A stretch of DNA of 44,974 bases from Rhodoferax sp. OV413 (GTDB lineage: Bacteria > Pseudomonadota > Gammaproteobacteria > Burkholderiales > Burkholderiaceae_C). Where the stretch lies: the NCBI GenBank assembly GCA_945861785.1, contig CAMAWD010000049.1:1-44974 (forward strand), written 5' to 3'. A program made the translations under genes and the position numbers. The notes under the pieces were generated by a model. That model was not told the origin of the DNA, did not search any database, and was given only the letters and a program-made list of their open reading frames with translations. Numbering within the stretch: the first letter of the stretch is position 1; the number at the start of each line of letters is the position of its first letter. This document shows positions 1 to 44,974 of the stretch, in pieces.

Positions 1-342
1 CCGAGGGTCGGGCCGCAGAACTCACTGCGTTCACTTCGTTCTCTGCGTTCGGACAACCGCGGCCAAAATGATGACGAAGTGCGCTGCGCGCACCGACCCT
101 CGAGCTCCGCTCCTCGGCGCCCCAGAAATCGCCCCCACCGGGCTGCGCCTGCCGCGACGCTGGGTCTTCGGTGTTCGGGATGTCGGGGTCCGGACTTCCC
201 GTCCGTGGGGGTCAGGTCTTGTTTTGCCGTATCGCAATGCAAGACCTGACCCCCACCCCCGCACTCTGACCCCTTCCGCTCTGGCGGGGGGTTTTGGTGC
301 GCGGCGTTCCAACGACTTTGCAGGACCAGGTCGGCCGTGCGT
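1..342. repeat. Composite non-coding repeat block at left edge
   Basis: No convincing gene lies here. The short open frames on both strands have no family resemblance and look like GC-rich chance frames. The block is rich in inverted repeats. The 10-base arms CGAGGGTCGG (2-11) and CCGACCCTCG (93-102) are complementary, and inside them CACTTCG is matched by CGAAGTG. A separate strong hairpin at 205-256 is listed on its own. The block runs straight into the 149-bp repeat at 343-491, whose other copy is cut off by the right edge of the window, so part of this block may continue that repeat. Confidence 0.5.
205..256. repeat. REP-like hairpin, 17-bp perfect arms
   Basis: GTGGGGGTCAGGTCTTG at 205-221 is matched perfectly by its reverse complement at 240-256, with an 18-base loop in which TTGC and GCAA can also pair. 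A GGGGTCAGG...CCTGACCCC stem of this kind is what I would expect of a REP or BIME element mobilised by REP-associated tyrosine transposases; that link is inference and no transposase is present here. It is not placed as a terminator for the minus-strand hydroxylase gene: it lies about 290 bases beyond that gene's stop and has no T-run. Confidence 0.6.
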
Positions 343-491
343 TCGGCGCAGCGGCATAAAGGAGGAGCCCGCAGGGCGGGGGACAGCCGCGGAGCCGAAT
401 GCGCCGTCGGCCTGATCCCACACCAAGCCGCCGGACTCCAGGCTGTCATGTTTTCCGGAAAGACCAACAACGTCCGCAACGGGCCGAAAGC
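343..491. repeat. Dispersed repeat, left copy (inverted partner at 44826-44974)
   Basis: Base-by-base comparison shows that 343-491 is the reverse complement of 44974-44826 with four mismatches in 149 bases and no gaps. The right copy is cut by the window edge, so the true repeat may be longer than 149 bases. Open frames cross it on both strands, but none has a plausible start signal or recognisable domain, and I treat it as non-coding. Bases 492-543, between the repeat and the hydroxylase stop, hold only a short direct repeat (CATGTCGGGA and CGTGTCGGGA); I see no terminator there. Confidence 0.85.
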
Positions 492-543
492 GGACACCCG
501 GGCATGTCGGGAGCAAAAGCTGCCGTGTCGGGACAAAGTCACC

Positions 544-2952
544 CTAGAGCCCTTCCGCGTTTGCAGCGGCCTGGCCAATGGCCATCGGGCTTTGGGCCGC
601 AGCCAGCAATTGCTGCTGCTTCTGGAGTTCCCGGTACAGCTGGTCGCGGCCGCTGAGGTACTGTTTCGGCCAGTCGACGGCGCGTGACTGGAGGGCGGCG
701 GCCTCGTGCAAGGTCCAGGCGGGATCGGCCAGGTGCGGGCGGGCCACGGCGCACAGATCGGCGCGGCCGGCGGCGATGATGCTGTTGGCCTGGTCAGCCT
801 GCGTGATCGCGCCGACCGCGATGGTCTGGATACCGACCTCGTTGCGGATGCGATCGGCAAATGGCGTCTGGTACATGCGGCCATAGACCGGCTGGGCGGC
901 CCGCGTGGTTTGCCCTGAGGACACGTCGATCACGTCGCAACCTGCCGCCTTGAACAGACGCGCCACCTGTACCGCATCGTCCGCGGTATGGCCGCCCGGG
1001 GCCCAGTCGTGGGCGGAGATACGCACGCTCATGGGCCGGTCGGCTGGCCAGACGGCGCGCATGGCGCGGAACACCTCGAGCGGATAACGGCAGCGGTTCG
1101 CCAGGCCTGCGCTGCCAGCGCCCCCGTAGTCGTCGGTCCGCAGGTTGGTCAGCGGCGTGATGAAGCTCGACAGCAGGTAGCCGTGGGCACAATGCAGTTC
1201 CAGCCAGTCGAAACCGGCATCCGCGGCACGGCGGGTCGAGGCCACGAATTCGGCCAGCACGGCGTCCATATCGGCGCGGGTCATGGCCGCCGGCACCTGG
1301 TTCTGGTCACCGTACGCGACTGCGCTGGCCGCCAGCAACGGCCAGTTGGCGGCCGCGGTCGGCAGGGGTTCGTCGGTCTGCTCCCAGCCCAACTGGGTCG
1401 AACCCTTGGGGCCGCTGTGGCCGAGCTGCAAGCCGATCTTTGCGCTGCTCTGCGCATGCACAAAGTCCACAATGCGCCGGAAGCCGGCCTGCTGCGCGTC
1501 GTTCCACAGGCCGGGGCAGCCCGGTGTGATGCGTCCATGCGCGTTGGGGCTGGTCATTTCCACCATCACCAGCGCCGCGCCCCCCAGTGCGCGGGCTCCG
1601 AGATGCACCAGGTGAAAGTCCTGGACCAGGCCATCCACCGCGCTGTACGTGGCCATGGGCGAGACCACGATGCGGTTTTTCAGCCGTGTTCCACGCACCT
1701 GCAACGGCAACAGCATTGGGGGCGCCGGTGGTTTGGCAGGTGGGGCGTCGGTTGCGCCAGCAAGCCAAGCCTCGTAACCCTGCAGCCATTGCGGGTCGCG
1801 CAGGCGCAGGTTCTCATGGCTGATGCGCTGCGAACGGGTCAGCAGCGAGTAGGCGAACTGCTCGATCTGCATGCCGGTGTAACGCTCGACGTTCTCGAAC
1901 CATTCGGTCGAGTTGCGCGCCGCGTTCTGGATCTTGAGCACCTCGACGCTGCGCCGGTCCTCGTAGTGTTGCAGCACCGCGTCCATGTCGGCATCGGCCC
2001 CGGACGCGCGGCCAAACGCCGCAAACGCCTGCGCCAGGTCGATCGCATCCTCGACCGCCAGCTTGGTGCCGCTGCCGATCGAGAAATGCGCCGTGTGTGC
2101 GGCGTCGCCCATCAGCACAAACGGCACGCGCTTGTGCGCCAGATTCTCGAAGTGCACCCAGGTCTTGCACATCACCCTTGGGAAACGGATCCAGCTGGCC
2201 GAGCCGCGCAGGTGTTTGGCGTTGCTGATCAGCGCGTTGCCGTCGAGGTATTTGGCGAACAGGCGCTCGCAGAACGCGATGCCCTCTTCCTGGCTCATGT
2301 CCTCCAGGCCATGCGCTTTCCAGACCTCCTGCGGGGTCTCGACGATGAAGGTGGATGTGTTGTCGTCGTATTTGTAGGCATGGGCCTGGAACCAGCCGTG
2401 TTCCGTCTGCTCGAACGCGAAGGTGAACGCATCGAAGGTGCGGTGCGTGCCCAGCCACACGAAACGGCACATGCGGGTGTCGATGTCGGGCTGGTAGGTG
2501 GCGCCGTAGCGGGTGCGAATGCGGCTGTTGAGGCCGTCGCCGGCGATCACCAGGTCGGCCTGGTACTGCTCGGCCAGGGCCTGCTCGTCGGCCACATCGG
2601 TCTCGAACACCAACTCGACACCAAGCGCCATGCACCGGTCCTGCAGGATGTTGAGCAGGTGCTTGCGCCCGATGCCGCAAAACCCGTGGCCGCCCGAGCG
2701 CACGCTACGGCCCTTGAAAAACACCTCGATGTCGTCCCAGTGGTTGAGCGCGTCGCCGATCAGCGCGCCAGTCAGCGGGTCGGCCGCACGCAGGTTGTCC
2801 AGCGTCTGGTCCGACAGCACGACGCCCCAGCCGAAGGTGTCAAAGGGCTTGTTGCGCTCCACCACCACGATGCGGTGGGCTGGGTCCTGGAGCTTCATGA
2901 GAAGGCCGAAATACAGGCCGGCCGGGCCACCGCCAACGCATAGGATATTCAT
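544..2952 (-). CDS. Bifunctional salicylyl-CoA 5-hydroxylase/oxidoreductase (2-aminobenzoyl-CoA monooxygenase/reductase type)
   Basis: This 802-residue flavoprotein joins two enzymes. Residues 1-400 form a PHBH-type FAD monooxygenase with GGGPAG at 7-12, the GD motif at 138-140 and MGDAAH at 281-286. From about 413 to the end it is an Old-Yellow-Enzyme FMN domain. A proline/alanine linker around 402-412 separates them. Family members hydroxylate the CoA thioester of an ortho-substituted benzoate such as salicylyl-CoA or 2-aminobenzoyl-CoA, and some then reduce the ring. The open frame extends 30 codons upstream, but ATG 2952 starts exactly at the flavin-binding motif and is chosen. It has no Shine-Dalgarno, and its predicted -10 box lies only 8 bases upstream. 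No dedicated CoA ligase or thioesterase is adjacent; the ligases of the next operon could supply substrate. Exact substrate unknown. Confidence 0.88.
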
Positions 2953-2959
2953 GGGGCAA

Positions 2960-2988
2960 TAGTTTAGACCTAAACTAAATGTTGTCAA
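2960..2988 (-). promoter_or_regulatory. Promoter with palindromic operator for the hydroxylase gene
   Basis: Read on the minus strand, TTGACA (2983-2988) is followed after 16 bases by TAAACT (2961-2966, four of six consensus bases). The -10 box lies inside a perfect 18-bp palindrome, TAGTTTAGACCTAAACTA (2960-2977). Such an operator fits a MarR- or TetR-type repressor that responds to an aromatic acid or its CoA ester; no such regulator gene is near. Only 8 bases separate the -10 box from the ATG, so the transcript should be leaderless or nearly so. Confidence 0.6.
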
Positions 2989-3079
2989 CGGGGACACGGC
3001 GCCTGTGGAAACTGCCCAGCCAGGGTGGCCTGGCGCGCGCACAATCCGTTTACCCCTTCAACCGCAACGACAAGGCCCC

Positions 3080-3403
3080 ATGCTCTACACCTTCAAGTCC
3101 CCGGCAGCCGCCAACCTGATCATGCTGCAGCCCAATGGCGCAAGGCTGCTGCAGATCATCGGCAAGGATCCCGGCCCCAAGGGAATCGTGTTGCCAGAGC
3201 ATATGCCTGACGCCCTTGCCAAACTGGAGGCGGCCATTGCGGCAGAGGATGCCGCGTTGCAGTTGGCCGCCGCGGCTGCGAGAACAAACGGAGAGCCGGC
3301 GCCCGAACCCAGGGACGTCTCGCTGCGCCAACGCGCCAAACCGTTCATCGACATGCTCAAGCGCTGCCACAAGGCAGGTGAGAGCATCGTGTGGGGGGTC
3401 TGA
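3080..3403 (+). CDS. DUF1840 domain-containing protein
   Basis: This 107-residue protein begins MLYTFKSPAAANLIML, the typical start of the DUF1840 family, small cytoplasmic proteins of unknown function common in betaproteobacteria. The middle is alanine-rich and probably helical (about residues 45-75). The charged C-terminal part, with RQRAKPFIDMLKRC, matches the family end. Length is normal. The frame stays open upstream, but ATG 3080 gives the family N-terminus and is chosen; no strong Shine-Dalgarno is visible. The gene stands alone, divergent from the hydroxylase gene and convergent with the Bug gene that follows. No function can be assigned from context. Confidence 0.85.
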   Translation: MLYTFKSPAAANLIMLQPNGARLLQIIGKDPGPKGIVLPEHMPDALAKLEAAIAAEDAALQLAAAAARTNGEPAPEPRDVSLRQRAKPFIDMLKRCHKAGESIVWGV

Positions 3404-3445
3404 TCCCAAAACCCATGCCCCCCGCAGCGGCAACCGCCGCCGCTG

Positions 3446-4456
3446 TCAATCGACCTTGGCCCCCGACGCCTTGACCACCGGCGCCCATTTGCGGATCTCG
3501 GCGTCGATGAGCCCGGTGAATTCCGCCGGCGTGTTGCCGCTCGGGATCGCACCCTGGGCCAGCAATTTTTCCTTGATGGCGGGTGAATTCAACGCCTTGC
3601 TGGTCTCCTGCTGCAAGCGGCTCACCACGTCGGCCGGCGTGCCTGCCGGTGCCAGCAGGCCGAACCAGGAACTGGCCTCGAAACCCTTGAGCTGGCCCGC
3701 CTCCTCGATCGTCGGCAGTTCTGGCATCGCGCCCGAACGCTGGGCGCTGGTCACGGCGAAAGCCTTCAGCTTGCCGCCCTTCACATGCGGCAGGGCGGAC
3801 GGCAGGTTGTCGAACATCACGTCGACCTGGCCGGACAGCAAGCCCAGCAGCGCCGGGCCGGAGCCGGTGTAGGGAATGTGTGTCATGAACACACCGGTCA
3901 TGGACTTGAACAACTCGCCAGCGAGATGGATCGATGTGCCGCTGCCGCTGGACGCCATGTTGAGCTTGCCCGGATGGCTTCTTGCGTAGCGGATGAAATC
4001 GGGCACGCTGTTGATGCCCAGGGTTTTCGCGGTCTCGGTGTTCATCACCATCACGTTGGGCACCCCCGCCACCAGGGTGATCGGGGCAAAATCCTTCTGC
4101 GGGTCGTAAGGCAACTTGCTGTACAGCGACTTGTTGATGCCGTGTGTGCCCACGGTGCCCATCAGCAGCGTGTACCCATCGGCCGGCGACTTTGCGACGA
4201 TATCCGCCCCCAGGTTGCCAGCGGCGCCGGCACGGTTCTCGACCACGAAGGTCTGGCCGAATGCCTTCGACAACTCGGGCGCCACGGCGCGGGCCAGGAT
4301 GTCGGTGGTGCCACCAGGTGCAAAGGGCACCACGATGCGCACGGGCTTGGCCGGCCAGGCCCCCTGGGCAAAAACGGGCACCGTTGCTGCGCCCATGGCC
4401 AGCGTGAGCAGGGTAGCGAGCGCCACGCGCCGCGGACGGATGAAACTGGTCTTCAT
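3446..4456 (-). CDS. Bug-family tripartite tricarboxylate transporter substrate-binding protein
   Basis: A 336-residue periplasmic binding protein. It has a long signal peptide ending near VFAQG (about residue 31), then the family signature [19 protein letters not shown] and the second conserved stretch [10 protein letters not shown]. Bug proteins bind organic acids or amides and deliver them to TctAB-type membrane subunits; none is encoded here, which is usual, since these genes are often orphans in Burkholderiales. AGGAG lies five bases upstream of the ATG. The gene follows a second Bug gene in the same direction after 72 bases, so the two are probably cotranscribed. The ligand is unknown; the neighbouring CoA ligases make an aromatic acid plausible. 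Confidence 0.92.
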
Positions 4457-4528
4457 GGTGTCTCCTTGTGGTTGAGTGTCTGCAGGGTCATGTGCCCTGG
4501 AAGAACCGCCGATTAGACACCCGCAGCG

Positions 4529-5515
4529 TCAGTCCGCGAACTGCTTCGCGGCTTCAATCACCGGTTTGAGTTTGGCGATCTCGGCGGCAACGAAGGCCTT
4601 GTGGGCCGCCGGCTCGACACGCCCGTCGGTCACCACCACCGCACCCAGTGCCTCCTGATTTTTGATGAAGTCAGGGTCCTTAAGGGCGAGTTTGAGCGCG
4701 TCATTGAGTTGCTTGAGAACCGCCGGCGGCGTGCCCTTTGGCGCGTACAAACCGTGCCAGATGGTCAGGTCGAAACCTTTCAGGCCCATTTCCTGAAGGG
4801 TCGGGTAGTCCTTCAGCAACGGATGGCGAGAAAGCGGCTTCGCCGTCGTCACCGCAAATGCCTTGACCCTACCAGCCTGGATTTGTTGCGTGGTATTCGT
4901 GCTCTGATCGCACATCAGGTCCACCTGCCCGCCCAGCAAGGCATTCATCGCAGGGGCGGTGCCGCCGTAGGGAATCGTGGTCATGGCCTCCTTGGCGTTT
5001 ACGGCCGACTGCCACATCAGGCTGCACAGGTGGGAGGCCGAACCCAGGCCGGCGTGGGCGATATTGAGCTTGCCGGCGTTGGCCTTGATGTAGTTCTCGA
5101 AATCGCGGTAGGTGTTGGCTGGCAGTTGGGGTTTGCCGATGAGCGTCATCGGAACTTCATTGACCATCCCGAGGAACTCAAAGTCTTCCAGCGGCTTGTA
5201 GCCGATCTTGCGGTACAAGGCCGGTGTGGCGGCCATGCCGATGTGAAACAGCAACAGCGTGTGGCCATCCGGCGCAGCACGTGCGACCTTGGTGGCAGCG
5301 ATGGTGCCGCCGGCGCCGGCGGTGTTTTCCACCACGAAGTTGGCACCCTGCCCCATGGTCTTGCGCATCGTTTCGCCGAGTTGACGCGCCACCAGATCGG
5401 TCGGGCCGCCGGCCGCGAACGGCACCACGATGGAGATGGGTTTGGAGCCCGGGAAACCCTGGGCCTGGGCAAACAGGACGGTGGCAGCGGCCACGGCGAT
5501 CAACACACGTTTCAT
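4529..5515 (-). CDS. Bug-family tripartite tricarboxylate transporter substrate-binding protein
   Basis: A 328-residue periplasmic binding protein, paralogous to the next gene downstream but clearly diverged. It has a short signal peptide (about 19 residues, ending near AQAQG), then KPISIVVPFAAGGPTD and VENTAGAGGT, which form the ligand-binding loops of the Bug fold. No TctA or TctB genes are nearby. The ribosome-binding site is weak (GAGTG). The 120-base gap to the PaaK-like gene upstream carries paired palindromes, so this gene probably starts its own transcript with the downstream Bug gene as second cistron. Ligand unknown. Confidence 0.92.
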   Translation of the reverse strand: MKRVLIAVAAATVLFAQAQGFPGSKPISIVVPFAAGGPTDLVARQLGETMRKTMGQGANFVVENTAGAGGTIAATKVARAAPDGHTLLLFHIGMAATPALYRKIGYKPLEDFEFLGMVNEVPMTLIGKPQLPANTYRDFENYIKANAGKLNIAHAGLGSASHLCSLMWQSAVNAKEAMTTIPYGGTAPAMNALLGGQVDLMCDQSTNTTQQIQAGRVKAFAVTTAKPLSRHPLLKDYPTLQEMGLKGFDLTIWHGLYAPKGTPPAVLKQLNDALKLALKDPDFIKNQEALGAVVVTDGRVEPAAHKAFVAAEIAKLKPVIEAAKQFAD

Positions 5516-5537
5516 ATCGGCACTCGGTTGGAAAGTT

Positions 5538-5588
5538 ACTACGTAGTCTAGGGATCGACTGCGTCGCGTCGATCGTGGAAACTACGTA
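5538..5588 (-). promoter_or_regulatory. Paired palindromic sites upstream of the Bug gene pair
   Basis: The perfect palindrome ACTACGTAGT (5538-5547) is followed by a second near-copy, ACTACGTA (5581-5588), 43 bases away, close to four helical turns. Between them lies another inverted repeat, GATCGAC-N8-GTCGATC (5553-5574). A weak -10-like TAGACT on the minus strand overlaps the first palindrome. The arrangement suggests a dimeric regulator bound at two phased sites. The regulator is not identifiable, and these assignments come only from symmetry. Confidence 0.4.
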
Positions 5589-5635
5589 AGCAATACCCCT
5601 CGTGAACGCCCCGTTTGACCTTACGCGAACTAGGC

Positions 5636-6895
5636 CTATTTGTAGCTGCGCGCGTCCTCGATCACCTTGCCGTCGTTGGGCAGGCTGCCCGGCAGCACAA
5701 GCTCGACCTCGCCGCGCAGCTTGGTCACATCACGGATCGCCTCGCCGATCCTGGCTACCAGCGCATCCGGGCCGCTGCAGGCGGTTTCCACACGCAGCGT
5801 CATCGCATCATTGGCCATCTCGCCAGTGACGACCAACCGTGCCCGCACCACCTCCGGAAACCGCTTGGCAATCGCATCCACCTGCCCCGGATGCACGAAC
5901 ATGCCACGGATCTTGGTGGTCTGGTCGGCACGACCCATCCAGCCCTTGATGCGGGTGTTGGTGCGGCCGGTAGGGCACTGGCCGACCAGGATGGCGCTCA
6001 GATCGCCGGTGCCGAAACGGACCAGCGGGTAGACCGGATTGAGACTCGTCACAACCAGTTCGCCCACCTCGCCATCGGGCACCGGGTCTCCCGTGCCGGG
6101 GCGCACGATCTCCACGATGACGCCCTCGTCGAGCACCAGGCCTTCGCGGGCGCTGGTCTCGTAGGCGATCAGGCCCACATCTGCCGTGGCAAAACACTGG
6201 TAACCGTCGATGCCACGCGCCAGGAACCAGTCGCGCAGGCTGGGCGGAAACGCCTCGCCGCCAAACATCGCCTTGCGCATGCTGGGCAGCGTCACCCCCA
6301 TGTCCGCAGCCTTCTCGACAATGATCTTCAGGAAACTCGGCGTGCCGATGTAACCCGCTGGGCGCAACTCGGCCATCGCCTGCACCTGCTGCTCGGTCTG
6401 GCCGGTGCCACCGGCGAACACGGTGCAGCCCAGGGCGTGGGCGCCGGTCTCCATCATGGAGCCGGCCGGCACGAAGTGGTAACTGAAGCAGTTGTGGATC
6501 AACTCGCCCGGGCGAAACCCCGCGGCGCAGATCGCGCGTGCCATGCGCCAGTAGTCGCGCGCCGTGCCTTCGGGTTCGTAGATCGGGCCCGGGCTGGCAA
6601 AGACGCGCGGCATCTGCGCGCCAAACGGCACGGTAGCGAAACCGCCGAAGACGTCGCCACCGGCCGCTCGTTGCGCCTTCTGGAGTTCATGCAGGTCAGC
6701 CTTGCGTGTGACTGGCAGCTGCGCCAACGCCGGACGGTCGTGCACCTGCGCCGGGACCACGCCCCGCAGCAGTTCGGCGAACGCTGCGCTGTGCGCCTGG
6801 GCGTGCGCCACCTGTCCGGGCAACAGGGCCATCTGGGTCGTTTCACGCTCCTGTGGGCTGCGGGTCTCAAGCTTGTCGTAATACTGGTTCGTCAT
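5636..6895 (-). CDS. Phenylacetate-CoA ligase-like AMP-forming acyl-CoA synthetase (PaaK family)
   Basis: A 419-residue member of the PaaK branch of adenylate-forming enzymes, which activate an acid to its acyl-AMP and then the CoA thioester. Visible motifs are FGGEAFPP, TADVGLIAYE (the adenine and Mg region), TGDLSA and GRADQTTKIRGMFVHP, where the C-terminal lid begins. The usual glycine/serine-rich ATP loop of PaaK is replaced by SPGPIYEPEGTA, so substrate or activity may differ. An upstream GTG at 6925 overlaps the livF stop, but ATG 6895 has AGGAAG at good spacing and is chosen. As last gene of the ligase-Liv operon it probably acts on the imported acid or a breakdown product. Confidence 0.82.
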   Translation of the reverse strand: MTNQYYDKLETRSPQERETTQMALLPGQVAHAQAHSAAFAELLRGVVPAQVHDRPALAQLPVTRKADLHELQKAQRAAGGDVFGGFATVPFGAQMPRVFASPGPIYEPEGTARDYWRMARAICAAGFRPGELIHNCFSYHFVPAGSMMETGAHALGCTVFAGGTGQTEQQVQAMAELRPAGYIGTPSFLKIIVEKAADMGVTLPSMRKAMFGGEAFPPSLRDWFLARGIDGYQCFATADVGLIAYETSAREGLVLDEGVIVEIVRPGTGDPVPDGEVGELVVTSLNPVYPLVRFGTGDLSAILVGQCPTGRTNTRIKGWMGRADQTTKIRGMFVHPGQVDAIAKRFPEVVRARLVVTGEMANDAMTLRVETACSGPDALVARIGEAIRDVTKLRGEVELVLPGSLPNDGKVIEDARSYK

Positions 6896-6921
6896 GGCAG
6901 TGCTTCCTGGTCGGTCCATGC

Positions 6922-7731
6922 TCACGCCAGCCAGCGCTTGCGGCGCTTGTAGCTCTTGCCATCCTTGAAGGATTTGCGTTCGCCGCCCCCCACACCGAGG
7001 TAGAACTCCTTGACGTCTTCGTTGTTCGCCAGGTCCGAGGCGAGGCCGTCCATGACGATGCGGCCGGACTCCATGATGTAGCCATAGTCGGCATACCGCA
7101 GCGCCATGTTGGTGTTCTGCTCGGCCAACAAGAAGGTGACCTTCTCCTTTTGGTTGAGGTCCCGCACGATCTCGAACACTTCCTCGACGATCTGCGGGGC
7201 CAAGCCCATGGAGGGCTCATCGAGCAGCATCACGCTGGGGTTGGTCATCAACGCGCGGCCGATGGCGCACATCTGCTGTTCGCCCCCGGACGTGTACGCC
7301 GCCTGCGAGGTGCGCCGCGTCTTGAGGCGCGGAAAATAGTTGTAGACCTTTTCCAGGTTGCGCGCGATCTCGGCCTTGTCCTTGCGGGTGTAGCCGCCAG
7401 TGAGCAGGTTGTCCTCGATGGTGAGGTGGGCAAAACAATGCCGCCCCTCCATGACCTGCACCACGCCGCGGTTCACGAGATCGGCCGGTGTGAGGTTTTC
7501 GATCCGCTCGCCGCGCAATTCGATCGAGCCCTTGGTGACATCACCGCGTTCGCCCTTGAGCAGGTTGGAGATCGCTCGCAGCGTGGTCGTCTTGCCTGCG
7601 CCATTGCCGCCCAGCACCGCAGCGATCTTGCCCTCGGGTACGTTGAGCGAAACGCCCTTGAGAACCAGGATCACATGGTTGTAGATGACCTCGATGCCGT
7701 TGACGTTGAGAACAGTGTTTGTTGTGCCCAT
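6922..7731 (-). CDS. livF: Branched-chain amino acid-type ABC transporter ATP-binding protein LivF
   Basis: An ABC ATPase of 269 residues. It has Walker A GGNGAGKTT, signature YTSGGEQQ, Walker B VMLLDEPSMG and the family motif LAEQN after the switch region. It energises the HAAT-type importer formed with the LivH, LivM and LivG proteins and the binding protein encoded just upstream. The C-terminus has a basic extension (KSYKRRKRW) sometimes seen in family members tied to aromatic-acid gene clusters. ATG 7731 is preferred to a TTG at 7752 because it begins the normal N-terminus. A strong double hairpin separates it from the binding-protein gene. Confidence 0.93.
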   Translation of the reverse strand: MGTTNTVLNVNGIEVIYNHVILVLKGVSLNVPEGKIAAVLGGNGAGKTTTLRAISNLLKGERGDVTKGSIELRGERIENLTPADLVNRGVVQVMEGRHCFAHLTIEDNLLTGGYTRKDKAEIARNLEKVYNYFPRLKTRRTSQAAYTSGGEQQMCAIGRALMTNPSVMLLDEPSMGLAPQIVEEVFEIVRDLNQKEKVTFLLAEQNTNMALRYADYGYIMESGRIVMDGLASDLANNEDVKEFYLGVGGGERKSFKDGKSYKRRKRWLA

Positions 7732-7747
7732 GAGAGGTCCGATTGAT

Positions 7748-7803
7748 GCCAATTGAAAGGCACGCCGTGGCGGCCTTTCAATTGGCGGCTCCGAAGAGCC
7801 GCC
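7748..7803 (-). promoter_or_regulatory. Intercistronic double hairpin between binding protein and livF
   Basis: Two adjacent perfect stems sit between the binding-protein stop and livF. In transcript order the first is GGCGGCTC with its complement (7784-7803), closed as C-UUCG-G, an exceptionally stable tetraloop. The second has 14-bp arms, GCCAATTGAAAGGC and complement (7748-7761 and 7773-7786), extended by four more pairs after a one-base bulge. No T-run follows, so neither is a classic terminator. Such structures commonly protect an upstream binding-protein mRNA from 3' exonucleases and lower expression of the next gene; that role is inferred. Confidence 0.65.
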
Positions 7804-7825
7804 CTGTCCACTTACCGAATCACCA

Positions 7826-9142
7826 TCAGGACTGGCAATCCGCCGGCGTGCGCGGTGTCAGCTTCTTGTCGGCGGCGTACTTGGCGGCCGTGGCCTTGAC
7901 CAGTGGCTTCAGGATCTGCTCGTCGGCCTGCAGCCAGTCGGACGTGAATTTCCACTCCTTGCCGTCCCAGGTGTGCACACGCGCCCAATTGGCGCCCATG
8001 TGGTCCGCACAGGACGTGCTCAGGGGCCGCATCACGCCGGCAAAACCCAGTGCGTCGAGCTTCTTCTGATCCAGCGCCAGGTTCTCGTAACCCCAGCGCG
8101 CCTGCTCGCCGCTCATCCACTTGCCCTTGCCGAAACGCTCCTGCGCACGGCGCACGCCTTCGACTGCCAGCATCGCGCTCATGGCGCCACGCATGTACAG
8201 CACTTGGCCCACTTCTTCCTTGGGGCCCGTTCCCTGGCCCTTGGAATGCACCATCTCGATGATGTCCTTGACCACCTTGGAGTTCGGCTCGGCGCCATGC
8301 TGCATGGTGACTGCGTTGTACCCCTTGGCACCGTCACCGACGTCCTTCACGTCCGGCTCAGCGCCCGACCACCAGACGCCGTACATCTTGTCGCGCGGGT
8401 AACCGGTGGCTTGCGCTTCCTTGAGCGCGGTGGAATTCATCACGCCCCAGCCCCACAACAACACGTAGTCCGGTCGCGCCTGGCGCACCTGCAGCCATGT
8501 GGCCTTCTGCTCGACTCCAGGGGCTGTTACCGGCAGAAGTTGCAGGTTGAAGCCGTGCATCGCGGCACGCTCCTGCAACAGGGGAATGGGCTCCTTGCCA
8601 TATGGCGAGTCGTGGTAAACGAGGGTGATTTTCTTGCCCTTGAGCTTGTCCAGCCCGCCTTCCTTCTTGCCGATGGTCTGGATCAACGCGTCGGCAGCCA
8701 GCCAGTAGGTGCCGGCCAGGGGGAAGTTCCACTTGAACACCGTGCCGTCCTGCGACTCGCTGCGGCCATAACCAGCCGTGATCAGCGGGATCTTGTCGCC
8801 GGGGGCTTTTTCCGTCAGCGCAAAGGTGATGCCTGTGGACAGCGGCTGGAACACGGTGGCGCCACCGTGCTTGCCCTTGAGCCGCTCGTAACACTCCACA
8901 CCACGTGCTGTGTCGTAGGCGGTCTCGCACTCTTCGTACAGGATCTTCACTCCATTGATGCCGCCCTTGGCATTGACCAGCTTCAAGTAGTCGGAATACC
9001 CGTTGGCCCATGGCACGCCATTGGGTGCGTACGCGCCTGTCCGGTATGGCAGCCCGGGGAAAAACTGCTCTTTGGCCTGCGCGAATGCGCCGGCTGCGGT
9101 TGCAGCCAGCACGCCGGCCAGCACAATGTGGCGAATCTTCAT
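7826..9142 (-). CDS. ABC transporter substrate-binding protein (Liv/HAAT type)
   Basis: A 438-residue periplasmic binding protein of the branched-chain amino acid/amide type (Peripla_BP_6 fold). A signal peptide (MKIRHIVLAGVLAATAAGAFA) spans residues 1-21. The mature part has the ligand-domain stretches LITAGYGRSESQDG and ITLVYHDSPYGKEPIPL. ATG 9142 has AGGAGA six bases upstream and starts the signal peptide; the longer open frame is not used. It lies between livM and livF in the operon, as usual for aromatic-acid importers of this class, and probably decides specificity. Its ligand cannot be read from the sequence; the flanking CoA ligases suggest an aromatic or other carboxylic acid rather than leucine. 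Confidence 0.93.
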   Translation of the reverse strand: MKIRHIVLAGVLAATAAGAFAQAKEQFFPGLPYRTGAYAPNGVPWANGYSDYLKLVNAKGGINGVKILYEECETAYDTARGVECYERLKGKHGGATVFQPLSTGITFALTEKAPGDKIPLITAGYGRSESQDGTVFKWNFPLAGTYWLAADALIQTIGKKEGGLDKLKGKKITLVYHDSPYGKEPIPLLQERAAMHGFNLQLLPVTAPGVEQKATWLQVRQARPDYVLLWGWGVMNSTALKEAQATGYPRDKMYGVWWSGAEPDVKDVGDGAKGYNAVTMQHGAEPNSKVVKDIIEMVHSKGQGTGPKEEVGQVLYMRGAMSAMLAVEGVRRAQERFGKGKWMSGEQARWGYENLALDQKKLDALGFAGVMRPLSTSCADHMGANWARVHTWDGKEWKFTSDWLQADEQILKPLVKATAAKYAADKKLTPRTPADCQS

Positions 9143-9215
9143 GAAAGTCTCCTGGATGTTGGGCATTCGCATGCCTGGGGTTGACGAACGGAAAACGGGA
9201 ACACGGAACACTTGC

Positions 9216-10292
9216 TCAATGCGGGAACGGCCACAGGCGAAGCTTCTGCTTGCCGATGGACCACAACTTGGCCAGGCCGTGCGGCTCCACGATCAGGAAC
9301 CAAACGATCAGGCCGCCAAAGATGATCAACTCGGCATGCGCAATGCCGGCGGTGGAGATGTCGATGCCCAGCAGACCCCCGAGGACCGGCAGGAACTGGT
9401 TGAGCGCGATCGGCAGGATGACGATGAAACCGGCGCCGAAGAAGCACCCCATGATGGAGCCCATGCCACCGATGATCACCATGAACAGCAGCCGGAACGA
9501 CAGGTCGACGGAGAAAGCTGCCGGCTCCCAGGACCCGAGGTAGACGAAGCCCCACAAGGCGCCGGCGATTCCGACGATGAAGGAACTGACCGCGAACGCC
9601 GTGAGCTTGGCGTACATCGGGCGGATGCCGATCACCGCGGCGGCCACGTCCATGTCGCGAATGGCCATCCACTCGCGGCCGATCGCGCTGCGCACCAGGT
9701 TCTTGGCGAGCAGTGCCAGCACCACCAGGATTCCCAGGCACAACAGGTACTTCGAGGTTGGGCTCTCGATCGGGAAACCAAACAATTGCATTCCCGAGAT
9801 CGACACCGAACCCGACGGCGAATCGTTGGTCAGCCACTTGATGCGCAGGAACATCCAGTCACTGAAGAACTGCGCGGCCAGCGTGGCCACCGACAGGTAC
9901 AGCCCCTTCACCCGCAGGCTTGGCAAACCGAACAGGATGCCGAACGCCGCCGAACAGACGCCGCCGAGCACCAGCGCCACCAGCAAGGGCATGCCCGGAA
10001 CCCGCACGAAGAAATTGAATGCAGCATATGCACCCACGGCCATGAAAGCGCCGGAGCCCAGCGAAATCTGGCCGCAATAACCGACCAGGATGTTCACCCC
10101 GAGCGCCGCCAGTGCCATGATCAGGAACGGGATCAAGATGGCCCGGAACATGTAGTCGCTGGCCAGCATCGGCACCACGAGGAATGCCGCCGCAATGATC
10201 AGCAGCACGGCCCAGCGGTCCTGCGCGATCGGGAAGATCTGCTGGTCCGCCCGGTAGGTGGTCTTGAACTGGCCGTTTTCTCTGTAAAACAT
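9216..10292 (-). CDS. livM: Branched-chain amino acid-type ABC transporter permease LivM
   Basis: A 358-residue inner-membrane permease with about ten predicted hydrophobic segments. The conserved family stretch GYCGQISLGSGAFMAVGAYA lies near residues 70-90 and the EAA-like coupling loop IGREWMAIRDMDVAAAVIGI near 205-225. It pairs with LivH to form the transmembrane channel. The ATG lies 12 bases after livH, with only a weak ribosome-binding site, so translational coupling is likely. The C-terminal tail after the last membrane segment is short and basic. Family assignment is firm; the transported compound is not known. Confidence 0.94.
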   Translation of the reverse strand: MFYRENGQFKTTYRADQQIFPIAQDRWAVLLIIAAAFLVVPMLASDYMFRAILIPFLIMALAALGVNILVGYCGQISLGSGAFMAVGAYAAFNFFVRVPGMPLLVALVLGGVCSAAFGILFGLPSLRVKGLYLSVATLAAQFFSDWMFLRIKWLTNDSPSGSVSISGMQLFGFPIESPTSKYLLCLGILVVLALLAKNLVRSAIGREWMAIRDMDVAAAVIGIRPMYAKLTAFAVSSFIVGIAGALWGFVYLGSWEPAAFSVDLSFRLLFMVIIGGMGSIMGCFFGAGFIVILPIALNQFLPVLGGLLGIDISTAGIAHAELIIFGGLIVWFLIVEPHGLAKLWSIGKQKLRLWPFPH

Positions 10293-10304
10293 GTGTCGTT
10301 ACTC

Positions 10305-11234
10305 TCAGACGCGGTCGATGATCTTCTCGCCGAACAGCCCTTGCGGCCGGAACAGCAGGAACACCAGCGCCAGCACATACGCAAACCAGATCTCGATGCC
10401 GCCACCCACATACGGGCCCAGGAAAACTTCGGACAGCTTCTCGCCCACGCCGATGATCAGGCCGCCGATGATGGCGCCCGGTATCGAGGTCAAGCCGCCC
10501 AGTATCACCACCGGCAATGCCCGCAGCGCCACAGTGATGAGCGAGAACTGCACACCCAGCTTGCTGCCCCAGATCATTCCGGCGACGAGCGCCACCACAC
10601 CGGCGACACACCACACGATGACCCAGATGCGGTTGAGCGGAATACCGATCGATTGCGCTGCCTGGTGGTCGTCCGCCACAGCACGCAAGGCCCTGCCGGT
10701 CGCGGTCTTCTGGAAGAACACACTGAGCAGCGCCACCAGAAAAGCCGCGATCAGGGCGGCGTAGAGGTCTTCCTTGTTGATCAGGATGCCTCCCTCGAAC
10801 ATGCCCTCGAAGGCCATGATCGGCTCCTTGGGCATGCCGATGTCGATCTTGTAGATGTCGCTGCCGAAGACCGTCTGCCCGATGCCGTCGAGCAGGTAGC
10901 CGATGCCCAGTGTGGCCATCAGCAGGGTGGTGCCTTCCTGGTTGACCAGATGGCGCAGCACGAAGCGCTCGATCACCCAGGCCACCACGAACATGATCAC
11001 GGCGGCGATCAGGAACGCCGCGGTGTTGGCGACCAAGCGGTTCTCGATGCCAGTCCAGAGCGGGAACCACTCTGCGAACCGCGCCATGGCCAGTGCGGCA
11101 AACAGCACCATCGCCCCCTGCGCGAAGTTGAACACCCCCGAGGCCTTGTAGATCAGCACGAATCCGAGTGCCACCAGCGAATACAGCATGCCGGCCATCA
11201 GGCCACCGAGCAATGTTTCAAGAAAAAATGCCAT
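10305..11234 (-). CDS. livH: Branched-chain amino acid-type ABC transporter permease LivH
   Basis: A 309-residue membrane permease. The N-terminus LLGGLMAGMLYSLVALGFVLIYKASGVFNFAQGAM is typical of LivH, with its signature split over residues 8-42. The coupling loop TATGRALRAVADDHQAAQSI lies near residues 160-180, and VVILGGLTSIPGAIIGG follows near 230. It works with LivM, LivG, LivF and the binding protein. The gene starts 15 bases after livG and ends 12 bases before livM, all in one operon. Length and hydrophobic profile are normal. Confidence 0.94.
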   Translation of the reverse strand: MAFFLETLLGGLMAGMLYSLVALGFVLIYKASGVFNFAQGAMVLFAALAMARFAEWFPLWTGIENRLVANTAAFLIAAVIMFVVAWVIERFVLRHLVNQEGTTLLMATLGIGYLLDGIGQTVFGSDIYKIDIGMPKEPIMAFEGMFEGGILINKEDLYAALIAAFLVALLSVFFQKTATGRALRAVADDHQAAQSIGIPLNRIWVIVWCVAGVVALVAGMIWGSKLGVQFSLITVALRALPVVILGGLTSIPGAIIGGLIIGVGEKLSEVFLGPYVGGGIEIWFAYVLALVFLLFRPQGLFGEKIIDRV

Positions 11235-11249
11235 GGTTGCCAGTCCTGT

Positions 11250-12134
11250 TCAATGGGAGGTGCCGAGGTAGGCGCTGATGACGTCGGGGTTGTTGCGTAC
11301 TTCTTCGGGCGTGCCGTCACCGATCTTCTTGCCGTAGTCCAGCACCACCACCCGGTCCGAGATGTCCATCACCACACCCATGTCGTGTTCGATCAGCACC
11401 ACCGTGGTGCCGAATTCGTCGTTGATGTCGAGCACGAAGCGGCTCATGTCCTGCTTTTCTTCCAGGTTCATGCCGGCCATGGGTTCGTCCAGCAACAGCA
11501 CCTGCGGCTCCATGGCCAGCGCGCGGCCCAGGTCGACGCGTTTCTGCAGGCCATAAGGCAACTGGCCGACGGCCGTCTTGCGGAACGCCTGGATCTCCAG
11601 GAAGTCGATGATGTGTTCGACGAATTCGCGGTGCCGGATCTCCTCGCGTTCGGCCGGGCCGATACGCAGCGCCTGCAGGAAGATATTGCTCTTGATGCGC
11701 AGGTTGCGCCCGGTCATGATGTTGTCGATCACGCTCATACCCTTGAACAGCGCCAGGTTCTGGAACGTGCGGGCGATGCCCATGGAGGCCACCTGGTAGC
11801 TGTCCATGTTGCTGAAGGTCTTGCCCTTGAAGGTGATGGTGCCTTGCTGCGGTGTGTAGACACCGTTGATGCAGTTCAGCATCGAGCTCTTGCCGGCGCC
11901 ATTGGGGCCGATGATGGCGCGTATCTCGTGTTCGCGCACGTCGAACGAGATGTCGGTCAGCGCCTTGACCCCGCCGAAGGACAGGCTGATGTTCTTCACG
12001 TCGAGGATGACGTCGCCGATCACTTTGGCACCGGTCTGGGCCGGCACTTGCGCTGCCCGGGTTTCGGCAGCTGGCGCCTTCGCCGGGCTGGCACGGGATG
12101 CCATCGCTGCCTCGATCGTGCTGGACCCGCTCAT
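11250..12134 (-). CDS. livG: Branched-chain amino acid-type ABC transporter ATP-binding protein LivG
   Basis: A 294-residue ABC ATPase with Walker A GPNGAGKSS, a variant signature LPYGLQKR, Walker B VLLLDEPMAG and the LivG-type switch IEHDM. About 40 alanine-rich residues precede the ATPase core (ILDVKNISLSFGG), more than usual. The annotated ATG 12134 overlaps the stop of the ligase gene as ATGA, supporting that start, although an internal ATG at residue 11 is possible. It energises the same importer as LivF. The tight ligase-livG overlap implies coordinated production of activating enzyme and importer. Confidence 0.92.
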   Translation of the reverse strand: MSGSSTIEAAMASRASPAKAPAAETRAAQVPAQTGAKVIGDVILDVKNISLSFGGVKALTDISFDVREHEIRAIIGPNGAGKSSMLNCINGVYTPQQGTITFKGKTFSNMDSYQVASMGIARTFQNLALFKGMSVIDNIMTGRNLRIKSNIFLQALRIGPAEREEIRHREFVEHIIDFLEIQAFRKTAVGQLPYGLQKRVDLGRALAMEPQVLLLDEPMAGMNLEEKQDMSRFVLDINDEFGTTVVLIEHDMGVVMDISDRVVVLDYGKKIGDGTPEEVRNNPDVISAYLGTSH

Positions 12135-14077
12135 GCCGCCTCCTTCACCGGCGCGAAGGTCTTCGCATCCGATATTTTCAATGTGGCGCTGACGCTGCCG
12201 GAGCGGCCATCCTCGAACTTGACCGTGGTTTCGATGTACTGCTCGCTATTGCCGCCGTACAAGGCATCGATCAGGGGCTGGTACTTCTCGGCGATGAAGC
12301 CGCGGCGCACCTTGTTGGTCCGGGTGAGTTCGCCGTCGTCGGCATCGAGTTCCTTGTGCAGCACCAGGAACCGGCTGACCTGGCTGCCTGCCAGCAATGC
12401 GTCGCGGCTCAGGTCGGCGTTGACCTTCTCCACGCATTCCTGGATCAGCTGGTAGACCTCGGGCTTTTGCGCCAGGTCGGTGTAACCGGCATACGGCAGG
12501 TTGCGCCGCTCGGCCCAGTTGCCCACCGCATCCACATCGATGTTGACCATCACGCAGACCTTGTCGCGGCCGTCACCGTAGGCCACGACTTCCTTGATGT
12601 GCGGGAAAAACTTGAGCTTGTTCTCGACGTATTTGGGCGCGAACATGGCACCATCGTTGGCCCCGCCCTGGATGCGGCCGACGTCCTTGACGCGGTCGAT
12701 GATCTTCAGGTGGCCCTGCGCGTCGATGAAGCCGGCATCGCTGGTGTGGTACCAGCCGTCCGCCGTGAGCACCTCCGCAGTGGCGGCATCGTTCTTGTAA
12801 TAACCCTTGAGCAGGCCGGGCGACTTGACCAGGATCTCGCCGTTGTCGGCCAGCTTGATTTCCACGCCCGCAATCGGCACACCCACGGTGTCGGCGCGCG
12901 CCTGGTTGTCGGGCTGCAGGCAAACGAACACGGCGGTTTCGGTGGAACCGTACAACTGCTTCAGGTTGACCCCGATCGAGCGGTAGAAAGTGAACAGGTC
13001 GGGGCCGATCGCTTCGCCCGCGGTGTAGGCCACACGCACCCGGCTCATGCCCAGGTTGTTGCGCAGCGGGCCATAGACCATCCAGTTGCCCAACTGGTAC
13101 ACCAGCCGGTCCACCAGGCCGACGGGCTCACCGTTCATGAGTGCAGGACCGACCTTTTGCGCCACCGCCATGAACTTGCGGAACATCCCGCGCTTGACGG
13201 TTCCGGCATCTTCCATGCGGATCATCACGCTGGTCAAAAGGCCTTCGAACACCCGCGGCGGTGCGAAGTAGTAGGTCGGGCCAACCTCTTTCAGGTCGAT
13301 CGTCACGGTGGCCACCGACTCGGGGCAGTTCACCACGTAGCCGCAAGCCAGCCACTGGGCGTAACTGAAGATGTTCTGGCCGATCCAGGCCGGCGGCAAG
13401 TAGGCAAGCACCTCCTCGGCATTGGTCAGGTGGTCGAAATCAGCGCCCGCCTTGGCGCGGTTCAGAAGGCTGTTGTGGGTGTGCACAACGCCCTTCGGGT
13501 TGCCGGTGGTGCCCGATGTGAAGAACATCGCGGCCTCATCGTGGGGGCCGGCCTTGTCGACCTCGCCCTGGAAGAAGCCGGAGTGCAACTCCGCGAACGC
13601 CTTGCCAGCGCCAAGCAGTTCGTCCAGCGAAGCAAGTCCTGGCGCATCGTATTTGCGCAGACCACGCGGATCGTCGAAGTAGATGTTGGACAACTGGGGG
13701 CAGCGGTCGCGCAGTTCCAACAGCTTGTCGACCTGCTCCTGGTCTTCGGCAAAGGCGAAACGCACCTCGGCGTTGTTGATCGGGAACACACATTCAGCCG
13801 CCACCGCATCCTGGTAGAGCGGGATCGGGATCGCGCCCAAAGACTGGGCGGCCAGCATGGTGGCATACAGGCGCGGGCGGTTGGCGCCCACCACCACCAT
13901 GTGCTCGTCACGGCGCAAACCAGCCTGGTGCAGGCCACACGCCAGTTGCGCCACCATCTGCGCCAGACCGGACCATGACAACGTCTGCCAGATGCCATAC
14001 TGCTTTTCGCGCATGGCTGGGGCCACCGGTCGTTCGGCTGCATGTTTGAGCAGCAGTCTTGGAAATGTTGTTTGCAC
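12131..14077 (-). CDS. AMP-dependent long-chain-type acyl-CoA synthetase
   Basis: A 648-residue adenylate-forming ligase of the large FadD15-like type. The ATP loop FFTSGTTGNPKGVVHTH lies near residues 185-201; YGSTETAVF (adenine binding), GWYHTSDAGFID and RVKDVGRIQGG follow. It forms an acyl-CoA from a free acid, ATP and CoA. The open frame extends 87 codons upstream, but GTG 14077 has AAGGA six bases before it and directly precedes the usual start TTFPRLLLKHA. It is first in an operon with livGHM, a binding protein, livF and a PaaK-like ligase; this gene order recurs in Burkholderiales and points to uptake plus activation of an aromatic or long acyl acid. Confidence 0.88.
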   Translation of the reverse strand: MQTTFPRLLLKHAAERPVAPAMREKQYGIWQTLSWSGLAQMVAQLACGLHQAGLRRDEHMVVVGANRPRLYATMLAAQSLGAIPIPLYQDAVAAECVFPINNAEVRFAFAEDQEQVDKLLELRDRCPQLSNIYFDDPRGLRKYDAPGLASLDELLGAGKAFAELHSGFFQGEVDKAGPHDEAAMFFTSGTTGNPKGVVHTHNSLLNRAKAGADFDHLTNAEEVLAYLPPAWIGQNIFSYAQWLACGYVVNCPESVATVTIDLKEVGPTYYFAPPRVFEGLLTSVMIRMEDAGTVKRGMFRKFMAVAQKVGPALMNGEPVGLVDRLVYQLGNWMVYGPLRNNLGMSRVRVAYTAGEAIGPDLFTFYRSIGVNLKQLYGSTETAVFVCLQPDNQARADTVGVPIAGVEIKLADNGEILVKSPGLLKGYYKNDAATAEVLTADGWYHTSDAGFIDAQGHLKIIDRVKDVGRIQGGANDGAMFAPKYVENKLKFFPHIKEVVAYGDGRDKVCVMVNIDVDAVGNWAERRNLPYAGYTDLAQKPEVYQLIQECVEKVNADLSRDALLAGSQVSRFLVLHKELDADDGELTRTNKVRRGFIAEKYQPLIDALYGGNSEQYIETTVKFEDGRSGSVSATLKISDAKTFAPVKEAA

Positions 14078-14167
14078 CTTGCGTCCTTCACACCGTCGTC
14101 TGGGTGCGAATATAGAAAGATATTTGACGTCCGGATGTCGGTGCGGCGACAATTGACGGCATTGCGG

Positions 14168-14185
14168 CCTAGGGATTTCCCTAGG
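14168..14185. promoter_or_regulatory. Palindromic operator between ligase operon and Crp/Fnr gene
   Basis: CCTAGGGATTTCCCTAGG is a perfect inverted repeat with 8-base arms and a 2-base centre. It lies 91 bases upstream of the ligase GTG and 42 bases upstream of the regulator ATG, the place for a shared divergent operator. On the minus strand a TATATT box (14109-14114) could be the ligase -10, with the palindrome centre about 74 bases upstream of the expected start, close to a class I activator position. Binding by the adjacent Crp/Fnr protein is inferred. Confidence 0.55.
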
Positions 14186-14226
14186 TTTTCCACCAACTGA
14201 CAGCCTGCTTACGATTTGTGTGGTCA

Positions 14227-14949
14227 ATGTCAACTGAACCGTCCCTGCATGGCAGGCGCCGCCCGGCGCGCAATGACGAGCTGCTAGCCATCCCCTGGCT
14301 GGAGGTATTGGACGAGCGCCAGCGGGAACGCGTTGCATTGGAGATCAAGGTCAGTGATGCCCTGCCCGGCGATTTCATCTGCCGCACCGCGCGCCCTGTG
14401 ACCTACTGGTTCGGCGTGATCGACGGGCTGCTGAAGATGAGCACTGACAACGCCGAGGGCCAGACGATGACCTACACCGGCATCCCGCCGGGGGGGTGGT
14501 TTGGCGAAGGCACGGCGCTCAAACGCGAGCCTTACCGCTACAACATCCAGGCGCTGCGCAGTTCGATCGTTGCCGGACTGCCGGTCGACACCTTCCACTG
14601 GTTGCTGGACCATTCCATCGGTTTCAACCGCTTCGTGATGAACCAGATCAACGAGCGCCTGGGGCAGTTCATTGCGGCGCGCGAGATCGACCGCATGAAC
14701 AACCCGGACGCGCGGGTCGCACGCAGCCTGGCGGCCCTCTTCAACCCGGTGCTGTACCCGGGCGTGGGCGAGCTGCTGCGCATAACCCAGCAGGAACTGG
14801 CCTACCTGGTGGGCCTGTCGCGCCAGCGGGTGAACGAAGCCCTGAACGCCTTGCAGGCACAAAGTGTGATCCGGGTCGAATATGGCGGATTGCGCGTGCT
14901 CGACCTGGGCGCCCTGCGCTCCAGCATTTTTCTGAAACACCCACGATGA
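14227..14949 (+). CDS. Crp/Fnr-family transcriptional regulator
   Basis: A 240-residue regulator. An N-terminal cyclic-nucleotide-type effector barrel (about residues 20-145, with PPGGWFGEGTALKREPYRY matching the phosphate-cassette region) is followed by a long dimer helix and a C-terminal winged helix-turn-helix containing LLRITQQELAYLVGLSRQRV (about 180-199). There are no N-terminal cysteines of the Fnr iron-sulfur type, so it more likely senses a small molecule than oxygen. ATG 14227 is taken; a GTG nine bases earlier is possible. It is divergent from the ligase-Liv operon across a palindrome, which makes it the likely regulator of that operon and of itself. Its stop overlaps the next start (ATGA). 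Confidence 0.9.
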   Translation: MSTEPSLHGRRRPARNDELLAIPWLEVLDERQRERVALEIKVSDALPGDFICRTARPVTYWFGVIDGLLKMSTDNAEGQTMTYTGIPPGGWFGEGTALKREPYRYNIQALRSSIVAGLPVDTFHWLLDHSIGFNRFVMNQINERLGQFIAAREIDRMNNPDARVARSLAALFNPVLYPGVGELLRITQQELAYLVGLSRQRVNEALNALQAQSVIRVEYGGLRVLDLGALRSSIFLKHPR

Positions 14950-15890
14950 CCATTTCTCACCCGCCCGGCGGCTTCCAGCGCGCCCCCAAGCCGCCAGGCA
15001 CACCAGCGCGAAAGGCCAATTCGGCTGGTGCCACGGCCACCGGCGCCACGGCCAGCGGCACCACGGGCGCTGGCACCTCGCGCCTGAACAAACGCATGGC
15101 CGAACTCGGCATGGCCTCGCGCCGCGAGGCCGACGACTGGATCGGCCGCGGCTGGGTCAAGGTGAACGGGCAGGTGGCCGAAATGGGCATGCAGGTCACG
15201 CCCGACGCCCGCATCGAGGTGACCAAGCAGGCCCAGGGCCAACAAGCCAACCAGGTGACCATCCTGCTCAACAAACCGATGGGCATCGTGAGCGGCCAGG
15301 CCGAGGATGGCCACCAACCGGCCATCACGCTGGTCCAGCCGCAGAACCGCTGGGCTGAGGACAACGCGCGTTTCTTCTTTCACCCGCGCCAGCTGCAAAG
15401 CCTGGTGCCTGCGGGTCGGCTCGACATCGACTCGATCGGCCTGCTGGTGCTGACCCAGGACGGTCGGGTCGCGCGCCAGCTGATCGGCGAGAACTCGGTG
15501 ATGGAGAAGGAATACCTGGTACGCGTGGCCACGCTGGGCCAAGGCGACACCGCAAGTGGCGGTGGCGGTGGTGACAGCCTGGCGACGATCCACGAGAACG
15601 ACCCGGTCACCACCAACGTGCAGGCGGTGTTCCCGCGCGAACAGCTCGAACGCCTGCGCCACGGCCTGAGCCTGGACGGGCAGGCGCTCAAACCTGCCAA
15701 GGTGGTGTGGCAGAACCCGGAGCAACTGCGCGTGGTGCTGACCGAAGGCAAGAAGCGCCAGATCCGGCGCATGTGCGAAATGGTGGGGCTCAAGGTGGTG
15801 GGGCTCAAGCGGGTGCGTATCGGCAGCGTGATGCTGGGCCACCTGCCGCTCGGCCAGTGGCGCTATCTGGCGGCGCACGAGAAGTTTTAG
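14946..15890 (+). CDS. rluF: 23S rRNA pseudouridine synthase, RluF-like (RsuA family)
   Basis: A 314-residue enzyme. After a low-complexity alanine/threonine/glycine leader (to about residue 45) comes an S4 RNA-binding domain (RLNKRMAELGMASRREADDW) and then the RsuA/RluB/E/F catalytic domain. The catalytic aspartate is in GRLDIDSIGLL. KKRQIRRMCEMVGLKVVGLKRVRIG is the conserved family end. RluF modifies U2604 of 23S rRNA in E. coli; subfamily choice rests on overall look and is less certain than the family. The start overlaps the Crp/Fnr stop as ATGA, so the two are cotranscribed although their roles seem unrelated. A glycine-rich insertion near residue 205 (SGGGGGDS) is probably a loop. Confidence 0.85.
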   Translation: MTISHPPGGFQRAPKPPGTPARKANSAGATATGATASGTTGAGTSRLNKRMAELGMASRREADDWIGRGWVKVNGQVAEMGMQVTPDARIEVTKQAQGQQANQVTILLNKPMGIVSGQAEDGHQPAITLVQPQNRWAEDNARFFFHPRQLQSLVPAGRLDIDSIGLLVLTQDGRVARQLIGENSVMEKEYLVRVATLGQGDTASGGGGGDSLATIHENDPVTTNVQAVFPREQLERLRHGLSLDGQALKPAKVVWQNPEQLRVVLTEGKKRQIRRMCEMVGLKVVGLKRVRIGSVMLGHLPLGQWRYLAAHEKF

Positions 15891-15923
15891 AGGCTGCGGA
15901 AATCCCAAGCAACAATGACTTTT

Positions 15924-15989
15924 AGTTGATCACTTGGTTGGTTATAGTGTAGGTATGTTTTCGTATATATAAACCACTTGGAGCACGCC
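15924..15989 (+). promoter_or_regulatory. AT-rich promoter/operator region of the toxin-antitoxin pair
   Basis: This stretch is much richer in A and T than its surroundings. It holds -10-like boxes (TATAGT at 15943-15948, TATATA near 15964) and a direct repeat CACTTGG (15931-15937 and 15975-15981). GGTTATA near its start faces TATAAACC near its end. VapB-VapC complexes usually repress their own promoter by binding such imperfect repeats. The Shine-Dalgarno GGAG (15980-15983) decides the TTG start of vapB six bases later. Confidence 0.4.
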
Positions 15990-16307
15990 TTGCTTCTACC
16001 TACCGTCAAGGTCTTTACCACCGGCAACAGCCAAGCGGTGCGCTTGCCCAAGGCCTTCCGTGTGAACACACGCGAAATGTGGATCACGAAAAACGAGGTT
16101 ACCGGCGAAATTGTTCTCAGGCCCAAGGACGACGACCAACGCCGACGCAATCTTGCAACACTGTTCAAGATGATTGAGGAAGACCCGTTTACGGAAGACT
16201 TCATTCCCGAGCCTCCGATCACCGAGTCGCGCAATCCGCTTGCCGAGTGGGCCGAACCGTTGTTGTCTGGTCGGCAAAAGAAGGCAAAGAAGAGTGACAA
16301 GCCGTGA
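15990..16307 (+). CDS. vapB: VapB antitoxin (SpoVT/AbrB fold)
   Basis: A 105-residue antitoxin. Residues 1-50 form the AbrB/MazE-type swapped-hairpin DNA-binding domain with VKVFTTGNSQAVRLPKAFRV, typical of VapB. The charged, flexible C-terminal part would wrap the VapC toxin and block its active site. TTG 15990 is chosen because GGAG lies six bases before it and because family members begin just ahead of KVFTTGNSQ; an in-frame TTG at 15978 lies upstream of that signal. The stop overlaps the vapC start (GTGA). The pair sits between rluF and a hydrolase gene, and the flanks are compositionally different, suggesting later arrival. Confidence 0.92.
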   Translation: MLLPTVKVFTTGNSQAVRLPKAFRVNTREMWITKNEVTGEIVLRPKDDDQRRRNLATLFKMIEEDPFTEDFIPEPPITESRNPLAEWAEPLLSGRQKKAKKSDKP

Positions 16308-16711
16308 AGCTCTATTTGTTGGACACCAACATCCTGAGTTATTTTGTCAAGGGCGTCCACCCCACTTTGCAGCGGCGCATGGCGCGTGCTTTTCAAAACG
16401 AAGACGTCACGATTTCCGTCGTTACCCGAGCGGAAATGCGCTACGGCCAAGGCTTGATGGTGGCCAATGACAAACGCCGAGCGCGCGTGGACCTGCTGCT
16501 GGCCGAAATGCCCACATTGCCGTGGACAACGGCAGCAGCCGACCACTACGGCCAGGTGAAAGCGCTGCTCAAACGCAAGGGCATGCCGATCGGAGAGATG
16601 GATACCCAGATTGCCGCTCACGCGCTGGCCGAGGACCTGATTTTGGTGACCCACAACAGCCGTCATTTCAAGAGTATTCCGGGATTGAAAATCGAAGACT
16701 GGGTGGCTTGA
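16304..16711 (+). CDS. vapC: VapC toxin, PIN-domain ribonuclease
   Basis: A 135-residue PIN-domain protein. The acidic catalytic residues are D7 (LLDTN), E44 (TRAEMRYG) and D100 (GEMDTQIAAHA), with the usual THNSRHF near 117-123. VapC toxins cleave tRNA or rRNA when the antitoxin is degraded; the RNA target cannot be predicted. It starts with GTG overlapping the vapB stop. Length and motifs are complete, so the toxin looks functional. The next gene begins only two bases after the vapC stop, so it is likely read through from the vapBC promoter. Confidence 0.94.
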   Translation: MKLYLLDTNILSYFVKGVHPTLQRRMARAFQNEDVTISVVTRAEMRYGQGLMVANDKRRARVDLLLAEMPTLPWTTAAADHYGQVKALLKRKGMPIGEMDTQIAAHALAEDLILVTHNSRHFKSIPGLKIEDWVA

Positions 16712-16713
16712 AC

Positions 16714-18039
16714 ATGGCAGACCCGAAACCCAAGCTTGACATCCAGGCAGCTGCCCCGCCCACCGTGACCCCACCCCCTCCCAAAAAGACGCCCCTCCAA
16801 CACTTCCGCGCGACTGACGCACGCGGCGTGGCCCAACTGGCGACCCAGGCAACGGTGGGCGTTACGCGGATCGTGGAAGGAGTCCACCAGTCGGTATTGC
16901 GCTCGCTGGGCACGACCGGCGGCAAGCAGCCTGGCCAGACAAGCGGCGTCACCGGGCTGGTGTACCGCAGTGTCGAGGCGATCGCCCAATTGCTCGGCAA
17001 AGGAGCCGACGCGGTGATGGCCCGGCTGCAGCCCCTGCTGGAAATGACGGACCAGGCCGCCCCCGAAAGTCCCCAGCGCGAAGCGGTTCTGGCGGCGCTG
17101 AATGGCGTCATGGGTGACCGCCTGGCGGCCACTGGAAACCCCTTTGCGACCCGCATGACGCTGCGTTTTCGGGGCATTGAAGTCCAGCCGCAGGCCTTGC
17201 CAGCCGAGCTTGCGTCAAGCAGCAAGGCCATCCTTCTGATCCACGGCTTGTGCATGAACGACCTGCAGTGGCAGACACAACAGGATGGCCAGCCCTTCGA
17301 CCACGGTGCATCGTTGGGCGCAGCAATGCAGGCGCCGGCACTGTACCTGCGTTACAACTCCGGGCGCCACGTGTCCGAGAACGGCGCCGCACTTTGCGCC
17401 ACGCTGGAGCAACTGGTGGTGCGGCCCGGCAACACACTCGAAAACCTGGCCGTCGTGGCCCACAGCATGGGCGGCCTGGTCATCCGCAGCGCCCTGCACC
17501 AGGCCACCGAACGCGGCCAGCGCTGGCCCGCCGCAATCAAGAACATCGTGTTCCTGGGCACGCCACACCACGGCGCCCCGCTGGAACGCGCCGGCAACTG
17601 GGTCGATGAGTTGCTTGGAAGCACGCCGTGGAGCGCACCATTTGCCAGGCTTGGGCAACTGCGCAGCGCCGGAATCACCGACCTGCGTTATGGTCTTGTC
17701 GCCGATGCAGAATGGCGCGGTCACGAACGGTTTCGACGCCAACCCGACCGGCGCCTGCACGTGCCACTGCCTGAGGGCATCGCCTGTTACGCGGTCGCGG
17801 CAACGGTCGCCGCCAAACGCAGCCCGCTTGCCGACCGGCTGGTCGGTGACGGGCTGGTGCCGCTTCAGAGTGCGCTGGGGCAACATAAAGACCCGCTGCG
17901 CACCCTGGCATTTGCCAAGTCGTCGCAATACATCGCCTGGCGCACCCACCACATGGCGCTGCTGCACAGCCCGCAAGTTGCAGCGCAGATGCTGCGGTGG
18001 CTTGCCCCGGCCCAGGACGGGGCTTGCGCAGGACCTTGA
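16714..18039 (+). CDS. Alpha/beta hydrolase of the lipase/PGAP1-like type
   Basis: A 441-residue serine hydrolase. The oxyanion region LIHGLCMND begins near residue 174; the nucleophile elbow AHSMGG has S251; likely acid D379 (GDGLVPLQS) and histidine H413 (RTHHMALL) follow. The [14 protein letters not shown] stretch is typical of PGAP1-like and lipase family members that act on membrane-linked esters. The first 160 residues include a proline-rich stretch (residues 14-30) and a helical region of unknown role. There is no signal peptide. The gene follows vapC by two bases and its stop overlaps the htpG -35 box. Substrate unknown. Confidence 0.8.
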
Positions 18040-18061
18040 ACCGGGGCCGATCGCCCATAAT
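18035..18061 (+). promoter_or_regulatory. Sigma-32-type heat-shock promoter of htpG
   Basis: CTTGAA (18035-18040) followed after 13 bases by CCCATAAT (18054-18061) closely matches the sigma-32 pattern CTTGAA-N13/15-CCCCATNT. The -35 box covers the stop codon of the upstream hydrolase. Transcription would begin near 18068, giving a leader of about 66 bases. Around the start, GCGGGTTGCCCGC can form a small hairpin. The htpG start codon is preceded by CCCATTTCCCTT, which lacks a Shine-Dalgarno sequence. Confidence 0.75.
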
Positions 18062-18133
18062 TGCGGGTTGCCCGCACCATTGCAAGATGGCTTGGGCAGC
18101 CCGTTCCAATTTGAATCCAACCCCATTTCCCTT

Positions 18134-20119
<1,986 letters not shown>

Positions 20120-20759
20120 GCTGGGGCAGCTGGTACTGGCTGCCTGGCAACAAGGCCCAAAGCGGCACGGCCTCGACACCGTCCGCTATCTCGTACCGGT
20201 GTGATCCTGGGTACACCACGTACAGCGCATCAAGCTTCAGGTCGTGCATCGCAATACGCATGCTGTGCGTGAGCCGGGGAGCGTCTGCACGCTTGAACTC
20301 CACGCCAATACGCTGGCGCCCCTTGAGCATCAGGAGGTCCAGTTCGGCACCTTGATGGGTGGCCCAAAAAAAGGCCTCGTCCGGGCGCGCAATACGCAGT
20401 ACCTGCTCCAACGCGAAACCCTCCCAACTGGCGCCACAGGAAGGGTGCGTCACGAGTTCCGCGAGGTACTTGACCCCCATCAGCATATGCAGCAGCCCGG
20501 TATCGCGAAAGTAGATCTTGGGGGCCTTGACCTGCCGTTTGCCCAGGTTCTCATGCCAGGGCTGCAATTGCCTGACCATCAAGGTCTGCGTCAGAGTGTC
20601 GAGGTAGCGGCGTATGGTGGGCTCGGCAACCCCCATGGACTGCGCCGACGGCGCTGCCGACCAGGTTTGTCCGTGGCAGTGGGCAAGCATCCGCCAGAAC
20701 CGAAGCATCGCGGGCGATTCAACGCGGTACGGACGGCGGACTCCAGGCGATCACGGTTC

Positions 20760-20822
20760 AGCATGACGTCATGCTAGCGAAATTTCCATGAAATTGGAAC
20801 ATCCAATATTCGAATTTCATGG
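20760..20822. promoter_or_regulatory. Nested palindromes upstream of the AAA/DUF4143 relic
   Basis: AGCATGACGTCATGCT (20760-20775) is a perfect 16-bp palindrome that includes the start codon of the relic. Next to it, CCATGAAATT (20786-20795) is matched by AATTTCATGG (20813-20822), and inside that pair ATTGG (20794-20798) faces CCAAT (20803-20807). The stretch is AT-rich against its surroundings. It is probably the old promoter and operator of the relic. No other gene signal is seen between 20765 and 20911. Confidence 0.45.
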
Positions 20823-20911
20823 GGAAATGAACACAGCGCCACAGTGTCCTTGCGCCGGGAACAGGGCATTGCCGGGGAAAAGGGCAAACAGGTGAGGCGC
20901 CGGTTGCGGAT

Positions 20912-21754
20912 TCAGTTCGGCAACAAGGCCGCCAGGCTCTGCACCGGTCGGCGCAGCGTCGGGTCGAAGGGGTTGATCTTCGGGCCGATCGTCTGCGCTT
21001 CGCGCTTGAGCAACTCGACCACCGTGGGCAAGCGCTCGGGCCCAAGGCGCCCGGTGATGGTCCCCACGCTCAAAGCGGCGACCGCGCGGCCATCGCGCCC
21101 ACACACCGGCACAGCGACACCGGCCATGCCTTCGAGCAGTCCGGTATTGCGGGCCGCGTAACCCAGAGCACGCACGTTCTCGATCTCGGTGCGCAGATAG
21201 ACCTCGTCGAACATGCCCAGTTCGCGGATGCGCGGCAGATTGAAACGGATCACTTCTTCGCGTTCGGCTTCGGGCAGGAACGCCAGGATCGCCAGGCTCC
21301 CCTGGCCGATGCCCAAGGCGATGCGCCCACCGATATCGCCGGTGAAGGAGCGGATCGGAAACGGGCCTTCGCTGCGGTCCAGGCACACGGCGTCGAACCC
21401 GCTGCGCGCCAGTACAAAGATCGTGTCGCCCAGGCTGGCGCACAAGCGCAACAAGGCCGGGCGGCACAGGTCGCGCAGGTTCATCGGGTTGCCGGCACGT
21501 GCGGCCAGCACAAAAAGCCCGATGCCAAGCCGATACCGCTTGGTGCGGGCATCCTGCTCGACAACATCCTCGGCCACGAGCGACACCAGCGTGCGGTGCA
21601 CCGTGGCCTGGGTCAGGCCGACCGCCTTGGCAAGCTGCGTCACCCGTGCCCCTTCGGGCGGGGCCTGCGCCAGCAGGCGGATGATCGCGAAGGCGCGCTG
21701 GAGGTTGCCGACGCCCGGGTTGAGAGACCCAAGTGTTTCATTTTTCGAAATCAT
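20912..21754 (-). CDS. IclR-family transcriptional regulator
   Basis: A 280-residue regulator. The N-terminal winged helix-turn-helix (about residues 15-75) contains VTQLAKAVGLTQATVHRTL. The C-terminal IclR effector domain follows with GRIALGIGQGSLAILAF and GLLEGMAGVAVPV, which line the small-molecule pocket. IclR proteins act as repressors or activators of adjacent catabolic operons. The gene is divergent from the ABC-dehydrogenase operon that begins at 21930, and the 175-base gap carries ATTCC/GGAAT half-sites typical of this family. It therefore most likely controls that operon in response to its substrate or a pathway intermediate. Confidence 0.93.
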   Translation of the reverse strand: MISKNETLGSLNPGVGNLQRAFAIIRLLAQAPPEGARVTQLAKAVGLTQATVHRTLVSLVAEDVVEQDARTKRYRLGIGLFVLAARAGNPMNLRDLCRPALLRLCASLGDTIFVLARSGFDAVCLDRSEGPFPIRSFTGDIGGRIALGIGQGSLAILAFLPEAEREEVIRFNLPRIRELGMFDEVYLRTEIENVRALGYAARNTGLLEGMAGVAVPVCGRDGRAVAALSVGTITGRLGPERLPTVVELLKREAQTIGPKINPFDPTLRRPVQSLAALLPN

Positions 21755-21775
21755 TGGTCAATACTACCGAAGAAA

Positions 21776-21823
21776 ATTCCGTTGAATGGAATAAATTTGA
21801 AATATATGTCGTGTAGTGGAATA
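21776..21823. promoter_or_regulatory. IclR-type operator half-sites in the divergent gap
   Basis: ATTCC (21776-21780) faces GGAAT (21788-21792) across seven bases, and the same TGGAATA word returns 30 bases later (21817-21823), close to three helical turns. TGGAA/TTCCA half-sites are known for several IclR proteins. The stretch is AT-rich and lies just upstream of the iclR-type start and about 110 bases upstream of the transporter gene. GAGGAG (near 21919-21924) is the ribosome-binding site of the transporter gene. Confidence 0.5.
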
Positions 21824-21929
21824 CCCCGTTGACGACCGCCGCAACTCAAAACATCATCTGCTTCGACACCTCCGCGTGGTGGTCACCCCCCCGGTGGGGA
21901 CCGTCAGACGCGGTGGTGAGGAGTTTGCA

Positions 21930-23027
21930 ATGTCCTTCCTGACGCTTGACGACGTATCCAAGTTCTACGGGCCCCAATGTGTCGTGGCCAACATGAGCCT
22001 GAGCGTTCAAAAAGGCGAGTTCGTCTCGCTGCTCGGCCCGTCCGGCTGTGGCAAGACCACGACCTTGCAGATGGTCGCGGGTTTTGCCGACGTGACGAGT
22101 GGGCGCATCGTGCTCGACGGCCGCGACATCACCCATGCCAAGGCCAATACCCGCGGGCTCGGGATCGTGTTCCAGAGTTACGCGCTGTTCCCGCACATGA
22201 CCGTGTTCGACAACGTCAGTTTCGGCCTGGAGATGCGGGGCATGCCCAAGGCCGAGCGGCGCGAGCGCGTGAGCGCTGCACTGGCCCTGGTCCATCTCGA
22301 ACAACACGCCACGCGTTATCCCCGTGAATTGTCTGGCGGCCAGCGCCAGCGCGTGGCGCTTGGGCGCGCGCTGGTGATCGAGCCGCCGGTGCTGCTGCTC
22401 GACGAGCCGCTCTCCAACCTGGACGCCAAGCTGCGCGAGGAAATGCAGTTCGAGCTGCGCCAGATCCAGCGCAAGGTCGGCACAACCACCATCATGGTCA
22501 CGCACGACCAGACCGAAGCCATGTCGATCAGCGACCGGGTGGTGGTGATGCAGGCCGGCCGGGTGACACAGGTCGACGCGCCCTACCGGCTGTACGAGCA
22601 GCCGCAAACGCGCTTCATCTCCTCCTTTGTCGGCAAGGCCAACCTGCTGTCGGGCCGCGTGAGCAGCGCCGGGGCCACGGCACGGATCGACCTCGGCGGC
22701 GTCAAGGTCGATATCGACGGGGCCGGCTTGTCCCTGGGGCGTGACCTTTCGCTGAGTCTGCGGCCGGAAAAAATCCGCTTCGTGCCCACCGGGCAGGGAC
22801 AACTCGACGGTGTGGTCACGGCACGGTTCTTTCTTGGCAGCCAGTGGCTGTTCCACCTCGACACACCGGTGGGCCCGCTGCTCGTGGCCTGCCCGAATGG
22901 GGATGCCCCGCCCCTGGAGGAGCGCCAGCAAACCGGCCTGGCCTGGGCGACGGGCTCCCTGCGTGTACTGCCGCAGGAGGGCTCCGCAGACCCGGCCATG
23001 GCCACCCCGGCAATGCAGGAGACCTAG
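21930..23027 (+). CDS. Polyamine/iron-type ABC transporter ATP-binding protein (PotA-like)
   Basis: A 365-residue ATPase. Walker A is GPSGCGKTT, signature LSGGQRQR, Walker B VLLLDEPLSNLD and the switch histidine is in VTHDQTEAM. A TOBE domain follows from about residue 285 and regulates transport in this family. The spermidine/putrescine importer group (PotA, PotG) is the closest match, but members also carry opines, 2-aminoethylphosphonate or other amines. GAGGAG seven bases before ATG 21930 fixes the start. It is the first gene of an operon with two permeases, three dehydrogenase subunits, a binding protein and an aldehyde dehydrogenase. Its stop overlaps the next start (TAGTG). Confidence 0.93.
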   Translation: MSFLTLDDVSKFYGPQCVVANMSLSVQKGEFVSLLGPSGCGKTTTLQMVAGFADVTSGRIVLDGRDITHAKANTRGLGIVFQSYALFPHMTVFDNVSFGLEMRGMPKAERRERVSAALALVHLEQHATRYPRELSGGQRQRVALGRALVIEPPVLLLDEPLSNLDAKLREEMQFELRQIQRKVGTTTIMVTHDQTEAMSISDRVVVMQAGRVTQVDAPYRLYEQPQTRFISSFVGKANLLSGRVSSAGATARIDLGGVKVDIDGAGLSLGRDLSLSLRPEKIRFVPTGQGQLDGVVTARFFLGSQWLFHLDTPVGPLLVACPNGDAPPLEERQQTGLAWATGSLRVLPQEGSADPAMATPAMQET

Positions 23028-23884
23028 TGGCGGCACAACGCGCGACCGCTGCGCCCTGGGCCTTGTCTGCGCCCGCGTTGCTGCTGTTCAGTTGCCTGCT
23101 GCTGGTGCCGCTCGGCCTGACGGCGATCCTGTCGTTCCAGGTGTTTGACCACGCCACCGGGGTGAAGAACGCCTTCACGCTGGCCCATTACGCCGCCGTG
23201 CTGGGTGACGAGTACTACTACGGCATTTTCTGGCGCACGTTCTGGATCGCCGGGCTCACCACTCTGATCTGCCTGGCCATTGGCGCCCCGGAAGCCTATG
23301 TGCTCAGCCGCATGGGCGACCCCTGGCGGTCGATCTTCCTGCTGGTGGTGCTGGCGCCGCTGCTGGTGTCGGTGGTGGTGCGGGCCTTTGGCTGGAGCAT
23401 GCTGCTGGGCCCGCAGGGCGTGTTCAACCAGGCGCTGCGCGCCATCGGGCTGGAGCCGGTGCGCATCCTGTACACCGAAACCGCGGTTGTCATCGCCCTG
23501 GTGCACGTGATGCTGCCATTCATGGTGATCCCGGTCTGGACCTCGCTGCAAAAGCTCGACCCGGGCGTGGAAAACGCGGCGCTGTCGCTGTCGGCCTCCC
23601 ACTTCACCACCTTGCGCCGGATCGTGCTGCCGCAGGTTCTGCCGGGCATCTTGTCGGGCAGCCTGATTGTGTTTGGTCTGAGCGCAAGCGCCTTTGCCAT
23701 CCCCGGCCTGCTGGGTGGGCGCCGACTCAAGATGGTGGCCACTGTGGTGTACGACGAATACCTGCACGAACTGAACTGGCCGCTGGGCGCCGCCGTGGCG
23801 TTGATCTTGCTGCTTGCCAACCTGGCCGTGATGCTGAGCTACAACCGCGTGCTGGAAGGCCGCTACAAAAAGTCGCTGGGGTAG
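23027..23884 (+). CDS. ABC transporter permease (PotB-like)
   Basis: A 285-residue inner-membrane permease of the spermidine/putrescine type with six predicted membrane segments. The EAA coupling loop is ENAALSLSASHFTTLRRIVLPQVLPG (within residues 180-206), split by the conserved glycine-proline turn. GTG 23027 overlaps the preceding TAG stop and has AGGAG five bases upstream, so it is preferred to the longer open frame. It forms the channel with the permease encoded next. Confidence 0.92.
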   Translation: MAAQRATAAPWALSAPALLLFSCLLLVPLGLTAILSFQVFDHATGVKNAFTLAHYAAVLGDEYYYGIFWRTFWIAGLTTLICLAIGAPEAYVLSRMGDPWRSIFLLVVLAPLLVSVVVRAFGWSMLLGPQGVFNQALRAIGLEPVRILYTETAVVIALVHVMLPFMVIPVWTSLQKLDPGVENAALSLSASHFTTLRRIVLPQVLPGILSGSLIVFGLSASAFAIPGLLGGRRLKMVATVVYDEYLHELNWPLGAAVALILLLANLAVMLSYNRVLEGRYKKSLG

Positions 23885-23891
23885 CCGCAAC

Positions 23892-24686
23892 ATGTCCAGG
23901 AACGGCCCCGTCGCGCTGTGCTTCAATGCATTGGTCATCGCGTTCATGCTGGCCCCGCTGCTGATCGTCTGCATCATCGCGTTCACCCCTGAAAACACCC
24001 TGACGTTTCCCACCACCCGGTTGTCGTTGCGCTGGTTCAAGGCGGTTTTTGCGCACCCCGACTTCGTCCAGTCGTTCTGGAACAGCCTGTGGCTGGCCTT
24101 GTCGTCGGCCTCACTGGCCACCCTGATCGCGGTGCCGGCTGGCCTGGCCATCACGCGCTACGAATTCGCTGGGCGCGACGCCCTGAATGCGCTGTTCCTG
24201 TCGCCGCTGATCGTTCCACACCTGGTGCTGGGGGTGGCGATGTTGCGCCTGTTCTCGCTGATGGGTGCTGCGGGCAGCTTCTTCTGGCTGGTGCTGGCCC
24301 ATGTCGTCATCGTGACGCCGTATGTGCTGCGGCTTGTCGTGGCCGCGGCTGCGGGGTTCGACCGCAGCTGTGAACATGCGGCCCTGTCCCTGGGTGCCGG
24401 CAACTTCACGGTGTTCCGGCGGATCACGCTGCCGATGATCCTGCCAGGGGTCACGGGGGGCTGGCTGCTGGCCTTCATCAACAGCTTCGACGAGGTAACG
24501 ATGTCGATTTTCGTGACTGCGCCGTCGACCGTCACGCTGCCGGTGCGCATGTACATGTACGCCACCGAATCGATCGATCCGCTCATGGCCGCAGCGTCGG
24601 CGCTGATGGTGGCTTTCACAGCGGCGGTCATGGTGGTGCTGGACCGCCTGTATGGCCTGGACCGCATCCTGGTGGGCAGCAAATGA
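23892..24686 (+). CDS. ABC transporter permease (PotC-like)
   Basis: A 264-residue inner-membrane permease, six membrane segments. The coupling loop EHAALSLGAGNFTVFRRITL lies near residues 160-180 and the conserved SFDEVTMSIFV follows near 200. It pairs with the PotB-like permease, with which it shares operon and spacing of seven bases. Its ATGA stop overlap with the iron-sulfur subunit gene couples transport and the first catabolic enzyme. Confidence 0.93.
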   Translation: MSRNGPVALCFNALVIAFMLAPLLIVCIIAFTPENTLTFPTTRLSLRWFKAVFAHPDFVQSFWNSLWLALSSASLATLIAVPAGLAITRYEFAGRDALNALFLSPLIVPHLVLGVAMLRLFSLMGAAGSFFWLVLAHVVIVTPYVLRLVVAAAAGFDRSCEHAALSLGAGNFTVFRRITLPMILPGVTGGWLLAFINSFDEVTMSIFVTAPSTVTLPVRMYMYATESIDPLMAAASALMVAFTAAVMVVLDRLYGLDRILVGSK

Positions 24687-25006
24687 CCCAGCGCGAAGTC
24701 GGCGGGTCGCCCACAGCCCCACAGTTCGTGCGCCTGGCAGAAACACGGCGCGAGCGTGTCGGCTTCATGCTCGACGGTGCTGCGTGCGAGGGCCTGGCCG
24801 GCGACACGGTCCTGACCGCCATACTGACCCACGGCGCAACACTGCGGCACACCGAATTCAGCGGTGAAGCGCGGGCCGGTTTTTGTCTGATGGGCGCCTG
24901 CCAGGACTGCTGGGTGTTGACGGAAAGTGGCCAGCGCCTGCGCGCCTGCTCGACCTTCATCGCGCCGGACATGCGCCTGCTGACGCGCCAGGGCACTTCG
25001 CCATGA
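24683..25006 (+). CDS. [2Fe-2S] subunit of HcnABC-like amine dehydrogenase
   Basis: A 107-residue ferredoxin-like protein of the Fer2_4 type. Cysteines C68, C73, C76 and C89 have the C-x4-C-x2-C...C spacing of a plant-type [2Fe-2S] cluster. In HcnABC (glycine to cyanide), the octopine/nopaline oxidases and the heterotrimeric D-hydroxyproline dehydrogenase, a small subunit like this passes electrons from the FAD subunits. It overlaps both its upstream permease gene and the downstream FAD subunit by ATGA, so the three are made together. No signal peptide; the complex is probably at the inner face of the membrane. Confidence 0.9.
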   Translation: MTQREVGGSPTAPQFVRLAETRRERVGFMLDGAACEGLAGDTVLTAILTHGATLRHTEFSGEARAGFCLMGACQDCWVLTESGQRLRACSTFIAPDMRLLTRQGTSP

Positions 25007-26406
25007 CAACGTCGGTACGACCGGTCATCGTCGGCGCCGGGCCAGCCGGCATCCGTGCCGCACAGACGCTGGTGGCACAGGGTCTGCGCCCGGTCGTGAT
25101 CGACGAAGCGCCGCGCTGGGGCGGCCAGATCTACCGCCAGCCACCGGCACATTTCGAGCGCTCGAAGAAGACACTGTACGGCTTCGAGGCAGGCCGGGCC
25201 GACGCGGTTCACAGCGCCATGGCGCAACTGCTGCGCCAGGTCGACTACCGCCCCGACACCCTGGCCTGGAACGCCGAAGGCGGCCAGCTCGACCTGCTGC
25301 ACCAGGCGCAAACATCGACCATCGCGTACTCCCACCTGGTTGTTGCCACCGGCGCGACCGACCGGGTGCTGCCGCTCCCCGGCTGGACCACACCGGGCGT
25401 TTTCACGCTCGGCGGCGCCCAGGTCGCGCTCAAGTTCCAGGGCTGCGCCATTGGCCGGCGCGTCGTGTTCCTGGGCACCGGCCCGCTGCTGTACCTGATC
25501 GCCTACCAGTACACACGGGCCGGCGCAGATGTGGCAGCGGTGCTCGACACGGCACACCTGTGCGACCAGCTGGCGGCCCTGCCGGCGCTCATGGCACAAC
25601 CGGCGCTGCTGGCCAAGGGCATGTACTACGTGGGCTGGCTGCGCGCCCATGGCGTGCCATTGCACGGAGGTGTGCGACCACTTCGCATCGTGGGCGACAC
25701 ACGCGTCGAAGCGCTGGCCTGGGCCGACAAGCGCGGCGAGCACCTGCTGCCCTGTGATGCGGTGGGCATGGGGTACGCGCTGCGCAGCGAGACCCAGCTG
25801 GCAGATATCCTGGGTTGCCGCTTCCAATTCGACACCCTGCAGCGTGCCTGGTTGCCCGAACGCGACCCGGCCGGGCGCTCCAGCGTGGCCGGCGTCTACC
25901 TGGCTGGTGATGGCGCAGGCACCATGGGCGCCGACGCCGCCGAATGGGCCGGAGAACGCGCGGCATGGGCTCTGCTGGCCGATGCCGGGCGCCCTGCGGG
26001 CGCGACCAACGCGACACGGATCGCCGCGCTCGATGCCCGGCTGGCGCGCAGCACGCGATTTCGGGCCGGCCTGGAGCGCGCTTTCCCGTTCCCGCTCCAA
26101 TGGGCGGCGCAGGCACCCGACGAACTCGTCGTATGCCGTTGTGAAGAGGTCACGGCAGGCGAACTGCGGCAAACCGCCACCGTGACCGGCGCCACCGATA
26201 TCAACGTCGTCAAGGCCGCGTGCCGTGTCGGCATGGGCCGCTGCCAGGGGCGCATGTGCGCCGCCGCGGCCAGCGAGATCCTGGCGCATTGCACCGGCCT
26301 GCCGCTGCCGGCTGTGGGCCGGCTGCGCGGCCAGGCCCCTGTGAAGCCGATTCCCTTCATGGTCGCCCAAGCCGCCGCCGCACCGCATCAAGGGGCGCCC
26401 GCATGA
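25003..26406 (+). CDS. FAD/NAD(P)-binding subunit with BFD-like [2Fe-2S] domain (HcnB-like)
   Basis: A 467-residue flavoprotein. The Rossmann motif GAGPAG is at residues 11-16, a second nucleotide site (FLGTGPLLYL) near 155-165 and the FAD-end motif VYLAGDGAGTMGADAA near 305-320. The C-terminal part has C378-x-C380 and C414-x4-C419 (CRCEE...CQGRMC), a BFD-like iron-sulfur domain. This is the HcnB/OoxA/hydroxyproline dehydrogenase alpha type, which accepts electrons from the catalytic subunit. The start overlaps the previous stop (ATGA). Its own stop overlaps the first of two tandem micro-ORFs. Confidence 0.9.
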   Translation: MTTSVRPVIVGAGPAGIRAAQTLVAQGLRPVVIDEAPRWGGQIYRQPPAHFERSKKTLYGFEAGRADAVHSAMAQLLRQVDYRPDTLAWNAEGGQLDLLHQAQTSTIAYSHLVVATGATDRVLPLPGWTTPGVFTLGGAQVALKFQGCAIGRRVVFLGTGPLLYLIAYQYTRAGADVAAVLDTAHLCDQLAALPALMAQPALLAKGMYYVGWLRAHGVPLHGGVRPLRIVGDTRVEALAWADKRGEHLLPCDAVGMGYALRSETQLADILGCRFQFDTLQRAWLPERDPAGRSSVAGVYLAGDGAGTMGADAAEWAGERAAWALLADAGRPAGATNATRIAALDARLARSTRFRAGLERAFPFPLQWAAQAPDELVVCRCEEVTAGELRQTATVTGATDINVVKAACRVGMGRCQGRMCAAAASEILAHCTGLPLPAVGRLRGQAPVKPIPFMVAQAAAAPHQGAPA

Positions 26407-26468
26407 GCGCCGCGCCGGGCCGCCCCAAGCAAGCTCGAACCGCAGTGCGCAGCATGGAGGTTGCCTGA
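26403..26468 (+). CDS. Micro-ORF A, 21 codons, translational-coupling repeat
   Basis: The frame starts with ATGAGC overlapping the stop of the FAD subunit and encodes 21 residues with the core GRPKQARTAVRSMEVA. Its TGA overlaps the ATG of micro-ORF B (TGATG). GGAGG at 26456-26460, inside its codons 18-20, sits seven bases before that ATG. DNA and peptide closely resemble copy B next to it and copy C at 43002-43067. I do not know a named family. The peptide may be unimportant, the value lying in keeping ribosomes moving between genes. Confidence 0.6.
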   Translation: MSAAPGRPKQARTAVRSMEVA

Positions 26469-26530
26469 TGAGCGCCGCACGGCCGCCCGAAGGCGCTCGT
26501 GCCGAAGTGCGCAGCACGGAGGTTGCCTGA
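26468..26530 (+). CDS. Micro-ORF B, 20 codons, tandem copy of A
   Basis: Twenty codons with the core RPPEGARAEVRSTEVA, starting in the TGATG overlap with copy A and ending in a TGATG overlap with the DAO-type dehydrogenase gene. The same GGAGGTTGCCTGATG end (GGAGG seven bases before the ATG) provides the ribosome-binding site of the next gene. It differs from A by a three-base gap and scattered substitutions, so the tandem is a duplication that has diverged, not a recent copy error. Expression is implied by the unbroken coupling but not shown. Confidence 0.6.
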   Translation: MSAARPPEGARAEVRSTEVA

Positions 26531-27726
26531 TGACCAACCAGCTGCAGACCGACGTGACCATCATCGGCGGCGGCATCGTGGGTGCATCGGCGGCACTGGC
26601 GCTGCGCAAGATGGGATTGGCGGTTGTGCTGCTGGAGCGTGACCAATGCGGCACACGTTCGAGTGGCGTCAACTACGGTGGTGTGCGCCGGCAGGGCCGC
26701 CCGCTGTCGCAATTGCCACTGGCCCAGCGCGCCCACGCTATCTGGGGCAGCTTGCCGGAACTGATCGGCATCGATGGCGAATACCTGCGTTCGGGACACC
26801 TCAAGATCGCACGCAGCGAGGCGGATATGGCCTCGCTCGAGAGTTACCGCGCACGCAGCGAGGGTTTCGGGATGGGCCTGCAACTGCTCGGCACGGCCAC
26901 CCTGCGCGCGCGTTTCCCGTGGCTGGGCGAACGGGCGCTGGGTGGTTCGTGGTGCCCGCAGGACGGCCACGCCAACCCCCGCCTGGTGTCGCCCGCGTTC
27001 GCACGTGCGGCCGTGCGCGCCGGTGCGGACGTCCGCGAGGCCTGTCGTGTGGAGCACCTGCTGCACGACGGCCGGCAATTCGTGGTGGCGGCTGGCAACG
27101 GCCTGGAGGTTCACTCGCGCGTGTTGCTCAACTGCGCCGGCGCCTGGGCGGGTGCCATCGCCGCACAATTCGGCGAACCCGTCCCGATGGTGTCTTCGCA
27201 CCCGGTGATGGCGGTCACGGAGCCGCTGCCCATGTTCATGACACTGAGTCTGGGGGTCGAGGGTGGTGGCATCTACGCGCGCCAGGCACCCCGCGGCAAC
27301 TGCGTCATAGGAGGGTCCCAGGGGTATGCGCTGGACGCCGACCGCGCGCGCCCCGGCCGGGACGCCATCACGCTGGTGCTGCAGCGCACGGTGGAACTGC
27401 TGCCCAAACTGCGCCACGCCCACATCATCCGGACCTGGAGCGGCACCGAAGGTTACCTGCCCGACCGCGAACCGGTGATCGGGCCCAGCAGCACCACACC
27501 CGGCCTGTTCCACGGCTTCGGATTCGCCGGCGCGGGTTTCCAGATCGGGCCGGCTGTTGGTGCGGTGCTGGCAGAACTCGTGCGTGACGGCGCCAGCACG
27601 ACGCCAATTGGCCCTTTTTCTATTTCCCGCTACGCGAACCGGGCGCCGGCGGAATCGGCTGCCGGGCAGTTGTCTGCCCGGCATGCCGTTCTTTCACCCG
27701 TCATGTCGACACTACCAACCACCTGA
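26530..27726 (+). CDS. DAO-type FAD-dependent amino/imino acid dehydrogenase, catalytic subunit (HcnC-like)
   Basis: A 398-residue D-amino-acid-oxidase-fold flavoprotein. GGGIVG at 13-18 binds FAD; the C-terminal FAD motif GLFHGFGFAGAGFQIGPAVG begins near 320. Together with the Fer2 and HcnB-like subunits it should oxidise the C-N bond of an amine or imino acid. The adjacent ALDH7-type dehydrogenase suggests pipecolate as substrate, giving piperideine-6-carboxylate. Related trimers oxidise glycine, octopine or D-hydroxyproline, so this is inference. Family proteins usually end near SISRY (about residue 363); here about 35 more residues follow, crossing a 9-bp perfect hairpin, so the original stop may have been lost. 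Confidence 0.87.
   Translation: MTNQLQTDVTIIGGGIVGASAALALRKMGLAVVLLERDQCGTRSSGVNYGGVRRQGRPLSQLPLAQRAHAIWGSLPELIGIDGEYLRSGHLKIARSEADMASLESYRARSEGFGMGLQLLGTATLRARFPWLGERALGGSWCPQDGHANPRLVSPAFARAAVRAGADVREACRVEHLLHDGRQFVVAAGNGLEVHSRVLLNCAGAWAGAIAAQFGEPVPMVSSHPVMAVTEPLPMFMTLSLGVEGGGIYARQAPRGNCVIGGSQGYALDADRARPGRDAITLVLQRTVELLPKLRHAHIIRTWSGTEGYLPDREPVIGPSSTTPGLFHGFGFAGAGFQIGPAVGAVLAELVRDGASTTPIGPFSISRYANRAPAESAAGQLSARHAVLSPVMSTLPTT
27661..27682 (+). promoter_or_regulatory. Perfect hairpin just upstream of the binding-protein gene
   Basis: GCCGGGCAG and its complement CTGCCCGGC enclose a TTGT loop. The stem lies in the extended 3' end of the dehydrogenase gene, 54 bases before the binding-protein ATG. 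No T-run follows, so it is not a typical terminator. It could act as a processing or stability element that sets the binding-protein mRNA level apart; this is inference. Confidence 0.5.
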
Positions 27727-27736
27727 AGGAGAACCC

Positions 27737-28810
27737 ATGAAAAACAAGTCCGCACCCGTCCGCGCCCTGCGCCGGTCCTTGCTGTCGCTGGCCGTCGCGG
27801 CTGCCGCGCTGTCGGCCACCGCAGCGGGAGCCCAAACCAAGACGCTGTACATCGGCATGAACGGCGGGTCGATGGAGAAGACCTGGACCGAACACGTGTT
27901 CCCCGCGTTCGAAAAGGCCAACAATGTCAAGGTCGTGGTGGTGCCAGGAACCTCTTCCGACATCCTGGCCAAGGCCCAGGCGGCCAAGGACAAGCCCCAG
28001 ATGCACGTGATTTTTCTTGACGATGGCGTGATGGTCCGCGCGGTGGGCATGGGCCTGTGCGAGAAGATGAAACCCAGCGCTGCGCTGAGCGAAGTTTTCC
28101 CGACCGCGCGTTTCAAGGACGACATGGCCACCGGCGTCACCATGGGCATGACCGGCCTGGCCTACAACAAGAAGATGTTCGCCGAAAAGGGCTGGGCCGC
28201 GCCGACCAGCTGGATGGACCTGGCCGACCCGAAATTCAAGGGCAAAGTGGTGTTCCAGTCAGTGTCGTCCTCGTCGTTCGGGTTGCACGGCTTTCTGATG
28301 TTCAACCGCATCAAGGGTGGTACCGAGCGCAACGTCGAACCTGGCTTTGCCGCGTGGAAGACCAGCATCGGTCCCAACGTGCTGGAATACATCCCCAGCT
28401 CTGCCAAACTCACCGAAATGATCCAGACCGGCGAGGCCGCCATCGCCCCGTTGACACCGACCGGCGTGGCGACCCTGCAGGAGAAGGGCATTGCGATCGA
28501 ATACGCGCAACCCAAGGAAGGCTCGGTGGTGCTGATGGTCGCCGAGTGCGTGATAGCCAACAACAGCGAACCGGTGCTGGCGCAAAAGCTGGCCGAATAC
28601 CTGCTCAGCGCCGACGCGCAGTCCGCGGGCCTGCAACACGGCAACCAGATTCCATCCAATCCAAAGGCGCCCGCGGTCGACGCCGATTCCAAGCTCAAGC
28701 TCAAGCAGTTTGGCGAGTACATGAAAACCGCCGTGGTGCTGGACTGGGATGCCGTGAATGAAAGCCGGCCGGCCTGGAACGCACGCTGGAACCGGCTCAT
28801 CGAGCGTTGA
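27737..28810 (+). CDS. PotD-like ABC transporter substrate-binding protein
   Basis: A 357-residue extracellular solute-binding protein (SBP_bac type). A twin-basic-start signal peptide ends near ATAAGAQ (about residue 32). The mature part has TLYIGMNGGSMEKTW, VPGTSSDILAKAQ and the hinge FLDDGVMV. It would bind the imported amine or imino acid for the PotABC-like transporter of the same operon. AAGGAG precedes ATG 27737 at good spacing. It lies downstream of the dehydrogenase genes rather than beside the permeases, and a hairpin precedes it, so it may be expressed at a different level. Confidence 0.92.
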   Translation: MKNKSAPVRALRRSLLSLAVAAAALSATAAGAQTKTLYIGMNGGSMEKTWTEHVFPAFEKANNVKVVVVPGTSSDILAKAQAAKDKPQMHVIFLDDGVMVRAVGMGLCEKMKPSAALSEVFPTARFKDDMATGVTMGMTGLAYNKKMFAEKGWAAPTSWMDLADPKFKGKVVFQSVSSSSFGLHGFLMFNRIKGGTERNVEPGFAAWKTSIGPNVLEYIPSSAKLTEMIQTGEAAIAPLTPTGVATLQEKGIAIEYAQPKEGSVVLMVAECVIANNSEPVLAQKLAEYLLSADAQSAGLQHGNQIPSNPKAPAVDADSKLKLKQFGEYMKTAVVLDWDAVNESRPAWNARWNRLIER

Positions 28811-28820
28811 AAGGCAGCCC

Positions 28821-30329
28821 ATGACCTACACCACGGATGTCCGGGACATCTTCCAGGCTCTGGGCTTGCAGGCTCCGGCGGGTGGCCCGGAGGGCTGGCC
28901 GGTGCACACGCCGATCGACGGCAGCCTGCTGGCCCGGGTCGCGCCCTCCAGCGCCACGGAATGCGACGCGGCCATCGCACGTGCGCAGACGCAGTTCCTG
29001 CGCTGGCGCAACCTGCCGGCGCCCCAGCGCGGCGCGCTGGTGCGCGCTTTCGGCGAGGCGGTGCGGCGGCACAAGCAGCCGCTGGGCCGTCTGATTTCAC
29101 TCGAAACCGGCAAGATCGCGCAGGAGGGGTTGGGCGAGGTGCAGGAGGTGGTGGATGTCTGCGAATTCGCCGTCGGTCTGTCGCGCCAGCTCTACGGCCT
29201 GACCATCGCCAGCGAGCGGCCCGACCACAAGTTGCTGGAGACATGGCATCCATTGGGCGTGGTTGGAATCATCTCGGCCTTCAACTTCCCGATGGCGGTG
29301 TTCGCATGGAACGCGGCGCTGGCGCTGGTGTGCGGCAACACCCTGGTCTGGAAACCATCCGAGAAAGCGCCGCTGTCGGCGCTTGCCTTGCACGGCCTGT
29401 TGCTGCAGGCGGCGCAGCAGCAGGGGCTGGACCACATCGGGCTGGCAGAGTTGCTGATCGGGGAACGCGCCATCGGAGAAGCACTGGTCGCCCACCCGGC
29501 TGTAAAACTGGTCAGCGCCACCGGTTCCACCACGATGGGCCGCAACGTGGCCGCTGCCTGCGCTCCGGTGTTCAAACGCAGCCTGCTGGAACTCGGCGGC
29601 AACAACGCGGCCATCGTGTGCCCCTCGGCCAACCTGGAGCTGGTGGTGCGCGGCGCAGCATTCGCCGCCGTCGGAACGGCCGGCCAGCGTTGCACGACCC
29701 TGCGCCGGCTGATCGTGCACCGCTCGATCTACACCACGTTGGTGGCCTCCTTGCTGCGCGTGTTCGAACGTCTTCCGATCGGCAACCCACTGGACGACGG
29801 CACCCTGGTCGGGCCTCTCATTGACCAGCGGGCGTTTGAATCCATGCAGGCGGCCCTTGAAGTAGCCAGGCAGGCCGGCGGGCTGGTGCATTTCGGAGGG
29901 CGCGAATCCGTGGGCACGCCATCGGGCTACTACGTGCGCCCGGCCATTGTCGAGCTGGCAACCCAGTGCGGGCCGATGTTGCACGAAACCTTCGCACCGA
30001 TTCTGTACGTGGTGCCGTACGACGACTTCGACCAGGCGATTGCGCTCAACAACGCGGTGGCACATGGCCTGTCGTCGGCGGTGTTCACACAGGACCTGCG
30101 TGAAGCCGAGGTGTTTACTTCGGCGCGCGGTTCGGACTGCGGCATCGCCAACGTGAACATAGGCACCAGCGGCGCCGAGATCGGCGGCGCATTCGGTGGC
30201 GAGAAGGACACCGGTGGCGGACGCGAATCGGGCTCGGACGCCTGGAAAGCCTACATGCGCCGCGCCACCAACACGGTCAACTACGGCACTTCCCTGCCAC
30301 TGGCGCAGGGTATCCGTTTCGAGGTGTAG
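28821..30329 (+). CDS. amaB: ALDH7-family aldehyde dehydrogenase (AmaB-like, piperideine-6-carboxylate dehydrogenase)
   Basis: A 502-residue NAD-dependent aldehyde dehydrogenase. The catalytic cysteine is C291 (AGQRCTTLRR) and the general base E257 (LLELGGNNA). The C-terminal block EIGGAFGGEKDTGGGRESGS followed by DAWKAYMRRATNT is diagnostic of the ALDH7 group, which includes human ALDH7A1 and AmaB of Pseudomonas putida. These oxidise 2-aminoadipate 6-semialdehyde/piperideine-6-carboxylate to 2-aminoadipate in lysine and pipecolate breakdown. The gene follows the binding-protein gene by ten bases and ends the operon. In this setting the dehydrogenase trimer would deliver its substrate. Confidence 0.87.
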   Translation: MTYTTDVRDIFQALGLQAPAGGPEGWPVHTPIDGSLLARVAPSSATECDAAIARAQTQFLRWRNLPAPQRGALVRAFGEAVRRHKQPLGRLISLETGKIAQEGLGEVQEVVDVCEFAVGLSRQLYGLTIASERPDHKLLETWHPLGVVGIISAFNFPMAVFAWNAALALVCGNTLVWKPSEKAPLSALALHGLLLQAAQQQGLDHIGLAELLIGERAIGEALVAHPAVKLVSATGSTTMGRNVAAACAPVFKRSLLELGGNNAAIVCPSANLELVVRGAAFAAVGTAGQRCTTLRRLIVHRSIYTTLVASLLRVFERLPIGNPLDDGTLVGPLIDQRAFESMQAALEVARQAGGLVHFGGRESVGTPSGYYVRPAIVELATQCGPMLHETFAPILYVVPYDDFDQAIALNNAVAHGLSSAVFTQDLREAEVFTSARGSDCGIANVNIGTSGAEIGGAFGGEKDTGGGRESGSDAWKAYMRRATNTVNYGTSLPLAQGIRFEV

Positions 30330-30371
30330 CCCACGCGCCAGCGGCGGCGTTGTGCCACCCGCAGCGCGCAA

Positions 30372-30662
30372 TCAGCGTATCTTGCCCAGCAGTGCCTCCA
30401 TGTGCTCCATCATGTGTGCCATATCGGCCTGGGCGCCCGGCGTGTCGCCCAGCTTCCCGCCGAGCTCCTGCTCGATGAAACACACCGTCATGCGCACATA
30501 GGCGCTGTCGAGCGCCTTGCGCACCGCCGACATCTGGCTGGCGATCGTCAGGCACTCGTCACCGGCCTCGATCATGCGCTGTATGCCGCGCAACTGGCCT
30601 TCGGCCCGCTTGAGGCGGTGCAGCAGGTCGGTGCGCGATTTCTGGTCGGTCAGGATGGTCAT
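30372..30662 (-). CDS. CsoR/RcnR-family (DUF156) transcriptional repressor
   Basis: A 96-residue all-helical repressor with RLKRAEGQLRGIQRMIEAGDEC in its first half, typical of the family. CsoR binds copper with Cys-His-Cys at spacing +25 and +29 from the first cysteine; here the first is C37, the other cysteine is C61 (+24), and the +25 and +29 positions are F and E. The copper site is therefore absent, and a two-thiol sensor of persulfide or another electrophile is possible. It ends the efflux operon, and a palindrome of the type bound by this family lies in that operon's promoter, so feedback repression is likely. ATG 30662 matches the family start; the open frame upstream is ignored. Confidence 0.88.
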   Translation of the reverse strand: MTILTDQKSRTDLLHRLKRAEGQLRGIQRMIEAGDECLTIASQMSAVRKALDSAYVRMTVCFIEQELGGKLGDTPGAQADMAHMMEHMEALLGKIR

Positions 30663-30729
30663 GGCACAGGATGGCGCCGCAGCGCGCTCGGGGATGGAAC
30701 GCACCATTATGTCGTCACCCGGCGCAGGC

Positions 30730-30951
30730 TCAGGCGGCTCCTGGCGCCTTTTCGGGCACACCCAGTTTTTTCAGGATGAACCCGAGCGGGCACATGTTGG
30801 TGAACCCGAACTGGAACAGGTTGGCGCCGACAAAGGCCGTGAACGCCAGCCACCACTGGCTCACGAACAGGGGGCTTCCCTGCACGCCGAGCGCGAGCGA
30901 GACCAGGATGAACAGGCCGGCAAAGATGCGGATGTAACGTTCGACTGTCAT
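30730..30951 (-). CDS. DUF2892 (YgaP-like) inner-membrane protein
   Basis: A 73-residue protein with two hydrophobic helices, MTVERYIRIFAGLFILVSLA at the start and NLFQFGFTNMCPLGFILKKL near the end. The sequence NMCPLG is the DUF2892 signature, also found at the C-terminus of the rhodanese YgaP. The family is often linked to sulfide, persulfide or rhodanese genes. Its start overlaps the stop of the 38-codon fused relic upstream (ATGA), and AAGGAG lies before it. It sits between an RND efflux gene and a CsoR-family gene. Confidence 0.88.
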   Translation of the reverse strand: MTVERYIRIFAGLFILVSLALGVQGSPLFVSQWWLAFTAFVGANLFQFGFTNMCPLGFILKKLGVPEKAPGAA

Positions 30952-31048
30952 GGCAATTCTCCTTGGGTTGAAAAAATCAGAAACCTGCTTGATGCGGCGG
31001 ACGATGCCCAGCGCAGTGGGTGCATGCCGCCAAGTCCTGCGCCGATGA

Positions 31049-31064
<16 letters not shown>
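30948..31064 (-). pseudogene. Relic of a sulfide:quinone oxidoreductase-like FAD gene
   Basis: From ATG 31064 the minus strand reads MAHIVIIGAGLGGM, a perfect flavoprotein start with GAGLGG. After 14 codons the sequence becomes unrelated. In another frame ALGIVRRIKQ (31014 to about 30985) resembles the usual C-terminus, ALGIVRLK, of family members from this neighbourhood. Nearly the whole gene, some 400 codons, has thus been deleted, leaving both ends. The fused frame would make a 38-residue peptide that ends in an ATGA overlap with DUF2892. It overlaps the end of the RND gene by 16 bases. Confidence 0.7.
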
Positions 31065-34353
<3,289 letters not shown>

Positions 34354-34357
<4 letters not shown>

Positions 34358-34392
34358 GACAACACCCTCATGGTGAAGCTGTTGCGACTCAT
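34354..34392 (-). other. 12-codon mini-ORF bridging the HlyD and RND genes
   Basis: ATG 34392 overlaps the HlyD stop (ATGA) and a 12-codon frame (MSRNSFTMRVLS) ends with TGA overlapping the RND start (GTGA). GAGG inside it serves as the RND ribosome-binding site. The layout is the same as in the micro-ORFs at 26403 and 43002, but the sequence is not clearly related. A chance bridge is possible, so it is reported without a coding claim. Confidence 0.3.
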
Positions 34393-35456
34393 GGGCTGAT
34401 CGCCGTAGCGCCCTGCAGACCAGCACGCACCGGGTCGAGGGCCACGCGTTCACCGGCGTTCAAGCCCGACACCACGTCGACCACACCACCAGCGAGCGGA
34501 CCCACACGAACGGCGCGCAATGCAAAACCGTTGGGAACGGCCACATAGACGGCTGTAAGTTCACCTCTGCGCAGAACCGCCTGCGTCGGGAGGCTCAGGC
34601 GTCCAGCCGGTGCACCAGGCTGGGCTGCACTGGCGCTTGCACGGGCCACCACACGCACGGTCTGCCCGGGGCGAAGGGGCGCCTGCGTTGCGGGCAGTGT
34701 CAAGCGCCATTCGACGGTCTGGGTCACCGGGTCGGCGGTCGGCAGCATTTCCCGTGCGGTGGGTGCCAGGCTCTGGCCGTCGGCAAGCAGAACCTGCACC
34801 TCAGTGGCCGCACCGGCCAAAGCCACGCGCGAAGCGCTGACCTGCGCAACCGCGCGCATGCGCCCGGGTTCGTACAGAGTGATGAGCGCACGACCTGGAA
34901 GGGCCAGGTCGCCGAGCTCCACATGGGTGGCCAGCACAACCGCGTCGAAGGGCGCCGCCAGCTCGGCAAACCCCTGCGCCACGGCGGCCTGGGCACGCGC
35001 CGCCTGGGCCTGTCGCACGGCAGCTTGTGACGCCTGTGCCTGGTTGTCGGCGTTGTCTATGGCGGCCTGGCTGATGAATCCGTCCTTCTTGAGGGCCCGG
35101 TTGCGTTCCAGCACCTGCTGGGCATTGCGCAGCTCGGCTTCGGCCTGCGCCACGGCGGCGTCGCTGCGCGCGGTGTTGGCGCGCACCTCCCGGTCGTCCA
35201 GGCGCACCAGCGCCTGCCCGCGCTTGACCATGTCGCCAGCCTTGACCCGCAGCGCCATGACATTGCCGCCGACCTGCGCTGTGACCGTGGCCTGGCGTAC
35301 CGGCTGCAACACTGCGTCGAGTTCCATCACCGGGGATGTCGCTGTATTGCCCACCACGGTAGTCTGTACACGCACCGGCTCCACGTCGGCGGCCGATGTT
35401 GCGGCGACAGTCCCTGCAAGGCAGAGGATGGCGGTGAAATGTCGAAGCAGTGGCAC
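34389..35456 (-). CDS. HlyD/AcrA-type efflux periplasmic adaptor
   Basis: A 355-residue membrane-fusion protein. A signal peptide ends near AATSAAD (about residue 23). A lipoyl-like domain (TVTAQVGGNVMALRVKAGD...QALVRLDD) is followed by an alpha-helical hairpin rich in alanine and glutamine (about residues 105-165), then beta-barrel and membrane-proximal domains. It would join the RND pump to an outer-membrane channel. GTG 35456 is chosen because GGAG lies six bases upstream and it begins the signal peptide. It is the first gene of the operon, preceded by a promoter with a CsoR-like operator. Confidence 0.92.
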   Translation of the reverse strand: MPLLRHFTAILCLAGTVAATSAADVEPVRVQTTVVGNTATSPVMELDAVLQPVRQATVTAQVGGNVMALRVKAGDMVKRGQALVRLDDREVRANTARSDAAVAQAEAELRNAQQVLERNRALKKDGFISQAAIDNADNQAQASQAAVRQAQAARAQAAVAQGFAELAAPFDAVVLATHVELGDLALPGRALITLYEPGRMRAVAQVSASRVALAGAATEVQVLLADGQSLAPTAREMLPTADPVTQTVEWRLTLPATQAPLRPGQTVRVVARASASAAQPGAPAGRLSLPTQAVLRRGELTAVYVAVPNGFALRAVRVGPLAGGVVDVVSGLNAGERVALDPVRAGLQGATAISP

Positions 35457-35480
35457 AACGGTCTCCTGGATACGGGGTGG

Positions 35481-35509
35481 AGTATATACCCTATGGGGTA
35501 CATGAACAA
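35481..35509 (-). promoter_or_regulatory. Promoter and CsoR-type operator of the efflux operon
   Basis: On the minus strand TTGTTC (35504-35509) and TATACT (35481-35486, five of six consensus) are 17 bases apart. Between them lies TACCC-N4-GGGTA (35487-35500), a G/C-tract palindrome of the kind bound by CsoR/RcnR-family repressors. A bound repressor would hide both boxes. The HlyD gene starts about 25 bases downstream of -10. The 280 bases from here to the glutathione transferase gene (35510-35790) hold no gene; only a good ribosome-binding site (AGAGGAG) is clear there. Confidence 0.65.
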
Positions 35510-35790
35510 CCCCCTCCACCCAATGCCCCATGTTGCGCCGGTTGCGCTGCGATGCGCTTGCGATACGTCAATCCGCCCTCGCGCACAGGATCGCCACCGC
35601 CACTCACCACCTTTCGCACGGGCCATGGACACAGCCTTTGCCAGGGCAACGACCACCGCCCCGACAAGCCCCGGCGCGACAAACAGCGCGGGGCAGTGAA
35701 ATTCTTGTCACGGCGGCCGTTTCGGCGGCGGGCCGGTCTTTCGCTGGAGTGGACAATAGGCCTTCAACCCCAACCCCAAGAGGAGACGCA

Positions 35791-36465
35791 ATGATCAAGT
35801 TCTACTACAACACCGCGCCCAACCCGGCCAAGGTGGCACTGTTCCTGGAAGAGTCCGGCCTGCCCTACGAGATTGTTCCGGTGGACACGCGCAAGGGGGA
35901 GCAGCACGCTCCTGCCTACACCGCGATCAACCCGAATGCCAAGGTGCCGGCCATCGTGGACGACGGCGTGGTGGTGTTCGACAGCAACGCGATCCTGCTG
36001 TACCTGGCAGAAAAGAGCGGCCAGTTCCTGCCCGCCAACACACCACAAGCGCGCGGTGAAATGTTGTCCTGGCTGATGTTCGTGGCCAGCGGAATCGGGC
36101 CGTACAGCGGTCAGGCGGTGCACTTCAAGCGTTATGCGCCCGAGCCGATTCCGTATGCCATCGACCGCTACAACTTCGAAGCCTGGCGGCACTGGAACAT
36201 CGTCGATGCGCACCTGTCGGGGCAGAGCCACATGGTGGGCAACAGCTACTCGCTGGTGGACATGGCGCTCTGGGGCTGGGCCCGCGCAACGCATTTTGTG
36301 CTGGGCGACGACGCCATGGCCAAACTGCCCAACGTCAAACGCCTGCTGGGCGAGATCAATGCCCGGCCGGCTGCACAACGTGTCGACGCCCTCAAGACGC
36401 AGTTCAACTTCAAGACCGAGATGGACGAACAGGCGCGCAAGGCGTTCTTTCCGCACATGGCCTGA
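35791..36465 (+). CDS. Glutathione S-transferase family protein
   Basis: A 224-residue cytosolic GST. The thioredoxin-fold N-terminal domain (residues 1-80) has MIKFYYNTAPNPAKVALFLEE with the likely activating asparagine/threonine at the start of helix 1, then NPNAKVPAIVDD (cis-proline) and DSNAILLYLAE for glutathione binding. The C-terminal helical domain contains SYSLVDMALWGWA, matching the N-capping box. It resembles the Ure2p-like/nu class, often with glutathione-disulfide bond reductase activity. AGAGGAG upstream of ATG 35791 fixes the start. It is monocistronic, followed by a decayed MFS gene on the other strand. Confidence 0.92.
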   Translation: MIKFYYNTAPNPAKVALFLEESGLPYEIVPVDTRKGEQHAPAYTAINPNAKVPAIVDDGVVVFDSNAILLYLAEKSGQFLPANTPQARGEMLSWLMFVASGIGPYSGQAVHFKRYAPEPIPYAIDRYNFEAWRHWNIVDAHLSGQSHMVGNSYSLVDMALWGWARATHFVLGDDAMAKLPNVKRLLGEINARPAAQRVDALKTQFNFKTEMDEQARKAFFPHMA

Positions 36466-36514
36466 GAGGCCGGGAGTCTGTCTGCAGCGCGGGCCAGTCT
36501 GGCACCTGCGGTGC

Positions 36515-36836
36515 TCACGCAGCCGCGGGCAGGCTCCGCAAACGGCTCACGACCGACCGCGAGATGAACAGCGCCTGCAGGCAGAAACCCGCCAGTGCCA
36601 GCACCAGGCAGGCAGACTCGCCCCAGGCGGCACCTGCCAGTCGACAGCAGCAGGAACGGAATGGTCTGCGCGGTCGCGAGCATGCCGACCTCGCCCGGCC
36701 CGGCGCCGAGCAGCAGCACCGCAACAATGGGTGTGGCGGCAAGGCTCAGCTGCTCGGCCGATTGGGCCGCCAGGTTGGTGCCCACCAGAAATCCGAACGG
36801 TCGGGGAAGCGGTACGGCCATGGGTGATCCAGTCAT
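36515..36836 (-). pseudogene. MFS transporter relic with internal deletion
   Basis: From ATG 36836 the frame reads RPFGFLVGTNLAAQSAEQLS then PIVAVLLLGAGPGEVGMLATAQTIPFLLLS, the first membrane segment and loop of an MFS permease. At about 36640 this ends. In a shifted frame LAGAAWGESACLVLALAGFC then LQALFISRSVVSRLRSLPAAA ends at 36515, the last membrane segment and tail. Some ten membrane segments are missing and the ends are out of frame. It cannot transport. The bases from 36837 to the kinase start at 36944 show nothing else. Confidence 0.75.
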
Positions 36837-36943
36837 GAGTAGCCGCCATCATGCATTGCAGCGCGCTGGCGCGCCGGCCGCAATCGCACATCCTATCGGC
36901 GCACCGTCTGCAGACCCCACCGCGCAGCGACGACAATCGCGGC

Positions 36944-37792
36944 ATGAAACCACCTCCCCGGCTGCAAGCACTCATCGAAGAAGGCCTGATCGACACGGTG
37001 GTGCGCCAGCTGATGAGCGGCAAGGAGGCCATGGTCTATGTGGTGCGGTGCGGCGACGACACACGCTGTGCCAAGATCTACAAGGAGGCGACGCAGCGCA
37101 GCTTCCGCCAGGCCGTGGACTACACCGAAAACCGCAAGGTCAAGAATTCGCGTTCGGCCCGGGCCATGGCCAAGGGTTCGCGTTTCGGCCGCCAGCAGCA
37201 GGAGGCCGCCTGGCAGAGCGCCGAGGTCGACGCCCTGTACCGCCTGGCGGACGCCGGTGTGCGTGTGCCCAAGCCCTACAACTTCCATGAAGGCGTCCTG
37301 CTGATGGAACTGGTGGCCGACGAACACGGAGACGCGGCCCCGCGCATGAACGACGTGGCACTGACCCCCGAGCAGGCACGCGCCCACCACGCCAGCCTGC
37401 TGACCGAGGTGGTGCGCATGTTGTGCGCCGGTGTGGTGCATGGCGACCTGTCTGAGTTCAACATCCTGCTGGCGGCCGACGGGCCGGTCATCATCGACCT
37501 GCCGCAGGCGGTGGACGCCGCGGGCAACAACCATGCACAGCGCATGTTGCTGCGCGACGTGGCAAATTTGCGCGACTTCTTCGGACGCTTCGCTCCGGAG
37601 TTGCAGAAGACCGACTATGGGTCGGAAATTTGGGATCTGTACCAGCGCGGCATCCTGCACCCTGACACTGTGCTCACCGGCAAGTTCACCCACAAGGCGG
37701 GCGTGGTCGATGTCGGCAACGTGATGCGTGTGATCGACGACGCGCGCTCCGAGGAAACCGCGCGGCGCCTGCGCATGGCGACACCGCGCTGA
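36944..37792 (+). CDS. RIO1-like serine/threonine protein kinase (PA4780-type)
   Basis: A 282-residue atypical kinase. MSGKEAMVYVVRCGDD begins the ATP-binding fold; the RIO lysine is in CAKIYKEA; the flexible loop rich in R and S (KNSRSARAMAKGSRFGR) follows. The catalytic loop is VHGDLSEFNILLA and the metal-binding aspartate is in VIIDLPQAVDA. Family members autophosphorylate; targets are little known. An upstream helical segment (LIEEGLIDTVVRQLMSG) is normal for this group. ATG 36944 begins the usual N-terminus; the open frame upstream is ignored. No operon partner. Confidence 0.9.
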   Translation: MKPPPRLQALIEEGLIDTVVRQLMSGKEAMVYVVRCGDDTRCAKIYKEATQRSFRQAVDYTENRKVKNSRSARAMAKGSRFGRQQQEAAWQSAEVDALYRLADAGVRVPKPYNFHEGVLLMELVADEHGDAAPRMNDVALTPEQARAHHASLLTEVVRMLCAGVVHGDLSEFNILLAADGPVIIDLPQAVDAAGNNHAQRMLLRDVANLRDFFGRFAPELQKTDYGSEIWDLYQRGILHPDTVLTGKFTHKAGVVDVGNVMRVIDDARSEETARRLRMATPR

Positions 37793-37802
37793 GCGGCGGC
37801 CC

Positions 37803-37975
37803 AACGCCCTCCAAGCCGGCGACTGGCCGCAGTACTGGCCAACATCGGGCCCTGCATGGACTGCCACTCGGCGCGCGACGCCAAAGGCATGCTGCAACAT
37901 GACAAGACCGCCGCCTTTCGCCGGCAAACAAGCCACCGCCCGACCGGGCCGGACAGGCCCGCGCAGAGGAGCTGT
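37803..37975 (+). pseudogene. Cytochrome c fragment, probable relic
   Basis: One frame reads LANIGPCMDCHSARDAKGML then QHDKTAAF, with the haem motif CMDCH (37853-37867) followed by the ARDAKG stretch common in class I cytochromes of the alcohol/sulfite dehydrogenase type. Just after, shifting by one base gives AGKQATAR, which would fit the family better, so the fragment seems frameshifted. No start or full domain exists. It may also be a chance match, and confidence is low. Confidence 0.4.
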
Positions 37976-37984
37976 TTCAGCGGC

Positions 37985-38740
37985 TCAGGCGTCGCGCACG
38001 TCGGCCACCGGCTGTGCGCCGAAGTCCGCGCGGGCCAGGTAGGCCAACACGCGGGCGGCGGCGTCCCCGGGCGAGGTCAACATGCCCGTTTCCTTGAGTT
38101 GCACGAAACCTGCGCCGTCCGGGAACCGCGCGGGATCGCCGGCACGCAGGTCGGTCTGCATGTCGGTGTCGATCACGCCCGGGGCCAGCGACACGATGCG
38201 CGTGCCGTGCGCCTGGCGGGCCTCGTCCAGGGCGACGCAGCGGCTGAAATGGTCCATACCCGCCTTGGCGGCGCAGTACAGTGAGGCGCCCGCCATGGCG
38301 CGCCGCCCCAACCCGGACGAGATGTTGAGGATCTTCTTGGGCAGCACCCAGTCACGGGTCGCGGTCAGAAAGGCGGCGCTGAGTTGCACCGGGGCCTCCA
38401 GATCGACCCGCAGCGTGGTGGCGACGTCAGCAGGCAAGGCGGGGTCGAGCGGACCGAGGCGACCGACCATGCCCGCGTTGTTGATCAGTGTTGCGCTGGC
38501 GAGTTGCGCCACGTCCTGCCCGCGCAACCAGGCCTGCAGCCTGGCCGCCACATCGGCCGCATCGGACAGGTCGGCCGGCCACTGCACAAGGGTGGTGCCA
38601 CGCTCGCGCGCCAAAGATTCCAGTGTTGCCGATGTGCTGCGTGAAATGCACAGCAACAAGGCGTCGGCCCGGCACAGTTGCGTGGCCATGGCCAGGCCCA
38701 TGCCGCGCGAGGCGCCGGTGAGGATGGTGAGGTGTTTCAT
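37985..38740 (-). CDS. Short-chain dehydrogenase/reductase (SDR)
   Basis: A 251-residue classical SDR. The dinucleotide motif is TGASRGMGLAM (residues 8-18), NNAG follows near 90 and the active-site residues are S in ILNISSGLG and YCAAK (Y-x3-K) near 155-160. It closely resembles sepiapterin-reductase/benzil-reductase type proteins. Substrate not known. ATG 38740 has AAGGG at good spacing. Its leader carries an imperfect TTGAA tandem repeat (38753-38775). It is convergent with the RIO kinase gene, separated by the cytochrome relic. Confidence 0.88.
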   Translation of the reverse strand: MKHLTILTGASRGMGLAMATQLCRADALLLCISRSTSATLESLARERGTTLVQWPADLSDAADVAARLQAWLRGQDVAQLASATLINNAGMVGRLGPLDPALPADVATTLRVDLEAPVQLSAAFLTATRDWVLPKKILNISSGLGRRAMAGASLYCAAKAGMDHFSRCVALDEARQAHGTRIVSLAPGVIDTDMQTDLRAGDPARFPDGAGFVQLKETGMLTSPGDAAARVLAYLARADFGAQPVADVRDA

Positions 38741-38800
38741 GGATTTGCCCTTGAATTGAATTGAACTGAATTTGAACGGGATTCGTGGCCCGTCCACCGG

Positions 38801-39099
38801 TCAACCGGCCGGCGTGAACCGGTAATAAAGGGCGTTCAGGTAACGGGTGACGTCGGCGATGTCATCGTCGCTCCATCCCAGCCCCGAAATCGCCTGCCAG
38901 CGGCGCACCTCGGACGCAGCGTCTGCAGGTCGGTGGCCGCTTTGTTGCGCCGCCAGTGCACCTGGGTGGTGTGGCAGGCGATGCAATGGTTGGCATACAG
39001 CAACTCCCCGCGACTGACTTCCGGGACTGTCTGCGCGTGCGCACCAGCACCCAGGCCCGACAAGGCCATCAGAATGGCGACCAGTGAGATCCGGAACAC
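38801..39099 (-). pseudogene. Small c-type cytochrome, frameshifted
   Basis: GTG 39099, with AGGGGA five bases upstream, starts a signal peptide (ISLVAILMALSGLGAGAHAQ) followed by SRGELLYANHCIACHTTQVH with the haem motif CIACH. The frame then leaves the family near DLQTL. In the other frame SEVRRWQAISGLGWSDDDIA and DVTRYLNALYYRF give the normal C-terminus, ending at 38801. Inserting one base near 38914 would restore a full protein of about 100 residues. It is therefore a single-base deletion, or a sequencing error, in a periplasmic monohaem cytochrome. Confidence 0.75.
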
Positions 39100-39349
39100 G
39101 TCATTCCCCTTGCGTTATTTTCTTCAGCCCAGTATAGGACGCTGCGGAGCTGCAAAGCCGGATACCGGGTTCGTGGACCGGACCCAGGCCGCCCACCGGA
39201 AGCCGCCCGGCGCATTCGCTTGACAAGGCGCAAGTGCTGCGCGCGCGCCAGCAACAACATGAACCCGGGTGTGGGGCTGAGGTCATGGGGCTGCGGCAGG
39301 CTGATTGCCCACCGTGCACCGTCGCAGCGACCTGAACGGGGAGAGCAGG

Positions 39350-40570
39350 ATGTCCAAACCAATGTGCACCGGTACGCGCATTGCCGCCTGTGTGCTGGTG
39401 GTCGGATTTTTCCTGATCGGCTGCGCCGCAACACCAGGGCGTGAACGCGCCTGGGGCTATGTCGTGTCCACCGCCTATTCGCCCGACGGTGCAACGATTG
39501 CCGCCGTCACGAGCGAAAGCGAAGTGGCCTTGTTCGACACGGTGCCGCTGCGGTTTAGACAATCTTTGACCGGCGAAGCGGACAAGGTCCCCATCACACG
39601 CGGGGTTGCAGACCAGATCGGCGCCGCATTCCGGATCCTGCCGCTGCGTTTCTCCTGCGACGGCACACTGTTGGCAAGCAGCAGCGCTTCTGGTCAGGTC
39701 ACCGTATGGGTGGCCAGCACCGGCGAAGCGCGGTGGCGGTTGCCGGTCGGCGGCATGGTCAGCGACCTCGCCTGGTCGCCAGATGGCCGCACGCTGCTCA
39801 CCACCGGCCCATCGGCAACCTTGTGGTCGATGGACAACGGCGCACGACTGGCCGACCTGCTCTTGCCGCCTGCTGCGACGGCCACTTCGGCCGGTCTGTC
39901 GCCAGACGGGCGGCAGATGGTCGTCGGTCTGTCGACCGGCGAGATCGCCGTGTTCGACCTGGCAAGCAGGGCAACGCTGCAGACACTGAGAGCCCACACG
40001 GCGCCGGTCAGCGGACTGGCGTTCCGGCCCGACGGCGTGGTTCTCGCGAGTACCGCCGGCGGTTACGATCTGCGACTATGGAAAAGCAACCCGGACAAAA
40101 CTTTCGAAGCCTCCGATGCCGCCGCGTCGGCAGCCAGCGCCCAGGCAGAGGTCGACCGTGCACAGGGTGCCGGTTTGCTGCTCTGGCTGTTCGGAACGGT
40201 GCGCGGGTTCCAGATCGCGGGCGCACCCACGCTGGGTGCGCCGCCGATCGTGGCAGGCGCACAGTCGCAGTTGGCGCGCGCGGCCCGCGCCACGCCCTTC
40301 CATTGCGGGTCCCGGGTCGCATTTTCGGCCGATGGGCGCACCCTGGCGTCGAGCGCCAACCTGCTGGCCTGCGCAGACTGCATCGGCACACTGGCCCCGG
40401 GCTTTCTGTTGTTCGTGACAGACCTCCAGGCCGGTACCAGCACCACGGTGCGCGATCTCGGCTGCGATGTCGCGCTCTCGCCGGACGGCCGGACATTCAC
40501 AACTGCCGGGCCGGGTGCGCCGCAACTGCGCAGCAGCGCGACCGGACGCCAGTTGCCGTCGGCGCCATGA
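39350..40570 (+). CDS. WD40-like beta-propeller lipoprotein
   Basis: A 406-residue lipoprotein. The signal sequence ends with the lipobox LIGC (C25). The rest is a beta-propeller with repeated YSPDG, WSPDG, LSPDG, FRPDG, FSADG and LSPDG turns, each followed by a strand like TLLTTGPSATLWSMDNG or VFDLASRATLQTLRAH. It probably sits at the outer or inner membrane facing the periplasm and may be a scaffold; no partner is clear. GGGGAGAGC precedes ATG 39350. The segment between about residues 245 and 320 has fewer repeat marks. The 250 bases upstream of it hold no gene. Confidence 0.85.
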   Translation: MSKPMCTGTRIAACVLVVGFFLIGCAATPGRERAWGYVVSTAYSPDGATIAAVTSESEVALFDTVPLRFRQSLTGEADKVPITRGVADQIGAAFRILPLRFSCDGTLLASSSASGQVTVWVASTGEARWRLPVGGMVSDLAWSPDGRTLLTTGPSATLWSMDNGARLADLLLPPAATATSAGLSPDGRQMVVGLSTGEIAVFDLASRATLQTLRAHTAPVSGLAFRPDGVVLASTAGGYDLRLWKSNPDKTFEASDAAASAASAQAEVDRAQGAGLLLWLFGTVRGFQIAGAPTLGAPPIVAGAQSQLARAARATPFHCGSRVAFSADGRTLASSANLLACADCIGTLAPGFLLFVTDLQAGTSTTVRDLGCDVALSPDGRTFTTAGPGAPQLRSSATGRQLPSAP

Positions 40571-40582
40571 GGGGTGCGCGCC

Positions 40583-41314
40583 ATGTCACCTGATGCCCTG
40601 CGGGTACCGCTGGTCCTCGTTCCCGGACTGATGTGCGACAGCGCTGTATGGGACCCGTTGTTGCCCTCCTTGCAAACCGTGGCCGAATGCCGCGTGGCCG
40701 ACCATGGAGATGCCGACGACCTGACCACCATGGCCCGGCAGGTGCTGGACAACTCCCCGGTGCAATTTGCACTGGCCGGCCATTCGATGGGCGGGCGCGT
40801 GGCGATGGAAGTATTGCGACTGGCGCCGGCACGCGTCACGCGCCTGGCACTGCTCGATACCGGCTACAAGGCGCGCGCCGCCGGCGCCGCCGGTGAGGAC
40901 GAGGCCCGCAAGCGCCAGGCGCTGCTGGACATTGCACACAACCAGGGCGTACGTGCCATGGCGGCGCAATGGGTGCAGGGCATGCTCGACCCGCCGCGCC
41001 TGTCAGACACCGCACTGGTCGAGGCCATCGTGGCCATGTTCGCGCGCAAGAGCGCGGACATCTTCGCGCGGCAGATCCGCGCGCTGCTGGAGCGGCCCGA
41101 CGCCACGCCGGTACTGCAAGGCATTGCCGTTCCCGCGCTGGTGTTGTGTGGCCGGGCCGACAGCTGGTCACCTTTGTCGCAACACGCGGAGATTGCGGCA
41201 CTGATCGCCGCGCAGCCTTTGGTCCAGGTCATCGAGCAGGCCGGGCACATGTGCCCGATGGAGCAGCCGCAGGCTGTGGCGCGTGTCATGCAGGCTTGGC
41301 TGGGCAAGGCCTGA
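40583..41314 (+). CDS. Alpha/beta hydrolase
   Basis: A 243-residue alpha/beta hydrolase. LVLVPGLMCDS forms the oxyanion turn; the nucleophile elbow is GHSMGG (serine near residue 73); the acid is in CGRADSWSP and the base in QAGHMCPMEQP. The family includes esterases and C-C hydrolases; substrate unknown. ATG 40583 with GAGGGG eight bases upstream is preferred to GTG 40574. It starts 12 bases after the lipoprotein gene, so the two are likely cotranscribed. Confidence 0.87.
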   Translation: MSPDALRVPLVLVPGLMCDSAVWDPLLPSLQTVAECRVADHGDADDLTTMARQVLDNSPVQFALAGHSMGGRVAMEVLRLAPARVTRLALLDTGYKARAAGAAGEDEARKRQALLDIAHNQGVRAMAAQWVQGMLDPPRLSDTALVEAIVAMFARKSADIFARQIRALLERPDATPVLQGIAVPALVLCGRADSWSPLSQHAEIAALIAAQPLVQVIEQAGHMCPMEQPQAVARVMQAWLGKA

Positions 41315-41388
41315 ATCACGCGCTCGACCGGCGCTGGTCCAGTCCAGTCCAGGAAGTCAAGCCCGTGCAGCGATCGATTTCGCAAGCG

Positions 41389-42438
41389 TCACACGACCAG
41401 CGGGTCCTCCTGCATGGCCTCGAGTTGCTCCTGGAGCATCAGCACCTGCCCCTTCCAGTAGTCACTGGAGCCGAACCACGGAAAGTTGATCGGAAAGATC
41501 GGGTCGTCAAAGCGCCGCGCCAGCCAGGCGCTGTAGTGGACAAGGCGCAAGGTGCGCAAGGGCTCGATCAGGGCGAGCTCGCGCCGGTCGAACTCGCGAA
41601 ACTGCTCGTACCCGTCCACCAGGGCACCGAGCTGCCGGCTGCGTTGCTGCCGGTCGCCGCTCACGAGCATCCACAGGTCCTGCACGGCCGGGCCGGTTCG
41701 GGCGTCGTCCAGGTCCACGAAGTGCGGGCCCGGGCCGGCCGCGCTAGGCGCGTCCAGGGGCGTCCACAGGATATTGCCGGGGTGGCAGTCTCCGTGCAGG
41801 CGCAGGGTGCGGGTGGGATCCCGGTCTGCACCGGCGCCCGCTGTACCAAGGCCCGGGAACGACAGGATCATGTCGATCGCCTCCTGCGACAGACGCTCCC
41901 ACTGCGATTGAACATCCAGCGGAATCTTGTCGTTGGCAAGCAGCCATGTGCGTGGCTCGACCGCGAAAGTCGCAACATCGAGCGGCGGCCGGCTCAAAAA
42001 TTTCCGTGCCGCACCGACGCTGTGGATGCGCGCCAGAAAGCGTCCGATCCATTCAAGCACCTCCGGTGAATCGAGCTCGGGCGGACGGCCGCCACGGCGT
42101 GGGCTGACGCTGAACGCGAACCCCTCGAAGTGGTGCAGGCTGCGGCCCTCCAAGACAAGTGGCGCCACAACCGGAATTTCGGCCGCCATGAGTTCGAGCG
42201 AAAAAGCATGTTCTTCCAGCACTTGTGCGTCGCTCCAGCGCGCCGGGCGGTAGAACTTGACAACCACCGCCGAGCCGTCCTCCAGATGCACCTGGTAGAC
42301 ACGGTTTTCGTAGGACGACAGCGCCGTCAGCCGGCCGTCTCCGCGCAAACCCACCGTCTCGAGCGCATCGAGCACCCGGTCCGGCGTGAGTGTTTCAAAG
42401 GGGTGGATGCCGGACAGTTGGGGGGATGGTGACGCCAT
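41389..42438 (-). CDS. srkA: SrkA-like serine/threonine protein kinase (YihE/RdoA)
   Basis: A 349-residue APH-fold kinase of the SrkA (stress response kinase A) type. HPFETLTPDRVLDALETVG is the family start; SSYENRVYQV and VVVKFYRPARW hold the ATP site with its lysine; RLHGDCHPGNILW is the catalytic loop and FVDLDDARTGP the metal-binding site. In E. coli SrkA counters stress-induced death. ATG 42438 matches the family N-terminus; 14 codons of open frame upstream are not used. Convergent with the hydrolase gene; divergent from the lipocalin-paaN pair. Confidence 0.9.
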   Translation of the reverse strand: MASPSPQLSGIHPFETLTPDRVLDALETVGLRGDGRLTALSSYENRVYQVHLEDGSAVVVKFYRPARWSDAQVLEEHAFSLELMAAEIPVVAPLVLEGRSLHHFEGFAFSVSPRRGGRPPELDSPEVLEWIGRFLARIHSVGAARKFLSRPPLDVATFAVEPRTWLLANDKIPLDVQSQWERLSQEAIDMILSFPGLGTAGAGADRDPTRTLRLHGDCHPGNILWTPLDAPSAAGPGPHFVDLDDARTGPAVQDLWMLVSGDRQQRSRQLGALVDGYEQFREFDRRELALIEPLRTLRLVHYSAWLARRFDDPIFPINFPWFGSSDYWKGQVLMLQEQLEAMQEDPLVV

Positions 42439-42473
42439 GGCGACATTGTCGGGCGAAAGAGGTATATACCCGC

Positions 42474-42529
42474 TTGTCAACTCGAAAACATTGACCTACC
42501 ATAAGTCTACTTAAGAAAGTAAACGGAGG
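42474..42529 (+). promoter_or_regulatory. Promoter, palindrome and SD of the lipocalin-paaN operon
   Basis: TTGTCA (42474-42479, five of six) and TACCAT (42497-42502, four of six) are separated by 17 bases. TAAGT-CT-ACTTA (42502-42513) overlaps the -10 end and the expected start, the place for a repressor. GGAGG (42525-42529) lies five bases before the TTG start of the first gene. The repressor is unknown; a MarR- or TetR-type protein responsive to a CoA thioester would fit paaN. Confidence 0.5.
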
Positions 42530-42534
42530 CTGGC

Positions 42535-43005
42535 TTGGAGACTTCAGCGAACAACGGCGCAAATCCATTGCTGGGCACTTGGCACCTCGTGCGTTGGGAC
42601 ATCAATTACAGCGATGGGCGACCGCCCAGCCTGCCGTATGGCGAAGGCGCGACCGGCATGATCTTGTACAGCGCCGACGGCCACATGAGTGCCTGCATCG
42701 CGCGCGCAGGGCGCAGCAAGTTGTCGAGCGACAGCGTGCGCAGTGCTCCGGTGCCGGAGCGGTTGGCGGCGTTCGAGAGCTATTTTCAGTACGCCGGCCC
42801 CTATGAAATCCGCGGTGCGCCAGGCCAGCAGGTGGTGGCGCACACCGTCACCCAGTCGCTCAATCCCAATTTTGTTGGCACCAGTCAGGTCCGCAACATG
42901 GCATTTTCCGAGGATGGCCGTCAGTTGACCCTGTCCGCGTCCGACAGCGTACCTGGCACCACGGTCGCGCGGCACCACCGGCTTGTCTGGAGGCGCGGAA
43001 CATGA
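42535..43005 (+). CDS. Lipocalin-like domain protein
   Basis: A 156-residue protein. LLGTWHLVRWDINYSDGR near the start and GEGATGMILYSADGHMSA further on fit the Lipocalin_5 family, small beta-barrel proteins often next to catabolic genes. No signal peptide is seen. TTG 42535 is chosen because GGAGG lies five bases before it. Its stop overlaps the micro-ORF C start (ATGA). Its role with PaaN is not known; binding of an aromatic intermediate is possible. Confidence 0.8.
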   Translation: METSANNGANPLLGTWHLVRWDINYSDGRPPSLPYGEGATGMILYSADGHMSACIARAGRSKLSSDSVRSAPVPERLAAFESYFQYAGPYEIRGAPGQQVVAHTVTQSLNPNFVGTSQVRNMAFSEDGRQLTLSASDSVPGTTVARHHRLVWRRGT

Positions 43006-43067
43006 GCGGCGTCGGGCCGCGCCCAAGGGCGAATTCCGCCGTGCGAAGCCCGGAGCTTGCCGGATGA
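43002..43067 (+). CDS. Micro-ORF C, 21 codons, same family as A and B
   Basis: ATG 43002 overlaps the lipocalin-like stop and the frame encodes 21 residues with the core GPRPRANSAVRSPELAG. Its TGA overlaps the ATG of paaN. GGAG inside codons 17-19 is eight bases before that ATG. Matching residues with copy A are RP(K/R), AVRS and E(V/L)A; the DNA also matches at ATGAGC, GGGCCGC, GTGCG and GGAG-TTGCC. It is 16.5 kb from copies A and B and in an unrelated operon. Confidence 0.6.
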   Translation: MSGVGPRPRANSAVRSPELAG

Positions 43068-44773
43068 ACCTTTTTGACAAACACCGCACGCGCTTCGAAG
43101 GCGCGCAGGCTGCATGCCGTGAACGCTTCTGCTGGAGCCCGTTCCCGGACATGCCCGCGAAGTACCCCGACTCCGCCCAGGCGCAGGCCCAGGGCCAGGC
43201 CAGGTTCCAGGCCTATTTGGGGCAGCCCTCGGCGCCCCAGCGGTTTGCGCTGGTCCAACCGGGGCAGGTCGGCGAATTGGGCGAAGAGGTATCGCCCTGC
43301 ACGCGCCAGCCCCTGGGTATCCTCTACCCCAAGGCCGATATCGACACGCTTTTCGATGCCGCCACCAGCGCCATCGGTGGCTGGGCCGCGGCCTCCATCG
43401 ACACACGCATCGGCGTGCTGATGGAGGTGGTCGACGTGGTCTACCGCGAGCATCTGTTCGAAATCGCCCAGTCGGTCATGCACACCGCCGGCCAGAGCGC
43501 CAACATGGCGTATGCGGGCTCCGGCGTGAACGCGCTCGACCGTGCCATCGAGGCACTGGTTTATGCCGACAAAGCAATGCGCGCGGTAGTGCCCAATGCG
43601 CGCTGGGAGCGCCAGTTCGGCCCCTCGAAGATCGTGCTCGACAAAACCTACCGGCTGGTGCCGCGCGGCGTGGCGGTGTGTTTCTCCTGCGCGAGTTTCC
43701 CCACCTGGAACGCCTGGCCCTCCATGATGGCCAGCCTGGCCACCGGCAACGCGGTGATCGTCAAGCCGCACCCTGCCACCGTGCTGCCAATGGCCATCTC
43801 GGTGCGGGTGTTCCGCCAGGTACTGAGCGCAGCCGGCTTCGACCCCAATCTGGTGACGCTGGCAGTGGACAGCAGCAACGAGCCGATCGGAAAATTGCTG
43901 GTCAAACACCCGCGCACGGCAATCGTCGACTTCACCGGCAGCGTCCAATTCGGCCAATGGGTGGAGCGCAACGCGCACCCGGCCCTGTGCTTCACGGAGA
44001 CCGCCGGTTGCAACACGGTGGTGCTGGAATCCTGCCACGACCTCGACGCCACCCTGCGCAGCCTGGCCACCACCTTGTGCATGTTCAGCGCCCAGATGTG
44101 CACCAGCCCGCAAAACATCTACCTTCCCCGCCAGGGTGTCCACACACCCCAGGGCACGGTGCCACCTGACGAAGTGGCGCGGCGCCTGGCCGATGCGGTT
44201 GCAGCCCTGACCAGCGATCCGAAAAAGGCCGCGATGATCCTGGCCACGATCCAGTCCGACCAGACCCTTGCGCTGCTGCAGCAGATGCAGACTGCGGGCG
44301 AACAACGCGGCCAGGTGCTGCTGCAGCCCCGCCCCTATGCCCATCCGGAGTTCCCGGCTGCGCGTACCAGCACACCACTCATGCTGCAGGTGGGCAAGAC
44401 CGAACGCGACCTGTACGGCGAGGAGCGCTTCGGCCCGATCAGCTTCATGATCACCTGCGAGGACGGCCCCGATGCCTTGCACCAGGCCACGACCGATGTC
44501 AAACAGTTCGGCGGTCTGACCGCGTTTCTCTACTCGACCGACGAGGCCTTCATCGCCCAGGCCGAGGCCGCCTATTCCCAGGCCGGCGCACAACTCACCA
44601 CCAACCTCACCGGTGCGATGCCGCTGAACTTTGCCGCCGCCTACAGCGATTACCACGTCACCGGCCTGAACCCCGCCGGCAACGCCAGCCTGACCGACCT
44701 GGCCTTTGTGGCCAGCCGCTTTCGCATCACCCAATCGCGCCGGCCGGCTCCTGTTGCCGCTACAGCCAGCTGA
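43064..44773 (+). CDS. paaN: Phenylacetic acid degradation protein PaaN (aldehyde dehydrogenase family)
   Basis: A 569-residue aldehyde dehydrogenase-fold protein. The catalytic cysteine is C346 (FSAQMCTSPQN) and the glutamate E312 (CFTETAGCN). The N-terminus HRTRFEGAQAACRERFCWSP followed by FPDMP is typical of PaaN, which lacks the hydratase domain of PaaZ. PaaN is linked to the ring-opened oxepin-CoA semialdehyde step of phenylacetate or related CoA pathways. No other paa genes are in the window. The start overlaps micro-ORF C. The end at 44773 is followed by about 50 bases and then the right repeat. Confidence 0.92.
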   Translation: MNLFDKHRTRFEGAQAACRERFCWSPFPDMPAKYPDSAQAQAQGQARFQAYLGQPSAPQRFALVQPGQVGELGEEVSPCTRQPLGILYPKADIDTLFDAATSAIGGWAAASIDTRIGVLMEVVDVVYREHLFEIAQSVMHTAGQSANMAYAGSGVNALDRAIEALVYADKAMRAVVPNARWERQFGPSKIVLDKTYRLVPRGVAVCFSCASFPTWNAWPSMMASLATGNAVIVKPHPATVLPMAISVRVFRQVLSAAGFDPNLVTLAVDSSNEPIGKLLVKHPRTAIVDFTGSVQFGQWVERNAHPALCFTETAGCNTVVLESCHDLDATLRSLATTLCMFSAQMCTSPQNIYLPRQGVHTPQGTVPPDEVARRLADAVAALTSDPKKAAMILATIQSDQTLALLQQMQTAGEQRGQVLLQPRPYAHPEFPAARTSTPLMLQVGKTERDLYGEERFGPISFMITCEDGPDALHQATTDVKQFGGLTAFLYSTDEAFIAQAEAAYSQAGAQLTTNLTGAMPLNFAAAYSDYHVTGLNPAGNASLTDLAFVASRFRITQSRRPAPVAATAS

Positions 44774-44825
44774 TATGACCCGCGTGCCGCCCGGTTCCAC
44801 GTGCTGCGGGCACACGCAAATGGCG

Positions 44826-44974
44826 GCTTTCGGCCCATTGCGGACGTTGTTGGTCTTTCCGGAAAACATGACAGCCTGGAACCCGGCGGCTTGGTGTGGG
44901 ACCAGGCCGACGGCGCATTCGGCTCCGCGGCTGTCCCCCGCCCTGCGGGCTCCTCCTTTATGCCGCTGCGCCGA
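44826..44974. repeat. Dispersed repeat, right copy (inverted relative to 343-491), cut by window edge
   Basis: 149 bases that are the reverse complement of 343-491 with four mismatches. The match begins at 44826 (GCTTTCGGCCC) and runs to the last base, so the repeat probably continues outside. It lies about 50 bases downstream of paaN and contains no gene. As an inverted pair the two copies could recombine and flip the 44 kb between them. Confidence 0.85.

Follow-up and report, generated by a model that had tools for sequence, protein, structure and literature searches.

Tandem units of a dispersed repeat probably form a ribosome hand-over at a start/stop overlap in an hcn-like operon

The joint between an HcnB-like and an HcnC-like gene at positions 26403-26530 of the window (the whole stretch of 44,974 nucleotides that was analysed) probably consists, with a likelihood that we put at about three in four, of a head-to-tail pair of units from a dispersed insertion repeat, acting as a ribosome hand-over at a DTGA overlap. 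The repeat is real and widespread, and it lives in operon joints. The gap between the two genes is wholly occupied by two micro-ORFs, one of 21 aa and the other of 20 aa, with joints at 26403-26406 (ATGA), 26466-26470 (TGATG) and 26528-26532 (TGATG); the initial annotation had described both frames, these overlaps and the GGAGG 7 bases before each next ATG, and was right to the base. Its view that the pair is more than chance was borne out, because a 156-bp query matched 41 places in the host genome (E ≤ 1e-3, query locus included). The features of the window are listed with their matches to R1, a covariance model built from 41 units; H1 and H2 are the two hairpins described below.

25003..26406, + strand: HcnB-like FAD/NAD-binding subunit, 467 aa (Pfam Pyr_redox_2 and Fer2_BFD); its TGA lies inside the first ATGA
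26403..26467, + strand: repeat unit A, with micro-ORF start and Shine-Dalgarno site (R1 match 26403-26467, 73.3 bits)
26403-26468, + strand: unit A micro-ORF, MSAAPGRPKQARTAVRSMEVA, 21 aa and a stop (26466-26468)
26445..26455, + strand: unit A hairpin H2, GTGC-GCA-GCAT (from the sequence and covariation across 41 units)
26456..26460, + strand: unit A Shine-Dalgarno site GGAGG, 7 nt 5' of the ATG at 26468
26468..26529, + strand: repeat unit B, of a subfamily other than that of A (R1 match 26468-26532, 75.8 bits)
26468-26530, + strand: unit B micro-ORF, MSAARPPEGARAEVRSTEVA, 20 aa and a stop (26528-26530), with start and Shine-Dalgarno site present
26470..26498, + strand: unit B hairpin H1, GAGCGCC ... 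GGCGCTC with an inner 3-bp stem (from the fold; pairs in a subset of the family)
26507..26517, + strand: unit B hairpin H2, GTGC-GCA-GCAC (from the fold and covariation)
26518..26522, + strand: unit B Shine-Dalgarno site GGAGG, 7 nt 5' of the HcnC-like start
26530..27726, + strand: HcnC-like FAD-dependent oxidoreductase, 398 aa (Pfam DAO); tblastn orthologs align from residue 1
43002..43063, + strand: third repeat unit in the window (R1 match 43002-43066, 56.4 bits)

The third unit sits between a lipocalin-like ORF (42535-43005), whose stop falls within the first ATGA of the unit, and an aldehyde dehydrogenase-like ORF (43064-44773; Pfam). The minus strand opposite most of the hcn-like operon also carries a 1018-codon open frame (24628-27684), which is probably a side effect of high-G+C codon usage.

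R1 had at least 87 matches in the host genome (E ≤ 0.01; up to 150 candidates scored). At E ≤ 0.001, matches were found in all seven genomes of the genus, host included, and in 12 of 17 genomes from other genera of the family, and none of 16 genomes from other families of the order was matched (up to 130 candidates per genome in this set). A wider sample of the Comamonadaceae-like family yielded matches in 121 of 200 genomes, representing 90 of 141 genera, with none in the remaining 79 at the depth searched (up to 26 candidates each). The host is taken as Comamonadaceae-like, near Rhodoferax, on the strength of its best HcnC relatives. Class-wide (up to 28 candidates per genome), 3 of 185 genomes matched: besides the host, these were a second genome of its family and a weakly matching one from outside it. 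The family of Zwartia gave matches in 20 of 101 genomes (E ≤ 0.01; up to 51 candidates per genome). Among 17 named genomes (up to 150 candidates scored per genome; per-genome counts are lower bounds throughout), matches numbered at least 21 in Variovorax EL159, 14 in Root411 and 12 in CF313, at least 17 in Rhodoferax STA_46, 10 in Ramlibacter WS9 and 4 in Acidovorax sic0104, and at least 3 in a Polaromonas MAG and 2 in R. ferrireducens OTU1. None was found in the other nine (Zwartia, Rhizobacter OV335, Acidovorax CF316, Rhodoferax OV413, Limnohabitans, Comamonas lk, Chelatococcus and two Pseudomonas), and a phage origin was rejected because phage records gave no match. Many of the matches listed for one genome, G122, have identical scores (76.9 and 75.2 bits), suggesting that near-identical copies spread there in a recent burst. 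The initial annotation had described the units between dehydrogenase subunits; the family is dispersed and not peculiar to dehydrogenase operons.

We analysed the position of units in 175 loci chosen among the strongest matches (the window, L009-L102 and L183-L262, leaving out the hcn relatives L103-L182 and later loci), counting as a gene any open frame of 60 codons or more unless we cite Pfam or the annotation of a record. These loci held 246 units, or 197 distinct units after removal of duplicates, in 147 arrays (106 single, 33 double, 7 triple and 1 quadruple); unit length was mostly 59-66 bp, within a range of 57-69 bp. The longest upstream frame stopped at position +1 of the unit's DTGA in 109/147 arrays, compared with 65/276 control ATGAGC sites outside units on both strands of the same loci (Fisher p about 6e-24, relatedness ignored), and 38 arrays had no long upstream frame ending at the unit. 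Downstream, a frame of at least 60 codons began just 3' of the Shine-Dalgarno site in 98/147 arrays; 75 arrays combined both features and 15 had neither. Five plasmid records matched, and in two of the four examined, Variovorax paradoxus VAI-C and Diaphorobacter JS3051 pDCB2, annotated genes end and begin at the unit edges: the upstream CDS ends in the unit's first four bases and the downstream CDS begins 65 bases past the unit start. The Variovorax PBL-E5 record has no same-strand CDS directly upstream of its unit, and the unit site in the fourth record is without annotation. Units thus lie between coupled genes of other genomes, as the initial annotation had suggested looking for.

The same joints also occur without the unit. 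In 80 HcnC-ortholog loci, an HMM search (E ≤ 1e-3) detected units at two. In Variovorax CF313 the unit (L140) is at the hcnB/hcnC joint, where Root411 reads straight across ATGA; in Rhodoferax STA_46 it lies between the 2Fe-2S (hcnA-like) and FAD (hcnB-like) genes (L109:1035-1100, judged from translations). A short unit in Zwartia's family (L352:1501-1560) is also between hcnA-like and hcnB-like genes. Because units occupy the hcnA-like/hcnB-like joint in two further lineages, the hcn operon type appears to have been hit repeatedly. Of the 78 relatives whose hcnB/hcnC joint could be tested, 75 show a bare −4 DTGA overlap there, the exceptions being CF313 and two loci with other spacing by the criterion used; in G006, the only congener to match the HcnC start, the joint is a bare TGATG. 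The initial annotation had named, as grounds for abandoning its view, absence of the unit from coupled genes elsewhere or its presence as an ordinary piece of a longer coding region in homologous operons, and the survey turned up neither.

Twelve unit-bearing junctions were found in just one of CF313 and Root411, and we searched for their joined flanks in six Variovorax genomes, CF313 and Root411 among them (the alignments to unit-free sites drew on loci L317-L346 only). A unit-free ortholog, colinear to the start codon, was found for 11 of the 12 (L312 has none), reading ATGA at the insertion point in nine cases and ATGG, which is not DTGA, in two. At L310 the other strain aligns without a gap over 180 bases at 98%; the L304 join carries 4 extra bases, as a TTGA in the unit tail was taken as the start by the script. 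Sites shared by CF313 and Root411 differ in unit number, with one unit versus two at L267/L306 and at L284/L303. Since almost all hcn relatives have the bare overlap, we read the unit-bearing hcn sites as insertions, and at other sites we infer gain over loss. Both proteins flanking a unit remain intact.

The reading frame of the unit was followed in 137 of the 197 units (of the rest, 23 were without a 5' end, 18 without a recognisable Shine-Dalgarno site and 19 without a start). The distance from a unit's first codon to the next start was 59, 60, 62, 63, 65 or 66 in all but four. Divided by three, it left remainder 2 in 97 units, 0 in 37 and 1 in only 3, counts to be read with the shared ancestry of the units in mind. 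The frame ended in the next start in 95 of the remainder-2 units (75 of ATGA type and 20 of TGATG type), while the 37 remainder-0 units share the frame of the next start, and 35 of them run on into the next gene with no separate stop. Ninety-six of the 137 units were last in their array (30 were internal and 11 not last), and the downstream start of 87 of these 96 was a DTGA. The bases just before the downstream start were mostly of two kinds, ending CCA or CTG and varying by locus.

The initial annotation had stressed a peptide core, which is not kept across the family; common to the copies are the DNA/RNA structure, the Shine-Dalgarno site and the position at a gene joint. Because peptides differ between subfamilies, it seems that the frame matters and not the peptide. 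A functional peptide encoded by a locally duplicated micro-ORF would agree with the near absence of remainder 1 (3/137) and with the near-identity of four of nine tandem pairs, but we rejected it as very improbable, as subfamilies use different frames and unrelated peptides whereas the hairpin is kept throughout, and neither window peptide had a match in Pfam.

Duplication was also proposed initially, and it accounts for part of the data. Units A and B are 85% alike, with nearest units at other loci 93% and 89% alike; because each copy resembles a unit elsewhere more than its neighbour, stacked insertion or gene conversion fits the window pair better than local duplication. Five of nine adjacent pairs in the host, the window pair included, were less alike than each member was to a unit at another locus, and in the other four the neighbours were most alike and look like duplicates, so that tandem duplication seems to occur alongside stacked insertion or gene conversion.

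Directly 5' of the Shine-Dalgarno site lies the covarying hairpin H2, a 4-bp stem of the form N4-GCA-N4'. In the alignment of 41 units (MAFFT, not fitted to structure), H2 was paired in 96.3% of cells, with double changes in 29 cells at three of its four pairs; outer ACC/GGT pairs were paired in 86.2% of cells, with 3 further double-changed cells. The whole structure was paired in 92.0% of cells, compared with 80.7% for column shuffles and 23-52% for slid controls. None of 500 shuffles equalled the covariation score, while 33 of 500 equalled the count of pairs with double changes. RNAalifold recovered H2 unaided, and all four of its pairs were present in 122 of 136 units parsed by pattern; under a stricter parse, 73 of 79 units were complete, with 10 distinct stems, against at most 40 in shuffles. 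The larger 5' hairpin, H1, is not a universal stem: its three variable pairs were complete in 31 of 101 GAGC..GCTC units, exceeding shuffles, and none formed in 43. Single-sequence folding energies of whole units were not exceptional in any of eight sequences, so covariation was the only evidence of structure used. A known RNA family was rejected, with no Rfam match over any unit at gathering scores (the best sub-threshold match at the joint, Burkholderiales-2, had 15.2 bits against a gathering score of 67.9; E 5.7).

This anatomy strongly suggests a ribosome hand-over. A unit would arrive at a DTGA start/stop overlap, or at a DTGA start codon, and leave a DTGA on both sides, the first still closing the upstream gene and the second still opening the downstream one. 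It supplies its own start codon, a short frame usually ending in the next start, a hairpin and then, about 7 nt ahead of the downstream start, a Shine-Dalgarno site. On ending HcnB, a ribosome could restart on the unit, translate 20-21 codons, unfold the hairpin and start again on HcnC, coupling the two genes. Part of the Shine-Dalgarno site would lie under the outer pairs, an arrangement that would fit the model of translational coupling by RNA unfolding as outlined in the review PMC12548453. Units can stack because each regenerates its target, and they are presumably still mobile. How they move is a more speculative matter, and no mobilising gene was identified. It is conceivable, though we think it rather unlikely, that an enzyme inserts units at DTGA joints by targeting the termination-reinitiation site, regenerating the target so that operon joints fill with stackable modules; its guide might perhaps be the GCA-loop hairpin, or it might act on the transcript.

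Whether the units serve their hosts is a separate matter, and we consider it evenly balanced whether the repeat is simply selfish, inserting at many DTGA sites with only those copies at overlaps or start codons escaping selection, so that frame and Shine-Dalgarno site make the unit tolerable to the host and nothing more. The patchiness among close strains, the unconserved peptide and the 79 unit-free genomes among the 200 of the family (at the depth searched) are as expected of such an element; some sites, however, are retained in both CF313 and Root411. This account is compatible with hand-over as the way in which the unit works and disputes only its usefulness. That H2 is instead a cis-regulatory RNA, adjusting the downstream gene as a switch or as a protein site, would suit a covarying hairpin that adjoins the Shine-Dalgarno site, but we hold it improbable given that the neighbour genes seen are unrelated, that the presence of units shifts between close strains and that Rfam offers no match at gathering scores. 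We view with similar doubt the idea that the repeat is REP-like and mobilised by a Y1 (RAYT-type) transposase that recognises the hairpin in single-stranded DNA. The unit is indeed short, dispersed, hairpin-bearing and without its own gene, and the host has two Y1_Tnp matches; across relatives, however, Y1_Tnp (19 of 24) had no visible relation to unit matches, being present without a unit match in G007, G014, G025, G028, G030, G031 and G032, and absent from G006, which has at least 2 unit matches.

Ribosome hand-over by a dispersed repeat would mean that mobile DNA can enter tight operons with neither protein broken, in widespread environmental bacteria. Natural pairs with and without the unit, such as hcnB/hcnC of CF313 and Root411, allow direct tests of termination-reinitiation and subunit ratios. 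Units also account for stray short ORFs at operon joints of these genomes, and those in frame with the next gene offer possible N-terminal extensions there.

REP, ERIC and NEMIS are short, dispersed, structured intergenic repeats without their own gene, as are the units here; they are not known to combine a fixed start/stop register with a coupled mini-frame and a Shine-Dalgarno site. Our literature search, with most subscription papers outside its scope, found no description of the family, a possible exception being BRE, the Beta-proteobacterial repeat element of Bordetella and Comamonadaceae, reported in PMC3110155 with a function unknown to its authors; that paper lists REP, ERIC, NEMIS and similar repeats by name. 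As described there, BRE is likewise short, tandem in variable number and, in some copies, overlaps ORF ends by a few bases, but its full length is 75-91 bp and some copies lie inside genes or between convergent genes. Genomes of Zwartia's family hold units of about 80-84 bp that have the 5' half in common with ours plus an extra hairpin, mostly at DTGA joints, and shorter units occur there too; the longer ones were seen at loci L355-L364 (G282, G312, G286 and G289), several of them tandem. Compared by description, these may be the published BRE. The reported tandem BRE copies beside lexA at Bordetella locus 3 (PMC3110155) served as a landmark, and by it the identification was negative: no unit of about 84 bp was present in 18 loci around lexA matches in 11 genomes of G282's genus, which may not be Bordetella.

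A closely similar named system does exist, although the initial annotation knew of none. By anatomy and position, the closest working analogue is MIRU, the mycobacterial interspersed repetitive units of Supply et al. 1997, as presented in the review PMC12548453. Like MIRUs as described there, the units are inserted at start codons or DTGA overlaps (109/147 arrays; DTGA at 87/96 downstream starts) and carry a small ORF that overlaps the next gene (95/137 units, with a further 35/137 running into it). The units differ in belonging to another phylum, in a length of 57-69 bp and in the covarying GCA-loop hairpin that adjoins the Shine-Dalgarno site. If units do target termination-reinitiation sites, evolution would have produced MIRU-like behaviour on two or more occasions, with operon joints serving mobile DNA as a general niche.
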